This document shows positions 1 through 64,000 of a stretch of 64,000 nt of DNA, piece by piece. Position 1 is the stretch's first letter, and each line of letters begins with the position of its first letter. Both the position numbers and the translations under genes were made by a program. Source of the DNA: Hyphomicrobiales bacterium. GTDB taxonomy: Bacteria > Pseudomonadota > Alphaproteobacteria > Rhizobiales > Aestuariivirgaceae. The notes under the pieces were generated by a model, which saw nothing but the letters and a program-made list of their open reading frames with translations, was not told the DNA's origin and did no database searches. The stretch covers positions 1 to 64,000 of the forward strand of contig JANYLQ010000020.1 of the NCBI GenBank assembly GCA_025363755.1, given 5' to 3'.

Positions 1-319
1 AAAAGGCAGGGCACTACGACCTTGTCAGCCCTAGTGGGCAAGAGACTTGCTTGACTTTCAGCTGCGGTGTCACAGCCGCCCAGTTCCAGAGACTCTCGTT
101 CACCAACAGCAAAAATCGCCGCAAAAGCGTGGGTGCTTATAAGCACTCAACCAGCCGGACTACTATACCGGCAACTTCGTGTTTGTTTGCGCCCGCGCAA
201 CCCTTCACTTCTACCCAAAGAAACGGAATAACCGTTTTCATCGTAAGCGAAGACTTGTCTCAAACCCAAGCCACCAATTCCATTTGACCCCGCGCCCACC
301 CTGCACAATAGTCACCCCC
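1..319. other. Intergenic leader with consecutive hairpins, no gene recognised
   Basis: No convincing coding frame is seen upstream of the adenine deaminase start. The stretch has several short hairpins in a row: a perfect 14-nt palindrome at 133-146, a stem of five pairs closing 154-172, and a tight GC-rich stem at 187-200. Read on the minus strand it ends in a run of T at the window edge (positions 1-4 are A on the plus strand). This could be a small structured RNA or an mRNA leader. I looked for signatures of tmRNA, SRP RNA, RNase P RNA and tRNA and did not find them. The call is only that the region is structured. Confidence 0.3.
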
Positions 320-2119
320 ATGAACACTCTCAAATCATGGGCTGAACTCGGTCCAAGTCTCGTCGCCGTCGCCATGGGTCGCAAACCCGCAGATACCGTT
401 GTAAAAAACACCAAATGGGTGAATGTGCATTCAGGTGAAATTATCCCGAATACTGACATCGCAATATATGGCGGGCGCTTTGCTTATGTGGGTGCCGATG
501 CCACTCACACCATCGGCCCCAAAACCAAAATCATTGATGCCGCTGGCCGCTATGCCTCGCCCGGTTTTTGCGATGGTCATATGCATGTTGAATCAGGCAT
601 GGTCACCGTCACGCAATTTGCCCGCGCTGTGGTTCCGCATGGCACCACGTCGATGTTCGTCGATCCGCACGAAATCGCCAATGTGTTGGGCCTGCCCGGC
701 GTCAAGCTGATGCATGATGAGGCGGCGGGGTTACCACTTAACATCTTTGTGCAAATGCCAAGCTGTGTTCCCAGTTTTCCCGGCCTCGAAACGCCGGGTG
801 CTACCATCTCGCCTGAAGACGTGGCCGAAGCGATGGCCTGGCCCAACATCATCGGCCTTGGCGAGATGATGAATTTTCCGGGCGTCATTAATGGCGATGC
901 CAAAATGCTGGCCGAAATTGCCGCCACGCAACGCGCCGGCAAAACCGTGGGCGGGCATTATGCTTCGCGGGATTTAGGCAACGCCTTTCATGCCTATGTA
1001 GCGGCTGGCCCTGCCGATGATCACGAAGGCACGCATGTCGATGATGCCATCGCTCGCGTGCGCCAAGGCATGCGCGCCATGTTGCGGTTGGGTAGCGCGT
1101 GGTATGATGTAGCAACCCAAATCAAAGCCGTAACCGAAAGCAAACTCGACTCGCGCAATTTCATTCTGTGTACGGATGATTGCCATTCTGGCACGCTGGT
1201 CAATGAAGGTCACATGAACCGCGTGCTCCGCCATGCCATCGCGCAAGGGCTGCCGCCAATCACCGCCATTCAAATGGCATCAATCAACACCGCCACGCAT
1301 TTTGGGCTGGAGCGCGAATTAGGTTCCATCACCCCGGGCCGCCGCGCTGATCTGGTGCTCACGTCTGATCTCGTCAACTTGCCCATCGAACTGGTGATGG
1401 CCCATGGCGTAGTTGTGGCCGAGCATGGCAAACTATTGGCCGAATTCCCGCGTTTTGATTATCCACCTGAAGCCAAATCTACTATGCATATGAAACGCGA
1501 TGTAACGGCGGCTGACTTTGATGTGAAAGCGCCGCTGGGTGCAAACCAAGTCAAAGTGCGCGTCATTGGCGTCATTGAAAATCAAGCGCCCACTAAATCC
1601 CTCACTGCAGAATTGCCCGTCAGTTCTGGTCTCGTCAGCATGGATTTGAAGAATGATATAGCCCAGATTGCCTTGGTCGAACGCCATGCTGCCACCGGCA
1701 AAGTGGTGAACGCTTTTGTGTCTGGTTTTGGTTACACCAAGCCCTGCGCCGTGGCCTCAACTGTTGCGCATGACAGCCACCACATGATCGTGATCGGCAC
1801 CAACAAGGCAGACATGGCCCAAGCTGCCAACGTGTTGAAACAAATCGGCGGCGGCGTGGTGGTAATCAGCCAAGGCATTGAACTTGCCAGAGTGGAACTG
1901 CCCATCGCCGGATTAATGTCGGATGAACCAGCCGAAATCGTCGCCGTCAAAGCTGAACAAATGGTTCAAGCAATGAAGGATTGCGGCTGCAATTTAAACA
2001 ACGCCTTTATGCAACATTCGCTGCTCGGTTTGGTGGTGATCCCCGATTTGCGCATTTCGGATTTGGGGTTGGTGGATGTAACGACGTTTAAAGTGGTGGA
2101 GCTGTTTGTCAGTCCGTAG
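320..2119 (+). CDS. ade: Adenine deaminase
   Basis: 599-aa amidohydrolase that converts adenine to hypoxanthine and ammonia in purine salvage, in the cytoplasm. The metal-binding motif HMHVESG has His87 and His89, followed by the family block VDPHEIANVLG and a later TDDCHSG. The C-terminal half (roughly residues 390-590) matches the second domain typical of Ade proteins. The open frame continues upstream to 179, but the ATG at 320 is chosen because family similarity begins just after it and the upstream residues look non-coding. No clear Shine-Dalgarno sequence precedes it. The crotonase gene follows after 21 bases. Alphaproteobacteria often carry Ade paralogues, so activity on another aminopurine is possible. 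Confidence 0.9.
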   Translation: MNTLKSWAELGPSLVAVAMGRKPADTVVKNTKWVNVHSGEIIPNTDIAIYGGRFAYVGADATHTIGPKTKIIDAAGRYASPGFCDGHMHVESGMVTVTQFARAVVPHGTTSMFVDPHEIANVLGLPGVKLMHDEAAGLPLNIFVQMPSCVPSFPGLETPGATISPEDVAEAMAWPNIIGLGEMMNFPGVINGDAKMLAEIAATQRAGKTVGGHYASRDLGNAFHAYVAAGPADDHEGTHVDDAIARVRQGMRAMLRLGSAWYDVATQIKAVTESKLDSRNFILCTDDCHSGTLVNEGHMNRVLRHAIAQGLPPITAIQMASINTATHFGLERELGSITPGRRADLVLTSDLVNLPIELVMAHGVVVAEHGKLLAEFPRFDYPPEAKSTMHMKRDVTAADFDVKAPLGANQVKVRVIGVIENQAPTKSLTAELPVSSGLVSMDLKNDIAQIALVERHAATGKVVNAFVSGFGYTKPCAVASTVAHDSHHMIVIGTNKADMAQAANVLKQIGGGVVVISQGIELARVELPIAGLMSDEPAEIVAVKAEQMVQAMKDCGCNLNNAFMQHSLLGLVVIPDLRISDLGLVDVTTFKVVELFVSP

Positions 2120-2140
2120 CAGAAATTGAAAGCAAATCTC

Positions 2141-2932
2141 ATGTCTCTCGAATCTCTCGTTTTACCTAATTTGCAAATCTCTATTGATAGCACCGTCGCC
2201 ACCGTGCGCCTCAATCGGCCAGATAAGCGCAATGCTTTGGACGGCGACACGATTGAACAATTCATCACGCTGTTTAACGCCCTGCCCCGCTCTGGCGTGC
2301 GCGCTGTGGTGCTGTGTGCCGCAGGCAATCATTTTTCGGCGGGGCTCGATTTGGTCGAACATCACAAGCTGGACCGCAGCGCGGCTGACTTTATGTTAGT
2401 GTGCATGCGCTGGCATGAGGCGTTCAACAAAATGGAATATTCCGGCATTCCAGTGATCGCCGCACTGAAAGGCGCTGTGGTGGGCGGTGGTTTGGAACTG
2501 GCTTCATCCGCCCATATTCGCGTGTCCGACCAAACAACTTATTTCGCATTGCCCGAAGGTCAGCGCGGATTATTCACCGGCGGTGGCGCCACCATTCGCG
2601 TGGCTGATCTCATCGGCAAATCGCGCATGATCGATATGATGCTGACAGGCCGCATTTATAAAGGCCAAGAGGCAATGGATGTTGGCCTCTGCCAATATTT
2701 GGTTGAAGATAGCGAAGCTAAAGCGCAGGAATTAGCCCACATCGCCGCCAAAAACCCACCCCTCTCAAACTTCGCTATATGTTCAGCCATATCCCACATG
2801 CAAAACATGTCAGCCTTTGATGCGTCTTATGCTGAGGCCGTAGTGGCAGGCATTGTCAACACCCAACCCGCATCACGCGAATTGCTGGCGGCTTTTGCAA
2901 ATAAGACTGGGGCTCGAATTAAGCCGGAGTAA
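2141..2932 (+). CDS. Enoyl-CoA hydratase/isomerase family (crotonase) protein
   Basis: 263-aa crotonase-fold enzyme, probably acting on an acyl-CoA. The N-terminal [10 protein letters not shown] block, the oxyanion-hole segment HFSAGLDL and the second glycine-rich segment GGGLELA (about residues 117-123) are present. The acidic residue in ALPEGQRGL fits the usual position of a catalytic glutamate. The ATG at 2141 is preferred over an in-frame TTG at 2126 because family similarity starts shortly after it. It follows ade on the same strand and ends 3 bases from the convergent dksA. The CoA substrate cannot be told from the sequence; the context gives no fatty-acid pathway. Confidence 0.85.
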
Positions 2933-2935
2933 ATC

Positions 2936-3355
2936 TCACTCGTCCCGGTAAACCCGCTCGCGCTTTTCATGGCGCTCTTGCGCTTCGATTGAAAGCGTAG
3001 CGATTGGCCTCGCGTCCAAGCGCTTCAAGCCAATCGGCTCGCCTGTGTCTTCGCAATAGCCGTAGGAACGATCTTCAATGCGCTTTAAAGCAGCGTCAAT
3101 TTTCGAAATCAATTTGCGCTGACGGTCGCGCGTGCGCAGTTCCAAAGAACGATCAGTTTCAGAAGATGCCCGGTCTGCAACATCTGGCAAAATATGGTTT
3201 TCTTCTTGGAGATGCGAAATGGTTTCTTTGCTCTCCTTGATAATATCATCTTTCCAGTTCAGCAATTTGCGCCGGAAATATTCAATCTGACGTTCGTTCA
3301 TAAACGGCTCAGAGTCACTTGGCTTATAGTCTTCGGCTAACATAACAGTCATTTG
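2936..3355 (-). CDS. dksA: RNA polymerase-binding transcription factor DksA (single-cysteine type)
   Basis: 139-aa DksA/TraR family protein that binds the RNA polymerase secondary channel and works with ppGpp. The coiled-coil tip motif DxxDxA is present as DVADRA at residues 57-62. In the zinc-finger region the four cysteines of E. coli DksA are replaced by Cys100, Thr103, Ser121 and Ala124, the Cys-Thr-Ser-Ala pattern known from zinc-independent DksA2, so zinc binding is unlikely. The start is the ATG preceded by GGAAGAGAG; an upstream in-frame TTG at 3376 is less likely. It converges on the crotonase gene with a 3-base gap, and no terminator is visible between them. Confidence 0.9.
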   Translation of the reverse strand, partial: QMTVMLAEDYKPSDSEPFMNERQIEYFRRKLLNWKDDIIKESKETISHLQEENHILPDVADRASSETDRSLELRTRDRQRKLISKIDAALKRIEDRSYGYCEDTGEPIGLKRLDARPIATLSIEAQERHEKRERVYRDE

Positions 3356-3500
3356 AAGTCTCTCTTCCCAGTACAATGAGCGGGCTTATAGCGAGCAAGG
3401 CCAGCAGCAGCAATACTTGCTTAATTGCGCAAAACCAGCCGTGATTCGTGCACTTGGGTGATCCAATGCCCGCACAATATTACCGAATGATGAACACTCT

Positions 3501-3517
3501 GTTTCAATTTGAAACAC
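3501..3517. promoter_or_regulatory. Perfect 17-bp palindrome, candidate operator of the lipoprotein-Slam operon
   Basis: TGTTTCAATTTGAAACA is a perfect 8+1+8 inverted repeat 80 bases before the lipoprotein start. It lies alone in the 240-base gap that also holds the divergent dksA promoter. It does not match the alphaproteobacterial Irr (ICE) or Fur/Mur consensus that I know, so the cognate regulator is unknown. The right half contains TTGAAA, which could serve as a -35 element, but no good -10 lies at the right distance. Confidence 0.45.
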
Positions 3518-3597
3518 CAATAATCCCATATGCTTAACTTAAAATTAGAACAATATGTTCATGTTTAATGAAATCTGGGTCAGTTTGGATGTTCATC

Positions 3598-4845
3598 ATG
3601 CGTTTCGCGTCACTTGCAGTTTTATTGGCAGCCGGCACAGCCCTTTCGGGCTGCGATGGCAATCAACTCGATGCCGTCGCCAATCTCAGCAGGTCCTGCA
3701 CGAGTACTTCGCAAACATTGGATTGCAGCGGGCCGGAGAGTGCTGTTAGCGGCGGTGCAGTCAGCGGTGGTGGAGCAGTCAGCGGCGGCGGGGCAGTAAC
3801 GCCAACGACGAACACTGGAAACACGGCACAATTGGTAACCGGCGATACAACCATTATCCTCGAAGGCGGGAATTTGGTTTCAAGACCAACAAATATGGCG
3901 GTGTCAACGCTGACACAGACGCCGGGCCCAACCAATACAGCCAAAATTGTAATAACAACCAACACCAGTACAAATGCAAATTGGCCACAAGCCAAGACAA
4001 TGGAGGAATCGGTTTATGGGACATCGCTAGGTTCAGGTCTCGGCGGAACTTACATGGAATACGCCATGAGCAACAAAACACCGGGTGGTGTCACCGATGT
4101 CGACGAGGAACTGCAAGTATGGAAATGGAATGCAGGCACCGGAAAAAGCTATGCCACGCAATATCGTGACGTAACGGGCGGCGGTAACCCTGCCCGAAAC
4201 CAAGCCTGGTCATTCGGCGGAGACTATACAACTGCAGCCCAAATGCCAATTAACGGCAGCGCCACTTATTCAGGGAGGTTTACTGGTGAAGCAGTTACAG
4301 CAAATTTCGTGAACCCGACTAGTGGTACCCAGACTTTGGACCGGAACAACAGATGGTCCGTTACCGGCGACACAGCAATCACCGCGAATTACGGCGCGAA
4401 TGGCAACATAACCGGCACTCTGACGCCGACGGAATGGATGGCGTGGCAAACTCTTAACAGTACGACAGGTTTCTATACAACTTCTGCCGCCGATCCAATT
4501 GCTGATAACTGGTTTCCGGCAGCACAGGGGGGCTTTATGGATAAACCAATTCTCTTAAGTGGATCAATCAAAACCAACGCGACTGCGACGGGAAACACCA
4601 AGCCCAATACAATCACGGGTGTGGCACAATATGATCCCACCACAAACTGGGATAACACTGCTTCAAATAGTTTCTTCAGCGCCGGATTTTTTGGCAACAA
4701 CGCCGATAACATTACAGGTGTCTTCAGCATGGACGCTAGAACTCGGGCACCCGTGGGCGGCATCGGAGGCATTCATGATGATCGCCGCGCCTATGTTTCG
4801 ATGACAGGCATCTTCAATGCCTGCAAAACCGGGCCAGTTTGCTAA
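3598..4845 (+). CDS. Surface lipoprotein with TbpB-like beta-barrel domain (Slam-dependent lipoprotein candidate)
   Basis: 415-aa predicted lipoprotein. A signal peptide ends in the lipobox LSGC with lipidated Cys19. A low-complexity linker with three near copies of SGGGAV (nt 3745-3800) follows. The C-terminal part (about residues 200-410) is rich in short glycine-turn beta strands, such as GRFTGEAV and GNITGTLTP, and ends with a segment like FSMDARTRAPVGGIGG. These are typical of the eight-stranded barrel of TbpB/HpuA/fHbp-like surface lipoproteins. The last residue is Cys. Its stop codon overlaps the start of the Slam-like gene, which strongly suggests it is that protein's substrate. The ATG at 3598 gives a normal signal peptide; an in-frame ATG at 3568 would add ten residues. 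The ligand is unknown. Confidence 0.75.
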   Translation: MRFASLAVLLAAGTALSGCDGNQLDAVANLSRSCTSTSQTLDCSGPESAVSGGAVSGGGAVSGGGAVTPTTNTGNTAQLVTGDTTIILEGGNLVSRPTNMAVSTLTQTPGPTNTAKIVITTNTSTNANWPQAKTMEESVYGTSLGSGLGGTYMEYAMSNKTPGGVTDVDEELQVWKWNAGTGKSYATQYRDVTGGGNPARNQAWSFGGDYTTAAQMPINGSATYSGRFTGEAVTANFVNPTSGTQTLDRNNRWSVTGDTAITANYGANGNITGTLTPTEWMAWQTLNSTTGFYTTSAADPIADNWFPAAQGGFMDKPILLSGSIKTNATATGNTKPNTITGVAQYDPTTNWDNTASNSFFSAGFFGNNADNITGVFSMDARTRAPVGGIGGIHDDRRAYVSMTGIFNACKTGPVC

Positions 4846-6248
4846 AATCTAAAACACGAAAGAAATTAAGGCGCGTTTCAACACGCGCCTTGTTATGCTT
4901 GTTTGCACTGTTGATGGGGTGTGGATTGGCTAACGCTGAACCCTCCGGCCCCCCGCCATTAACCGCCAGCGATTTTGCGCTCTATGAATCCGGCTCTGAA
5001 GATATGCGCGTTCATGCTCTTATTGCCTTTGCACAAGCGGGCCAACAAGAACAAGCAGCACAGCTTTTGCATCGCTATCCATTACGCGGGTCCCATGCTG
5101 CAAACAGAACATTATTTATCGAGGGCCTCATTCTCGAACAACGTAAAGACTTGTTCGGCGCCGCTAGAAAATTCCGCGCCGCCCTCGCAGATGATCCCAA
5201 ACTCACCCTAGTGCGCTCAGAACTGGCAAAAGTTCTTTTAGGTCTTGACGAAACAGATAGCGCAGCACATCACCTGAAATTACTTGAAGCCGATGCACCT
5301 AATGCTGCAGATGCAGCTGGTATTCGGTCTTTTATCGACAGGATTGGTGACAAAAGGCCCTATTCATTCTCAGGTTTTGTTTCAGTTGCACCATCAACAA
5401 ATGTGAATAGTGGTTCGAACCATTCCATTCTTCGAAGCGATACGCTTGGTCCAAATTATGATCCCAATGGCACGATCAACAACCAAAAGCAGAGCGGGTT
5501 GGGTTTTTCCGGGGGCCTTAGTGCAGGCTTCAGCAAAAGGTTAAATGACCGCTTGCAACTGGTGCTTGGCGCTGGGATGAATGCCAACATCTATACCGAC
5601 CCTCAGTACAATGCGATCTCTACAAATGAATCGACCGAACTGCGCTACCTGTTCACGGACGGCTATCTCAGTTTCGGCGGAACAGCTACGCAGAATTTTG
5701 CTCAGCCAAGCTTAACCAGCTTCGAAATCAATAATCACACATTTGGACCCCGGCTTGCTACGAGCTATCAGATTTCCCAGCGCGACCTTATAAACAGCAG
5801 CATTTCGTACGAATGGCGCGACTTTCCTTATATCAACATCCTCAACGGCACAGCGCTCCACACAGATATTGCTGTAACTCACGCGATCGATTCAAGCACC
5901 AATTTCACTGTGTTTGGTGGATATGATAAAGTTACAAATCAAGATTTAGCCCAATCCTATTCCACTTATTTTGGCGGTTTGAATGTCTACAAAGAATTTC
6001 CGATGGGCTTAACAATTAATGCCAATGGGCAGGCCCGCTTTTCCCCCTTTAGTGGCCCTGATGGTTTTACGGGTGTGACACGGTTTGATAGCCGTTATGT
6101 GGGCAGTATCACACTTACCAAAAGAGATCTAAACTTTGTCGGCTTTGCGCCCTCGGTAAACTACACCTACGCGCTCAATAACAGTAATAATGCTCTCTTC
6201 GATTTTGACTCCCATTCTGTCAACTTCAACTTAACCAAAGAATTCTGA
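4839..6248 (+). CDS. Slam-type surface lipoprotein assembly modifier (DUF560)
   Basis: 469-aa outer-membrane protein. It has a signal peptide cut at ANA-EP, then an alpha-helical TPR-like region (about residues 45-170, including LRSELAKVLLG-type helices). From about residue 175 alternating amphipathic strands suggest a C-terminal beta-barrel, ending in a terminal Phe as expected for an outer-membrane barrel. TPR plus DUF560 barrel is the architecture of Slam, which delivers lipoproteins to the cell surface in Neisseria and relatives. The TTG start lies inside the stop region of the lipoprotein gene (7-base overlap), so translation is probably coupled. A GC-rich hairpin sits over the first codons (4868-4891). 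Confidence 0.8.
   Translation: MLKSKTRKKLRRVSTRALLCLFALLMGCGLANAEPSGPPPLTASDFALYESGSEDMRVHALIAFAQAGQQEQAAQLLHRYPLRGSHAANRTLFIEGLILEQRKDLFGAARKFRAALADDPKLTLVRSELAKVLLGLDETDSAAHHLKLLEADAPNAADAAGIRSFIDRIGDKRPYSFSGFVSVAPSTNVNSGSNHSILRSDTLGPNYDPNGTINNQKQSGLGFSGGLSAGFSKRLNDRLQLVLGAGMNANIYTDPQYNAISTNESTELRYLFTDGYLSFGGTATQNFAQPSLTSFEINNHTFGPRLATSYQISQRDLINSSISYEWRDFPYINILNGTALHTDIAVTHAIDSSTNFTVFGGYDKVTNQDLAQSYSTYFGGLNVYKEFPMGLTINANGQARFSPFSGPDGFTGVTRFDSRYVGSITLTKRDLNFVGFAPSVNYTYALNNSNNALFDFDSHSVNFNLTKEF
4868..4891 (+). other. Hairpin across the early codons of the Slam-like gene
   Basis: An 8-bp perfect stem (AAGGCGCG with CGCGCCTT) closes an 8-base loop, about 30 bases into the Slam-like coding sequence. 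There is no uninterrupted T tract after it, so it is not a standard terminator. It could reduce expression of the second gene relative to the lipoprotein, or be incidental to basic codons. Confidence 0.35.
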
Positions 6249-6287
6249 TGATTGCCCTCAGCTTGGCCTTTAGCTAAACCCCTCCTC

Positions 6288-7151
6288 ATGCGCTTTAAAT
6301 CTGGCAAAGAATTTCTCGCCCTTCCCTCCAAAGCTGTAACGGTTCTTGGCATGTCTGGTGTTGGCAAGACCACGCTTTCAGCTCTGCTACAAAACCACAA
6401 CTGGTTTCAATATTCGGTCGATTACCGCATCGGCACGCGTTATATGGACGAGCATATCGTCGATAACTTTAAACGCGAGGCGATGACCAATCCGTTTTTG
6501 TGTGAGTTGCTGCGCTCGGATTCAATTTATATTCGTTCGAACATCACCTTCCATAATCTCTCGCCGCTTTCGACCTATCTCGGCAGGCCTGGGAGCACAG
6601 CCAAAGGCGGCATTCCTTTTGCTGAATATGTGCGTCGACAAAATCAGCACCGCGATGCTGAGATTAAAGCCCTACTTGATGTGCCCGAATTTATCGAACG
6701 CGCAGGCGATATTTATAAATATCAAAATTTCATTTGTGATTCCGGCGGCAGCTTGTGCGAAGTTGTGAACCCTGATGATGCGGGTGATCTTGTTCTCAAA
6801 TCACTCAGCGAAAACACTTTGCTGTTGTGGATAGAAGGTACACCAGAACACACGGCTACGTTAGTTGATCGTTTTCGCAAAAGCCCAAAGCCCATGTATT
6901 ATCAGCCTGCTTTCCTCAAAGAAAAATGGGCCGAATACAAAGCGCTGGGTAAAATCAAAAATGATGATGATGTTGACCCAGATGGTTTTGCCGTATGGGG
7001 CTTTGAGCAATTGCTGCATCACCGCATCCCACTTTATAAAAAGATCGCAGAGAAATATGGGCTTACGATGCGCATGCAAGATGTGCCTTCCATTCACAAT
7101 GAGGCCGATTTCGAAAACCATCTGGCCAGCTTGATCGACAAAGCAAAATAA
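6288..7151 (+). CDS. P-loop ATPase/kinase of unknown role, coupled to metA
   Basis: 287-aa protein with a clear Walker A motif GMSGVGKTT at residues 21-29 near the N-terminus, as in nucleotide or shikimate kinases. A hydrophobic stretch before ICDSGGS (residues near 155) may be the Walker B region. I do not recognise a named family. The ATG at 6288 is chosen since the residues upstream (from a TTG at 6252) lie between the Slam gene and the conserved part. Its stop codon overlaps the metA start by one base (TAATG), so the two are co-translated; a role tied to methionine synthesis is inference only. Confidence 0.7.
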
Positions 7152-8071
7152 TGCCTATTCGTATTCCAAATGAGTTGCCTGCCCGCCGCATTCTTGAACA
7201 AGAAGGCGTGATGATCATGGACGAGTCAACGGCTGATCGCCAAGATATTCGCCCGCTACGTATTGGTCTTCTCAATTTAATGCCGAACAAGATCAAGACG
7301 GAAACGCAATTTGCGCGGCTGGTTGGTGCAAGCCCATTGCAGGTAGAATTGTCATTGATCAAGATGACAAATCACACTCCGAAAAACACCTCCCAAGAAC
7401 ATATGTTGGCGTTTTATGAAAGCTGGGAAGATATTAAAGATCAGCGCTTTGATGGTTTGATCATCACAGGCGCGCCCGTCGAACTTTTGCCGTTTGAAAG
7501 CGTGACTTATTGGGGTGAGTTGAGCCGCATATATGAATGGACGCAAACCCATGTGCATTCCACATTCAATGTGTGCTGGGCCGCACAGGCTGCACTTTAT
7601 CATTTTCATAGAGTACCAAAGCATGAATTGGCGAAGAAAGCCTTTGGTGTGTTCAGCCATCACAATCTGAAACCTTCTTCTACACTGTTGCGTGGCTTTT
7701 CTGATGATTTTGCAATGCCGGTTTCGCGTTGGACGGAAAATTTAAAATCCGAATTGCCACCAGCTAAAGACCTCGAAGTGCTGATGGAGTCAGATGAGGT
7801 GGGTCTTTGCCTCGTTAATGATCCAATCAAGCGACAGATCTATATGTTTAATCACATCGAATATGACACGAATTCTTTGGGCGATGAATATGCGCGCGAT
7901 GTGGAAGCGGGCAAGGCGATCAACATGCCAGCCCATTATTTTCCCGCAGACAATCCAAAATCCGCACCTCAAAACCGCTGGCGCAGCCATGCACATTTAC
8001 TGTTCGGCAATTGGATTAACGAACTTTATCAGACCACACCATTTGATTTGAAGAATATCGGCAAGGTTTGA
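7151..8071 (+). CDS. metA: Homoserine O-acyltransferase MetA, acetyl-CoA-type signature
   Basis: 306-aa MetA/MetX-group enzyme that acylates homoserine in the first committed step of methionine synthesis. The catalytic Cys142 (FNVCWAAQA), His235 and Glu237 (FNHIEYD) fall at exactly the E. coli MetA numbers. Position 111, which decides the acyl donor in this family, is Glu within ITGAPVE. Glu is the acetyl-CoA-specific state and Gly the succinyl-CoA state, so the enzyme is predicted to be a homoserine O-acetyltransferase despite its MetA fold. It is preceded with one-base overlap by the P-loop ATPase gene. Confidence 0.92.
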
Positions 8072-8144
8072 GTTTAAAACTTTCCCTTGTTTTCCGCCAT
8101 TTAGCCCCCAATTATGCGGTTGCTAACCTGAAGGACAGTCGAGT

Positions 8145-9578
8145 TTGAAATTCAGCGACATCATTGATGAAACCAAACTGGCTGCAGGCGGCTTGAAGGA
8201 CTTTGCCTCAGGCTTAATGCAACCCAAGCTGCGCCTTGGCGTGACGGGTCTTTCGCGCTCTGGTAAAACTGTTTTCATCACAGCTCTTGTACATGCTCTC
8301 CTTAAAGACGCGCGTATGCCAGTGTTTGAAGCACACACCCAAGGCCGCATCACCCGTGCCTATCTCGAACCACAACCCGACGACGACATGCCGCGATTTG
8401 CTTACGAAGAACATTTGAAAGTATTGACCGCAGAAGAGCGCCATTGGCCCGAAGGCACCAAACGCATCAGCCAATTGCGCCTGACATTGGAATATGAACC
8501 CTCCAGCTTTTTCGCGCGTAATTTCGGCGGCGGCAAACTGCATATTGATATTGTTGATTATCCCGGGGAGTGGCTTCTGGATTTGCCTTTGATCAATTTG
8601 ACCTATCAACAATGGAGCCACAACACCGTTGCCGCCAGCCGCTTGGCACCGCGTGCGGCAATGGCGCGTGATTGGTATGCACATTTGCAAACACTTGATG
8701 CTGATAAGCCAGCAGATGAATTGGAAGTACAAAAATCAGCAGGGCTCTTCACCGCTTATTTGGCCAGCTGCCGCAAAGATGAAGTCTCGCTTTCAACACT
8801 GCCACCGGGACGCTTTCTGTTACCGGGTGATTTGGCGGGTTCGCCCCTACTCACCTTCGCTCCGCTTGATGTGTTGCCTGACGACAAGTTCCAATCAGGT
8901 TCAATGGGCGCGTTGATGCAACGGAGATATGATTCTTATGTTTCGCGCGTTGTGAAGCCGTTTTTCTTCGGTCACTTTGCAAGGCTTGATCGGCAAATTG
9001 TTTTGGTTGATGTGCTGACTGCACTGAATGCCGGATCAAAAGCTGTCGAAGATTTGCAAACAGCATTGACCGATGTGATGGGCAGCTTCCGCCTAGGCGC
9101 CAACAATTTCACCACCGCGCTCTTGGGACGGCGCGTCGAAAAAATTCTATTTGCCGCAACCAAGGCCGACCAGCTTCATCATACCAGCCACGACAAGCTT
9201 GAAGCCATGCTGCGCATTCTCGTGAATGAGGCCGCAACCAAAGCTGAGTTTGCAGGTGCTGCTTATGATGTGGCCGCCCTCAGCGCTATTCGCTCCACAC
9301 GCGAAGCCAGAGTAAAAGTCAAAGGTGAAGATCTGCCTTGCATTGCGGGCATTCCTCAAGATGGCGAGAGCATTGGCGCGACAAAGTTTGACGGCAAAGC
9401 TGAAGCAGCAATTTTTCCGGGCGACCTGCCACATGATCCACAAGCTGCGTTGGACGGCAGCTTGGAAGGAAGGTTAAAGTTCGTGCGTTTCCGCCCGCCT
9501 TTGCTCAGTGGCGATACATTTCCACATATCCGCTTAGACCGCGCCCTGGAATTTTTGATCGGAGACCGTTTCCCGTGA
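8145..9578 (+). CDS. ycjX: YcjX family P-loop GTPase-like protein
   Basis: 477-aa protein with Walker A GLSRSGKT at residues 35-42 and a DYPGEW segment (near residue 140) that resembles the G3/Walker B region, both hallmarks of the YcjX/DUF463 family. In enterobacteria ycjX belongs to the phage-shock stress regulon with ycjF. The start is TTG, supported by AAGGA nine bases upstream at 8131. The stop codon overlaps the GTG start of the next gene (GTGA), which matches the conserved ycjX-ycjF pairing. The biochemical function is not established. Confidence 0.85.
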   Translation: MKFSDIIDETKLAAGGLKDFASGLMQPKLRLGVTGLSRSGKTVFITALVHALLKDARMPVFEAHTQGRITRAYLEPQPDDDMPRFAYEEHLKVLTAEERHWPEGTKRISQLRLTLEYEPSSFFARNFGGGKLHIDIVDYPGEWLLDLPLINLTYQQWSHNTVAASRLAPRAAMARDWYAHLQTLDADKPADELEVQKSAGLFTAYLASCRKDEVSLSTLPPGRFLLPGDLAGSPLLTFAPLDVLPDDKFQSGSMGALMQRRYDSYVSRVVKPFFFGHFARLDRQIVLVDVLTALNAGSKAVEDLQTALTDVMGSFRLGANNFTTALLGRRVEKILFAATKADQLHHTSHDKLEAMLRILVNEAATKAEFAGAAYDVAALSAIRSTREARVKVKGEDLPCIAGIPQDGESIGATKFDGKAEAAIFPGDLPHDPQAALDGSLEGRLKFVRFRPPLLSGDTFPHIRLDRALEFLIGDRFP

Positions 9579-10594
9579 CCACCAAAACCGATCACCGCGC
9601 GCCACAAGCGTTCAAGCTTGATCCAGAGCTAACAAAGTCCAAGGCGAAGCCCACCAAGATTGAGTTTACAGCGCAAGAACCTGAACAGGAATTGGCCACC
9701 ATTCCAGTTCCGCCAGAGCAGCGCGTCTCCAGACGCCCGCGCTGGGGGTTTATCTTGATTTCTGCTCTGGCAACTTTGTTTGCACTGTGGCTTGGCCTTT
9801 CGGTTGAACAAATCGTTGAAAGCTTTTTTCTAAAGTCGGCATTCATGGGTTATGTGGCACTGACAGTCGCAAGCGTCGCTGGCTTTTCAGCACTTGCCAT
9901 TATTTTCCGCGAAATTTTAGGTTTGGTTCGCTTGCGTCGCCTCGAGCACCTTCAACTCAACGCCAGCCACGCTATCAATCAAGACGATACAGCATCAGCC
10001 GACGCTGCCATTTCGGGCCTCAAAAACCTCTATGCCAATCGCCCTGACGCAGCATGGAATTTAAAAAATTTAGATCTCCACACTCACGATATTATGGACC
10101 CGCGTGACCGGGTGCGCCTTGCTGAACGCTATTTGGTTGATCCGCTCGATGAAGTCGCCCACCGCATCATCGCCAAGCGTGCGCGCCGTGTGACACTTTT
10201 AACCACTGTGACACCCGCTGCGGCCCTCGATATGCTTTTTGTGGGCGCGCAGAATTTAAGCATGCTGCGTGAAATCGCCAGCCTCTATGGCGGCAGACCC
10301 TCAACCCTTGCCACATTCAGATTGGCGCGCATGGTTGTCACCCATCTTGCCGTAGCTGGTGGGCTGGCGTTATCAGACAACTTTATTCATCTCTTTGTCG
10401 GCAAAGGAATTCTGGGTCGCCTCTCCGCGCGTTTTGGCGAAGGAGCAGTCAATGGCATTCTCACCGCCCGCATCGGTTTGGCCGCGCGCGAAGTCTGCAG
10501 GCCCATCCCTCAGGAACAGTCAAAGCGTGAAAAGCTTTCAAGCTTGGTTAAAGAACTGGCAAATTTCAATAATCAGACCAAGTCAGAAAATTAA
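9575..10594 (+). CDS. ycjF: YcjF family inner-membrane protein (DUF697, TIGR01620-like)
   Basis: 339-aa membrane protein coupled to ycjX by a 4-base overlap. The first 50 residues are polar and Pro/Lys rich. Two hydrophobic segments at about 52-72 and 85-108 form a membrane anchor. A C-terminal region with further hydrophobic helices (about residues 205-270, containing TPAAALDMLFVG) matches DUF697. The family is thought to act with YcjX in envelope stress; no enzymatic motif is visible. The start codon is GTG. Confidence 0.8.
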   Translation: MTTKTDHRAPQAFKLDPELTKSKAKPTKIEFTAQEPEQELATIPVPPEQRVSRRPRWGFILISALATLFALWLGLSVEQIVESFFLKSAFMGYVALTVASVAGFSALAIIFREILGLVRLRRLEHLQLNASHAINQDDTASADAAISGLKNLYANRPDAAWNLKNLDLHTHDIMDPRDRVRLAERYLVDPLDEVAHRIIAKRARRVTLLTTVTPAAALDMLFVGAQNLSMLREIASLYGGRPSTLATFRLARMVVTHLAVAGGLALSDNFIHLFVGKGILGRLSARFGEGAVNGILTARIGLAAREVCRPIPQEQSKREKLSSLVKELANFNNQTKSEN

Positions 10595-10689
10595 CCTTCC
10601 AGACCATTTATGTAAAATTTGAGCAATTTCAGCAATGTCTCGGTAACAATTGCGGCTTAGCGTCCAGTTCAAAATTGGGAGCGTGAAGC

Positions 10690-11913
10690 TTGAGTTTTAA
10701 AGTCATAGCAGAAAGCGGCGAAGTCGTCCGTCACATTCAAAGCGATGTGGCCACAAGCTTGGATATTGACTTGCCTTATGGCGGCATTTTGACATTGATC
10801 ACATCACCTTCCCATCTCAGTGCATTGTCTGATCAGTGGCAAAACCTCGAGCAGAACGGCGCGGTCACACCAACGATTTTCCAATCATTCGCTTGGATAA
10901 AAAACTGGAGCGACCACTATGCCCAACCCGATTGCCAAAACGAAATCCACATTGTTGCAGGCTTCCTCAACAACACATTAGTGTTCATTTTGCCATTGAT
11001 GAAAAGTTGTCATATGGGCGTATCAACTCTAAAATGGATCACCGACCCACTTGGCCAATATGGTGATGTTCTCTGCGCCAAAGACCAAACCTTAGCGAAA
11101 TGGATGTCAGCATCGTTGCGCTTCATCAATCGCTTGAAAGACATAGATATTATTCGTCTACGCCATGTGCGTCAAAACAGTATTATCGAAAATTTCGCAT
11201 CACAGCATTTTGTTGATGCCAAGCTACATGAACAAGCACCGTTTCTCGATCTCACCGCATTTAAGTCCGATGCTGATTATGACGCACGCTATAACTCCCA
11301 ACAACGCAAGCGACGCAAAAAAATCCGTAGTAAATTGGAAGAAATGGGCGTTGTCGAATTCAAAACATTAAAGCCGGGCTCAGACAACGATCAAGCCATA
11401 GCCGAAGCCATCCGCGAAAAAAATGAATGGCTGTCCGAGCGTGGACGCTTCAACCGCGTGATGGGTTGCCCGAGGCACGTCCAATTTTTAAAGTCTCTGT
11501 CGCGTAGCACCGCGAATGACTTTGAATTTGTAACCACCGAACTATCAGCAGGTGGCAAACCAGTGTCCTGGGAAATTGGTTTCAGCTATAGAGGAACACA
11601 CTTTGCTTACATTACATCGCATGCAAACGCCTTAACCGATCTATCGCCCGGCCGACTACATATGGATCTTTCGCAAAGATTGGCATTGAGCAAAGGGCAA
11701 GAGCGCTTTGACCTTATGGTGCCCAATGATAACCATAAAGAATCCTGGTGTTCAGATAAGGTGAATACTAAAGATTATTTCTATGCCACCTCATGGCGCG
11801 GCAAAATCTATGGCTACTTCTATCTGTCTGTAATCAGGCCAGCGATCCGCAATGCTTATTACAAATTACCGCAACAAATTCTAAAATTGTTGCAGCCACT
11901 CACGCGTCATTAA
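10690..11913 (+). CDS. CelD/BcsL-like GNAT-fold acetyltransferase
   Basis: 407-aa protein with the two-lobed GNAT arrangement of CelD/BcsL and FemAB-type proteins. The features used are the early IFQSFAWIKNW block (about residues 58-69), a basic central segment NSQQRKRRKKIRSKLEE (about 203-219), and a C-terminal domain with SPGRLHMDLSQRLA. These enzymes transfer acyl groups in exopolysaccharide or cellulose modification. No polysaccharide genes adjoin it here, so the substrate is unknown. The start is TTG with GGGA a few bases upstream. It stands alone between ycjF and the exporter gene. Confidence 0.7.
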   Translation: MSFKVIAESGEVVRHIQSDVATSLDIDLPYGGILTLITSPSHLSALSDQWQNLEQNGAVTPTIFQSFAWIKNWSDHYAQPDCQNEIHIVAGFLNNTLVFILPLMKSCHMGVSTLKWITDPLGQYGDVLCAKDQTLAKWMSASLRFINRLKDIDIIRLRHVRQNSIIENFASQHFVDAKLHEQAPFLDLTAFKSDADYDARYNSQQRKRRKKIRSKLEEMGVVEFKTLKPGSDNDQAIAEAIREKNEWLSERGRFNRVMGCPRHVQFLKSLSRSTANDFEFVTTELSAGGKPVSWEIGFSYRGTHFAYITSHANALTDLSPGRLHMDLSQRLALSKGQERFDLMVPNDNHKESWCSDKVNTKDYFYATSWRGKIYGYFYLSVIRPAIRNAYYKLPQQILKLLQPLTRH

Positions 11914-12000
11914 AGCTCGCATACGTCTATGCCGAAAATCGAGTGGCGACGAATCGGCATGCCGTCTATTGCTACACAAATGGCACAGCAACAGTCAGGC

Positions 12001-12900
12001 ATGACATCTTATGAATGGGGGCTTCTCCTTTTACTCTCGGCGATTTGGGGCGGCTCGTTTTACTTCTTTGCTATTCTCATTAAAGAACTGCCAGTTTTCA
12101 CCATCGTATTCTTCCGCGTGTTTCTAGCCACTATTGCCTTGTGGATTGTGGTTTTCATATCTGGTCTTAAACCACCAGATTCTGGGCCGCAGTGGCGCAA
12201 TTATTTTGTGATGGGCTTGCTCAATAATGTAATTCCCTTCAGCTTGATCGTTTGGGGTGAAAGCAAAGTGGCCCCAGGCTTGGGCGCAGTCCTTAATGCT
12301 ACAACGCCGTTTTTCACAGTGCTCGTTGCCCATGTTTTCACGATCAATGAAAGACTGAGTTGGAATCGATTAACCGGCGCTTTGGTCGGGTTGCTCGGTG
12401 TTGCCGGATTGGTGGGTTTTGACGCGATCGCAAATTTAGGCGGCGATTTTTGGTATCAAATGATGTTTGTAGCAGCCTCAGTGCTCTATGCACTCAGCGC
12501 AATTTGGGCGCGGCGCTTTTCAAATATGCCACCACTCGTAAATGCTGCAAGCCAAACCGCTGCGTCCAGCCTATTGCTTTTGCCGTTGATGTTGTTTTTC
12601 GATCATCCTTGGGCACTTCCCATGCCAAGCAACTTGGCAATATTCTCGCAAATAGGCCTAGCGCTGCTCTGCACTGCTGTGGCCTACATTCTATTCTTCA
12701 CAATCCTCAAGCGCGCAGGATCGACCAATATCAGCCTTGTCACATTCCTTGTGCCGATCAGCGCCATTATTTTAGGGGCTGCTCTATTAAATGAACATAT
12801 AACGCTCAATCACATTCTGGGCATGTCTGTGATCGGCATTGGCTTGGCCTTGATTGACGGGCGCATTCCCGCCAAACTGTTGAAATCAGTTTGGAGATAA
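12001..12900 (+). CDS. EamA/DMT family transporter
   Basis: 299-aa inner-membrane protein with about ten hydrophobic helices and two EamA repeats. The first repeat begins WGLLLLLSAIWGGSFYFF and the second near VAASVLYALSAIWARR. It is probably an exporter of amino acids or other metabolites. The ATG at 12001 is preferred because it leads straight into the first helix; in-frame ATGs at 11929, 11959 and 11980 are possible and none has a strong ribosome-binding site. The YeeE-like gene starts one base after its stop, so they may share a transcript. Confidence 0.8.
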   Translation: MTSYEWGLLLLLSAIWGGSFYFFAILIKELPVFTIVFFRVFLATIALWIVVFISGLKPPDSGPQWRNYFVMGLLNNVIPFSLIVWGESKVAPGLGAVLNATTPFFTVLVAHVFTINERLSWNRLTGALVGLLGVAGLVGFDAIANLGGDFWYQMMFVAASVLYALSAIWARRFSNMPPLVNAASQTAASSLLLLPLMLFFDHPWALPMPSNLAIFSQIGLALLCTAVAYILFFTILKRAGSTNISLVTFLVPISAIILGAALLNEHITLNHILGMSVIGIGLALIDGRIPAKLLKSVWR

Positions 12901-12901
12901 A

Positions 12902-13339
12902 ATGAACATTACAGAATTCACGCCTTACGCAGGCGCTATGGGCGGTGCATTGATTGGCATAGCTGCTGTTATATTGATGGCCAGCGCCGGCCGCATCATG
13001 GGTGCCACCGGAATTTTCCGCGGACTACTCACAACGAATTTTGATGAGGCATTTCGCTGGCGATTAGTTTTCATCGTTGGCGTGTTAATCGGCACAGCAT
13101 GGACGGGCCTATTCACAGGCGCCGCGCATGGCGTTGGCTTTGTCTCAAACAATTATATCATTGCGCTCGGAGGAATGCTTGTGGGTGCGGGCACGACACT
13201 GGGCAATGGCTGCACCAGTGGCCACGGCATCTGCGGCATCTCACGCTTTTCGAAGCGCTCAGTTGTGGCAACGTGTGTGTTCATGGTCTTTGCCATCATC
13301 ACCGTATTCATTGTCCGCCATGTTTTGGGGATTTTATGA
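12902..13339 (+). CDS. YeeE/YedE family sulfur transporter, first half
   Basis: 145-aa membrane protein with four hydrophobic helices and the hallmark GNGCTSGHGICGISR, whose cysteines shuttle thiosulfate or related sulfur in TsuA/YeeE proteins. In many proteobacteria the transporter is split into two small genes, as here: this one overlaps the start of the partner (ATGA). No rhodanese, BigR regulator or sulfur dioxygenase gene adjoins it, so the pair's substrate is not fixed by context. Confidence 0.85.
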   Translation: MNITEFTPYAGAMGGALIGIAAVILMASAGRIMGATGIFRGLLTTNFDEAFRWRLVFIVGVLIGTAWTGLFTGAAHGVGFVSNNYIIALGGMLVGAGTTLGNGCTSGHGICGISRFSKRSVVATCVFMVFAIITVFIVRHVLGIL

Positions 13340-13761
13340 TGCAGAAAATTTTTGTGCTTTTATCCGGCTTATTCTTCGGTGCAGGCCTCACGATTTCAGG
13401 CATGGTGAATCCAGCAAAAATTCTAAACTTTTTGGATTTGACGGGGCAGTTTGATGCAACGTTAATCTTTGTGATGGGTGCAGGCTTGATCGTAACCGCC
13501 ATCGGCTATCAACTGATTTTTAAATGCGGAAAACCGTTTTTCGATGGCAAGTTTCATTTGCCAACTTCTGAAATCATCGACGCCAAACTCATCGGTGGCG
13601 CTGCTATGTTTGGATTGGGTTGGGGCCTATCAGGCTTCTGCCCCGGACCAGCGATTGCAAGCCTTGTGTTTGGCTACCAACAAAGCTTCATTTTTGTCGC
13701 GGCAATGATTTTGGGCACGCTGTTAGTACGCTTTATCCCCACCACAACAAAGTTAGATTAG
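13336..13761 (+). CDS. YeeE/YedE family sulfur transporter, second half (DUF6691 type)
   Basis: 141-aa membrane protein, the second component of the split YeeE/YedE transporter. It carries GAGLTISGMVNPAKILNFLD near the N-terminus and GWGLSGFCPGPAIASL near residues 93-108, including the conserved cysteine. The ATG at 13336 overlaps the preceding stop codon and has TGGGGA upstream; a second ATG follows at once at 13339. The 3' end overlaps the convergent P1 peptidase gene by four bases. Confidence 0.85.
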   Translation: MMQKIFVLLSGLFFGAGLTISGMVNPAKILNFLDLTGQFDATLIFVMGAGLIVTAIGYQLIFKCGKPFFDGKFHLPTSEIIDAKLIGGAAMFGLGWGLSGFCPGPAIASLVFGYQQSFIFVAAMILGTLLVRFIPTTTKLD

Positions 13762-14861
13762 GATAGGCGTCCTTGTTTGCGCATCAGCTGCATCATTTGT
13801 TCAACAGGCAAGGCGATAGCAATATTGCCATCACGCCCCACCATGGTTTCATTGCAGATCATTGAATCGAGCACCGCTTCCTCGGTCGCCTCAACAACCG
13901 CGCGAAACAATACGTCAATTGCATTGTTCGCCAGATAATCAGCTTTACGCAGTCTCGAAGTCGAACTCATCGCAACTTCATTCGCAGTCGAAAATGCCAA
14001 AAAAATATCACCCGAACTATTATTGCCTACAGTGCCTGTACGCGCCAAGCCGAGTGGCACGCGTCGCGCCAATCGCTTGAGCTGATGTGGTTGCAAAGGC
14101 GCATCAGTCGCCACAATGGCAATCACCGAACCTTGCTCCTTGCCGCGCAATTGGTCTTGCAAAATATGCGCACCAATCGGAACACCCAGTACTGTGAAAT
14201 CTTGTCTTGCGCCAAAATTGGACTGCACGAAAACACCAACCGTATAAGTCTGTCCCTCGACCGAAACCAAACGCGACGAAGAACCATTGCCCGCTTTGAA
14301 ATCATAAGTCAGCATGCCCGTTCCGCCACCAACACTGCCAAGCTCAACTTCGCCGCCACGCGCATTGTCCAAGGCCTGCATCACATGATCAGAAGTAACA
14401 TGAAAGCCATTAATATCGTTCAGATCACCATCATAAGTCTCAGCCGCAACTGGCAAACCCCAATCTTGTCCCGTACCAATCTTATTTTTGACCAACCACT
14501 GCAAAGTAGCATCGCGCGCCACGCCGCATGAACTCGTATTGGTAATGGTGATTGGCGTTTGCAATTCACCCGCTTCTTCAATCCAGGCCAGACCCGTCAT
14601 CTCGCCATTGCCGTTGAAGGAATAAGAACCTGCCGCACATGGCACAGCACTTCTCCGCCCACGTGGCAAAATGGCGGTCACACCGGTGCGCACAGGCCCT
14701 TTGCCCACAATTAAAGGCCCGTCACCTGAAATCAAGGTGACAGTGCCAACTTCAACACCTGCTACATCAGTGATGGCATTAAACTTCCCCGTCTTGCCGG
14801 GAAAAGGCAAACCCAAAGCGCGGCCGCGCTGTTTTAACTTTGCATTATTATCAGGGGTCAT
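13758..14861 (-). CDS. P1 family peptidase (DmpA-like, self-processing)
   Basis: 367-aa N-terminal-nucleophile hydrolase of the DmpA/BapA family, aminopeptidases that act on D-amino acid or beta-amino acid peptides. Family blocks include NAITDVAGVEVG (residues 28-39), GSYSFNGNGEMTG, and NNSSGDIFLAFSTAN near residue 280. The precursor is expected to cut itself before the nucleophile Ser282 (Asn281-Ser282 here; Gly-Ser in DmpA). There is no signal peptide, so it is probably cytoplasmic. It diverges from the CPA2 antiporter gene with a 72-base gap. Confidence 0.85.
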   Translation of the reverse strand: MTPDNNAKLKQRGRALGLPFPGKTGKFNAITDVAGVEVGTVTLISGDGPLIVGKGPVRTGVTAILPRGRRSAVPCAAGSYSFNGNGEMTGLAWIEEAGELQTPITITNTSSCGVARDATLQWLVKNKIGTGQDWGLPVAAETYDGDLNDINGFHVTSDHVMQALDNARGGEVELGSVGGGTGMLTYDFKAGNGSSSRLVSVEGQTYTVGVFVQSNFGARQDFTVLGVPIGAHILQDQLRGKEQGSVIAIVATDAPLQPHQLKRLARRVPLGLARTGTVGNNSSGDIFLAFSTANEVAMSSTSRLRKADYLANNAIDVLFRAVVEATEEAVLDSMICNETMVGRDGNIAIALPVEQMMQLMRKQGRLS

Positions 14862-14933
14862 ATGCAGCCAAGTTCCTTACAAATCAGAAAATTCGGTCTA
14901 GGGTAAGCTAGAGCAAACCAGAAGAGATTGTGA

Positions 14934-18118
<3,185 letters not shown>

Positions 18119-18155
18119 TTAAAAGAAGGACACCGGAAAGGCAACCGCTGGTCGA

Positions 18156-18539
18156 TTACGAGATAAAAGGCCGCGCTTTGGCCAGAAACGCGGTTTTGGC
18201 TTGCTGCAAGAGCTTACCAAGAACCGCAAGGTCGTAACTAACGTTTTCCCAGCTTTTGGCAAGTTCTTCGATATGCAAAGCACCCACAGCGGCAGCAGCG
18301 CCGCGCAAATTATGTCCTAAAAATTTGCGGTCTTCTGCCGAGATGGAGCCTTCGCGTAAGCGTGCGCATGTTTCATCCACTTGATCAACGAAAAGTCCAA
18401 CCACTTCGCGTTGCAAATCGGCATCATCCATCGTGCTCATGACAAAGCGATCACGATCAAACACAGGCTGTTCCAAACCAACGTTTGGCGCAACCTGAGC
18501 GTGTTTAAAATTCTGTCTGCTCAACGTTCTCGTTCCCAA
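18156..18539 (-). CDS. Hpt domain phosphotransfer protein
   Basis: 127-aa single-domain histidine phosphotransfer protein. The phosphorylatable His76 lies in HNLRGAAAAVGA, and the preceding helix DRDRFVMSTMDDADLQREVV is typical of the four-helix Hpt fold. It would pass phosphate between a hybrid sensor kinase and a response regulator; none is encoded nearby. The start used is TTG at 18539; an internal ATG at 18440 would cut off helix A. It diverges from the Growth Pole Ring-like gene, and the shared 283-base gap holds CtrA-like and GANTC sites. Confidence 0.8.
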   Translation of the reverse strand: MGTRTLSRQNFKHAQVAPNVGLEQPVFDRDRFVMSTMDDADLQREVVGLFVDQVDETCARLREGSISAEDRKFLGHNLRGAAAAVGALHIEELAKSWENVSYDLAVLGKLLQQAKTAFLAKARPFIS

Positions 18540-18609
18540 TTAGCGAAGTCCAACCTAACAGGAACTCCGTTCCAAGACCTAAAGAAACAACACTAAAGCA
18601 GGATTTCCT

Positions 18610-18705
18610 GAATCGATTCAATTCGATCCATAATTTTAACCATTTCTTCAATTACTCAGTGGGCAACCCTGATTACGGGTTCAAGATGGGCAAAATTTAG
18701 GTTAA
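18610..18705. promoter_or_regulatory. GANTC pair and CtrA-like half-sites between hpt and the Growth Pole Ring-like gene
   Basis: GAATCGATTC at 18610-18619 is a 10-bp palindrome made of two abutting GANTC sites, the target of the cell-cycle methyltransferase CcrM. TTAACCAT at 18636-18643 matches the strongest CtrA half-site, and a second half-site TTAACC lies on the other strand at 18700-18705. Together they suggest cell-cycle control of one or both divergent genes. A TATAAT at 18803-18808 lies 15 bases before the large gene's ATG but has no good -35 partner. Confidence 0.45.
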
Positions 18706-18822
18706 TATATAATTTCAAAAGTTCTGGGGCATATGGGCCCCCAAATTGGCCTAAGCTGGTTTGGGATATGTAACGGAACACATAATCGGGTGCAAAACAC
18801 CCTATAATTGCGGGTAACAGGT

Positions 18823-21800
18823 ATGGCAACTAAACCAACAGATAATCGTCGCAGAAGTAGGACCCCGGTTCTTGATACGCCTGAACAGGTGCAAGAATCG
18901 TCGAGCTCAGCCTTGCGTGCCAGCCCCGCCAACGAAAATGATCGCACCACGGCCCAAATGCTTTTGCGTCTGCGCAAGCAACCTTCAATGGCTGTGTATT
19001 ATTTTGCCACAGGCATTTCAGCGCTTTGGTTTGTGGGCTGGTTGATGGCTTACAGTAACCAGGTTTCAGCTGAGCTGAGTGGAGCGGCGGGCGCATCGCC
19101 TATATTGCTGCAAGCCGCTGCCGTTCTGGTGATGCCAATCATTGCCATTTTTGCAATCGCCTATTTCAATTGGCGGGCGCAACAATTGCGTCAGGTTTCT
19201 GAAGTGCTGATGCACTCGGCCTTGCGCCTCATTCATCCGCAAAACTTGGCAACCGAAGGTCTGACGTCGATTGCGCAAGCCGTACGGCAAGAAGTTGATT
19301 TGTTAGTCGGCGGTGTTGAACATGCCTTCCAACGCGCAACGGCTTTGGAAGAAATCGTTCACAAGGAAATCTCGGCAGTTGAGCGCGCCTTTGGTGGCAA
19401 TGAAGATCGCATTCGCGGTTTAGTGAATGGCCTCGAAACCCAACGCATCGCTCTGCAACAGACCAGCGCACTTGTGAGCAATGATGCCACACCGATGTTG
19501 AACCGTCTGGAATCCAACACGCAAAATCTTGGCCAAGTTATCAATCTCGCACTTTCAACATTTTCGCGTTTGGAGGATGGCCTTAAAGGTTCAACCACTG
19601 AACTTGCGCGCACCATTGAAGATGTAGCTGCACGTGCAGCTATGACCGGCCAGGAAATTGGCGGCCACAGTCAACAATTTGAGCGCATGTCGACAACACT
19701 GGTCAACGATTTCCGCGGCTTCTCGAACCAGTTGCAGCAATATGTGGAAACCTTGAATTTCACAGCTAGCAATTTGGGCAACGAAACCCGCAAATTTGGC
19801 GGCGAAGTGAAGGGCATGGAAACGAGTCTGCTCACATTGCTGCAAAATAGTGCCAACCAGCTCACCGCGGCCAATATGGAAGTGGGCCAAACAATTGAGC
19901 GTTTAAGCTCAGGTTCGATTGCAAGCGCTAAACAAACAGCTGCTGAACTCGCTGAAACATTTGGCAGCATTGAAGAAAATATCGCCTACCATCTGAAATC
20001 AACATCCAGCGAAATTGCTTCGTTGATTGAACGCTCCGGCGTTGACACTGCAAGCCGCATCGATCAGAGCAGCGGATTGGTAACCCATGGTCTACAAACG
20101 CTCGCCAATGATTTCATTCAAAAAGTGCAAGCCACACGAAATGATTTGCTCAATGTCGTTGGCGATTCAGGCAACCAAGTAGCCCAAGCCGTAGACGTTG
20201 CAGCAAATCGCTTCAACGAACGCATCAATGAATCAGGCGCACAAATGCTCGCAGGGCTTGATCAATCAGGCAACCAGCTGCTGTCGCAGCTAGCAACTTC
20301 AGGCACGAGCTATGCGGTTCGCATTGATGAAGTTGGTGGCCGTTTGACAGCCCAACTCGACCATAACGTAAACCGCGCCGCAACCAATCTCGAAGAAGCC
20401 AGCACACGCGTAACGTCGCAACTTGATCGTCATGCAAATTACCTGAGCGCCACCTTTGATGAAGCCAGCGGTCGGTTAACTTCGCTTGTTGATCAGAGCG
20501 CTGGAAAATTGACCGGGGCTCTTGATTCAGTGAGCGGCAAGCTGACTTCGCAGCTTGAACATCACACTAATAAACTTTCGACAATAATTCAGCAGACCGC
20601 AGAAAGCCATGGGCAGGTTCTGGCCAACACAGCACAAAACTTCACCATGGGCATGGACGGCAGCTTGAACCAAGCGCTTATCGGTTTGACCGAAACGAGC
20701 GCGCGCATCGATGCATCTGCTGACACGATCAGCAACAGTATGAACAAGGCTTCAAACTTGGTGACCGGCCAGATGCAGGCCATAGGCGCCAACGTCAATG
20801 ACCTGCTTGTCGCCACCAGCGGCACGATTGCAGCACATCTGAAGGAAACCTCCGAAATTGTAGGTCGCCAAATGCAAGATTCTGGCCTTGCTTTGTCTCA
20901 GAACATCGAAACATCAGGCGGCATGGTCACTGATCGTCTGATCAATGCGTCGAGTGATTTCTTGAACAAAGTCAATTCAACACGTGACAACATGCTCAAC
21001 GCATTGTTGAATGTGTCTGGCGAAATGACGGGTAAGTTGGAATCGACTTCGTCACAAATCTTTGGTCAAATCGACTCAGCCTCGGGCAAGATTACGCATC
21101 AACTCAACGAAACATCGAAATTCATCACCGATCACATCGTTGATAGAACCTCTGAAGTTTCCACAAGACTTCAAGATTCAACCGTTGATCTTTATACCCG
21201 ACTTGACGAAATTTCCGGGCGTATCAACAATCAATTGTCCGAAACTGGAAAATTGGTCACTGATCAGATTTCCGGAACAACATCACAGCTGACGGCCAGA
21301 TTGCAGAATGCTTCGGTTGAAATGAACGGTCAACTTGCTGATGTAGCCGAACGCATTGCAGCAGAATTGAACGATACGTCTTCGACAGCAGCTTTGCATC
21401 TCTCCAGTATTGCAGACCGCGTCACAGGACAATTGAACGAAACTTCGTCTGGTGCTGCACAGCATATCACCAACACCGCTGATCAACTGAGCGGCAAGCT
21501 GAACAACTCTACGTCCTTGATGTTCTCAAGCATCGATAAAGCTTCGCTGCACATCACAGATCAACTCGAGAATATGACGCTTAAAGTAGCTGATCACATT
21601 ATCAATCAAGCAGCTGATGTAACCGAGCGTGTGGCTTCTGTGACCGAAAAGCTGACAAGCAAATTGGATGGTTCATCCACTCAGCTTGGTGCTCTGCTCA
21701 CCACCACTGAATCCCGCATGGGCAATCAGCTTGAACAGGCCACCACAGAATTGGCAGCTTTGTTCGATGTAAACACTCGCATGATGACTGAGCAATTGGA

Positions 21801-23589
21801 GCAAAGCTCTTCTGCTGTCACCAACACATTTGCTTCTACAGCGGTGCGCGCGGCACAAGCTCTCAACTCATCAAGTCTCGAAGTGACAAGCAAGATTGAA
21901 GAGGCGAGCCAATCCATGTTTGGCAAGCTTGAAGGCACCACCCGCGAATTGGGCCAACGCTTCGATGTGGCCACAGATCATTTGGAACGTGTGACAGGGG
22001 ATATTTCGACGCGCCTCGATGGAACAGGCAAGCGTTTTGCCGAAATTCTGGCCGATGCATCTGGTCAAATCTTCAGTGACCTCGGTAAGGCTCGCGATGC
22101 GTTCCATGAAGGCTTGGGCGAAACGACGATGCAAATTTCAGGTCGCTTCGAACAAGAAACCGGATTGCTTGTAGGCCGCATCGACCGCGCTGTTCATGAA
22201 TTTGACGGCGCAGCCAACTCTTCATCAGGCAAGCTCGATGAAGCAGGCAAGAAATTTGCCAAGCACGTTGAAACCGCCAATACTTATTTGGCAGATCAAC
22301 TGGCCGCTGCCGCCCTTGATGTTGATACACGCCTCGAAAGCGTGTCGATGAAGCTCACCGGCAAGCTCGAAATGACAGGCAGCCGCATTTCCGAACGCCT
22401 CGATGATGTTTCAGCACTCGTTGAAAAATCCATTGATAAGTTCAACAACGAAATGGAGCAAATGCTCCAGAGCCGCAAAGACTCGCTTGATATGCTGGTC
22501 AGCGATGCCAATCGCCGCGCCTCAGAAGTTGATGGCGTAATGACAAGCTATATCAATTTGATCGAAGAATCGCTCACCACTGCTGAAAGCCGTGCGCAAA
22601 ACATAAACCGCATCGTGTCAGACCAAACTGCCGCAGCTCTGTCGCGTCTTGAAGAAGAGTTGCGTAAACTCGAAACCAACTCCAATGGCCAAGCGCAACA
22701 AGCTGCGCGCGTGCTGCGTGATCAACATGAACGCGCATTGGCCAGCATGAACGAAATGCTGTCATCAACCGCCAGCGACTTCCAGCAAACCGCACAAGAT
22801 ATGCGCATCACCGCGCAACAAGTGGTCAAGGATATTGATGCTGCACGCAGTGAGTTGAAACGCGCTGTGATCGATATGCCAGAAGAAACCCGAGTGAATG
22901 CGGATAACATGCGCCGCGTCGTGGCCGATCAAATCAGCGCACTTAATGCGCTGGCCGATGTGGTGCGCAAGCAATCAGGCAGCTTGGACTATTCAGGCCC
23001 TGGTTATATAACGCCGAGAAGCCCTGGAGGGTCCGGCGCGGGAAAATTTGAGGGCGCCTCGTTCGAAGCTCCAGTTATCGGAACGATGAGCGCCCCTAAA
23101 GCCCAAATGGAGCGTCAAGCAGAGCGTGTTGTGCAAGCCCGCGTGGTCGAACAGCCCGCCCTTGCGCGCCGCCCAGCAGAGGTACCACTGCCGCGCCAAT
23201 CTCAAGCCATCAGTGCGCTGGCTAAGGAAGTTGATGCCTTTACGCAAAAACTTCACGTGTCTGCGCGTGATTTGGTCGAAGCCATAGAAGGCAGCCTGCC
23301 GCGTGATTTGGAAAAGCGTTTTGCGGGCTCCGATAAATCGGTTTACACGCAGCGCCTTTATGAAAGCCGGAGCCGTAAATTGGTGAAGGCCATCGAAGGC
23401 CGTTACTCTGATGAGCGTTTGTTGCGTGGCCGCGTGCAGGCTTATAACCGCCTGTTCGAAAAGCTACTCGACACATTGTCCGAATCCAAAGGCGGTGAAG
23501 CTGTGATGGAACAAGTGTTAGCCTCCGAACAAGGCCGCATTTATGTGATGCTTGCCGAAGCCGCAGGCCGCATGCCGAGCCAGTCATAG
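18823..23589 (+). CDS. Growth Pole Ring (GPR)/RgsE-like coiled-coil polar growth protein
   Basis: 1588-aa membrane-anchored coiled-coil protein. A polar Ser/Pro-rich N-terminus is followed by two transmembrane helices at about 57-77 and 93-114. A very long region (about 120-1400) of degenerate helical repeats built on patterns such as EASGRLTSLVDQSAGKLTG is apolipoprotein-like. A separate C-terminal domain of about 130 residues begins near VDAFTQKLHVSARDLVEAIEG. This matches GPR of Agrobacterium and RgsE of Sinorhizobium, which form a ring at the growing pole; those I recall are longer (about 2100 aa). The ATG at 18823 is preferred to an upstream TTG. The epimerase gene starts three bases after its stop. 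Confidence 0.75.
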   Translation: MATKPTDNRRRSRTPVLDTPEQVQESSSSALRASPANENDRTTAQMLLRLRKQPSMAVYYFATGISALWFVGWLMAYSNQVSAELSGAAGASPILLQAAAVLVMPIIAIFAIAYFNWRAQQLRQVSEVLMHSALRLIHPQNLATEGLTSIAQAVRQEVDLLVGGVEHAFQRATALEEIVHKEISAVERAFGGNEDRIRGLVNGLETQRIALQQTSALVSNDATPMLNRLESNTQNLGQVINLALSTFSRLEDGLKGSTTELARTIEDVAARAAMTGQEIGGHSQQFERMSTTLVNDFRGFSNQLQQYVETLNFTASNLGNETRKFGGEVKGMETSLLTLLQNSANQLTAANMEVGQTIERLSSGSIASAKQTAAELAETFGSIEENIAYHLKSTSSEIASLIERSGVDTASRIDQSSGLVTHGLQTLANDFIQKVQATRNDLLNVVGDSGNQVAQAVDVAANRFNERINESGAQMLAGLDQSGNQLLSQLATSGTSYAVRIDEVGGRLTAQLDHNVNRAATNLEEASTRVTSQLDRHANYLSATFDEASGRLTSLVDQSAGKLTGALDSVSGKLTSQLEHHTNKLSTIIQQTAESHGQVLANTAQNFTMGMDGSLNQALIGLTETSARIDASADTISNSMNKASNLVTGQMQAIGANVNDLLVATSGTIAAHLKETSEIVGRQMQDSGLALSQNIETSGGMVTDRLINASSDFLNKVNSTRDNMLNALLNVSGEMTGKLESTSSQIFGQIDSASGKITHQLNETSKFITDHIVDRTSEVSTRLQDSTVDLYTRLDEISGRINNQLSETGKLVTDQISGTTSQLTARLQNASVEMNGQLADVAERIAAELNDTSSTAALHLSSIADRVTGQLNETSSGAAQHITNTADQLSGKLNNSTSLMFSSIDKASLHITDQLENMTLKVADHIINQAADVTERVASVTEKLTSKLDGSSTQLGALLTTTESRMGNQLEQATTELAALFDVNTRMMTEQLEQSSSAVTNTFASTAVRAAQALNSSSLEVTSKIEEASQSMFGKLEGTTRELGQRFDVATDHLERVTGDISTRLDGTGKRFAEILADASGQIFSDLGKARDAFHEGLGETTMQISGRFEQETGLLVGRIDRAVHEFDGAANSSSGKLDEAGKKFAKHVETANTYLADQLAAAALDVDTRLESVSMKLTGKLEMTGSRISERLDDVSALVEKSIDKFNNEMEQMLQSRKDSLDMLVSDANRRASEVDGVMTSYINLIEESLTTAESRAQNINRIVSDQTAAALSRLEEELRKLETNSNGQAQQAARVLRDQHERALASMNEMLSSTASDFQQTAQDMRITAQQVVKDIDAARSELKRAVIDMPEETRVNADNMRRVVADQISALNALADVVRKQSGSLDYSGPGYITPRSPGGSGAGKFEGASFEAPVIGTMSAPKAQMERQAERVVQARVVEQPALARRPAEVPLPRQSQAISALAKEVDAFTQKLHVSARDLVEAIEGSLPRDLEKRFAGSDKSVYTQRLYESRSRKLVKAIEGRYSDERLLRGRVQAYNRLFEKLLDTLSESKGGEAVMEQVLASEQGRIYVMLAEAAGRMPSQS

Positions 23590-23592
23590 GCT

Positions 23593-24573
23593 TTGCGAAA
23601 GCTCGAACTCACATCAGAAAGCTGGCCGATTGCGGGAAGCTTTACAATCGCGAGAGGCAGTAAAACACAAGCTGAAGTGATTGGGATCACACTCACTGAA
23701 AATGGCCTTAGTGGACGCGGTGAAGCCGTTCCCTATAGCCGCTATCATGAAACTGTGCCCCAATGCATCGCAAGCTTAGAAGCAGTGCGCGGTGCAATTG
23801 AAAGCGGCATTGATCGCTTTACATTACTAAGCCTTGGCCTGCCAAAAGCTGCGCAAAATGCGCTTGATTGCGCGCTGTTGGATTTGGAAGCAAAAAAGTC
23901 CGGAATGGCTGTTTGGCAGCGTGTAGGATTGCAAAAACCAAACGATGCAATCACTGCCTACACACTCAGCCTTGATACACCCGAGGCAATGGCGGCTGCA
24001 GCTTTTCGCTCCGCGCATTATCCTTTGCTCAAACTAAAACTCGGCCGGGATGGTGATATTCAACGCTTGAATGCCATCCGCGAGGCCGTGCCAGACGCGC
24101 GCCTCATCGTTGACGCCAATGAAGGCTGGTCGCCAGCCATTCTGCCAACCATGTTGGAAGCCTGCGATAAATACCGTGTCGAATTAGTCGAACAACCCCT
24201 GCCCGCTGATAATGATGAGGCGCTCCGCAACATGCCACGAGGCACCATCATCTGCGCTGACGAATCAGCTCACGACATTGCAGGCCTGAAAAAGCTCATC
24301 GGAAAATATGATGCCATCAATATCAAGCTCGATAAAACGGGTGGCCTCACCACTGCACTCGCACTCGCAAAAGCCGCGCGCGAACAAAACTTCAAAATCA
24401 TGATCGGCTGCATGTTGGCTACATCGCTGGCTATGGCACCTGCATTTCTACTGGCCCAGCTGGCCGATTATGTCGACCTTGATGGCCCGCTGCTGCTTAG
24501 CAAAGATCGCGAAAACGGAATAAATTTCGCGGGCGGCATCATGTCCCCGCCCCACCCATCGCTTTGGGGTTAG
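23593..24573 (+). CDS. ycjG: L-Ala-D/L-Glu epimerase (dipeptide epimerase)
   Basis: 326-aa enolase-superfamily enzyme that epimerises L-Ala-D-Glu, freed during murein recycling, to L-Ala-L-Glu for use as an ordinary dipeptide. The catalytic lysines Lys147/Lys149 (KLKLG), metal ligands Asp174 (DANEGW), Glu200 (EQP) and Asp223 (ADES), and the second-face Lys245 (NIKLDKTGG) are all present with family spacing. The closing DLDGP supports dipeptide specificity. The TTG start is 3 bases after the Growth Pole Ring-like gene, so the two are one transcript. Its 3' end overlaps the convergent MFS gene by 35 bases. Confidence 0.9.
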   Translation: MRKLELTSESWPIAGSFTIARGSKTQAEVIGITLTENGLSGRGEAVPYSRYHETVPQCIASLEAVRGAIESGIDRFTLLSLGLPKAAQNALDCALLDLEAKKSGMAVWQRVGLQKPNDAITAYTLSLDTPEAMAAAAFRSAHYPLLKLKLGRDGDIQRLNAIREAVPDARLIVDANEGWSPAILPTMLEACDKYRVELVEQPLPADNDEALRNMPRGTIICADESAHDIAGLKKLIGKYDAINIKLDKTGGLTTALALAKAAREQNFKIMIGCMLATSLAMAPAFLLAQLADYVDLDGPLLLSKDRENGINFAGGIMSPPHPSLWG

Positions 24574-25720
24574 CGCGAATATAATAAACCGCAATCGCCA
24601 ATCCCAAAGCCGAAATCAAAGCCATCGCCAAAAAGCCCTTGCCACTATAGGCTTCGTATATCGGGCCTGACATATAAGTAATCGAAGATAAAAGAAGTCC
24701 GCCAGCCAACGCCGCATAAATCCCCTGCGCTGTGTTGCGCAAATTCGACGGCACATTGGCGCGGATAAAATGCATCAAAGCCAAATGCGCACAAGCAAAT
24801 GAGATGGCATGTGATAATTGTAACACCAGTAACAAAAGTTCATTTGTCAAAAACGCCATGCCCACCCAGCGCACAACACCACCAGCCAGCCCAATCACCA
24901 GCAAACGCTCAACACCGATCGCCTGAACGATCCGGTGCGCAAAACCAAAAAAGATGACTTCACCGACGATCCCCGACGCCCATAACAGCCCAATCATGAA
25001 AGTGCTAAAGCCAAGGCTGGTCCAATAGACCGAGCTGAAACTGTAAAGCATGGCATGGCTGGAATTTGCCAAACTTGCGGCAAGCAAAAACAAAGTGAAG
25101 TGAGACGCAAAAAGAAACTTGAGTGCTGCACCAAACTGTAAAGCGCTCGCGTGGTGTTTAACGATATTGCGTTCAGGGTCTTGCGGCAGCATGAAAGTGG
25201 CCAAAACCGAAAACACCTGCGCATCGGCAATCAACCAGACAGTTTCCAATGGCGAAAGCTTCGTGAGCAATGCACCAGCAATCAAACTACCTGACAAGAA
25301 ACTGATCGACGCCCAAAGTCGCAACTGACCAAAGTTGAGCCCGAGTGCTGCACTGGCATCAACGCCAAACCCTTCGATCAACGGATTAACCGGGGCAAAG
25401 AAAAATGCGCCCCACAATGAAACTAGCAAAATCTCATAAAAGCCGTCCGCGAAGGGCAGCACCATATAACCAATAAGTGCCAAAACAGCACAAAATTGAA
25501 TAACCACACGGCGATTACCTGTCCGGTCGGCCAGCAACGCAAATGCAGGGGCACCGAGAATACGCACGGCCATCATTCCAGCCACCACGCTAGCGATCTG
25601 GCCTACGGGCAAACCTTTGGCATGCAACCAGAGCGGCAAAAATGGTAATTGAACACCATTGCCGATCATCAGCAGCGAATAACAAGCTGAGAATCGTACT
25701 TTAAATTTATTTGCCGTCAT
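24539..25720 (-). CDS. MFS transporter (MFS_1-like, HcaT-type)
   Basis: 393-aa protein with about 12 hydrophobic helices and the first-half signature ALLADRTGNRR in the loop between helices 2 and 3. The overall form (short termini, NGVQLPFLPLWL in helix 1) fits the phenylpropionate/nucleoside-type MFS_1-like group. The substrate is unknown. The ATG at 25720 is preceded by AAGG; an upstream in-frame start would add 11 residues. The head faces the helical hypothetical gene at 25831, leaving a 110-base divergent promoter region. Confidence 0.8.
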   Translation of the reverse strand: MTANKFKVRFSACYSLLMIGNGVQLPFLPLWLHAKGLPVGQIASVVAGMMAVRILGAPAFALLADRTGNRRVVIQFCAVLALIGYMVLPFADGFYEILLVSLWGAFFFAPVNPLIEGFGVDASAALGLNFGQLRLWASISFLSGSLIAGALLTKLSPLETVWLIADAQVFSVLATFMLPQDPERNIVKHHASALQFGAALKFLFASHFTLFLLAASLANSSHAMLYSFSSVYWTSLGFSTFMIGLLWASGIVGEVIFFGFAHRIVQAIGVERLLVIGLAGGVVRWVGMAFLTNELLLLVLQLSHAISFACAHLALMHFIRANVPSNLRNTAQGIYAALAGGLLLSSITYMSGPIYEAYSGKGFLAMALISALGLAIAVYYIRANPKAMGGAGT

Positions 25721-25830
25721 TTTATGCCTTGGCCTAAACCAAACATTCACCACTTTCTACGATATTCCACGCAAGGCGCGTCTGCGTTAGACGCAGGGGC
25801 AGTTAATGAGTGTGTGTGTGGAGTAGCGTA

Positions 25831-26628
25831 ATGAGTGGGCAACAACCGGCATTTCCGGAATCTCTTGATGAAATCTTAAATGTGGTCAAAGAAACACCAC
25901 GCGGGCGTTGGTTTTTAGAAGCCTATACCAACCGTGTTCAAACTGGCGGAACATCCACCATTTTATCCGCCATCTCCAAATTAGAATCAAGCCTTCAATC
26001 CATGAGCGGTTCTGGCGCTGATACTGCACTCTTGCAAAAGGCCAGGCAGCACATTGCCCAGGCGCGCGCTGATATTACCAACTCAGAACAAGGCATATCC
26101 ACGCTTTCATCGGAGGGTCAGCTCTTTGCCAAATTGGCAGATCTTTCACGCAAAGCGTTTAACGAACCAAACAGCGGCGAACCGGCAATCGCTAAAAACG
26201 TGGAGCGCGCACTCCGTCTGGTAGCCGATCTTGATCAAGATCTGGGAACAACACTGGTGCCCATGCCTGTGGCTGCGCCAAAACCTGCTGCGCAGTATTT
26301 CAAGCAAGACGATGATGTATTCGAGCCAGCACCTGCACCAACGGCAATAAAACACGTCAAACCAGCTAAACCCGTTGAAACAACATCACGCGGTGCCAAG
26401 TTGGTCATTCAGCATATCGATTTGAACAAAACCGATGCGCCTTTTCCAGCATCGGTGGAAACTCAAAAGCCAGAGCCCGCTGAGCCTACGGCCATCATCT
26501 CCGCAGAAATAGAAGCCACAGCCCCCGAACCATCACGCATTGTGATTATTCGCAAAAAGGCCGAGGATCTGATCGAGGTGCCACTTGTTGACGAGCAGGT
26601 TGCAGAGGATCAAGTGTCGGCTGCCTAA
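25831..26628 (+). CDS. Conserved hypothetical protein with N-terminal helical domain and acidic Pro-rich tail
   Basis: 265-aa soluble protein that I do not recognise by name. The N-terminal 150 residues are helical and begin with ESLDEILNVVKETPRGRWFLEAY, a block I believe is conserved among rhizobial hypothetical proteins. The second half is Pro/Ala/Glu rich and probably disordered, with a short basic patch IVIIRKKAEDLIEVP near the C-terminus that could bind a partner. The ATG at 25831 has GGAG eight bases upstream. A hairpin terminator follows at 26642. Confidence 0.65.
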   Translation: MSGQQPAFPESLDEILNVVKETPRGRWFLEAYTNRVQTGGTSTILSAISKLESSLQSMSGSGADTALLQKARQHIAQARADITNSEQGISTLSSEGQLFAKLADLSRKAFNEPNSGEPAIAKNVERALRLVADLDQDLGTTLVPMPVAAPKPAAQYFKQDDDVFEPAPAPTAIKHVKPAKPVETTSRGAKLVIQHIDLNKTDAPFPASVETQKPEPAEPTAIISAEIEATAPEPSRIVIIRKKAEDLIEVPLVDEQVAEDQVSAA

Positions 26629-26641
26629 ACGTATTTCCAAG

Positions 26642-26663
26642 CATTTCCGCGAAAGCGGGAATG
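26642..26663 (+). terminator. Hairpin terminator between convergent genes
   Basis: A 9-bp stem with one G-T pair closes a GAAA tetraloop, followed by TTT. It lies 14 bases after the stop of the plus-strand hypothetical gene and before the end of the minus-strand small secreted protein gene, so it could end transcription from the left. The T run is short. Confidence 0.5.
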
Positions 26664-26749
26664 TTTAGACATTAAGCTATCGCTGCTGAGCGGATCGCAA
26701 CCGGCCGCGAAACATATTTGCCCTCAAGACTTAGAACAATGTGATTGTC

Positions 26750-26935
26750 TCACCGTGATTGAGACGAATGACAATTTTTTGGCAGCCTGGTGAAAGTTGC
26801 ATGAAGTGCAAGGTAAGGCAATCCTGCATTTTTGCGCCCATCGTAATGGCACTCCTCAATAGCTTCCCTCATCGGCGCAGCTTGGGCCTGTGCAATCAAC
26901 GTAAAAGATACAAGCAGAAAAATAATTGGCCTCAT
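26750..26935 (-). CDS. Small secreted protein (61 aa) coupled to the fatty acid hydroxylase
   Basis: 61-aa protein with a clean signal peptide (MRPIIFLLVSFTLIAQAQA, cut before APMREAI), leaving a mature basic peptide of about 42 residues with two cysteines. No family is recognised. Support for a real gene: its ATG overlaps the hydroxylase stop codon (ATGA), and AAAGGA stands nine bases upstream inside the hydroxylase gene. It probably goes to the periplasm or outside the cell. Confidence 0.6.
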   Translation of the reverse strand: MRPIIFLLVSFTLIAQAQAAPMREAIEECHYDGRKNAGLPYLALHATFTRLPKNCHSSQSR

Positions 26936-27828
26936 GTCGAATATCCTTTCAATGGCAAAGCCAACACCGCGAACGTATTTTCATACTTGGGTAAGCCAGA
27001 TTCGGGAAACACGCCTAAGTCTTGCGGTGGGATGCCAGGATGATAAACCAGCGTTCCAAAAATCAAGTCATAAATAGATAAAGTTGCGCCGTAGTTTTTA
27101 CATTCTGCAATGCGCGCGCTGTGGTGATAACGATGTAATTCTGGCCCGACGAAAACATAATTTAGCCAGCCCATGCGCACATCTACATTGAAGTGGCTGA
27201 TCAGCCCATGCATGCCATTGATCATCAAGAACATCGTTACAACTTCTTGCCTGTAACCCATTATCCAGATTGGCAAAATAATGGCGCAGCATTGAATGAT
27301 CAGCCCATTGATGGGGTGAAACACAGCATGCATCACTAAATAAAGTCGCGGCGGCAGGTGATGCGCCGCGTGTGTGCTCCAAAGCCAACGCCCCAATGGC
27401 CCACGCATTTCATGCATGCAACGATGGATCGCGTAATTAATAGCCTCAAAAATCAGCAGGCAAGCGAGTAGCTGCAGCGGTGGTGCCCAATTATGCGCAG
27501 GCCCGTTAAGATCGCCAGAAATGTGAATTGCGAATAAAGCCAAACCCGCCGAAACGCCAACAACAAAACCAGTATTCACCGCGGCAAACTTCACATCGGC
27601 CCAAAAGCTACGCAAAGTCATACTCCAGCGCTTTTCATATGGCAGCAGCCATTCTGTAATGAGATAGGTAACTGCTAAAATTCCAGCCGAAGCTCCCCAA
27701 ATCAATCGCGGATTGATCGGCGTGGTCCAAATCAAATGAAAGCCGCCAAGGAGCAAAAGCCAGCTGGCGGGATATAGCCCCCAGCGTACAATCTTTCGCG
27801 CAAGGTTCCCGGGCGGTGAAGTATTCAT
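26932..27828 (-). CDS. Sterol desaturase/fatty acid hydroxylase family protein
   Basis: 298-aa membrane di-iron enzyme. Histidine clusters HRCMHEM (about residue 135), HAAHH (about 153) and HRYHH (about 232) match the eight-histidine motif of the family, and four or more hydrophobic helices precede and surround them. It may hydroxylate or desaturate a lipid or carotenoid. It is translated together with the small secreted protein and faces a tetR gene across a 111-base gap that contains a long inverted repeat, so TetR control is likely. Confidence 0.85.
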   Translation of the reverse strand: MNTSPPGNLARKIVRWGLYPASWLLLLGGFHLIWTTPINPRLIWGASAGILAVTYLITEWLLPYEKRWSMTLRSFWADVKFAAVNTGFVVGVSAGLALFAIHISGDLNGPAHNWAPPLQLLACLLIFEAINYAIHRCMHEMRGPLGRWLWSTHAAHHLPPRLYLVMHAVFHPINGLIIQCCAIILPIWIMGYRQEVVTMFLMINGMHGLISHFNVDVRMGWLNYVFVGPELHRYHHSARIAECKNYGATLSIYDLIFGTLVYHPGIPPQDLGVFPESGLPKYENTFAVLALPLKGYST

Positions 27829-27845
27829 TCGATATAACTCCTATT

Positions 27846-27875
27846 GAACATTTGTATAAAAAAATACATATGTTC
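27846..27875. promoter_or_regulatory. Candidate TetR operator in the hydroxylase/tetR gap
   Basis: A 12-6-12 inverted repeat with one mismatch: GAACATTTGTAT, six A, ATACATATGTTC. It lies 17 bases upstream of the hydroxylase start and 64 bases upstream of tetR, the usual position of an operator for a TetR regulator that controls itself and its neighbour. Confidence 0.6.
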
Positions 27876-27939
27876 ATTTTATTTAATTTGCTAAGGCAAA
27901 GAACGTGACACTGGCTGAAAGCAAACAAAGGTCGCAAGA

Positions 27940-28491
27940 ATGTCCAAAAACAAACCTGATCGCCGGATCGAAAAAACCAAGAGCAGCCTTGCACTGGGTC
28001 TTTTTAAATTGATGCAACAGAAGGCTTGGAATTCAATTTCCATCCAAGAGCTCTGCGACGAGGCCAATGTGGCACGGGCGTCGTTCTATGGCCATTTCGA
28101 TAGCAAACTGGCACTTCTTGATTTTCTCATTGCCGAAGTTTTCGAAAAGCAAATTGCCGGTAACTCAACTTCAAAAGAGTCGAAAGCCTACATCGTTTTT
28201 CTCGTATGGCTGGTTGACCATGTGACCAGCAGCCGTGCATTATTCTCCAAGATTGCCAATCAGCCAGAGGCCTTGCCCGTTCTTGACCGCTTCAAACGTG
28301 CCCTTCAAAGAAGATTTGCTGAAGCGCTGCACAACGATGGTATGAGTGTTGACGATGCGGCAGTGACCTTTGTAATGGGCGGAATATTTGATTGCCTACT
28401 GAGTTGGGCTAGGCGCTGGCGCGTCGCAGAACTACCAAACCTGCGAATCAGAATTCTCGAAATGGCGTACCTCGTTTTGGAAACGCCTTGA
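27940..28491 (+). CDS. TetR/AcrR family transcriptional regulator
   Basis: 183-aa regulator. The N-terminal helix-turn-helix runs through ISIQELCDEANVARASFYGHF (residues about 28-48), and the C-terminal ligand domain is helical. The gene is divergent from the fatty acid hydroxylase and its secreted partner, with a palindrome between them, so it most likely represses that pair. The inducer is unknown. Confidence 0.88.
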   Translation: MSKNKPDRRIEKTKSSLALGLFKLMQQKAWNSISIQELCDEANVARASFYGHFDSKLALLDFLIAEVFEKQIAGNSTSKESKAYIVFLVWLVDHVTSSRALFSKIANQPEALPVLDRFKRALQRRFAEALHNDGMSVDDAAVTFVMGGIFDCLLSWARRWRVAELPNLRIRILEMAYLVLETP

Positions 28492-28577
28492 ATACCCCAT
28501 CCAAATTTGTGATTTTGAACTTCCGGGTGTCACCCCCTTGCCCGAGATCACAATTTCGTAAAAAAGACGGTACAACG

Positions 28578-28601
28578 GCCTTAATTAAGGCTCCATTTAC
28601 C
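28578..28601 (+). promoter_or_regulatory. Palindrome and imperfect CtrA-like site upstream of the L,D-transpeptidase
   Basis: GCCTTAATTAAGGC is a perfect 14-bp palindrome at 28578-28591. Its right TTAA, seven bases and TTTACC form a full CtrA-type site (TTAA-N7-TTAACC) with one mismatch. A GANTC (GAGTC) follows near 28609. The match is weak and could be chance. Confidence 0.25.
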
Positions 28602-28635
28602 AAGATCAGAGAGTCTGCGCGCATAATTCCAGTGA

Positions 28636-29934
28636 GTGAGAAGTTTTCCCGTGTTCAGTTCTAAATTCAACCGCCGTTCGTTTCTGTCCATGGCTGCTCT
28701 TGCCCCTCTTGGCTTTGCCGCGCCAGCGCGCGCCGAAGACCCAGCAAATGTAGGCTCTATCACGTCGATTGCGCCACGTTTAGCCATGCAAGGCAAACTG
28801 TCGTCCAAAACCGAAATTGTGCAGGGCCAAGGCCAAGCCCCGATGTTGACCTTGGGTTCGCTCAACGCGCTTGATGGCGCTATCGGCATGTATGAAGAAA
28901 TTGTGGCTGGCGGCGGTTGGCCAGATATGCCTAAAATCAAATACGACAAAACAACCAAGCCCGCTGATATTTTCCGCTTGCGCCAGCGTTTGGTGCGCGA
29001 AGGTTATTTGGATTTTGAATCACTCGCCGCAGTTGACTCCGGCAAGTTTGACTCAACACTTGTCACAGCCATTAAGACGTTCCAGTTCAATCATGGCGCA
29101 AACCCAAACGGCAAATTAGACGAACGCACCAGAGCCGAGATGAATATCACAGCACAGGCGCGGCTCTATTCATTGAAAGAAAACAAACCGCGCATTGCTG
29201 AACACCTGAAAGATTTGGGGCCGCGTTATGTGGCCGTCAACATTCCAGCAGCGCAACTTGAAACCGTTGAACTTGGCGAGGTCTATTCGCGCCATAATGT
29301 TGTGGTTGGTAAATTAGAACGCCCTACACCGTCACTCAAAAGCCGTGTCAGTGATATTGTGTTCAATCCCTTTTGGAATGCGCCAGCTTCCATCGTGGCC
29401 AAAGATATCATTCCGAAATATTTAAAAGACCCAGGCTATCTCGATCAAATGGGCATTCGCGTGATTGATGGCAGCAATGGCATGGAAGTTGAACCTTCAA
29501 GCGTTGATTGGGAAAACACCGCACCTGATCGGTTTCAATTCCGTCAAGATCCCGGTGAACATAACGCGCTGGCCACCATGAAAGTGAACTTTCCGAACAA
29601 ATTCATGGTCTATATGCACGACACGCCACACCGCGAATTATTTGCGGGCAATAATCGCTTTGAAAGCTCGGGCTGCGTGCGTGTTGATCAGGTTGCTGTT
29701 TTGATCAACTGGATTTTGAATGGCCAAGATGGAATTGACAATGCACGCATTGAAGAAATTACAGCGGCCCAGCAAACCATAGAAACCAAAGTTCAAAACC
29801 AAACCGATGTACGCTTTATGTATTTAACTGCTTGGGCCACAGAAGATGGCCGTGTGAATTTCAGGCCCGACGTTTACAAACTCGAGGGCAAAGATTTTAT
29901 CTTGGGTCAACCCGATCCGGTTATTGCACTGTAA
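28636..29934 (+). CDS. L,D-transpeptidase with peptidoglycan-binding domain (YcbB/LdtD-like), Tat-exported
   Basis: 432-aa periplasmic cross-linking enzyme. A twin-arginine signal NRRSFLSMAALAPLG with cleavage near ARA-ED precedes a peptidoglycan-binding helix bundle (about residues 112-170). The YkuD catalytic domain has the His/Ser/Cys signature MHDTPHRELF and ESSGCVRVD, with nucleophile Cys347. These enzymes make 3-3 cross-links, which dominate polar growth in Rhizobiales. The start is GTG at 28636; a second GTG at 28651 has a better-placed GAGAAG and is possible. It stands alone. Confidence 0.88.
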   Translation: MRSFPVFSSKFNRRSFLSMAALAPLGFAAPARAEDPANVGSITSIAPRLAMQGKLSSKTEIVQGQGQAPMLTLGSLNALDGAIGMYEEIVAGGGWPDMPKIKYDKTTKPADIFRLRQRLVREGYLDFESLAAVDSGKFDSTLVTAIKTFQFNHGANPNGKLDERTRAEMNITAQARLYSLKENKPRIAEHLKDLGPRYVAVNIPAAQLETVELGEVYSRHNVVVGKLERPTPSLKSRVSDIVFNPFWNAPASIVAKDIIPKYLKDPGYLDQMGIRVIDGSNGMEVEPSSVDWENTAPDRFQFRQDPGEHNALATMKVNFPNKFMVYMHDTPHRELFAGNNRFESSGCVRVDQVAVLINWILNGQDGIDNARIEEITAAQQTIETKVQNQTDVRFMYLTAWATEDGRVNFRPDVYKLEGKDFILGQPDPVIAL

Positions 29935-29976
29935 CTGACAAAGTGACCAATTGAATTTCACCGCCCGACCCCCTAA

Positions 29977-30600
29977 ATGAAGGGCATGAAATTTGACACA
30001 CCTTATATTCACGTTTTTAAACAAGGTGATGCTGAAAAGCGTCCCCTCTTATTGTTGCACGGCACAGGTGGCAATGAACATGCGCTGCTCGACATTGCTG
30101 CGGCAGTATCACCCGACCGTTCAATTATTTCCCCACGAGGCTTGGTCAATGAGAATGGTAATCTCCGGTTTTTCAGGCGCTTTGCCGAAGGCCAACTCGA
30201 CGAAGATGATGTGCGGTTTCGCAGCCATGAGTTGAGTGAATTCGTTGCAGCGGCGATGACTGGCTATAATCTAACTTCCCCAATCTCCTTGGGATATTCC
30301 AACGGTGCCAATGTCGCTTTAGCAATGCTTTTCATGCAGCCGGATATTCTAAGTGGCGCAGTTTTACTGCGTTCCATGGCCCCGTTCAAAGTTATGCCGA
30401 GTGTTGACCTCAACCAAAAGCCAATCCTGTTGTTGAATGGTGCGCAGGATCAAATATTACCACTCGCTGCAACCAATCAGCTGGTAAGCACCTTGAACAT
30501 CAGCAACGCAAAGCTAACCCACCAAATTCTGCCTTCGGGCCACGGCCTCACCCAAACTGATATCACCCTCACGACAAAATTTTTGAAAGAGCAAAATTAA
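29977..30600 (+). CDS. Alpha/beta hydrolase (phospholipase/carboxylesterase family, MhqD-like)
   Basis: 207-aa hydrolase. It has the oxyanion segment LLLHGTGGNEHALLD, the nucleophile elbow GYSNGAN and a terminal catalytic His in PSGHGLT; the acid is probably Asp in NGAQDQILP. Its stop overlaps the start of a ring-cleaving dioxygenase (TAATG). The pair mirrors Bacillus MhqD and MhqO, which detoxify quinones, so a quinone-related ester may be the substrate. This role is inferred from pairing. Confidence 0.8.
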   Translation: MKGMKFDTPYIHVFKQGDAEKRPLLLLHGTGGNEHALLDIAAAVSPDRSIISPRGLVNENGNLRFFRRFAEGQLDEDDVRFRSHELSEFVAAAMTGYNLTSPISLGYSNGANVALAMLFMQPDILSGAVLLRSMAPFKVMPSVDLNQKPILLLNGAQDQILPLAATNQLVSTLNISNAKLTHQILPSGHGLTQTDITLTTKFLKEQN

Positions 30601-31526
30601 TGCAACTGAATGGTTTCCATCATCTCACCGCCGTCACAGCCGACGCGCCGCGCAATCACGCTTTTTATACCAAGACTCTTGGTATGCGCATGGTCAAGAA
30701 AACAGTAAACCAAGACGATACCTCCGCCTATCATTTATTTTATGCCGATGGCAAAGGTTCCGCCGGAACCGACATCACCTTCTTTGATTGGCCCACTGGC
30801 CCACAACGCCGTGGCACACATGAAGTGGTGCGCACGGGCCTCCGCATTAAGGGCGAAGCCGCATTCAAATGGTGGTCAAATCATTTCGCCAAAAACAATA
30901 TCAAAGCTGAAAAGCAAATTGAAGAAAATGGCCGCAATGTCATTCATTTCGAAGATTTCGAGGGCCAACGCTTAAGCTTGGTTGATGATGAAAGTGATTT
31001 AGCAGTAAACACATGGGCGCAAAGCACCGTGCCTGCAGAGTTTCAAATCCGTGGCCTTGGACCTATCACATTAAGTGTGCCCGATCTCAAACCAACCGAT
31101 ATGGTACTGACCCAAATTATGGGCATGAAACCTGCCGCGCGTTTTGGTGATACACATGTCTATCACATGAACGGCACTGGCCCCGTGGCAGAATTGCATG
31201 TGCGCGTCGAACCCAATTTGCCCCAAGCCCAGCAAGGTGCAGGCGCTGTTCATCACGTGGCATTCAACATCGAAATGAGCCAATACGAGGCTTGGACAGA
31301 CCGCCTGAAATCCCTGCGCGTTCCAAATTCCGGCCCGGTTGATCGCTTCTGGTTTAAAAGCCTCTACTTCCGCGAACCCAACGGCATCTTGTTCGAACTC
31401 GCCACAGACGGGCCAGGCTTTGCGACGGATGAGCCCATGGATAAGTTAGGCGAAACCCTATCCCTGCCACCCTTTTTGGAAAACAAACGCGCCGCGATTG
31501 AAGCGAAGTTGAAGAAGCTCACTTAG
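30600..31526 (+). CDS. Ring-cleaving dioxygenase of the VOC superfamily (MhqO/LinE-like)
   Basis: 308-aa protein with two vicinal-oxygen-chelate modules. The N-terminal module starts GFHHLTAVTAD and the C-terminal one holds AVHHVAFNIE and a final metal Glu in GILFELATDGPGF. This layout and length fit the hydroquinone-type extradiol dioxygenases. It is translated with the upstream hydrolase. The role in quinone or aromatic detoxification is by analogy to mhq genes; no regulator is adjacent. Confidence 0.82.
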   Translation: MQLNGFHHLTAVTADAPRNHAFYTKTLGMRMVKKTVNQDDTSAYHLFYADGKGSAGTDITFFDWPTGPQRRGTHEVVRTGLRIKGEAAFKWWSNHFAKNNIKAEKQIEENGRNVIHFEDFEGQRLSLVDDESDLAVNTWAQSTVPAEFQIRGLGPITLSVPDLKPTDMVLTQIMGMKPAARFGDTHVYHMNGTGPVAELHVRVEPNLPQAQQGAGAVHHVAFNIEMSQYEAWTDRLKSLRVPNSGPVDRFWFKSLYFREPNGILFELATDGPGFATDEPMDKLGETLSLPPFLENKRAAIEAKLKKLT

Positions 31527-31531
31527 CGTCT

Positions 31532-31686
31532 TCTCCCGGGTGCGGGAGAAGAAGGGGCCCTGTTTTGCGCCTTCGCAAAATGGGGGAGATGAGGGACCGC
31601 GCGCTCCCAAATTCACTTCCCCTCACCTATCCCACTCCGCTGCGCTCCGCGGGCCCCTTTCCTCTCCCGCAGAGGGCGGGCGAGGA
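31532..31686. repeat. GC-rich palindromic repeat, two inverted half-copies
   Basis: The stretch between the dioxygenase and lacI is two related half-elements facing each other (about 31532-31595 and 31617-31686). Each carries a CTCCCG/CGGGAG-type hairpin, a GGGGCCC core, a second hairpin (for example 31562-31579) and a GAGGTGAGGG-like end. A third half-copy lies at 36488-36553. It looks like a REP-type dispersed hairpin element; the hairpins may also end transcription of the two convergent genes. Confidence 0.7.
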
Positions 31687-31688
31687 CA

Positions 31689-32714
31689 TTAAGGCAAATT
31701 ATCGCGCATAAAAATATCAATGCGAATGCGTTCCTGATCTTCAATCAGCGGCATATTATCAGCCTTGGCCATTAACACGCGCACAGCGCTGCGCACTTCA
31801 TGGCCCACATCCTGATTAATGATCACATCAATCGTGCCGCCAATCAACGCGCGTCTTGAACCCTCGGTCACCTCATGCGCAATAAAAACCAAATCCTTAG
31901 GGGCAGAAACCGCATCCAGCGCCAACACAATGCCCGCCGTACCACCGCCCACATTATAGATGCCGAGCAGATCAGGGTGTTCGGCTAAAAGTTGGCGAGC
32001 CAAAGCTTCTGAGCGTTCAGTATCGTCGCGTGATTCTCGCACCGGTAGAATTTTCAAATCCCTGAACTCATGCGCCATCACCTGCTCAAAGCCAAACTGC
32101 CGTTCAATGTGATCGCGCAGTGCAAGTGAACCCGCAAACAAACCAACCTTCCCCTTGCGTCCACCCAAGAACCGCCCCATCAAACCTGCTGCTGTGCGCC
32201 CCGCCGAAGAATTATCAATGCCCGCATAATGCGAGCGTTTGGAACCGGGCACATCTGAAACCAACGTAACCACCGTCACACCCTTGGCTACCAATGAATT
32301 GATGGCTTCACGCACCGCTGGATGATCGAGCGCCACCACAGCCACACCGTCAATGCCCTCTTCCAACTCATCCAAAACCTTGGCAAGCAGCGGCCCGTCA
32401 AACACGTCCACGCGCTTGACCATAATGGAGACTCGCTCACCTGCCATGCGCAACGCTGCGGCTTCCACTTCTTCGCCAATGCGGTTCATAAACTGCCCAG
32501 CAGTGTTTGGCAGCACAAACCAAAATCGATATTCGCGGCCACGTGCAAGCCGCGCCGCAATCCGGTCTGGCTGATAGTTCAGCTCTCTGATAGCCGATTC
32601 CACTTTTTCAACTGTGCGCGTCTTAACCCCCGGTCTGTGATTCAGCACCCGGTCAATAGTTGCAACACTCACACCCGCTTTTTGGGCCACATCTTGAATC
32701 GTAATCTTTACCAT
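31689..32714 (-). CDS. LacI family transcriptional regulator
   Basis: 341-aa regulator with an N-terminal LacI helix-turn-helix (TIQDVAQKAGVSVATIDRVL, residues about 4-23), a hinge helix with RIAARLARG, and a periplasmic-binding-protein-like C-terminal domain. The ATG at 32714 leads straight into the DNA-binding domain; the frame is open further upstream but would overlap the divergent hyuA start. Its position 63 bases from hyuA points to control of the hydantoinase operon by a small ligand. Confidence 0.88.
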   Translation of the reverse strand: MVKITIQDVAQKAGVSVATIDRVLNHRPGVKTRTVEKVESAIRELNYQPDRIAARLARGREYRFWFVLPNTAGQFMNRIGEEVEAAALRMAGERVSIMVKRVDVFDGPLLAKVLDELEEGIDGVAVVALDHPAVREAINSLVAKGVTVVTLVSDVPGSKRSHYAGIDNSSAGRTAAGLMGRFLGGRKGKVGLFAGSLALRDHIERQFGFEQVMAHEFRDLKILPVRESRDDTERSEALARQLLAEHPDLLGIYNVGGGTAGIVLALDAVSAPKDLVFIAHEVTEGSRRALIGGTIDVIINQDVGHEVRSAVRVLMAKADNMPLIEDQERIRIDIFMRDNLP

Positions 32715-32777
32715 GGCCCGTTTGAAGCTTAAGGCTGGTCGCTTGTCAAATCCCATTGATTCAGGCAATTCCAAGCC

Positions 32778-34856
32778 ATGGCCCAACAACTCAAATTAGC
32801 CGCCGATATTGGCGGAACATTTACTGACATTGTCCTCGAACAAGGCACCAAACGTTGGAGTGGTAAAGTTCTAACCACCATTCAAGCGCCAGAGCTTGGT
32901 GTGCTCGAAGGCATAAAACTAATTCTGGAAGAATCAAAAATGTCGGCCAAAGACATTTCCGTTTTCATCCACGGTACAACACTAGCCACCAACGCCTTGA
33001 TTGAGCGCAAAGGCGCCAAGACTGCCTTCATCACCACCGAAGGTTTTCGTGATGTGATCGAGCAAGGCTATGAAAAACGCTTTGATCATTATGATTTGAT
33101 GATCGAAAGCGCCAAGCCGCTGGTTGATCGGCATTTGCGCCTCACGATTACCGAACGCCTTGCAGTGAACGGCGAAGTGTTGATCCGTCTCGATGAAGCC
33201 CAAATCCCCGAACTTGCCAAAATCATCCGCGATGAGAATGTCGGCGCTGTCGCCATTGGCCTGCTGCACGCTTATGCGCACCCAAAGCACGAGCAGCGCA
33301 TTGCGCAATTGCTAAAACCGCTCTTGCCCGCACATGTCACCATTTGCCTGTCTTCTGAAGTTGCCCCTGAAATCCGTGAATATGAGCGCTTCTCAACGAC
33401 AGTGGCCAATGCCTATGTACGCCCTTTAATGGCGGGCTATCTCAAAAGATTGCAATCAGCACTCGGCGAAATGGACTTGAACGCACCGCTTTATTTGATG
33501 ATGTCTGGCGGCGGCCTCACCACACTCGAAACCGCAAGCCGCTTCCCAATCCGTTTGGTTGAATCTGGCCCGGCGGGTGGCGCCATACTCGCCAGTCGCA
33601 TCGCCCAAAGCTGCAAACTCCCTGAGGTCCTCTCATTCGACATGGGCGGCACAACCGCAAAGATCTGTTTGCTCAGCAATGCCGAACCAGCTCGCGCCCA
33701 CAGGTTTGAAATAGCTCGAGCCTATAAAGATATGAAAGGCTCCGGCATTCCGGTGCGCATTCCGGTCATCGAAATGGTCGAGATCGGTGCAGGCGGCGGC
33801 TCCATCGCAAGAGTGGATAAATTAGGCCGCCTCACAGTTGGCCCTGACAGCGCAGGCTCTACCCCCGGCCCCGTTTGCTATGGCCGCGGCGGAACCATGC
33901 CAACTGTTACAGATGCAAATGTAAACCTCGGCAAAATTGATCCAGCATTCTTCGCAGGCGGCAAGGTGCATCTTGATGAAGCAGCAAGTGCGGCCGCTTT
34001 TAAAAACCACATAGGCGACAAACTAAATCTCAAAGATTTCTGGCCTGCTGCAGGCGTGGCCGAAATCGTCGAAGAAAACATGGCCAATGCCGCACGCGTT
34101 CACGCCATTGAACGCGGCAAAGACATTGCCAAATGCACCATGGTGGCCTTCGGCGGCGGTGCGCCTTTACATGCCTGTCGCTTGGCAGAAAAAGTCGGTG
34201 TGACAAAAATTATCGTGCCCGGCGGCGCTGGCGTTGGTTCGGCCATCGGCTTCTTGCAAGCGCCTGTGGCTTATGAAATCACCAAATCCTTTGCCGTCAA
34301 TCTCGATCATTTTGACGCTACCCATGTGAACGCGCTGATCAAACAAATGACCCAGGATGCTGAAGCGGTAGTCAAGCCAGCACTGAAAAACGAAAAGTCA
34401 TTTATCCATATTGTCGCCGATTGCAGATATGTGGGCCAAGGCCACGAAATTCAGGTGACCATACCCATCCGCACTTTAACCAAAGCAGATGGCGCAAAGC
34501 TCAAAACCACCTTCGAGAAAACCTACGCTTCAATCTACGGCCTGACCATTCCAAATCAACAAGCCGAAGCCATCACATGGTCACTCACCTGTTCATCACG
34601 TGTCGGCAAACCCGCTACTGCTAAAGTCACACCAAAACGCAAAGCCATTAAACCCCTCCGTACACGGAATATTTATGACGCAGCACTTGGAAAACTAACC
34701 AATGCCCCCGTATATTGGCGCTTTGACCTCAAACCCGGCATGTCCCTCAAAGGCCCGGCCATCATTGCTGAACATGAAACATCAACAATCGTCGGCGCAA
34801 ACTTCAACGCCAAAATTAATTCACTGGGCTACATTGTGATGGAAAAAACAAAATGA
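32778..34856 (+). CDS. hyuA: Hydantoinase/oxoprolinase subunit A
   Basis: 692-aa ATP-dependent amidohydrolase subunit. The N-terminal nucleotide-binding signature ADIGGTFTDIVLEQG (residues 9-23) and the central MGGTTAKICLL and GAGGGSIARVD segments are typical of N-methylhydantoinase/5-oxoprolinase A chains. With subunit B it opens a cyclic imide or lactam such as hydantoin or 5-oxoproline using ATP. Its 3' end overlaps hyuB by four bases (ATGA). LacI-type control from the divergent gene is likely. Confidence 0.9.
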   Translation: MAQQLKLAADIGGTFTDIVLEQGTKRWSGKVLTTIQAPELGVLEGIKLILEESKMSAKDISVFIHGTTLATNALIERKGAKTAFITTEGFRDVIEQGYEKRFDHYDLMIESAKPLVDRHLRLTITERLAVNGEVLIRLDEAQIPELAKIIRDENVGAVAIGLLHAYAHPKHEQRIAQLLKPLLPAHVTICLSSEVAPEIREYERFSTTVANAYVRPLMAGYLKRLQSALGEMDLNAPLYLMMSGGGLTTLETASRFPIRLVESGPAGGAILASRIAQSCKLPEVLSFDMGGTTAKICLLSNAEPARAHRFEIARAYKDMKGSGIPVRIPVIEMVEIGAGGGSIARVDKLGRLTVGPDSAGSTPGPVCYGRGGTMPTVTDANVNLGKIDPAFFAGGKVHLDEAASAAAFKNHIGDKLNLKDFWPAAGVAEIVEENMANAARVHAIERGKDIAKCTMVAFGGGAPLHACRLAEKVGVTKIIVPGGAGVGSAIGFLQAPVAYEITKSFAVNLDHFDATHVNALIKQMTQDAEAVVKPALKNEKSFIHIVADCRYVGQGHEIQVTIPIRTLTKADGAKLKTTFEKTYASIYGLTIPNQQAEAITWSLTCSSRVGKPATAKVTPKRKAIKPLRTRNIYDAALGKLTNAPVYWRFDLKPGMSLKGPAIIAEHETSTIVGANFNAKINSLGYIVMEKTK

Positions 34857-36541
34857 GCAAAGCCGCTTTAGACGCCATTAAAACCCAAGTGATGTGGAAC
34901 CGATTGATCGCCGTGGTCGAAGAACAAGCACAATCATTGTTGCGCACCGCCTTTGGCACCATTACCCGCGAAGCAGGTGATCTCTCGGCTGGTGTTTATA
35001 ATGCACAAGGCCACATGATCGCCCAAGCGATGACCGGAACGCCGGGCCATGTGAACACTATGGCTACGGCCGTTGCACATTTTTTTGAAAAATACCCACA
35101 ACACACCATGAAGCCCGGTGATGTCTATTGCACCAATGACCCATGGCTCGGCACTGGCCATCTGTTTGACTATGTGATGATGACACCAGTGTTCCTCAAA
35201 CAAAAACTCGTCGCCTTTTTTGCTTCCACGTGCCATGTGATTGATGTGGGCGGTGTGGGTTTCTCGGCAAAAGCCAATTCAAGTTTTGAGGAAGGAACAC
35301 TGATCCCGCATCTGATGATCCGCAAACAAGGCAAGCTGAACGATGAATTGCTGAGCATCATCCTCGCTAACAGTCGCAATCCGGTTGAGGTGAAAGGCGA
35401 CCTACTCTCACTCATCAGCGCCAATGACACAGGCGCTAGACGACTGGTCGAGATGATGACCGAATTCAATATGTCATCGCTTGATAAACTGGGCGATCAC
35501 ATTTTGAAGACCTCCGAGAAGGGTGCACGCGAAGCCATCAAAGCATTACCCGATGGCGAGTGGTCTTACGCCATGCCGCTGGATGGATATGAAGCGCCCG
35601 TCACCATCAAAGCAAAACTCATCATCAAAAACGGCAAGATCATTGTCGACTACACAGGCACATCTGCCGCTTCAATCTATGGCATCAATTCGCCCCGCAC
35701 CTATTCGCTGGCCTATTCCGTCTTCGCACTCAAGGCGATCATTGCCCCTCATGTGCCCAACAATATCGGCTCACTCTCCTGTTTTGACATCATCACTGAG
35801 GCACACACAATTGTTGATCCCATCCGTCCCTCGCCCGTCACCTCGCGGCATGTCACGGGGCAAATGTTGGCGGATGCGGTTTTCGGCTGCTTGGCGCAAG
35901 CGCTGCCCGGAAAGGTGCAAGCGGAATCCGCAGGTAGCATTTGGATGATCTCTCTCAATTCCGCTCATGGTCGCGTGGCGCGTGCTGAGCTAGAAGGTAC
36001 GAGTGATTTTGGCGTGCTTGCAATCGGCCTCGGCGGCATCGGCGGCAGGCCCGGCAAAGACGGCCTCTCCACAATGGCTTTCCCATCCGGCATCGGCGGC
36101 ATCCCCGTCGAAATCACCGAGTCTCAATGCCCGCTGTGGTTCAAAGAAAAACAATTCTTGAAAGGCAGTGGTGGTAAAGGCGAATATCGCGGCGGGCTTT
36201 CACAAAGGTTCGAAATCCGTAACCGCGAACAAGCCCCGTTCACCATCAGCGCCGCCACATTCGACCGCATCAAACATGCCGCCCAAGGCCGCGATGGCGG
36301 CAAACCGGGTTCATTGGGCGTAGCCAGGTTAGGCAGCGGCCCGGCCTTGCCCGACAAAGGCATCCACCTCGTCCCCAAAGGCGACAGCCTAATTTTGGAT
36401 CTCCCCGGCGGCGGCGGCTTCGGCGATGCAAACAAGCGGCGTGTGGAGATGGTTGAGGCGGATAAGAAGGCGGGGGTTATCGAATCGTCCTCTACCGCAA
36501 AGCGGGAGAGGAAAGGGGCCCGTTGCGAAGCAATGGGATAG
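34853..36541 (+). CDS. hyuB: Hydantoinase/oxoprolinase subunit B
   Basis: 562-aa partner of HyuA. Diagnostic segments are AGDLSAGVYNAQGHMIAQ, GDVYCTNDPWLGTGH and the glycine-rich end LPGGGGFGD, after which the normal protein should finish soon. The last 18 or so codons, including the stop, lie within a GC-rich repeat (36488-36553), so the C-terminal tail after VEADKKAGVIE is repeat-encoded. The substrate is not evident; no carbamoylase or glutamate gene is next to it. Confidence 0.9.
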   Translation: MSKAALDAIKTQVMWNRLIAVVEEQAQSLLRTAFGTITREAGDLSAGVYNAQGHMIAQAMTGTPGHVNTMATAVAHFFEKYPQHTMKPGDVYCTNDPWLGTGHLFDYVMMTPVFLKQKLVAFFASTCHVIDVGGVGFSAKANSSFEEGTLIPHLMIRKQGKLNDELLSIILANSRNPVEVKGDLLSLISANDTGARRLVEMMTEFNMSSLDKLGDHILKTSEKGAREAIKALPDGEWSYAMPLDGYEAPVTIKAKLIIKNGKIIVDYTGTSAASIYGINSPRTYSLAYSVFALKAIIAPHVPNNIGSLSCFDIITEAHTIVDPIRPSPVTSRHVTGQMLADAVFGCLAQALPGKVQAESAGSIWMISLNSAHGRVARAELEGTSDFGVLAIGLGGIGGRPGKDGLSTMAFPSGIGGIPVEITESQCPLWFKEKQFLKGSGGKGEYRGGLSQRFEIRNREQAPFTISAATFDRIKHAAQGRDGGKPGSLGVARLGSGPALPDKGIHLVPKGDSLILDLPGGGGFGDANKRRVEMVEADKKAGVIESSSTAKRERKGARCEAMG

Positions 36542-36553
36542 GTGAGGGGAAGT
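36488..36553. repeat. Third half-copy of the GC-rich hairpin repeat, inside the hyuB 3' end
   Basis: The sequence matches the reverse complement of 31617-31686 closely over the GCGGGAGAGGAAAGGGGCCC core and the GGGATAGGTGAGGGGAAG end. It therefore lies inverted relative to that half and brackets the lacI-hyuAB locus. It contains the hyuB stop codon. Confidence 0.7.
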
Positions 36554-36571
36554 GTATTACTTGAGAAATTC

Positions 36572-37807
36572 TCACGTCACAGCCTTCCGCTCCCTAAACT
36601 CCTCCACATCCCACAGCCCGCCATCCAACACCCCGCGCAAAACCTCCACAGCATCCCATACATCCACATATGAATTATACAGCGGCGCAAAACCAAAGCG
36701 CATCATGTCGGGGGCGCGGAAGTCGCCGATGACACGGCGCGAAATTAGCGCTTGCATGATGGCGTAGGCTTGCGTGTGGCGCAGGCAGACGTGGCTGCCG
36801 CGGTGGGCAAAATCGCGTGAGCCATAAAGTGTAACACCATGCGCACCGCACCGTGCCTCTGCCAACTCCACAAACAACGCACACATTTTTTGCGCCTTGG
36901 CATAAACATCCACCATCTCTATGTCGGCCCACACATCTAAAGCAGCATCCAACGCCTGCATCGAAATCGTAGGCCATGTGCCCACTTGCATTCTGGTGAT
37001 GCCTTGTGCCGCCACATAATTTTGTTCGAACGCAAAAGGCTGAGCGTGCCCCCACCACCCTACTAGCGCGGGTAGAATTTCATTTTGCAAACGTGGATTA
37101 ACAAAAACAAAGGCGGGCGAACCAGGCCCGCCGTTCAAATATTTATAGGTGCAGCCAATGGCAAAATCAGCATTTACATCCATCAACTGCCCGGGCACAG
37201 CACCAGCACTATGAGCCAAATCCCAAATTATCAAGCAACCCTTCTCGTGCGCCTTGGCAGTAATCTCTTTCATATTATGACGTCGCGCAGAACGATAATC
37301 CGTTTCAGTGATCATCACCACACAAACATCTTCAGTGATCGCGTTATAGACTTCTTCAGGCTCCACCACACGCAACTCATGACCATCAGCCATAAACGAA
37401 CAGAGGCCTTGTGCCACATAAAGATCAGATGGGAAATTACCCGAGTCAGATAAAATAATTTTCCGCCCCGGTCGCTTGGCCACCGCAGCGCTCAACACTT
37501 TGAACAAGTTGATTGAAATTGTATCGGTCACAACAACACTGCCCGCTTCCGCGCCAATCAGCCTTGCAATCTTGTCGCCCGCTTTCTGCGGTAATTCTCC
37601 CCAGCCATGCTTGTGCCATGAGGTGATCAAGTCTTGGCCCCATTCGATCTCCACAGTACGCTTTACGCGCGTCATGGCCGAAGCGGGTAAAACGCCAAGC
37701 GAATTACCATCAAGGTAAATCATGCCCTCAGGGATTGAGAACGCGGCACGCTTGTGTTTCAGCGTGCAGGCATCGTCCAGTCTTAAGGCGTCGGTGCGTG
37801 TGAACAT
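36572..37807 (-). CDS. kynU: Kynureninase
   Basis: 411-aa PLP enzyme that cleaves kynurenine to anthranilate and alanine in tryptophan breakdown. The segment YLDGNSLG (31-38), the PLP lysine Lys222 in CTYKYLNGGPGS, and the FRAPDMMRFGFAPLYN C-terminal block are diagnostic. The frame is open for 131 codons upstream, but the ATG at 37807 has AAGGAG in place and starts where the family starts. No other kyn genes adjoin. It diverges from the lysozyme-like gene at 37893. Confidence 0.92.
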   Translation of the reverse strand: MFTRTDALRLDDACTLKHKRAAFSIPEGMIYLDGNSLGVLPASAMTRVKRTVEIEWGQDLITSWHKHGWGELPQKAGDKIARLIGAEAGSVVVTDTISINLFKVLSAAVAKRPGRKIILSDSGNFPSDLYVAQGLCSFMADGHELRVVEPEEVYNAITEDVCVVMITETDYRSARRHNMKEITAKAHEKGCLIIWDLAHSAGAVPGQLMDVNADFAIGCTYKYLNGGPGSPAFVFVNPRLQNEILPALVGWWGHAQPFAFEQNYVAAQGITRMQVGTWPTISMQALDAALDVWADIEMVDVYAKAQKMCALFVELAEARCGAHGVTLYGSRDFAHRGSHVCLRHTQAYAIMQALISRRVIGDFRAPDMMRFGFAPLYNSYVDVWDAVEVLRGVLDGGLWDVEEFRERKAVT

Positions 37808-37892
37808 CAAATTCTCCTTTATAGACTGGCGTATCGCAGCCTCAAAAACGAAGCAATATAAATTGGCCACAAATCCCGCTAAAACCGACGCC

Positions 37893-39029
37893 ATGAAACA
37901 ATTTGCATTCATCGCAGCGGTGTTGGCCAGCACCACCTTTGCCCATGCCCAAGAAGGTTCAATCGCTGACACCACCAAGCTGATCCGCAACGCCCGCCCT
38001 AAAGTGACTGACCCGCAGGGTTGGGCGATTGATTTGCTCGACGTGTTGAGAACTGAGTCCCTGCCCGCCAGCCGCGAAAACATCTGCTCTGCCATCGCTG
38101 TGATCTCACAGGAGTCAGGTTTCGTCGCTGATCCTACCGTGCCGGGGCTCGGCAGCCTTGCTGAGAAAACCTTGCAAACTAAATTAGGTCGCATCCCCAT
38201 TCTGGGCCGTGTCGCCTTAAACTTTCTAGAAACATCACCCAGCCTTGGCGACAGCTATATGAGCCGCATTCGGGCCGCCAAAACCGAGCGTGATTTGGAT
38301 ATGACCTATCGTTCCATCGTCGACGATGCTGGAAAACGTTCCAGCCTTTCGCTGTTGGTACAAAGCGGTTTGCTCAATCAAATGATTGAAGACCGCAACG
38401 ACATCAACACCATCGGCTCGATGCAAGTCTCGGTGCGCTTTGCCTTGGCCAAAGCCCGCGAAGGGCGTTACTTGCCAATGAATTTAGCCGATGTTTATGC
38501 AGTGCGCGATGATCTCTACACCCGCCACGGCGGCATGCACTATGGCGTGATGCAATTGCTGGGATATGAGTCCGGTTACAACCGCAAAATTTATCGCTTT
38601 GCCGATTACAACGCAGGCCGCTATGCCAGTCGCAACGCCGCTTTTCAGAAAATCATCAGTACACTGAGTAAAATAAAGCTGGCAACCGATGGTGACCTGC
38701 TGCTCTATAACAAAGATCAACAAGCTTTAACCAAAGTCAGCGGCACTGAGACAGCTTTGCGTGTGGTGATCAAGACATTCAATCTCGGCATTGATGATAA
38801 AAAGCTGCGTACCGATCTGCTAAAAGAAAAATCTGCCGACTTCCCAGCCACGCAAACCTATCTCCGGCTGCGCGATCTTTACGCCCGCAGCACAAAGCAA
38901 CCCGTAGCCTTTGCCGAGATCCCTTCCATCGAGCTGAACAGCCCCAAAATCAGTCGTCATATGACCACAGAGAGTTTCGCCGACAGTGTGGATAAGCGTT
39001 ATCAGAAATGCGTAGCACTCAAGCTTTGA
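37893..39029 (+). CDS. Exported lysozyme-like protein (DUF1615-like)
   Basis: 378-aa protein with a signal peptide cut near AHAQ-EG. ICSAIAVISQESGF puts Glu74 in the position of the catalytic Glu of lytic transglycosylases. YRFADYNAGRYASRNAAFQ (about residues 231-249) contains the YNAG typical of SLT-like folds and matches DUF1615 as I recall it. It may cut peptidoglycan in the periplasm. The 3' end overlaps the convergent dehydrogenase gene by 11 bases. Confidence 0.65.
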   Translation: MKQFAFIAAVLASTTFAHAQEGSIADTTKLIRNARPKVTDPQGWAIDLLDVLRTESLPASRENICSAIAVISQESGFVADPTVPGLGSLAEKTLQTKLGRIPILGRVALNFLETSPSLGDSYMSRIRAAKTERDLDMTYRSIVDDAGKRSSLSLLVQSGLLNQMIEDRNDINTIGSMQVSVRFALAKAREGRYLPMNLADVYAVRDDLYTRHGGMHYGVMQLLGYESGYNRKIYRFADYNAGRYASRNAAFQKIISTLSKIKLATDGDLLLYNKDQQALTKVSGTETALRVVIKTFNLGIDDKKLRTDLLKEKSADFPATQTYLRLRDLYARSTKQPVAFAEIPSIELNSPKISRHMTTESFADSVDKRYQKCVALKL

Positions 39030-41466
39030 TGCGTGCGTTGGTCGGATCATAGAGCGGCTTTAAATGTGCCGTGGCTTTCACCATTTCTTGCGCCACCACC
39101 AATTCATAATTGCCCGCCATCACATAATCATCCGAAACACCATCGGCATTTCGAACATAGCCATAACCAATCGGCTTGGCTAAGGTATAGCCATAGCCAC
39201 CCGAAGTGAGATAACCCGCAAACTTGCCATCGCGCAAAATTGTTTCGCGCCCGAGCAAAACAACATCTTCCCGCTCAGTTGTAAAACCTACAAACATTTT
39301 CTGAAGCGGCTTGCCTTTCTTTGCGTCCAAAGCAGCGCGTCCGATAAAATCGGTACCATTCTTTAATTTCACCGCCCAACCAAGCCCGGCATCAAGCGGC
39401 GTGTCGTTTGGTGTAATATCAGCACCCCAAGCCCGGTAACCCTTTTCAAGTCTCAGCGATTCAATGGCGCGGTAACCCGCCAGCTTCAAACCCAAAGGTT
39501 CACCAGCCCGCATCAAAGCCATATAGATATCCGCCAACGCATAAATCGGCACATGCAATTCATAGCCGAGCTCGCCCACATAAGTCACACGCAACGCCCG
39601 CACCGGATGACCTTTGAGGCCGATGGTCTTTGCATCACCAAACTTGAAGTTCTTTGCCGAGATATCTCCATAGGTCGTTTTTTGTAAAATCTCGCGAGAC
39701 AATGGCCCCATCAAAGACAGTGTTCCAAACTGCTCGGTCACATCGACAAACCGCAATTTCGCATCTTTCGGAATATGATCCAAAATCCAATGGAAGTCAT
39801 GCGTGCGAAAGCCCGTACCTGTAACGATATAAAAATGATCCTCAGACAACCTTGCAACAGTAAGATCGCATTCAATGCCGCCGCGTTGATTGAGCAATTG
39901 CGTATAAACCAACCGTCCCGGCTCGGCAGGAAATTTATTAGCACAAACATAATTCAGAACTGCTTCAGCATCCGGCCCCTTCATTTCAAATTTAGCAAAG
40001 GATGATTGATCAAATAGCCCCGCCGTTTCCCGCACGGCCTTATGCTCTGCACCAACATTGGCAAACCAATTTTGGCGGCCCATCGTGTAAACATCTTGCG
40101 CTGGCTCGCCTTCAGACGCGAACCAATTTGGCCGTTCCCAACCAAGCTTGGAGCCAAAGCTGGCTCCCTTTTTCTTTAATGTTGCATAAAGTGGTGACTT
40201 TAAACTTGGCCGCGCTGAAACATATTCATCATGCGGGTATGACACAGTATAATGCTTGCCATATGCTTCAAGCGTGCGCTCATTCACCCATGCGCGGTCT
40301 TTATGCAGCGATGCAAAACGGCGAATATCAACGCTCCACAAATCCGTAGGTGCCTCGCCCTTCATCACCCAATCAGCCAGCACCCAACCTGCACCACCAC
40401 CTGCAGCAATCCCAAATGCATTAAAGCCAGCGCCGACAAAGAAGTTTTTCAATTCAGGTGCAGCACCTAAAATAAAATTACCATCGGGCGTGAAACTTTC
40501 TGGTCCATTGATCATCTTCTTAATGCCGGTGTTTTCGAGAGCCGGAAAGCGCAGCAATGCATTGCTCATATGTTGTTCGAAGTGATCAAAGTCATCATCA
40601 AACAATTGGAATTCAAAATTTGCCGGCACGTCATCTTGCACCCAAGTCTTGGGATTGGGCTCATAGCCACCAAACATCAGTCCGCCCACTTCTTCTTTAA
40701 AATAAGTGCGCAAATCTGGGTCACGAACCGTCGGGGCATCACTGGCAAGCCCTTCGATTTTTTCAGTAATGACATATTGATGCTTCACAGGTTGCAACGG
40801 AACTGTAACACCTGCCATGGCTCCAATCTGCCGCGCCCATATGCCACCACAATTGACAACACGTGAACAGGTGATGGAACCAAGATTGGTTTTGACAGCA
40901 ATGACCCGGCCCTCAACAATATCAAAGCCTGTAACCATTGCTCCTTCATAAAATTTAGCACCATGCATGCGCGCACCCTTGGCCAGAGATTGCGTGATAT
41001 CAGATGGTGAGGCTTGTCCATCAGTCGGCAAATATGAAGCGCCAACTAAATCTTTTGTTTCCAGAAGCGGAAACATCTTTTTCACCTCGGCGGGCGAAAG
41101 CAAATTCATTTCCATGCCAAAGCTTTGCGCCGTGGTGGCCAAGCGCTGATATTCGGTCCAACGATCCTTGTTGGTTGCAAGGCGCAAACAACCGGTCATC
41201 TTCCAACCCGTCTGCAACCCAGTTTCTTTTTCGAGGTTTTTATAAAGTTCAACCGAATATTTCAAAACTTGGGTGATCGAGGCCGAAGATCGCAGTTGAC
41301 CCACAAGGCCAGCGGCATGCCAAGTTGAACCGGAAGTGATTCTATTTTGTTCAAGCACAATGACATTGGCTTTGTGGTCGCGCGCCAAATGATAGGCCGA
41401 AGAACAGCCTATAATGCCCCCGCCAATCACAACGATATCAGCATGAGTTGGAAAAGCATCAGTCAT
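39019..41466 (-). CDS. FAD-dependent oxidoreductase with GcvT domain (dimethylglycine/sarcosine dehydrogenase-like)
   Basis: 815-aa fusion. The N-terminal DAO domain has the dinucleotide motif GGGIIG at residues 15-20 and STWHAAGL, whose His50 corresponds to the covalent FAD histidine of dimethylglycine dehydrogenase. A linker FAO_M domain (about 375-430) and a C-terminal aminomethyltransferase (GcvT) domain (about 440-805) follow. It should oxidise an N-methyl amine and pass the one-carbon unit to tetrahydrofolate. It is coupled (ATGA overlap) to an upstream choline-kinase-like gene, which hints at choline-derived substrates. Confidence 0.85.
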   Translation of the reverse strand: MTDAFPTHADIVVIGGGIIGCSSAYHLARDHKANVIVLEQNRITSGSTWHAAGLVGQLRSSASITQVLKYSVELYKNLEKETGLQTGWKMTGCLRLATNKDRWTEYQRLATTAQSFGMEMNLLSPAEVKKMFPLLETKDLVGASYLPTDGQASPSDITQSLAKGARMHGAKFYEGAMVTGFDIVEGRVIAVKTNLGSITCSRVVNCGGIWARQIGAMAGVTVPLQPVKHQYVITEKIEGLASDAPTVRDPDLRTYFKEEVGGLMFGGYEPNPKTWVQDDVPANFEFQLFDDDFDHFEQHMSNALLRFPALENTGIKKMINGPESFTPDGNFILGAAPELKNFFVGAGFNAFGIAAGGGAGWVLADWVMKGEAPTDLWSVDIRRFASLHKDRAWVNERTLEAYGKHYTVSYPHDEYVSARPSLKSPLYATLKKKGASFGSKLGWERPNWFASEGEPAQDVYTMGRQNWFANVGAEHKAVRETAGLFDQSSFAKFEMKGPDAEAVLNYVCANKFPAEPGRLVYTQLLNQRGGIECDLTVARLSEDHFYIVTGTGFRTHDFHWILDHIPKDAKLRFVDVTEQFGTLSLMGPLSREILQKTTYGDISAKNFKFGDAKTIGLKGHPVRALRVTYVGELGYELHVPIYALADIYMALMRAGEPLGLKLAGYRAIESLRLEKGYRAWGADITPNDTPLDAGLGWAVKLKNGTDFIGRAALDAKKGKPLQKMFVGFTTEREDVVLLGRETILRDGKFAGYLTSGGYGYTLAKPIGYGYVRNADGVSDDYVMAGNYELVVAQEMVKATAHLKPLYDPTNARIKA

Positions 41467-42347
41467 AAAGTTTCAAACCTTGTTTCATAATTTTTCAAAA
41501 TATCTTCAAACCGCCCGAGATACTCTGAAGCATAAGCCACATAATCCACACCCGGCGCATTAAGATGAAGCTCAGATACCATGCCCCACATTGCTTCGCG
41601 CAACGCAGCAGAAACTTTCATGGCATAATAGGCACGCAAAGTGGCAAGATCAGGTGCGCGGCCAAAATATTGCATCAGCATTTGGCTTTCTAAATTCTCA
41701 TCGAAAGAATTTGCAGCAGCGATATTGGCAAGATCAAACATGGCCGTTCCAAACGCGCCATATTCCCAATCAATCAGCCAGAGACGTTTTCCATCATCCA
41801 TAAAATTACTGGGCAACAGATCATGGTGGCCAAAAATAATCGGCATTGGAATCTGCACCGCCTCCAAGCCATCAACGACGCGCATCCATCTTTGAATTTC
41901 TGATGAACGTGCGTGCCCAGCAGACTTAAGTGTCGCAGCATAATCACGTAAAATTTGGAATACCCAAAATATGGCACCCTGCCCTCTGATACGCCTGCCC
42001 ATATCGCGGTGGCACCGCATAATCATATCAACACACGCTTCTCGGTTTGCGCGAACATCTGCTTCTTGATATGTGCGCGCATCAATGTGCCGCACCACCA
42101 TCAAGCCATTTTCAATGTGAACCACTTCAGGAGATAAGCCCGCTTCAAAAGCGGCACGCGTGGCTATCGCTTCACGCTCGCGCGAAACTTGGTGAAACGG
42201 ATAGTCTTCACCGACGCGCGCAACAAACTTTCCGGACGCATCATTGACGGTGAAGCTGGCATTGCTGACCCCACCTTTTAACGGTTGAATGGCTTTCAAG
42301 TCTTTCCATATGGCGAGCCCCCTCACCCGCGTCTCTGCAACCGTCAT
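41463..42347 (-). CDS. Choline/ethanolamine kinase-like phosphotransferase (APH fold)
   Basis: 294-aa kinase. The catalytic loop is GHHDLLPSNF, followed by the metal-binding LIDWEYGAFG, as in choline kinase/LicA and aminoglycoside phosphotransferases; PLKGGVSNASFTV is the N-lobe nucleotide-binding loop. The ATG at 42347 is supported by GGAG eight bases upstream. It is the first gene of an operon with the GcvT-fused dehydrogenase and faces the deoR gene. The substrate is probably an amino alcohol; this is inferred from family and partner. Confidence 0.8.
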   Translation of the reverse strand: MTVAETRVRGLAIWKDLKAIQPLKGGVSNASFTVNDASGKFVARVGEDYPFHQVSREREAIATRAAFEAGLSPEVVHIENGLMVVRHIDARTYQEADVRANREACVDMIMRCHRDMGRRIRGQGAIFWVFQILRDYAATLKSAGHARSSEIQRWMRVVDGLEAVQIPMPIIFGHHDLLPSNFMDDGKRLWLIDWEYGAFGTAMFDLANIAAANSFDENLESQMLMQYFGRAPDLATLRAYYAMKVSAALREAMWGMVSELHLNAPGVDYVAYASEYLGRFEDILKNYETRFETL

Positions 42348-42429
42348 TAAAAACTCCAAAAAAGCACTTTGCTGACTTCCAGAACACAGCCAATCAAAAC
42401 GCCTGATAATTCTTTAAAATCAAAATTAG

Positions 42430-42523
42430 CTGCCATCGCCGAATTATCAGCAGTCACTAGATCATGCACCGGGGGCAGTTACATGATCCAGACCAACCCC
42501 CGTGCAGGAAGCGGGGATGGCAG
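42430..42523. other. Candidate structured RNA element (nested stems with possible pseudoknot)
   Basis: In the 337-base gap between the kinase and deoR, an 8-bp stem CTGCCATC/GATGGCAG (42430-42437, 42516-42523) encloses a 7-bp stem GATCATG/CATGATC (42460-42466, 42482-42488). The loop of the inner stem (TGCACCGGGGG, 42465-42475) can pair with CCCCCGTGCA at 42497-42506, forming a pseudoknot with one bulge. The rest of the gap is AT rich. Either strand could be the transcript: a leader of deoR or of the kinase operon. No known riboswitch was recognised. Confidence 0.4.
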
Positions 42524-42684
42524 CCTTTTGATCATCCTAACCGAATTCGGTCTGGATGTACCTAAAATTGCGCAAAAAGCCCGCAGAGTCAAACAAATTG
42601 TGGATTTATGTTGAAATGTGATCAGTTTGTGTTATTAATGTTGGAATTCAACAAGACAACGCGAGACAATTTGACACAAAACAC

Positions 42685-43458
42685 ATGGAAAGCCACAAAA
42701 CCTCAAAAAGGCAGTTGGAAATACTCAACTTCATTCGTGACCATGGCAGAGCGACGATCATTCAGCTTGCAACCGAGCTCCGCGTCTCTGATGAGACCAT
42801 CAGGCGTGATGCCAAAATATTAGTGGGTGACGGATCTATACTCAAACTTCACGGTGCCTTGGCGCTGCCAAACCTTGGCGGTGAGGCCCCCTTCGAACGC
42901 CGCCTGCGCGAAAATGCTGACGCAAAGCGCGCCATTGCCAAATTTGCATGCCAGCTTGTGCAAGATGGCGACAGCATGATGATAGACACAGGAACAACAA
43001 CCAGCATCTTCGCGCAAGAACTGCGAGCCAAGCGCAACCTCACCATTGTCACGAATTCATCCTATATTGCGCGCAACTTGGCGCTCGTGAACGGAAACAG
43101 GGTCTACATGGCCGGTGGCGCATTGAAAGGCGACAATGGCGCTTCCTTCGGTGACACCGCCGTCGAATTTTTCTCATGGTTCAAGGTGAAATACGCGTTT
43201 ATCTCGGTTGGGGCAATTGACGTGCAGCTCGGGCCAATGGACGCCGAGTTAGATGAGGCGAATTTGGCCTATATGGCGTTAAGACGCGCCGAGCACCGTG
43301 TCGTCCTCTCCGATTCATCAAAATTTGAAAAGTCATCACTGGTCCAAGTCTGCGACTATAATGATTTTGACCGCCTAATCACCAACGCCATGCCCGGCGA
43401 GGCGTTGAAGGCCGCTTTGGACAAAGGTGGGATCATTGTTGACGTTGTGACATTGTAG
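42685..43458 (+). CDS. DeoR/GlpR family transcriptional regulator
   Basis: 257-aa regulator. The N-terminal DeoR helix-turn-helix includes RQLEILNFIRDHGRATIIQL and the typical VSDETIRRDAKIL recognition helix (about residues 34-46). The C-terminal sugar-phosphate sensor domain shows DTGTTTS and the conserved SVGAID and LSDSSKF segments. DeoR proteins usually sense phosphorylated sugars or polyols; here the divergent operon begins with a kinase, whose product could be the signal. Confidence 0.88.
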   Translation: MESHKTSKRQLEILNFIRDHGRATIIQLATELRVSDETIRRDAKILVGDGSILKLHGALALPNLGGEAPFERRLRENADAKRAIAKFACQLVQDGDSMMIDTGTTTSIFAQELRAKRNLTIVTNSSYIARNLALVNGNRVYMAGGALKGDNGASFGDTAVEFFSWFKVKYAFISVGAIDVQLGPMDAELDEANLAYMALRRAEHRVVLSDSSKFEKSSLVQVCDYNDFDRLITNAMPGEALKAALDKGGIIVDVVTL

Positions 43459-43467
43459 GAGATCAAG

Positions 43468-43690
43468 CTGAGTTTTGATGAAAGCAGCAAGTTTAGTGAC
43501 GATCCTATTCTATTACTCAGCGAAGCTTTAAACCATGCAAAGGGTAAGGGGGGCGCCATTGACTCAGGCGCAAATCGCACCTCTCATGGGCATTAGTGTC
43601 TCTGGCTACCAGAAACGGGAACAAGGCAAACGCAGCATCAGCTGCTCCGCCGCCGCAAAGGCCTATGTGCCGACATTGGTCAGCCATTAA
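43468..43690 (+). pseudogene. Decayed XRE-type antitoxin-like regulator
   Basis: Two frames together spell the parts of a toxin-antitoxin-type HTH protein. From 43468 one frame gives LSFDESSKF...LLLSEALNHAKGKGG, the usual N-terminal helix of such antitoxins. From about 43550 a different frame gives LTQAQIAPLMGISVSGYQK and REQGKRSIS, a helix-turn-helix, ending in TAA at 43690. The middle is missing and the frame shifts, so the gene is broken. AGGAG stands just before the first part. No toxin gene remains beside it. Confidence 0.6.
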
Positions 43691-43706
43691 CTCTTCAACC
43701 AACATT

Positions 43707-44312
43707 TCACGCCCTCAAACTTGCAAGTCTTGCTTCCAACTCCGCAATCTTGTCTTTGAATGGTGCCACCATCGCAACCACCTGTGTTTCAGTAAAGCGG
43801 GGCGTGATATGTTGTGGGCAGTTCCAATCAAAGCCTTCTATGGTGATCACCATACCGCGCTCAACCCGGGCGCGATAGTCGGGAAGCTGAAGCTGTTCGA
43901 GCAGTTTGGATTCGTCGAGTTGAACCAACCGCACACGACCTAAAAGTTTAAGGCGGGTTTGGTTCGCGTAGTCCATAAAGAACATCGCTACGCGATCATC
44001 GTTTTGCATGTTTCCAACGCTGACATATTGGCGGTTACCAGCAAAGTCGGCAAAGCCAATGGTCTTCTCGCCAAGGATGCGAACAAAACCGGGTGGCCCG
44101 CCGCGATGTTGAATATAAGGCCAACCCGTTTCGCTGACAGTTGCCACATAGAAGCTATCACGCTCGGCAATAAAAGCCGCTTCACTTGGCCCTAATCTAT
44201 CGTGGTGGTCACTGCCCTGTTCCAACCGCGCGTAACTGCGCCTGCTGCCGCCGCGCTCCTGTTCGTTTTTCACATTTTGTGTGAATGCAATCTCTGCAAA
44301 TTTGTGGCCCAT
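43707..44312 (-). CDS. Pyridoxamine 5'-phosphate oxidase family protein
   Basis: 201-aa split-barrel flavin-binding protein. FYVATVSETGWPYIQHRGGPPGF and the following SVGNMQNDDRVAMFFMDYANQTRLKLLGR are typical of PNPOx-like proteins of the general stress or flavoredoxin group rather than PdxH itself. The ATG at 44312 has GGAG upstream; the open frame further upstream overlaps the preceding gene. It is the last of three genes on one strand facing lysR. The substrate is unknown. Confidence 0.78.
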   Translation of the reverse strand: MGHKFAEIAFTQNVKNEQERGGSRRSYARLEQGSDHHDRLGPSEAAFIAERDSFYVATVSETGWPYIQHRGGPPGFVRILGEKTIGFADFAGNRQYVSVGNMQNDDRVAMFFMDYANQTRLKLLGRVRLVQLDESKLLEQLQLPDYRARVERGMVITIEGFDWNCPQHITPRFTETQVVAMVAPFKDKIAELEARLASLRA

Positions 44313-44331
44313 GATGATTGCTCCGTGCCGA

Positions 44332-44799
44332 TCAAAGACCAAGCTCAGTAAGGCTTGAATGTTCTGCCGGGCGTGGTCCCAGCGGCCAATGATACCTGCG
44401 TTCATCCGGACCAATGGCCATATCGTTGATGCTGGCAAATCGGCGCTGCATCAAACCTTGGGCATCAAATTCCCAATTCTCGTTGCCATAGGAGCGGAAC
44501 CACTGGTCTCGGTCATCGTGCCACTCATATGCAAAACGAACCGCGATATGATTATCGCGGAAGGCCCAGACTTCTTTGATCAGGCGATAGTCATGTTCGC
44601 GCTGCCATTTGCGTGTGAGGAATGATATGATTTCCTCTCGTCCTTTCGGAAATTCTGTTCGGTTCCGCCAGTAGCTATCCACCGTATAAGCAAGTGCCAC
44701 GCGCTGTGGATCGCGTGAGTTCCATGCATCCTCAGCCATACGGGCCTTTTGGATTGCGGTTTCAAGTGTAAATGGTGGCAGTGGCGGCTTGTCTGACAT
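44332..44799 (-). CDS. SnoaL/NTF2-like protein (DUF1348)
   Basis: 155-aa protein. [37 protein letters not shown] and the tail [16 protein letters not shown] are characteristic of the DUF1348 family, which has a cone-shaped NTF2-like fold. The function is not established. It sits in the middle of the three-gene operon between the AhpD-like and PNPOx-like genes (19-base gap to the latter). Confidence 0.82.
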
Positions 44800-44874
44800 T
44801 TGCAGTCTCCATAATTTGGCGCGACGCGGGAGGGAGCAGCTAAAGCGGCTGCCCCCAAATTAAATTGGGTAAAT

Positions 44875-45429
44875 TCAAGCTGCCTTTTTTGCTGCGGCAA
44901 CGGCGGGGAAATCGATATCCGTTCCCGTGACGTTGTTAACGTAATTGGTCAGGGTATTCAGTGCCACATGAGAAATGATCTCAATAATCTCGGCATCGCT
45001 AAACCCGGCAACCTTTGTTGCCTGCAAGTCCTGCAGAGATACATGACCGCGGTTTGTGGTGATCTTCACTGCAAAACGCACGGCGGCATCAGCCTTGACA
45101 TCGCTCGAAGTGCCGTGGCGGTTGGCAGCAATTTCAGCATCATCGAGCTTGGCCAAATTCTTACCCATATAAGTGTGCGCCGCGAGGCAATAGTCGCAGC
45201 CGTTGATTTCTGCCACGGCAAGAGCAATGCGCTCGCGGGTTTTGGCATCAAGCTTGCCCTTCGCCAAGGCACCGTTGAGGCCGAGATATCCTTCCAAAGC
45301 GGCGGGACTGTTGCCAACCATGCGAAAGAGATTGGGGACACTTCCGATCATCTTTTTGACAGCCTGTAAAAGGGGTTGTGAGGCAGCTGGGCTGGCTTCG
45401 ATGGTTGCTGGCGTTGTGATGTTTGACAT
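44875..45429 (-). CDS. Carboxymuconolactone decarboxylase/AhpD-like protein
   Basis: 184-aa protein with the CxxC redox motif in NGCDYCLAAHTYMGKNL (about residues 83-99), the active site of AhpD-like peroxidase partners. The helical remainder (VAGFSDAEIIEIISHVALN) fits the family. The ATG at 45429 has GGAGAG nine bases upstream. As first gene of the operon it is the likely direct target of the divergent LysR regulator; a role in peroxide or electrophile stress is plausible. Confidence 0.85.
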   Translation of the reverse strand: MSNITTPATIEASPAASQPLLQAVKKMIGSVPNLFRMVGNSPAALEGYLGLNGALAKGKLDAKTRERIALAVAEINGCDYCLAAHTYMGKNLAKLDDAEIAANRHGTSSDVKADAAVRFAVKITTNRGHVSLQDLQATKVAGFSDAEIIEIISHVALNTLTNYVNNVTGTDIDFPAVAAAKKAA

Positions 45430-45507
45430 GAGATTCTCTCCTAAATTTGTGAATTGTGATCTCCGGATATTCCGGATGGGAGAGAGATAGTCTGTTCCGA
45501 AAAACAA

Positions 45508-45537
45508 AATAATACTCATTGATTGAAATATATTATT
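45508..45537. promoter_or_regulatory. Inverted repeat in the lysR/AhpD-like gap, candidate LysR site
   Basis: AATAATA at 45508-45514 and TATTATT at 45531-45537 form a 7-bp inverted repeat in an AT-rich gap. It lies upstream of both divergent genes, as expected for a LysR-type T-N11-A site. It is short and AT-only, so it could be chance. Confidence 0.3.
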
Positions 45538-45555
45538 CCATTAAATGGATTAACA

Positions 45556-46464
45556 ATGGATCGCTTTCATGAACTTCGTGTATTTATTGCGGTGGCTGAT
45601 AGCGGCGGCTTGGCAAAGGCGGCTGGCACAATACACAGTTCTCCACCAGCCGTCACCCGCACCATTGCTTCACTTGAAGAACGCCTCGGCGTTCGGCTTT
45701 TTGATCGAACGACGCGAAGCCTGCGACTTACTGAACCAGGAATGACGTTTCTCGAAAATGCGCGACGCGTTTTGAGCGACCTTGAGGACGCAGAACAAGA
45801 TATCGCAGGTCAGTCAAAAATAATCAGCGGCCATCTCACGATCACAGCCTCACTGACGTTTGGCCGTGCTATGTTGCAACCTATCATATTGGATTTTCTT
45901 GATGCCAATCCACGCATCAATATCTCAATGCTACTGTTTGATCGGGTCGTTGATTTAATAGATGAGGGCTTTGACCTTGCTGTTCGCATCGCCAACTTGC
46001 CAGACTCCTCATTGGTCTCGCGGCATGTCGGAGATGTAGCACGGTTGCTGATTGCCAGCCCCGCTTACCTTGCCAAACGTGGTGTACCGAAAACACCAGA
46101 TGAATTATTATTGCACACAATCATTGCCCAATCGGCACTGATGCCAAATCGTGAATGGAGATACTCCAAAGCTGGCAAACCCGCCCGCATCGAATTACCT
46201 GCCCGACTTGAGATCAACGATGCCCACGCTTGCATTGATGCAGCTGAGCGTGGCAAAGGCATTACAATTGCTTTGTCCTATATGGTGACGGAGGCCATTC
46301 GTGACGGAAGATTGGTTCTTGTTCTGCCCGATTTTACACCACCGTCAGTGCCAGTAAATTTCATTTATGCCCAGCGCCGTATGGTGATGCCAAAGGTCAG
46401 AGCTTTCATTGATTTTGCGGCACCAAGACTAAGTAAGGCACTTTCCAGGGAAACTAAACAGTAA
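45556..46464 (+). CDS. LysR family transcriptional regulator
   Basis: 302-aa regulator. The N-terminal winged helix-turn-helix (ELRVFIAVADSGGLAKAAGTI, then PPAVTRTIASLEERLGVRLF) is followed by a periplasmic-binding-like effector domain from about residue 90. The ATG at 45556 starts at the family N-terminus; an upstream in-frame ATG at 45523 would add 11 residues. It is divergent from the AhpD-like/DUF1348/PNPOx operon and probably controls it. Confidence 0.9.
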   Translation: MDRFHELRVFIAVADSGGLAKAAGTIHSSPPAVTRTIASLEERLGVRLFDRTTRSLRLTEPGMTFLENARRVLSDLEDAEQDIAGQSKIISGHLTITASLTFGRAMLQPIILDFLDANPRINISMLLFDRVVDLIDEGFDLAVRIANLPDSSLVSRHVGDVARLLIASPAYLAKRGVPKTPDELLLHTIIAQSALMPNREWRYSKAGKPARIELPARLEINDAHACIDAAERGKGITIALSYMVTEAIRDGRLVLVLPDFTPPSVPVNFIYAQRRMVMPKVRAFIDFAAPRLSKALSRETKQ

Positions 46465-46793
46465 CGGAACGATCTGAAAACGGTGCAATTGTAGTCAATT
46501 ATTTGGTGTTCCAACTTGCATAGTTGAGGGCTATTTCGGGTCAATCGCGTCCGCCCAAGGAAATGCCGCCCACTTCCCGTCCGGCGTTAAAAGCTGAAAT
46601 TCAAACTGTCCCTCCACCCAAAAGTCATATAAGTTGATCAAAACAGGAATTGGGGCTGCTTTTGACTTTTCTTCGAAAAGTCAAAACGCCTCAGCGCATT
46701 CGGCCATGCACGGGTCGCAATGCCGCAACCTGTTGACCAATGACCCTGTTATAGATCAAACTAAGAAACCGAATTCAATAATAGGTGGAAAAT
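46465..46793. other. Intergenic region before the molybdo-hydroxylase operon
   Basis: No gene is seen in these 329 bases. The main feature is the long hairpin at 46661-46687. The final part leads to AGGTGGA, the ribosome-binding site of the FAD-subunit gene. No recognisable molybdate or MoCo riboswitch was found. Confidence 0.5.
46661..46687 (+). repeat. Dispersed perfect hairpin, copy 1
   Basis: TTTTGACTTTT and AAAAGTCAAAA form a perfect 11-bp stem with a CTTCG loop, followed by CGC. A near-identical element with the same flanking CGC stands at 57902-57928. Both lie in promoter regions. It could be a small repeat, a terminator for the upstream gene, or a shared operator. Confidence 0.65.
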
Positions 46794-47654
46794 ATGCGAT
46801 ATGAAACGCCAAGCACAGCCAAAGAAGCTGTGAGTTTAATGGCCAAGGAAAAAGGCATCGCTTACATTCTCGCTGGCGGAACTGATCTGCTGGTGAAGAT
46901 GAAGGCCGGAATGATTGAGCCTGATCTGGTTGTTGATATCAAACGCGTCAAAGGCATGAACGAAATCAAAAAAGGCGTTGGCGGTTATTCAATCGGTGCT
47001 GCCGTTCCTTGTGTGGCCATCCTTGAAAATGCGGCCTTTGTAAAAGCTTGGCCGGGCGTTGCTGATGCTGCAAATTTGATTGGCTCGCGCCAAGTGCAGG
47101 GCCGCTCCACCATGACGGGCAATATGTGCAATGCATCGCCTGCTGCCGACAGCGTTCCAGCTTTGGTTGCTGCTGGCGCAAAAGTTTCAATCGCTGGCCC
47201 TAAGGGCAACCGCAAATTAGCCGTTGAAGATGTGGCCGCTGGTGTGGGCCGCAACAATCTGAAAAAGGGCGAAATCATTACGTCGATTGATTTGCCAAAA
47301 AAGGCTGCCAAATCGGGTGATGCCTATTTGCGTTTCACACCGCGCACCGAAATGGACATTGCGGTTGTGAGTGTTGGAGTGAACCTGACAATTGATGGCA
47401 AGGGTGTGATCACCAAAGCCCGCGTGGCTTTAGGGGCTGTGTCCACCACAGTGCTTTTGGTCAAAGAAGCAGCCAACGCCATCATCGGCACTAAGCTGGA
47501 TGATGCAGCCAAGGCAAATCTTGCCGCAATCTGTTCAGCGGCGTGTAAGCCCATTGACGACAAGCGCGGCACAATTGAATTTAGAACTGATGTGGCTGGT
47601 GTGCTTGCACGCCGTGCCGCTGAAACGGCTTATGCCCGTGCAGGAGGCAAATAA
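46794..47654 (+). CDS. Xanthine dehydrogenase/CoxM-type FAD-binding subunit
   Basis: 286-aa medium subunit of a molybdo-hydroxylase. The FAD-binding motifs are AGGTDLLVKMK near residue 30 and STMTGNMCNASPAAD near residue 105; the C-terminal CO-dehydrogenase flavoprotein domain follows. The ATG at 46794 has AGGTGGA just upstream; an in-frame GTG at 46785 is inside that site. Gene order medium-small-large is that of the CO dehydrogenase/xanthine dehydrogenase family. Confidence 0.88.
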   Translation: MRYETPSTAKEAVSLMAKEKGIAYILAGGTDLLVKMKAGMIEPDLVVDIKRVKGMNEIKKGVGGYSIGAAVPCVAILENAAFVKAWPGVADAANLIGSRQVQGRSTMTGNMCNASPAADSVPALVAAGAKVSIAGPKGNRKLAVEDVAAGVGRNNLKKGEIITSIDLPKKAAKSGDAYLRFTPRTEMDIAVVSVGVNLTIDGKGVITKARVALGAVSTTVLLVKEAANAIIGTKLDDAAKANLAAICSAACKPIDDKRGTIEFRTDVAGVLARRAAETAYARAGGK

Positions 47655-47655
47655 T

Positions 47656-48126
47656 ATGGGTGCTCATGTCAATACAACAATCAATGGTGATGCAGTCGAA
47701 TTTGTCTGCGCTCCTGATGAATCGCTGCTCGATGTGTTGCGCAACCGCATTGGCCTCACCGGTGCCAAAGAAGGCTGCGGCACAGGCGATTGCGGTGCTT
47801 GCAGTGTGATCCTTGATGGTCGCCTCGTGTGCTCGTGCCTTGTGCTGGGTGCTGAGATGAACGGCAAAAAGCTTGAAACCATTGAAGGCATGGCAGATGG
47901 CGCAAAGCTTCATCCACTGCAACAACACTTCATCGATGGTGCAGCGCTACAATGCGGCATCTGCACACCTGGTTTTTTAATGGCCGCTCAAGCGTTGCTG
48001 CGCAAAAATCCTGATCCGACAGAAGAAGAAATTCGTTACGGTCTTGCAGGCAATCTTTGCCGCTGCACAGGCTATGATAAAATCGTGCGGGCCGTTCAAG
48101 CCGCTGCAAAAGAAATGAGAGGATAA
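47656..48126 (+). CDS. Molybdo-hydroxylase [2Fe-2S] subunit (CoxS-type)
   Basis: 156-aa small subunit. The N-terminal plant-type cluster ligands are in GCGTGDCGACSVILDG plus the later CSC, and the C-terminal cluster ligands are in CGICTPGF and NLCRCTGYD. It passes electrons from the molybdenum centre to FAD. AGGAGG stands ten bases upstream of the ATG, and it starts one base after the FAD-subunit stop. Confidence 0.92.
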   Translation: MGAHVNTTINGDAVEFVCAPDESLLDVLRNRIGLTGAKEGCGTGDCGACSVILDGRLVCSCLVLGAEMNGKKLETIEGMADGAKLHPLQQHFIDGAALQCGICTPGFLMAAQALLRKNPDPTEEEIRYGLAGNLCRCTGYDKIVRAVQAAAKEMRG

Positions 48127-48130
48127 AATT

Positions 48131-50392
48131 ATGCCACTCGATCAAGATCTCGAAATCAAGAAGTTTAAAGTTATCGGCACACGTGTGCGCCGCCCTGACG
48201 GCGTTGATAAGGTAACAGGCCGTGCACGTTACGGCGCTGATGCCTCTGCGCCAGGCCAACTTGTGGCATTGGTGCTGCGTTCGCCGCATCCGCATGCCAT
48301 TATTAAAAAGATCGATATTTCAAAAGCCGAAAAGCTTTTGGGTGTGAAGGCCATCATCACGTCAGCTGATTTACCTGATCTTACCGGTGGTGATCGCGGC
48401 ATGCTCGACATTCTCGAAAATTGCATGGCCCGCAAAAAGGTTTTGTATGATGGTCATGCTGTTGCTGCTGTTGCCGCCATTGATGCAACGACAGCGCGCG
48501 CCGCATTAAAGCTGATCAAAGTTGATTATCAAGTTCTGCCGCATGTGACCGATGTTGACGAAGCATTAAAGCCAACTTCACCGGTGATCCATGATCATAT
48601 TTTCACCGATGGCATTGAACCAAAACCAACCAAAGCTTCCAACTTCAACAAGCAAGCCGAATATGGCCATGGTGATTTGGACGCGGGCTTTGCTGAAGCT
48701 GATGTGATTATCGAGAAGTCTTACAAGACTGAGCAAACCCACCAAGGCTATATCGAACCGCATTCCTGCCTCGCATCAGTTTCGCCAGATGGTGCGGCCG
48801 AAATGTGGGTTTGCACGCAAGGCCACTTTGTCTACCGCAACCAATGCGCCGCTCTTCTGGGCCTCGATGCCAATAAGCTGCGGGTGACTGCATCCGAAAT
48901 CGGTGGCGGGTTTGGCGGCAAGACTCATATTTGGACAGAGCCTTTGGCTCTCGCCCTTTCGCGCAAGGCAAACCGCCCCGTGAAGTTGACAATGAGCCGT
49001 GAAGAAGTATTCCGTTGCACAGGCCCGACCTCTTCGACTTCGATTGATGTTAAAATTGGTGCCAAGAAAGACGGCACGATTACTGCCGCTTTTGCTGAGC
49101 TTCGCTATCATGGCGGTGCATTTCCGGCGAATTGGGCTGAGTTTGGCGCAATGACCACTTGGGCTTGCTATGATATTAAAAACTGCAAATCCTTGAGCAA
49201 GGATGCCGTGGTTAACCGCCCGAAGACCGCAGCTTACCGTGCACCTTCGGCACCACAATCTTGCTTTGCGGTTGAGAACACCATTGATGAAGTGGCCAAA
49301 GCTATTGGCATGGATCCAATTGAACTGCGCATTAAAAACGCAGCGAAGGAAGGTACCAAGTCATCTTACGGCCCGGTTTATGGTCCGATTGGCATTGGCG
49401 CTACCTTACAAGCTGCAAAAAACCATCCGCATATGAAAGCGCCATTGGCCAAGGATACGGGCCGTGGCATGGCGTGTGGTTTCTGGTTTAACTTTGGCGG
49501 CCAAACTTGCGTTGATCTGAACGTGACTCCTGATGGCACTGTTACCGTGGCCGTAGGTACCATGGATGTGGGTGGTTCACGTGCTTCTCTCGCACTTGCT
49601 GCCGCTGAAGAACTGGGTGTTCCTTACGAAGCTGTGCGCGTGATTGTGGCTGATACGTCATCGCTTGGTCATAATGATATGACCGACGGTAGCCGTGGTA
49701 CGTTCTCATCATCAATGGCTGCTGTGTTTGCTGCACGCAACGCAATCACTGTGCTGCGTGAACGTGCTGCAAAGACTTGGGAAATTCCGGTTGGTGATGT
49801 GGAATGGGTTGACGGCGAAGCCAAAGCCAAGGGCGCTAGCCGTGGCAACCTTGCGCCTTTGACGCTGAAGGATTTGGCTAAAGGCGCAGGTGGCACGGGC
49901 GGCCCGATCGCTGGTCACTCTGAAATCGTGGCAGATAATGCTGGCGTTTCATTTGGCACACACATCTGCGATGCCCATGTCGACAAGGAAACGGGCAAAA
50001 CCACGATTACGCGTTACACTGTGATCCAGGATGCTGGCAAAGCCATGCACCCATCTTATGTTGAAGGCCAATATCAAGGTGGTGCGGCACAAGGCATTGG
50101 CTGGGCTTTGAACGAAGAATATGTCTACGGAACCAATGGCCGCCTGCAAAATGCGGCGTTCTTGGACTACCGTATTCCAGTGTGCTCAGACTTGCCGATG
50201 ATTGACACGCAGATTTTGGAAATTCCAAATCCGCATCACCCATATGGCGTGCGCGGCGTTGGTGAAACGCCAATTGTTCCGCCATTGGCAGCGGTTTCTA
50301 TTGCAGTGACCAATGCCACCGGCGTTCGCATGCACCACATTCCAATGTCGCCACCACGCATTTTGAAGGCGATCAAATCCGCCAGGATGTAA
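48131..50392 (+). CDS. Molybdopterin-binding large subunit of a xanthine dehydrogenase-family hydroxylase
   Basis: 753-aa catalytic subunit. It has SEIGGGFGGKTHIW and the late GVGETP, whose Glu is the catalytic base of the family. The active-site loop reads AYRAPSAPQ, which differs from the AYXCSFR of form I CO dehydrogenase and from AYRGAGR of form II, so it is not a CO dehydrogenase. The substrate is open; nitrogen heterocycles, purines or aromatic acyl-CoA are possible. The downstream MoaD/ThiS-like gene is two bases away. Confidence 0.88.
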   Translation: MPLDQDLEIKKFKVIGTRVRRPDGVDKVTGRARYGADASAPGQLVALVLRSPHPHAIIKKIDISKAEKLLGVKAIITSADLPDLTGGDRGMLDILENCMARKKVLYDGHAVAAVAAIDATTARAALKLIKVDYQVLPHVTDVDEALKPTSPVIHDHIFTDGIEPKPTKASNFNKQAEYGHGDLDAGFAEADVIIEKSYKTEQTHQGYIEPHSCLASVSPDGAAEMWVCTQGHFVYRNQCAALLGLDANKLRVTASEIGGGFGGKTHIWTEPLALALSRKANRPVKLTMSREEVFRCTGPTSSTSIDVKIGAKKDGTITAAFAELRYHGGAFPANWAEFGAMTTWACYDIKNCKSLSKDAVVNRPKTAAYRAPSAPQSCFAVENTIDEVAKAIGMDPIELRIKNAAKEGTKSSYGPVYGPIGIGATLQAAKNHPHMKAPLAKDTGRGMACGFWFNFGGQTCVDLNVTPDGTVTVAVGTMDVGGSRASLALAAAEELGVPYEAVRVIVADTSSLGHNDMTDGSRGTFSSSMAAVFAARNAITVLRERAAKTWEIPVGDVEWVDGEAKAKGASRGNLAPLTLKDLAKGAGGTGGPIAGHSEIVADNAGVSFGTHICDAHVDKETGKTTITRYTVIQDAGKAMHPSYVEGQYQGGAAQGIGWALNEEYVYGTNGRLQNAAFLDYRIPVCSDLPMIDTQILEIPNPHHPYGVRGVGETPIVPPLAAVSIAVTNATGVRMHHIPMSPPRILKAIKSARM

Positions 50393-50394
50393 AC

Positions 50395-50646
50395 GTGGCA
50401 AAATTAGAAATCCATCTCTGGGGGGCGCTGCGGCCAATGGCTGACGGCGCCCCTTCTGTTTTTATCGAAGCCTCAACAATCCGCGAGTTGTTTCGCAAAC
50501 TGTCCACCCAATATCCTGGCATGGAACCCCACATCAAACGCGGTGTTGCGGTTTCAATTGACGGTAAAATTTATCGTGATCAACTTGATACAAAATTACC
50601 TGTATCATCGGAAATCTATCTTCTGCCTCGGGTTCCCGGTGGATAA
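50395..50646 (+). CDS. MoaD/ThiS-like sulfur carrier protein
   Basis: 83-aa beta-grasp protein beginning MAKLEIHLWGALRP and ending exactly in VPGG. The C-terminal Gly-Gly is the feature that is adenylated and thiocarboxylated in MoaD and ThiS. It is the fourth gene of the molybdo-hydroxylase operon, starting at a GTG two bases after the large subunit. It might supply sulfur for molybdopterin or for the terminal sulfido ligand of this enzyme; that is inference from position. Confidence 0.78.
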   Translation: MAKLEIHLWGALRPMADGAPSVFIEASTIRELFRKLSTQYPGMEPHIKRGVAVSIDGKIYRDQLDTKLPVSSEIYLLPRVPGG

Positions 50647-50720
50647 TTTTATCCTATAAATAGGAATAACATTATTTCGACATATTCCTAGTGTAGATAT
50701 TTTGGATGAAAGGACGGCAG

Positions 50721-52337
50721 ATGGATTTGAAGGCAATTTTTACGGGTCGATTTTTTGTCCTCACCTATAGTGCAATTTTTGCGGTTTTGGCTGCACTTGC
50801 CCTTAAGGGAATGCCTTATTATCCGAAATTGCAGTGGACAGTCTTTCTCTCATTTACTCTTCTCACTATGGTTGGCATTCGTGATGTGATCCAGACCCGT
50901 CATGCGATTCTACGCAATTATCCGATCATCGGACATTTGCGATTCTTCTTTGAAAAAATCCGCCCTGAGATGCGCCAATATTTCTTTGAAGGCGATACCG
51001 ACGGCAGACCATTTCCACGCGAGCGCCGCGCCATTGTTTACCAACGCGCCAAGCGCGAACTGGACAAGAAGCCATTTGGCACGCAGGGAGATGTTTATGC
51101 CGAGGGCCATGAATGGATGCTACATTCAATTGCGCCTGTTCCGGTGACGAAAGAATTATTCCGGGTGATGATCGGCGGCCCGCATTGTACCCTGCCCTAT
51201 TCAGCATCGGTGCTGAATATCTCCGCGATGAGTTATGGCGCATTATCGGCCAATGCCATTCGCGCCTTAAATTTGGGCGCACAAATGGGCAAGTTTGCGC
51301 ATGATACGGGCGAAGGTTCAGTCAGCCCTTACCACCGCGAGGCGGGCGGTGATTTGATTTGGGAAATCGGCTCAGGTTATTTTGGCTGTCGCAATGCTGA
51401 TGGAACATTTAACGCTGATAATTTTGCTGTAACTGCGAAAGACCCGCAAATCAAAATGATCGAAATCAAAATCAGCCAAGGTGCAAAGCCCGGTCATGGC
51501 GGGGTTTTGCCCGCAGCAAAAGTGACGCCAGAAATTGCAATTATTCGCGGCGTTGAAATTGGCAAAGATTGCATTTCGCCAGCAGCGCATTCGGCCTTTT
51601 CGACACCCAAGGAATTGATCGCGTTCATTGCGAAACTGCGCAAACTTTCAGGCGGCAAGCCTGTTGGCTTTAAACTCTGCATTGGTCATCGTTCAGAATT
51701 TATGGCTATTTGTAAAGCGATGATTGAACTGGATGATGCCCCAGATTTCATTGTGGTCGATGGCAAAGAAGGTGGCACGGGGGCAGCACCTGCCGAATTC
51801 ATTGACAACATTGGCATGCCCTTGCGTGATGGCTTGGCATTTGTGAATGCTGCTTTGATCGGCGCAGGGTTACGAGGTAAAATCAAGCTGGGCTGTGCCG
51901 GAAAAATTATCACGGGCTTTGATATGGCGCGGGCTTTTGCGCTTGGTGCTGACTGGTGCAATGTGGCGCGCGGCTTTATGTTTGCAGTGGGTTGCATCCA
52001 AGCGCAGACCTGTCACACCGGTCATTGCCCGACAGGTGTCACCACGCAAGATCCGTTGCGGCAACGCGCTATTGTTGTGCCGAGCAAGGCCGACCGAGTT
52101 AAGAACTTCCACCGCGAAACAATTAAGTCACTTGCTGAAATGCTGGCCGCCGCAGGCATGTCTTCACCAACTGAGTTACGGCCCTATCATATCTCGAGGC
52201 GCGTGGGCGACGGGCGGATTTTGACACTTGCCGATTTGCATCCCGTCGTCATAGTAGGCGAATTGCTGAAGGGTCAGGGCGCTTATTCTGAATTTTGGAA
52301 GCGCGCAAACCCTGAAACTTGGGCAACTGCGCGTTGA
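50721..52337 (+). CDS. FMN-binding glutamate synthase family protein, membrane-anchored
   Basis: 538-aa protein. Two hydrophobic helices in the first 60 residues anchor it. The rest is the FMN/synthase barrel of glutamate synthase with GAKPGHGGVLPAAKV and VDGKEGGTGAAP. Three cysteines with CX5CX4C spacing (CIQAQTCHTGHC) bind a 3Fe-4S cluster. It lacks the glutaminase domain, so it is not a complete glutamate synthase. The ATG at 50721 has AAGGA upstream; an ATG at 50706 is possible. A short palindrome TCCTATAAATAGGA lies at about 50648-50661. Its electron donor and substrate are unknown. Confidence 0.82.
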   Translation: MDLKAIFTGRFFVLTYSAIFAVLAALALKGMPYYPKLQWTVFLSFTLLTMVGIRDVIQTRHAILRNYPIIGHLRFFFEKIRPEMRQYFFEGDTDGRPFPRERRAIVYQRAKRELDKKPFGTQGDVYAEGHEWMLHSIAPVPVTKELFRVMIGGPHCTLPYSASVLNISAMSYGALSANAIRALNLGAQMGKFAHDTGEGSVSPYHREAGGDLIWEIGSGYFGCRNADGTFNADNFAVTAKDPQIKMIEIKISQGAKPGHGGVLPAAKVTPEIAIIRGVEIGKDCISPAAHSAFSTPKELIAFIAKLRKLSGGKPVGFKLCIGHRSEFMAICKAMIELDDAPDFIVVDGKEGGTGAAPAEFIDNIGMPLRDGLAFVNAALIGAGLRGKIKLGCAGKIITGFDMARAFALGADWCNVARGFMFAVGCIQAQTCHTGHCPTGVTTQDPLRQRAIVVPSKADRVKNFHRETIKSLAEMLAAAGMSSPTELRPYHISRRVGDGRILTLADLHPVVIVGELLKGQGAYSEFWKRANPETWATAR

Positions 52338-52400
52338 GCAATTTTCACGGATTGCGTTGCGCCGACTGAAGTATCATACATCCAGCAACGGAGTTTGATC

Positions 52401-53585
52401 ATGTCGGCATTTCTGCAATCATTGGGACAAGAACTCGAGGCCATTCGTGGGCAATCCCTTTGGAAGACTGAGCGCGAGATCAATACAGCTCAGGGCACCA
52501 CCATTGGCGTTGCTGGCGGCAAGCAGGTTTTGAATTTTTGCGCCAATAATTATTTAGGCTTGGCAAATCATCCGGCTTTGATTGAGGCCGCTAAGCATGC
52601 GCTTGATACAAACGGACTGGGCATGGCTTCGGTGCGGTTCATCTGTGGCACGACAGATTTACACCGCGCACTTGAAGCACGCATTGCCGATTATGTGCAG
52701 ATGGAAGATTCGATTTTGTTTGCGGCGTGCTTTGACGCCAATGGCGCAGTGTTTGAGCCGCTGTTTGGCGAGCAGGACGCAATTATTTCCGACAGCTTGA
52801 ACCATGCTTCCATCATCGATGGCATCAGACTCTCCAAGGCCAAGCGTTATCGCTTTGCCAATAGCGATATGGGCGATCTGGAAACGCAGTTGAAAGCGGC
52901 GCGTGCTACTGATGCGCGGCGGGTTATCATTGTGACTGACGGTGTGTTTTCGATGGATGGTTATTACGCAAACTTGAAAGATATTCGCGCACTCGCCGAC
53001 AGCTATGACGCTTTGATCATGGTGGATGATTGCCATGCCACAGGCTTTACAGGCACTCAAGGGCGCGGCACACCTGCACGAGCGGGCGTGAAAGTCGACA
53101 TTCTCACGGGCACGTTGGGCAAGGCTTTGGGCGGTTCAATGGGGGGTTATGTGGCGGCTTCAAAACCTGTTGTTGATGTGCTGCGCCAACGGGGGCGGCC
53201 TTATCTTTTCTCCAATGCGCTGCCGCCTGCAATTGTTGCAGCATCGCACAAGGCCATTGATTTGGCAGAGGCTGGTGATGATTTGCGCGTGAGGCTTTAT
53301 GATAATGCGAAAGCGTTTCGCGCGGGGATGAGTGCGGCCGGATTTAAACTACTGGCAGGCGAGCATCCGATTATTCCGGTGATGTTGGGCGAGGCTGAAA
53401 TGGCCCAGAAACTGGCGGCGCGGCTTTATGAATTGGGGATTTATGTCACCGGATTTTTCTTTCCCGTGGTGCCCAAAGGCGGGGCGCGCATTCGAACCCA
53501 AATGTCTGCAGCGCACACGGCTGACCAAATTGAAACGGCCATCGCTGCGTTCACCAAGGCAGGCCAAGAATTGGGAGTGATCTGA
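52401..53585 (+). CDS. kbl: Glycine C-acetyltransferase (2-amino-3-ketobutyrate CoA ligase)
   Basis: 394-aa PLP enzyme that splits 2-amino-3-ketobutyrate with CoA to glycine and acetyl-CoA. [10 protein letters not shown], the DDCHATGF aspartate segment, and PLP Lys241 in [13 protein letters not shown] are diagnostic. The ATG at 52401 is preceded by GGAG; an in-frame TTG at 52395 is less likely. Its stop overlaps the tdh start (TGATG), giving the classic threonine degradation operon. Confidence 0.93.
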
Positions 53586-54610
53586 TGCGGGCACTTGTGA
53601 AAGCGGAGGCAAAGGAAGGCCTGACACTTCGTGATGAGCCATCACCAGAAATTGGCGTGGATGATATTCTGATCAGAGTTGCAAAAACGGGGATTTGCGG
53701 CACTGATTTGCACATTTGGAAATGGGATGAATGGGCCCAAAAAACCATTCCTGTGCCAATGGTTGTGGGCCACGAATTTGCAGGCCGCGTGGTTGAAGTG
53801 GGCAGCCATGTGCGCACTGTTAAAGTGGGTGACCGCGTGTCTGGCGAAGGCCATTTGATTGGCATGAAAAGCCGCATGGCACGGGCTGGGCATTTTCATC
53901 TTGATCCTGAAACTAAAGGAGTTGGCGTGAATGTGCCGGGAGCCTTTGCTGAGTATCTAAAAATTCCGGCCTTCAATGCCATTCATTTGCCGGACGAAAT
54001 TGATGACGAGATAGGCGCAATTCTCGATCCACTCGGCAACGCCGTGCATACGGCTTTGTCGTTTGATTTGATCGGTGAAGATGTGTTGATCACTGGCGCT
54101 GGGCCAATTGGGATTATGGCCGCTGCTGTGTGCCGCCATGTTGGTGCGCGTCATGTGGTGGTGACGGATGTAAATGACTACCGCTTGGACCTTTGCAAAC
54201 AAGTGGCAGATGCGGTGACGGTCAATGTATCGCGGCAAGATTTGCGCAGTGAGATGGATAAGCTTGGTATGCGCGAGGGTTTTGACGTGGGGCTTGAAAT
54301 GTCTGGCGCACCCGCAGCATTTGAACAGATGACCAAGCATCTCATCATGGGCGGCAAAATTGCTATGTTGGGTATCCCATCTGGAAAAATGCCTGTTGAT
54401 TGGAATGCGATTATTTTCAAAGCGCTTACCATCAAAGGCATTTACGGCCGCGAAATGTTTGAAACCTGGTATAAAATGATCGCCATGCTGCAATCAGGAT
54501 TGGACGTGCGCAAGGTTATTACGCACCGCATGAAGGCGGCAGATTATAAGGTTGGATTTGACCTGATGAAGCAAGGCAGCTGCGGTAAAGTTGTTTTGGA
54601 CTGGGCGTAA
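53585..54610 (+). CDS. tdh: L-threonine 3-dehydrogenase lacking the structural zinc site
   Basis: 341-aa medium-chain dehydrogenase that oxidises threonine to 2-amino-3-ketobutyrate. Catalytic zinc ligands Cys38, His63 and Glu64 are present (TGICGTD, VGHEFAG). Relative to E. coli Tdh, the four structural zinc cysteines at 93, 96, 99 and 107 are Gly, Ser, Ala and Asp, while the flanks GEGH and GVGVN align without gaps. So the lobe is kept but the metal is lost. It is coupled to kbl, which supports the assignment. Confidence 0.92.
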
Positions 54611-54615
54611 ATAGA

Positions 54616-55995
54616 TCACGCCGCAATGCTGGAATTGATTTTTAGCAAGGCGCGTTTCAGAGCAGCAAAGCAATTGGCGTCAATGGCAATACCTTCTTCT
54701 TCGCTCATGATGCTCAAGGCTTTCGCCATCGGCATCGCGGCGCGGTAGGGGCGGTCGGCGGACAGCGCATCAAAAATATCGGCCACGGCGAGGATGCGCG
54801 ATTCAAATGCGATGTCGTCGGCTTTTAAATTTTTAGGATAGCCCTTGCCGTCCAGACGCTCATGATGAGCAGCAGCCACCGGAGCCATGTGTTTGAAAAC
54901 TGAAATGCGTGACAAGATTGTTTCAGTCTCAACCGCGTGGCGACGCATGGCGACCCATTCAGCGTCGTCAAGCTTAGAAGGCTTGTCGAGAATGGAATTG
55001 CTCACACCTAATTTTCCAATATCGTGTAGAAGTGCGGCGCGTTTCAGCCAGCGACGATGCGGCATATCGAGTTTCATTTCTTCGGCGATCATATCAGAAT
55101 AGAGGGCAACACGCTCGCTATGGCCTTTGGTGAAGGGACTTTTGGCGTCGACCACTTGGGCAAAACCGGCGGCAATATCGTCAAGATAATCTTCATCAAA
55201 ATTGATCGCGGCGTTTTGCGGTTCGAGGTCTAGAATCATTTCGCGCAAATCCTCACCATTCATAGCATCCCAGAATGATGGTCGCGCAGCCACGGCCTTG
55301 AAGGCCTTCACCAGCATTGGATCAAACCATGTGCCGGAGCGATTTTCGATTTCCTTGCGCGCAGCATCCTCACCACCCGACAAACGAAAAATATCAACGA
55401 CCTGCGCCAAAAGTGCGATGCGGGCGTAAAGCGAAATGTTGCTGCCCATTTTGCCTTCGGGCTTGCCGCTGCCATCCCAATGTTCATCCAGATCATGAAT
55501 GCCTTGAGCAACCGCCTCACTAAAGCGCATAGTGCGCGCAATATCAGCGCCGCGTGTGCAACGTGTTTCGATGAGCTCGCGCGAAATCTCGCCGCCATTT
55601 TGAAAAATATTGATAATGGCGCGAAACCGTTCGGCCATGCCCGCTTGCAGTCCAGTGTGTGACATAACAAACCGCAGCGCTTGCGGCAGGCTGCCATTGA
55701 CCAGTTTGAAGTCTTTTTTGAAACTCAGATCATCGGCTAGATAAAGCTCGCAAATACGCGCAGCATTGCTGCTGCATCCAAGATCTTTGAGGAGCAATGT
55801 GTAATAGAGTTCCCAGGTTTGCTGATCATCAAATTTCAATTCTTCCGCAATCAATAGCCCTATCCAGCAACACCGCACCGAATGCCCTTCTGGTTGGCCC
55901 TCGGTGATATCCAGCGCATAGGTGAGCGCACTCAAAACTTCGGCCAAGCGAAGTTTTTGGTTTTGCGGTTGTTCGTTTTGAAATGAAATCAGCAT
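54616..55995 (-). CDS. Tandem HD-GYP domain phosphodiesterase
   Basis: 459-aa protein. The C-terminal half has an intact HD-GYP domain, with HDIGKLGVSNSILDKPSKL and HHERLDGKGYP, the marks of a c-di-GMP phosphodiesterase. The N-terminal half (about residues 15-200) looks like a second, degenerate copy: LLKDLGCS stands where HDIG is expected, and LDEHWDGSGKPEG where HHERxDGxGYP is expected. No sensor domain or signal peptide is seen. It converges on tdh with a 5-base gap. The degenerate copy may be regulatory. Confidence 0.85.
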   Translation of the reverse strand: MLISFQNEQPQNQKLRLAEVLSALTYALDITEGQPEGHSVRCCWIGLLIAEELKFDDQQTWELYYTLLLKDLGCSSNAARICELYLADDLSFKKDFKLVNGSLPQALRFVMSHTGLQAGMAERFRAIINIFQNGGEISRELIETRCTRGADIARTMRFSEAVAQGIHDLDEHWDGSGKPEGKMGSNISLYARIALLAQVVDIFRLSGGEDAARKEIENRSGTWFDPMLVKAFKAVAARPSFWDAMNGEDLREMILDLEPQNAAINFDEDYLDDIAAGFAQVVDAKSPFTKGHSERVALYSDMIAEEMKLDMPHRRWLKRAALLHDIGKLGVSNSILDKPSKLDDAEWVAMRRHAVETETILSRISVFKHMAPVAAAHHERLDGKGYPKNLKADDIAFESRILAVADIFDALSADRPYRAAMPMAKALSIMSEEEGIAIDANCFAALKRALLKINSSIAA

Positions 55996-56062
55996 TCCCC
56001 ATTTTGGGAATGGGACATTTAAGATTGGATTAAGGATGATGGCAGTTCACAAGAGTGTGAAC

Positions 56063-56854
56063 TTATCCATCAATCTGGGCGCCCATAATCGCAATAGCCT
56101 GCTGATAGACCGTTGCGGCGTTCCAGCCTTGGATCGCTCCGAAATTAGCTTGGCCCGGTTGATAACCAGCACCGGCGCGCCAGCCATGGCCGCGCAGAAA
56201 ATTGGCCGTGGACGCAAGCGCATCGTTCTTATTGTTAAGGTTCCGACCACCCACACCATAGAGCATGATGTTCTTTGGCATGAATTGGGTTTGACCCACT
56301 TCGCCGTGCATGGCACCGCGTGTGGACGATGACATGGCTCCACTATCTACGAGTTTTAGTGCCGCCATCAATTGTTCAACAAAGAAGGCCGAGCGACGGC
56401 AATCATAGGCCAAGGTTGCGGCAGCAGAAATGGTGGGCTGGTTTCCGGTGACGGCACCAAACCCTGTTTCCATGCCCCATATGGCAAGGATCGGGCCAGC
56501 GGGCACGCCATATCGGGCCTCAAGCGAAGCAAAGAGGGCCGCATTGGCGCGTTTTAATCCCTTGGCGCGGGCCACGATTCCAGCGGCGCCACGCTTGGCC
56601 ATGAAGGCATCAAGTGAAAGTTTGAAGCTTTTTTGGTGGCGATCAGCATAGATCGTCCCGGTTGAGTATGTGGTGCTGGCGAGCGCCGAAAGGCCTTTGG
56701 AGCCTATCCCACCTGCCTTGGCTTGAGACGCAAAAGCTGATTTCCAAGCCTCGAACCCAGCTGCCGTGTTGCCGCACTGGGCAGCATGAGCTGCCGAAGC
56801 GCTCATGATTCCAGATATTAACACGGTGAAAATAAGCTTTAATTTCAGTGCCAT
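56063..56854 (-). CDS. Lytic murein transglycosylase, MltB family
   Basis: 263-aa periplasmic enzyme with a signal peptide cut near AHAAQ. The catalytic Glu129 is in IWGMETGFG, and the family blocks GEVGQTQFMPKN and NFLRGHGWRAG are present. It cleaves glycan strands with formation of anhydromuramic ends. The ATG at 56854 has GGAGCG upstream; the frame is open further but the added part is not signal-like. It stands alone and diverges from the fpr gene. Confidence 0.88.
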   Translation of the reverse strand: MALKLKLIFTVLISGIMSASAAHAAQCGNTAAGFEAWKSAFASQAKAGGIGSKGLSALASTTYSTGTIYADRHQKSFKLSLDAFMAKRGAAGIVARAKGLKRANAALFASLEARYGVPAGPILAIWGMETGFGAVTGNQPTISAAATLAYDCRRSAFFVEQLMAALKLVDSGAMSSSTRGAMHGEVGQTQFMPKNIMLYGVGGRNLNNKNDALASTANFLRGHGWRAGAGYQPGQANFGAIQGWNAATVYQQAIAIMGAQIDG

Positions 56855-56971
56855 GACGCGCTCCCCTGACGAATTCCCCGAAGCCCTTAAACTGCGCTGA
56901 GCCCGTATTTCTGTCAAGCGTCTGCCACACGGAAATGTCACTTGCATAAGCGTTCGGAATTATCTAGAAAT

Positions 56972-56989
56972 CGTTCTGTATAACGAACG
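56972..56989. promoter_or_regulatory. Short palindrome upstream of the ferredoxin-NADP reductase
   Basis: CGTTC and GAACG, eight bases apart, form a small inverted repeat nine bases before the fpr start; a further CGTTCG lies at 56951. It overlaps the ribosome-binding region and might act as an operator. The regulator is unknown. Confidence 0.3.
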
Positions 56990-56997
56990 GTGATGAT

Positions 56998-57768
56998 ATG
57001 TCGAACGTCCATTCTGAACGCGTGCTTGAAGTGCAACACTATACAGACCGGCTTTTCCGCTTCCGCGTGACGAGGCCTCAGTCACTTCGTTTTTGCTCTG
57101 GTGAGTTTGTGATGCTGGGCTTGCCCGATGACATAAAGCCCGTAATGCGCGCTTATTCCATTGCCAGTCCGGCTTGGGATGAGAGTTTGGAATTTTTCTC
57201 GATCAAAGTGCCGGGCGGGCCTTTGACTGAGCGCCTGCAAAAAATCCAAGTGGGTGACGAAATTTTGCTGCGCCCTAAAACCACGGGCACATTGGTGAAT
57301 GACGCGCTGCTCCCGGGCAGGCGGCTATTCATGCTTTCAACGGGTACCGGTGTTGCACCGTTTGTTTCGCTCATTCGTGATCCTGAAACCTATGAAAAGT
57401 TTGAAAGCGTTATTCTCACACATACCTGCCGCACGGTTGGCGAGTTGAAATATGGCTTTGATAGCGTTGCAGCGACACACCAAGACCCACTGGTTGGCGA
57501 AGAAGCAACAGCGCGTCTGAAACATTTTGCTTCAACCACGCGTGAACCAAGTGAGCACAATGGCCGCATTACCAATTTGATTGAAACAGGCGAATTTTTT
57601 GCATCGCTGGGCATTCCTGCATTTGATGCAGCGCATGACCGCATCATGATGTGCGGCTCAATGGGCATGATCAAAGATATTCGCCAGATGTTGGAACCAA
57701 AGGGCTTCACTGAAGGTTCCCATAGTCAGCCAGGCAATTTTGTGGTTGAGCGCGCCTTTGTCGGTTGA
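56998..57768 (+). CDS. fpr: Ferredoxin-NADP+ reductase (FPR type)
   Basis: 256-aa plant-type flavoprotein reductase. The FAD motif is RAYSIAS (about residues 51-57), the NADP-binding region STGTGVAPFVSLIRD lies near residue 115, and the protein ends in VVERAFVG, which is the bacterial subclass I tail. It exchanges electrons between NADPH and ferredoxin or flavodoxin, often in oxidative stress. The window also encodes an unrelated thioredoxin-reductase-like type at 16721-17749. Confidence 0.9.
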   Translation: MSNVHSERVLEVQHYTDRLFRFRVTRPQSLRFCSGEFVMLGLPDDIKPVMRAYSIASPAWDESLEFFSIKVPGGPLTERLQKIQVGDEILLRPKTTGTLVNDALLPGRRLFMLSTGTGVAPFVSLIRDPETYEKFESVILTHTCRTVGELKYGFDSVAATHQDPLVGEEATARLKHFASTTREPSEHNGRITNLIETGEFFASLGIPAFDAAHDRIMMCGSMGMIKDIRQMLEPKGFTEGSHSQPGNFVVERAFVG

Positions 57769-57979
57769 TTAGACCATTCACCGAATCATCAAAATCTCTT
57801 GCCACAGAATCTTCGCTTTGTTAGCCTTATGTGAATCAACTTGAATTTTGATGAATTCGTCAAAATTCAGCAAAGCTGATCGAAGCTAATAACGAGAGCG
57901 ATTTTGACTTTTCTTTGGAAAGTCAAAACGCTTTGGGGTCAGGCAAAACTGAGTAATCTCAAAAAGGGATAAAGTCAGG
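57769..57979. other. Intergenic region with two inverted repeats
   Basis: No gene is seen. A 26-base near-perfect palindrome is at 57843-57868, where one T-G mismatch would still pair in RNA. The second copy of the TTTTGACTTT hairpin is at 57902-57928. They lie between fpr and the hydroxylase gene. Confidence 0.6.
57902..57928 (+). repeat. Dispersed hairpin, copy 2
   Basis: TTTTGACTTT with AAAGTCAAAA forms a 10-bp stem, followed by CGC as in the copy at 46661-46687. The loop differs slightly. It lies 52 bases before the hydroxylase start. Confidence 0.6.
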
Positions 57980-58603
57980 ATGATCGACGGTACTGAAAGT
58001 TTTGTAAAATTCGGACAATATAGTCGCTCGACTTATGGCTTTGTGGTGGGCTTATTTTCGACTCGCATGACGCCATTCAGTTTCATGCTCGATTTTTATC
58101 TCTATCCCGTTTTCATTAGCGCGAGTCTTGGAATTGGGGCTTGGGGCTTGCGTCGCGAGGCTTGGTGGCTTGGTATTGCTTTTCTCGTTCTGGGCTATGC
58201 TATTTGGACTATCGTTGAATATTTCATGCATCGTTATGCCTTCCACCATATGCCGGGTATAAAACCGCTACACATGGCCCATCATGCTGATGCAGATGGT
58301 TTAATTGGAACACCAACTATTCTGTCAATGGTCCTGATTTTTGGTTTGGGCTATTTGCCAGCGACATTCTTTTTTGGCGCCTACGCGGCATGCTTTATCT
58401 TTGCAGGTTTGATGGCGGGTTATCTGGCTTTTGCTGCCGTTCATTTTATTGTACATAGGGCGACCCACAGCAGGTTTAAATTTATCCGCAAATTAAAACG
58501 CGGCCATGCCATTCATCACTATGGCAATAATGAATATAATTTCGGTGTGACCACCCTGATCTGGGACCGGGTGTTTGGAACCTACAGCGATAAGATGCGC
58601 TAG
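57980..58603 (+). CDS. Fatty acid hydroxylase superfamily protein
   Basis: 207-aa membrane di-iron enzyme. Histidine motifs HRYAFHH, HMAHH, HFIVHR and HAIHHYGNNEYNFG and at least four hydrophobic helices fit the fatty acid 2-hydroxylase/sterol desaturase family. It is distinct from the larger family member at 26932-27828. It could hydroxylate membrane lipids such as ornithine lipids or hopanoids, by analogy only. AGGG stands shortly before the ATG, and it ends three bases from the convergent channel-like gene. Confidence 0.85.
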   Translation: MIDGTESFVKFGQYSRSTYGFVVGLFSTRMTPFSFMLDFYLYPVFISASLGIGAWGLRREAWWLGIAFLVLGYAIWTIVEYFMHRYAFHHMPGIKPLHMAHHADADGLIGTPTILSMVLIFGLGYLPATFFFGAYAACFIFAGLMAGYLAFAAVHFIVHRATHSRFKFIRKLKRGHAIHHYGNNEYNFGVTTLIWDRVFGTYSDKMR

Positions 58604-58606
58604 GGA

Positions 58607-59734
58607 TTATTGCGCTAACTGCGTTGCAGAAAACCACTTTGCATAAAGCGCGTGATAAGTTCCATTTTCACGCAAAGTAAGAAGTGCCTCATTCACAGGC
58701 TTGCGCAGATTTGAACCGCGTGGAAACAAGATACCGTAATTTTCTTTGCGCAACATCGGGCCAACGATCTGCACTTTGTTGCGGCCTTGCGTGGCTGCGT
58801 AATAAAGCAGAACGGGGGAGTCAAACACCACAGCATCAAGCTGTTTATTTTCCAGCGCCGTGAGGGCTTCGGTGATTTTTGTAAATTCTGTGGGCGTAAC
58901 GTCAAGGGTCTTGAGATATCCAGCAGCTGTGCTGCCCGTTGTAGTGCCCACTTTGCGGCCTGCCAAATCTTCAGGCCCATTAATATCACCCTTCAAAGTT
59001 TGAATGGTGAGAGCTGATGTGATGGTGGCTTGAAAATAAGACATGAACACCATGGAAACCAAAATCGCCATGGCCGCAAGAATGCGCCCCCACTTGGAGG
59101 CAGGGCTATCAGGTTGCTGGCCAGCCACCGCACCAATGGCCCACCATGCCGCTTGCCAAATGCCGGGGAAATAGTTCTGCGAGATAAAATGGCTTGTGCC
59201 ACGCCGCTCAGCATACCAGACCAAGTGAGATGGGATGATGATCAAAGCTGCCATCAAACCGAGCAAGAAAGGCATGGCACCTGTCGAGAGAATGCTCCAA
59301 ACTTGGCCGATGCTGAAACCGCCATTATTGTCGGAGCGCACCATGATTTGCAAACCTGAATCAAACATCGGTTGTGAAAAATCAAATTCCTGTTCGCGCT
59401 GCGATGTAATCGAGATTGCGGCAATTGCTAGATCACCTTCCCCTGCCTTAACGCCGGCCAGAATTTCTGTGATATTGGCTTTTTCAACGAAGTGCGAACC
59501 CGCTTTAATTTGGGTGGCGATGGCTTGCCAAAGCTCTACTGAGAAGCCCTCATATTTTTCGTTATCCTTTAATACAAAAGGCGGCACCAAGCGGGTGATG
59601 ACTTTAAGATCCTTCAGATTAATTGGCGTTGAAACCACAGGATCAATCGCAACCGATTGAGAAAAGCATTGCGTGGCAAAGCCGCTGCAAAAAATGGCCA
59701 AGCAAAGACCCACCAGTCGAATATACTTCCGCAC
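58607..59734 (-). CDS. Ionotropic glutamate receptor-like ligand-gated channel
   Basis: 375-aa protein. It has a signal peptide (cleavage near CFSQS), then an amino-acid-binding domain split by a pore. S1 is about 40-140 with [14 protein letters not shown], where Arg113 matches the carboxylate-binding Arg. TM1 is about 151-175, the re-entrant pore about 190-208 and TM2 about 216-240. S2 carries GTTTGST (about 263-269) and Asp305 in VVFDSP. The pore reads [11 protein letters not shown] rather than the K+ filter TVGYGD of GluR0; [12 protein letters not shown] follows, like SYTANLAAFLT of animal receptors. It could be a cation channel opened by an amino acid, with no K+ selectivity predicted. 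Confidence 0.8.
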
Positions 59735-59794
59735 GAGCCTTCCCCGATTAATTGATTTATCTATACCAATCAGCGTTACGAATTGAAACCCAGT

Positions 59795-60943
59795 TCAAAT
59801 AAGTTTTCGGTGAGCAAGATTGCGCATCAAATCCGCTATGCCAAAATTCCATGGTTCGGCCTTGTCCGTAGGTACTACGCGGTTGCTGAGCGTGCCCAGC
59901 AGCGGTGTTGAGATTTCAACAATGTCGCCCGTGTGGTGCGTAAAGCCTTTGCCTTTGGATCCCCGGTCATCCGTCGGCGCAAACATGGTGCCACAAAACA
60001 CCACGAGACCGTCAGGATATTGATGATGCGCGTTGATGGCTTGGACCACAATATCAGCGGGCGCGCGGCTGATCTCACTCATGTTGGAATGTCCCTGCAT
60101 CACGAAACCATCTAGCCCCGTCACCTTCATCAAAAGCTCAGCAGCGCAAATATCTTCATAGGTGAAACCATCATCAAAGAATCGAATGAACGGGCCGATG
60201 GAGGTTGATGCGTTATTGTCTTTGGCCTTGCCCAAAAGCAAAGCCGAGCGCCCCTCCACATCGCGCAAGTTCACATCATTGCCAAGTGTTGCGCCAACAA
60301 TTTTGCCCGATGAGGAAACCACCATCACCACTTCGGGCTCTGGATTATTCCATGATGATTTAGGGTGCACACCTACATCCATATTGCAGCCCACTGCCGA
60401 GAGCACAGGCCCCTTGGTGAAAATCTCCGCATCAGGCCCAATGCCCACTTCGAGATACTGGCTCCACGCGCCTTGGCTCATCAGCGTGCCTTTAAGCTCT
60501 GCCGCCTCTTTCGAACCAGGCTTCAGCTTGCGCAAATCGCCGCCAAACATGTCATTGATCGAGCCGCGAATAGCCGCCGTGGCCGCCGCATCACCGCGCG
60601 TCTTCTCCTCAATCACACGCTCCAGCATGGAGACTGCAAAAGTGACGCCCGCAGCTTTGATGGCTTGCAGATCAATGGGGGCCAGCAGCCAAGGTTTGCC
60701 AGCATCTCGCTTCTTGATCGCCGCATTGGCCAGCACATCGTCAACACGGCCTATGACTTTTCCTTCAGCAGCGCGAAGCGCCTGCGCCGGATTTGGCATC
60801 TCACACAGATCGCGCATGGTTGGAAATATCGCAGTGATGTCGGTGAGCTTATCACCATCAACGCGCACCACGCAGGGACCAATTTTAGGAAGATGAACGC
60901 GGCCTGCGAGCGTGGCGTTGGTGGGAAGCGAGGAGTGAGACAT
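59795..60943 (-). CDS. Fumarylacetoacetate hydrolase family protein (2-keto-3-deoxypentonate dehydratase-like)
   Basis: 382-aa enzyme. EPEVVMVVSS holds the metal-binding Glu, and the GNDVNLRDVEGRSALLLGKAKD segment is the FAH core. The length of about 380 and the N-terminal extension fit the group that includes Caulobacter XylX, which dehydrates 2-keto-3-deoxy sugar acids. No sugar-acid genes are nearby, so the substrate is inferred from family only. Confidence 0.8.
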   Translation of the reverse strand: MSHSSLPTNATLAGRVHLPKIGPCVVRVDGDKLTDITAIFPTMRDLCEMPNPAQALRAAEGKVIGRVDDVLANAAIKKRDAGKPWLLAPIDLQAIKAAGVTFAVSMLERVIEEKTRGDAAATAAIRGSINDMFGGDLRKLKPGSKEAAELKGTLMSQGAWSQYLEVGIGPDAEIFTKGPVLSAVGCNMDVGVHPKSSWNNPEPEVVMVVSSSGKIVGATLGNDVNLRDVEGRSALLLGKAKDNNASTSIGPFIRFFDDGFTYEDICAAELLMKVTGLDGFVMQGHSNMSEISRAPADIVVQAINAHHQYPDGLVVFCGTMFAPTDDRGSKGKGFTHHTGDIVEISTPLLGTLSNRVVPTDKAEPWNFGIADLMRNLAHRKLI

Positions 60944-61070
60944 GGTAAAATTCCTTTGTCTTTAGAATGGCCACGATTGCAGCTCGGTGCAACCCACAAT
61001 CTCTCTGCACTTGACGTTTAAAGCGAGTTAGAGAATTATGAAGTTACGGGGCTTCTGAAGGAGTTTTCAA

Positions 61071-62057
61071 ATGGTGAAATACGCCACCCCCGCCGCTGCC
61101 CTTTTCCTCACAGCACTTTTGCATTTTGTCACACCCGCACTTGCAGATGATGTAAAGCCGCCACTAGCCATGCCTGATGATGCAAGCGCTGTGGTCTATG
61201 ACGGCGACAGCGGCTCGCTCTCCTTTTCAAGCGCCAAACCCGTAAAGGACATAGCCGCTTTTTACCGCGATCTGGCCAAGCAACAAGGCTGGCAGGAACA
61301 ACCTTCGGTCATCAATCAGGACAACATGGCCGTGCTCACTTTTATGACCAAGGGCGATGATGTAGCCACCATCACTGTCATGAAAATGGGTGAGCAATCA
61401 CAAGTGACAGCCGAAGGCAAAGCCCTTGAAACCAAGGGCGCAGCAACGGCAGATGCGGGAGGTACCCCCGCCGCAGATGCTGCCCCACCTCTGGTGGCTA
61501 TTGATAAGGACGGCCTGCCCATTCCCGATGGGCTTGGCAATATGGGTTCAACCCGCACTCAGTTCAGCCATGCCGTAAATTTTTCAGCACCTAATAGCGT
61601 GGCAGATATTGTGGCTTTCTATCGCACTGAACTGACCAAAAAAGGTTGGAAAGAAGACGCCGCAAAGCTGGGCGACAGCGAGGCCGAATTAAAATTCACG
61701 GCACCCGATGGCCCAGCCACATTAAGCTTGAAACGCAATGGCGACATGACGGATGCCGAACTCACAGTGTCGGAAAAGGCCAAGGCAGCCGCTTCACCTC
61801 TCGCCCCAAAACCTGGCATGGTGAGACTGGTCTTCGGCAATATGTCAGACAATCCAGCCGATGTGATCATTGGCAGCAAACATGTGAAAATGACCCCGGG
61901 CCAAGGTGCCAAAGGCCCCGATGGCCCAATGTTGGAGGTAAAACCGGGCAACATCACGGTCAAAAGCAAGAGCGCCAAGGAAAGCTTCACCGCCGGGCCA
62001 GATGAAATCTGGATGGTGGCTGTGGGGCCAGGTGGTTTGATGGTGGTTAAGCAATAA
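61071..62057 (+). CDS. Exported hypothetical protein with two tandem copies of one domain
   Basis: 328-aa protein with a signal peptide cut near ALA-DD. Two similar halves follow: residues about 45-120 contain KPVKDIAAFYRDLAKQQGW, and residues about 165-245 contain NSVADIVAFYRTELTKKGW. They are separated by an Ala/Pro-rich linker. A third beta-rich region (about 255-328) ends the protein. The repeated DIxAFYRxxLxxxGW pattern resembles small periplasmic or lipoprotein domains of unknown role. AAGGAG stands ten bases before the ATG. Confidence 0.7.
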   Translation: MVKYATPAAALFLTALLHFVTPALADDVKPPLAMPDDASAVVYDGDSGSLSFSSAKPVKDIAAFYRDLAKQQGWQEQPSVINQDNMAVLTFMTKGDDVATITVMKMGEQSQVTAEGKALETKGAATADAGGTPAADAAPPLVAIDKDGLPIPDGLGNMGSTRTQFSHAVNFSAPNSVADIVAFYRTELTKKGWKEDAAKLGDSEAELKFTAPDGPATLSLKRNGDMTDAELTVSEKAKAAASPLAPKPGMVRLVFGNMSDNPADVIIGSKHVKMTPGQGAKGPDGPMLEVKPGNITVKSKSAKESFTAGPDEIWMVAVGPGGLMVVKQ

Positions 62058-62096
62058 CGTGTAACTGCTGCGCGCAATATAAGCTAGTGTGGCGAC

Positions 62097-62438
62097 ATGA
62101 AACTGAAGCATGAACAAATCCAATATATCGAATTTCTTTCAATCAATCTTGAAAGAGCCGAAAAATTTTACAACGCGTCCTTCGGCTGGACCTTCCAAGA
62201 TTACGGCCCAGACTACACCGCCTTCGAAGGCGACCACATCGACGGCGGCTTCATGCTGGGCAAACCCAGAAAAGGCAGCACGCTGGTGATCCTCTATTCG
62301 GAGAAACTAGAGGAAACAAAAATGAAAATCGAAAAAGCCGGCGGCAAAATTGTGAAAGATATTTTCAGCTTTCCGGGTGGGAGACGGTTTCATTTTGCTG
62401 ATCCTGATGGGAATGAGTTGGCGGTTTGGGGGAAGTGA
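62097..62438 (+). CDS. VOC family (glyoxalase-like) protein
   Basis: 113-aa single-module vicinal-oxygen-chelate protein. IEFLSINLERAEKFYNASFGWTF at the N-terminus and FHFADPDGNELAVWG at the C-terminus are standard family blocks; the latter contains the metal Glu. Such small proteins are often glyoxalase- or antibiotic-resistance-like; the function cannot be told here. Confidence 0.85.
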   Translation: MKLKHEQIQYIEFLSINLERAEKFYNASFGWTFQDYGPDYTAFEGDHIDGGFMLGKPRKGSTLVILYSEKLEETKMKIEKAGGKIVKDIFSFPGGRRFHFADPDGNELAVWGK

Positions 62439-62482
62439 GTTTTGCGCGACTCCGCGTTGAATTGAACTATTCCCCATCAAGC

Positions 62483-62733
62483 CGTCACTCCTGCGAAGGC
62501 AGGGGTCCAGCTTAGAGCAAGGCGGCCCCCCTCAGTCCTTCGGACAGCTCCCCAGCAAGCTGGGCGGAGCGCGATCTATAATCTAGCTCAGAATGTAGTC
62601 TATTTCGCCCTCCTCCCAGCTTGCTGGCGGGCGGAGCACTTGCGACACCCGAAGGGCGGAGGGGGCAACACGGCATATGCGATAACCCTGCCTTCGCAGG
62701 GAAGACGGTCTATGGTATGAATTCGGAATGACG
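62483..62733. repeat. Composite palindromic repeat element with short terminal inverted repeats
   Basis: The ends CGTCACTCC (62483-62491) and GGAATGACG (62725-62733) are inverted with one mismatch. Inside, left and right arms mirror each other: CTGCGAAGGCAGG with CCTGCCTTCGCAG, a block with CCTTCGG, and CCCAGCAAGCTGGG with CCCAGCTTGCTGGCGGG. The element is about 250 bases, GC rich, and encodes nothing. Its right end supplies the ATG of the broken hicB. Confidence 0.6.
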
Positions 62734-62940
62734 ACTCGTTACGCAATAATGATCTAAAAGACCAGAACAGGGTATTCAGCCTTCGTCCCAGACTTACCCG
62801 GCTGCATCGCCACCAGAGACAGCCAAACTGAAGTTGAACACGAAATGAAAAACGCAATCCGGTTTCATATTGACGGACTAATGGAAGACTGCTTGCCAGT
62901 GCCTAAAGCAACGAGCATCGCAGAGGGTGTGGTGGCCTAA
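62728..62940 (+). pseudogene. hicB-type antitoxin with a nonsense codon
   Basis: Reading from the ATG at 62728 gives TRYAIMI, then TAA (62755-62757), then KTRTGYSAFVPDLPGCIAT and a full HicB body ending EGVVA at the TAA of 62938-62940. FVPDLPGCIAT is the core HicB motif. One base would restore a 70-residue protein (Glu is usual at this codon). No hicA is visible on either side. The start codon lies within a repeat, so the native 5' end may be altered. Confidence 0.75.
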
Positions 62941-62991
62941 GGGCGTTATTCGCGGCAAAAAGGTAAATTCCACTCTTTTTTCGTTATGGGG

Positions 62992-64000
62992 CTAGGGGTA
63001 GAGTTCCTCTTCAGCGCCTAGTTCCCAATCATAAACATTGTCGTCAGCATAGATTTGGTTCTGCATGTCACTATTGAACGATAATTTTGTCAAACTCCAA
63101 GTATCAAAAGCTTTGGGCTCATAAGTGGAAAGTTCGGTATCATAAAATGATACACCAGCATCGCACAAACTTTTGTAGAAATTACCAACGTCTGAAGCTG
63201 TTCCAAGTTTTTTAAACGTAATCATCGAATCCCAGCCGCGTCTTTCGACCTCATACAGAACCATCCAACCGTCCGTTCCGAAATCATCAGTATCATAACG
63301 TGTCCTTAATTCCAGAAGCGAAAAATTTCCGAGCGAATTTGCCCTAATATGGAATAGCTAAAGGTCAATCAGTGGACACGACAAAGCGAAACAACCGTCA
63401 TAGAGAAGCTTAGGGATAGATATGTTGAGGTACAAGAAACTGTATAAATACCAACTCGTACTGCCGACATCATTCCTCCTCGTGCAAGCTTCAGCAGACG
63501 AAATTAGGACTCGCTTGTTGTCACTCGAAACACCAATGGACTTCAATAATCCAAGATACAAAGGGGCAATCCAGCGGATCAGATGGGGAGCGGCTAGCAA
63601 CAATCTTTGCAAGTAATCCGCCAGCAGCGCGAATTCCTTCGTTCCTAAAAGCTTTTTTGCGAACCTTTTGTTCGCGTAACCAACAATGTTAGAATCCGGA
63701 AATTCTAACATTAATTTGTAAACCAGATCGAAGTAACGCTCTATCAATGCACTACCTACAAAGTTTGCCAATTGATCAAATTCGCGCTGCCAATTACCCG
63801 GAGAATGACTCAACCCTCCATTTATTTTGGTTTTAAAATCATTCAGTCTTAGTTCATACTGCCTAATCAATTTTACGAAAAGACTTTGGACTTTGTCCGC
63901 TTCGCTTGTGTCGGAAACACCAAATTGGTAATCATCTATTGCATGATAAACTTGTTTGCTTTTAATGCCTGAGCTCTTTCCACAGAGACTTGCGTCAATG
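62992..64000 (-). pseudogene. Reverse transcriptase C-terminal part (UG/DRT/Abi-like), partial, with in-frame TAG
   Basis: The frame is open from the right edge (64000) to 63361 and again from 63357 to 62992, broken only by TAG at 63358-63360. The part at the edge reads VYHAIDDYQFG (RT motif C with catalytic Asp-Asp), then about 30 residues later YELRLNDFKTKI (motif D Lys). So it is an RNA-directed DNA polymerase whose fingers and motifs A-B lie beyond the window. A long helical C-terminal region follows, as in defence-associated UG/Abi enzymes. After the TAG, sequence with WMVLYEVERRGWDS continues in frame, so TAG probably replaces CAG. An ATG at 63264 is the only later start. The region is AT richer than its neighbours. 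Confidence 0.7.

Follow-up and report, generated by a model that had tools for sequence, protein, structure and literature searches.

A broken, predicted DRT6-type reverse transcriptase gene between a VOC-family gene and folD, and the conserved terminal tyrosine of its intact relatives

The window analysed here (the whole stretch of 64,000 nucleotides, corresponding to C4:1-64000 of a Hyphomicrobiales genome) ends within a minus-strand reading frame that carries two motifs of a reverse transcriptase (RT), raising the question of what this gene encodes and whether it can still act in defence. Since the contig extends to 69,825 bases, the gene could be read past the window edge, and the surrounding locus (L003, C4:60001-69825) was analysed as a whole. 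Contig reading frames and the PADLOC Drt6 profile showed that the RT is spread over three minus-strand stretches, an N-terminal piece, a middle piece of 374 amino acids and a C-terminal stretch (Table 1). The frame which the earlier note had described as open to the window end was confirmed (63358-63999), together with its AIDDYQFG and its LNxxKT-type motif D, here LNDFKT. Motifs A and B, which the same note had proposed to look for directly upstream, were found once the contig was read past 64000: 482 extra bases carry the middle piece to contig position 64482 (63358-64482), and both motif A (LDISRFYDSVYTHS, with D89) and motif B (GLPIGPDTSRILSE) lie beyond the window end. D89, G147 of motif B and D183/D184 of motif C are invariant among 10 and among 34 aligned RTs; motifs A to D and the catalytic aspartates are thus all present in the RT core of the window gene. 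The end of the gene, placed at 63361 in the note, had to be revised, because 63358-63360 is an in-frame TAG and the frame runs 121 codons further. This last stretch is readable to 62995 and ends ...EEELYP, followed by a TAG stop at 62992-62994.

Table 1. Coordinates of the RT gene pieces, their lesions and the bordering genes (window positions unless the contig is named).
Feature	Position	Strand	Evidence or context
VOC/glyoxalase-family gene, left border of accessory stretch	62097-62438	+	PF00903, 3.1e-8
hicB-like antitoxin remnant, neighbour of the RT	62758-62940	+	PF15919, 3e-10, profile 10-63 of 123
RT C-terminal stretch past the TAG, severed	62992-63357	-	Drt6 427-506, 3.6e-7
Codon of penultimate Tyr, candidate (predicted) priming residue	62998-63000	-	codon read; Tyr in last two residues in 8/8 relatives
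In-frame TAG	63358-63360	-	between RT middle piece and 121-codon tail stretch
RT middle piece, motifs C and D, start of C-terminal domain	63358-64000 in window	-	Drt6, 4.6e-31
Motif D, LNDFKT	63829-63846	-	sequence and RT alignments
Motif C, AIDDYQFG	63919-63942	-	sequence and RT alignments
Interrupting element, 3,388 bp	contig 64458-67845, just outside window		between RT N-terminal and middle pieces
RT N-terminal piece (ORF)	contig 67708-68064, outside window	-	Drt6 profile 3-88, 1.6e-8
folD, right border of accessory stretch	contig 68643-69521, outside window		beside VOC-family gene in G408

The RT gene is broken twice, by the insertion of an IS1595-family element and by the in-frame TAG. 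The element ends in 30-nt inverted repeats that are 93% complementary, is flanked on both sides by the 8-bp direct repeat CAGTTTTC, a target duplication, and encodes a transposase assigned to the IS1595 family (PF12762, 3.3e-36; NF033547 above cut-off). A family transposase, terminal inverted repeats and a short target duplication are therefore all found, and a duplication of 8 bp is usual for this family. The insertion splits the RT after at most about 70 codons; the RT pieces on both sides share the frame phase at the 8-bp repeat, and the relatives of the gene are continuous across that place.

Profile comparisons indicate that the frame at the window end belongs to a reverse transcriptase of the DRT6 type (UG/Abi). 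Drt6 was the top PADLOC model for all three stretches. The 213 residues encoded inside the window matched it far beyond chance (profile 198-407, 4.6e-31) while giving no Pfam match at an E value of 0.01, and the 374-residue piece matched it at 6e-94 (53-407), with 313.7 bits versus 225.7 for the next model, a Drt4; this longer piece also matched PF00078 RVT_1 (1.6e-7, 31.7 bits; cut-off 29.6). The best solved structure was 9wy8 (2e-32 for the 374-residue piece and 1.1e-116 for a profile of the relatives, over profile positions 15-506 of 513). Its title names an MBP-fused RT-domain protein without mention of DRT6, and we take it to be the DRT6 cryo-EM entry; we also equate DRT6 (PADLOC PDLC03748) with UG12. 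The UG-class hit put forward as a check in the earlier note was thus obtained, with both profiles and structures. UG15-type chains came second to 9wy8 (6.2e-22 for the piece, about 9e-87 for the profile of relatives), and 7r08, AbiK and Drt3b were matched behind it. DRT4 (UG15) gave the second-best profiles and structures for the window RT, but Drt6 outscored it for the window piece and for the scanned members of the window RT's subclade, and DRT4 proper was rejected, as the 374-residue piece reached 159.3 bits with NCBIfam NF041749, whose cut-off is 450. The RT core is also related to those of AbiK and Abi-P2 (profile matches of the 374-residue piece at 4.7e-33 and 1.8e-25), and DRT3b was matched in the RT core only (Drt3b profile, 3.7e-34). 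The window gene resembles DRT6 in its best model score, in being a lone RT gene and in having 9wy8 as best solved relative; it differs from DRT6 in belonging to a long-stemmed, alphaproteobacterial subclade with Tyr at the tail end, where Phe is commoner, and in being broken.

When 84,980 named species genomes were scanned with a pattern, 46 related loci were obtained, of which seven are close (45-53%), in an uncultured Rhodobacteraceae, Labrys, Hoeflea, a Hyphomicrobiales MAG, Alteriqipengyuania, Eilatimonas and Amylibacter. An eighth relative, L012, was added by a set of 397 genomes from the order, 17 of which match the Drt6 profile at 1e-20. These eight distinct intact relatives (45-52% identical) form an alphaproteobacterial subclade. 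Among 385 genomes of the class, ten match the alignment of the relatives at 1e-20, two of which belong to the subclade by score, the window's genome and the genome encoding the L071 protein. In the tree, the eight relatives group with the window piece in a long-stemmed clade supported at 100/100; the join of this subclade to other Drt6/Drt4-like rows is weak (42/94), with a program warning of long branches and in a tree without a characterised DRT6 protein. A viral home for the RT was rejected: the pattern scan of viral contigs returned 53 stretches and no relative, and the matches in phages (9 records) and plasmids (208 records) were distant, none having one place that covers 80% of the query.

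Flanks were listed for seven relatives, and chosen neighbour ORFs were scanned for L072, L073, L074 and L076; L072 is the gene of Labrys sp. KNU-23, and L074 that of the Hyphomicrobiales MAG. In all four, a defence-type gene lies at most 3 kb from the RT: a type ISP restriction enzyme 0.4 kb downstream in L073 (PADLOC, 2283 bits), AbiH just upstream in L074 (PF14253, 5.5e-65), an ApeA-like protein just downstream in L076 (PF18862, 3.8e-17) and, about 2.9 kb upstream in L072, a helicase resembling the BrxHI and DISARM helicases. Because these four were chosen for their defence-looking neighbours, 4/7 is a lower bound and 4/4 is not a rate; the flanks of L071, L075 and L077, inspected by eye, have housekeeping genes among the neighbours.

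The DRT6 kind of enzyme is already known, and the fresh lead offered by this locus is the intact subclade and its conserved tail. All eight distinct relatives have a Tyr within the last two residues, penultimate in seven, where a largely acidic tail ends, and the severed tail of the window gene likewise has a penultimate Tyr. Outside the subclade, where only some rows were classed by PADLOC, a penultimate Tyr was found in 1/14 Drt6/Drt4-like rows, an aromatic residue within the last two positions in 10/14 and a terminal Phe in 9/14; more distant rows gave 0/25 for a penultimate Tyr and 1/25 for an aromatic, and none of the AbiK/UG30-like rows counted had a terminal Tyr. These counts omit short, incomplete or duplicate ORFs (L081, L083, L085, L088, L094, L099, L112, L113, L114, L116) and loci with core matches only (L015-L021, L126-L129), and the identical proteins of L009 and L072, L013 and L074, and L120 and L071 were each counted once. 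In L006, L007, L008, L122, L123 and L125, which are Drt6-like and lie outside the subclade, the tail is acidic and its last residue is Phe (DDEF, EEPF, FPDF and similar endings). Such tails recall the tips of SSB proteins.

Priming from a C-terminal Tyr is reported for DRT3b, at Y666 of 667 residues, within a tail spanning 622-667 (PMC13174585, a preprint, in excerpt), and for DRT9, at Y496/Y498 in a peptide ending NYDYE (PMC12483538, in excerpt), so the subclade is predicted to prime in the same way. In AbiK and Abi-P2 the primers are Y44 and Y61, close to the N-terminus and not at the tail end (PMC9508834, in excerpt), and a terminal primer is thus not general. Excerpts of two reviews (PMC13213688; PMC13314766) name no priming residue for DRT6. 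By analogy with DRT3b and DRT9, the subclade could, with chances a little below even, represent a distinct DRT6-type branch which starts untemplated DNA synthesis at an invariant Tyr at the C-terminal tip. This priming Tyr is a reasoned guess rather than a finding, and its main rival is a binding role for the tail, which we hold to be nearly an even bet: the terminal Tyr would not be the primer, and the acidic tail with its terminal aromatic residue would bind a partner, for instance as a mimic of the acidic SSB tip. The frequent terminal Phe of the Drt6/Drt4-like rows outside the subclade, in several cases after an acidic run, speaks for binding, as Phe has no hydroxyl for priming, and so does the different location of the primers of AbiK and Abi-P2. 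Against it, the residue of the subclade is specifically Tyr in all eight relatives and in the window's tail, and in seven of the eight it is penultimate, which is the place of the DRT3b primer. If the priming role were true, terminal-Tyr priming would be common to single-gene DRTs and to those bearing a non-coding RNA, since DRT3b works with Drt3a and an ncRNA and DRT9 with an ncRNA, unlike the lone RT considered here; the TAG in the window's genome would then remove exactly that primer. The strikingly conserved terminal Tyr of the intact relatives makes the DRT6-type priming residue testable by one mutation.

DRT4 is reported to be a single-gene, template-independent, Tyr-primed maker of single-stranded DNA (ssDNA) whose product is protected by the phage protein ORF55, and DRT6, its relative, to be a single-gene antiphage system likewise activated by ORF55 (PMC13213688; PMC13314766, both in excerpt); the first three of these features are those proposed here for the intact relatives of the window gene. 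We consider it quite probable that the locus holds a dead single-gene DRT6-type antiphage RT between a VOC-family gene and folD, and that its intact relatives defend through untemplated, Tyr-primed ssDNA. A DRT6-type RT gene would have been acquired between the two genes. In the intact relatives, the RT would make ssDNA without a nucleic-acid template, with one of its own tyrosines as the starting point; in the subclade, this would most likely be the conserved Tyr at the C-terminal tip. Once the cell is infected, a phage protein would let the ssDNA accumulate, and cell growth would stop before phage is made. In the window's genome, the RT should not defend, because neither RT piece unites start, catalytic core and tail.

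How far the window copy has decayed was judged from the frame around the TAG. A single TAG interrupts a frame of 497 residues (middle piece and tail), which matches the Drt6 profile at 1.8e-106 and the alignment of the relatives at 5.8e-220, although this alignment includes the window piece itself. Of the columns without variation among the eight relatives, the stretch past the TAG keeps 16/16, while 14/100 are altered in the middle piece. In the same test applied to the relatives, seven differ at 1-6 of 87-92 columns and the deepest one, L077, at 23/109. Either the decay of the RT has barely begun, or the excess substitutions only reflect the deeper place of the window row in the tree; the little sign of decay in the middle piece and in the post-TAG stretch speaks against the best explanation given above. 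The TAG could be a sequencing error. That the TAG, or both lesions, come from an assembly error or a minority allele, most cells having a working gene, is nevertheless rather unlikely: the draft assembly comprises 64 contigs, and apart from the TAG the frame stays open, with conservation continuing beyond it, but the clean 8-bp duplication, the matching inverted repeats and the element's own transposase are what a real insertion would show. Still less probable is a living gene in which the middle piece, starting near contig 64482 in or beside the transposon end, serves as a truncated RT that retains some activity or has acquired another function. Such an RT would retain motifs A to D, and the stretch past the TAG its conserved columns; it would, against this, lack the N-terminal part (LLDRGFYPVELPP with the residues that follow) present in all eight relatives, as well as the tail with the conserved Tyr, and its altered invariant columns exceed those of every relative but L077. 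A complete open gene is found in the eight relatives and not in the window's genome, where transposon and TAG interrupt it, and the window gene is the remnant of a DRT6 member, an ordinary pseudogene, and not a working member. With the Drt6 profile and the alignment of the relatives, no second copy of this RT was found in the genome; the matches were confined to the two pieces already described.

A group II intron or retron RT can practically be dismissed, since the weak matches that would suggest one (TIGR04416, 2e-8; retron St85 RT model, 2.5e-5) reach 33.7 bits for a cut-off of 300 and 23.7 bits for a cut-off of 235, versus 313.7 for Drt6, Pfam gives RVT_1 alone with no maturase or HNH part, and a tRNA is the sole Rfam match across the 9.8 kb of L003. 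Group II intron and retron RTs were therefore rejected on profile scores, and the earlier note's preference for a defence-type RT of the UG class stood. The same Rfam scan of the window's locus, considered for an ncRNA partner, matched the tRNA alone.

The surroundings of the gene look like an accessory stretch rather than the defence locus in which the earlier note had seen the window end: a single RT gene, broken twice, stands alone between the VOC-family gene and folD, accompanied only by toxin-antitoxin pieces. One of these is the decayed hicB already noticed next to the RT, which is real; the other is an addiction-module antidote gene between the RT and folD (L003:8154-8603, contig 68154-68603, minus strand; PF21716, 6.7e-25), a homolog of which adjoins folD in genome G264. 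The DNA is AT-richer here, as had also been remarked (GC 0.43 for 62701-64000 versus 0.50 for the window), with 0.41-0.45 across the RT stretches and 0.50-0.56 for flanking DNA; the RT gene was likewise AT-richer than its own locus in the six relatives checked, by 0.01 to 0.18. Among 37 genomes of the genus, a DRT6-type RT gene was found in the window's genome alone. By folD, the nearest genome is G408 (97% identity, with a second folD at 92%). It has no such RT, and a 4.7-kb contig carries its VOC and folD with about 170 bp between them, whereas 6.2 kb separate them in the window's genome; with the restriction of the gene to one genome in 37, this gives the RT and the DNA around it the look of an accessory stretch. 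A defence-family gene would thus have been gained by one genome of the genus and later lost to a transposon and a stop codon. A literature search on defence RTs, insertion sequences and pseudogenes found no relevant report, as judged by titles and abstracts. The accessory stretch is flanked on both sides by a 42-bp repeat (81% identity) in opposite orientation. Another UG-type RT, similar in its core only and with a further ORF just downstream, occurs in a genome of the same genus (L020, G335:C87:26434-26871 and around).

The interrupting element resembles IS1595-family elements with passenger genes in its transposase, inverted repeats, 8-bp duplication and extra genes. It contains a tRNA-like gene (L003:4559-4635, contig 64559-64635, minus strand; Rfam tRNA, 45.7 bits), which ARAGORN reads as tRNA-Thr(cgt) with an atypical anticodon position (36) and whose nearest match in the genome is tRNA-Arg(tct), at 74%; it may be a degenerate or unusual tRNA that travels as cargo. 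The idea that this tRNA suppresses the TAG was considered and dropped, the anticodon given by ARAGORN being cgt and not cta. The proteins of 141 and 231 residues also encoded by the element (L003:7353-7778 and 4676-5371, minus strand) received no Pfam, PADLOC or curated NCBIfam assignment. In another genome of the genus, a contig of 3,850 bp (L054, G186:C4:1-3850) consists of a single related element from end to end. It shares the inverted-repeat ends and has a transposase stretch 71% identical and a different cargo, which unlike the interrupting element includes no tRNA-like gene; this element may be multi-copy or circular. More ends of the element family were seen in the window's genome, in L055 (G000:C50, about 9947-10428) and L056 (G000:C57, about 69542). 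The end in L055 is accompanied by a homolog of the 141-residue protein, which recurs at the same element end in L054 and L055.
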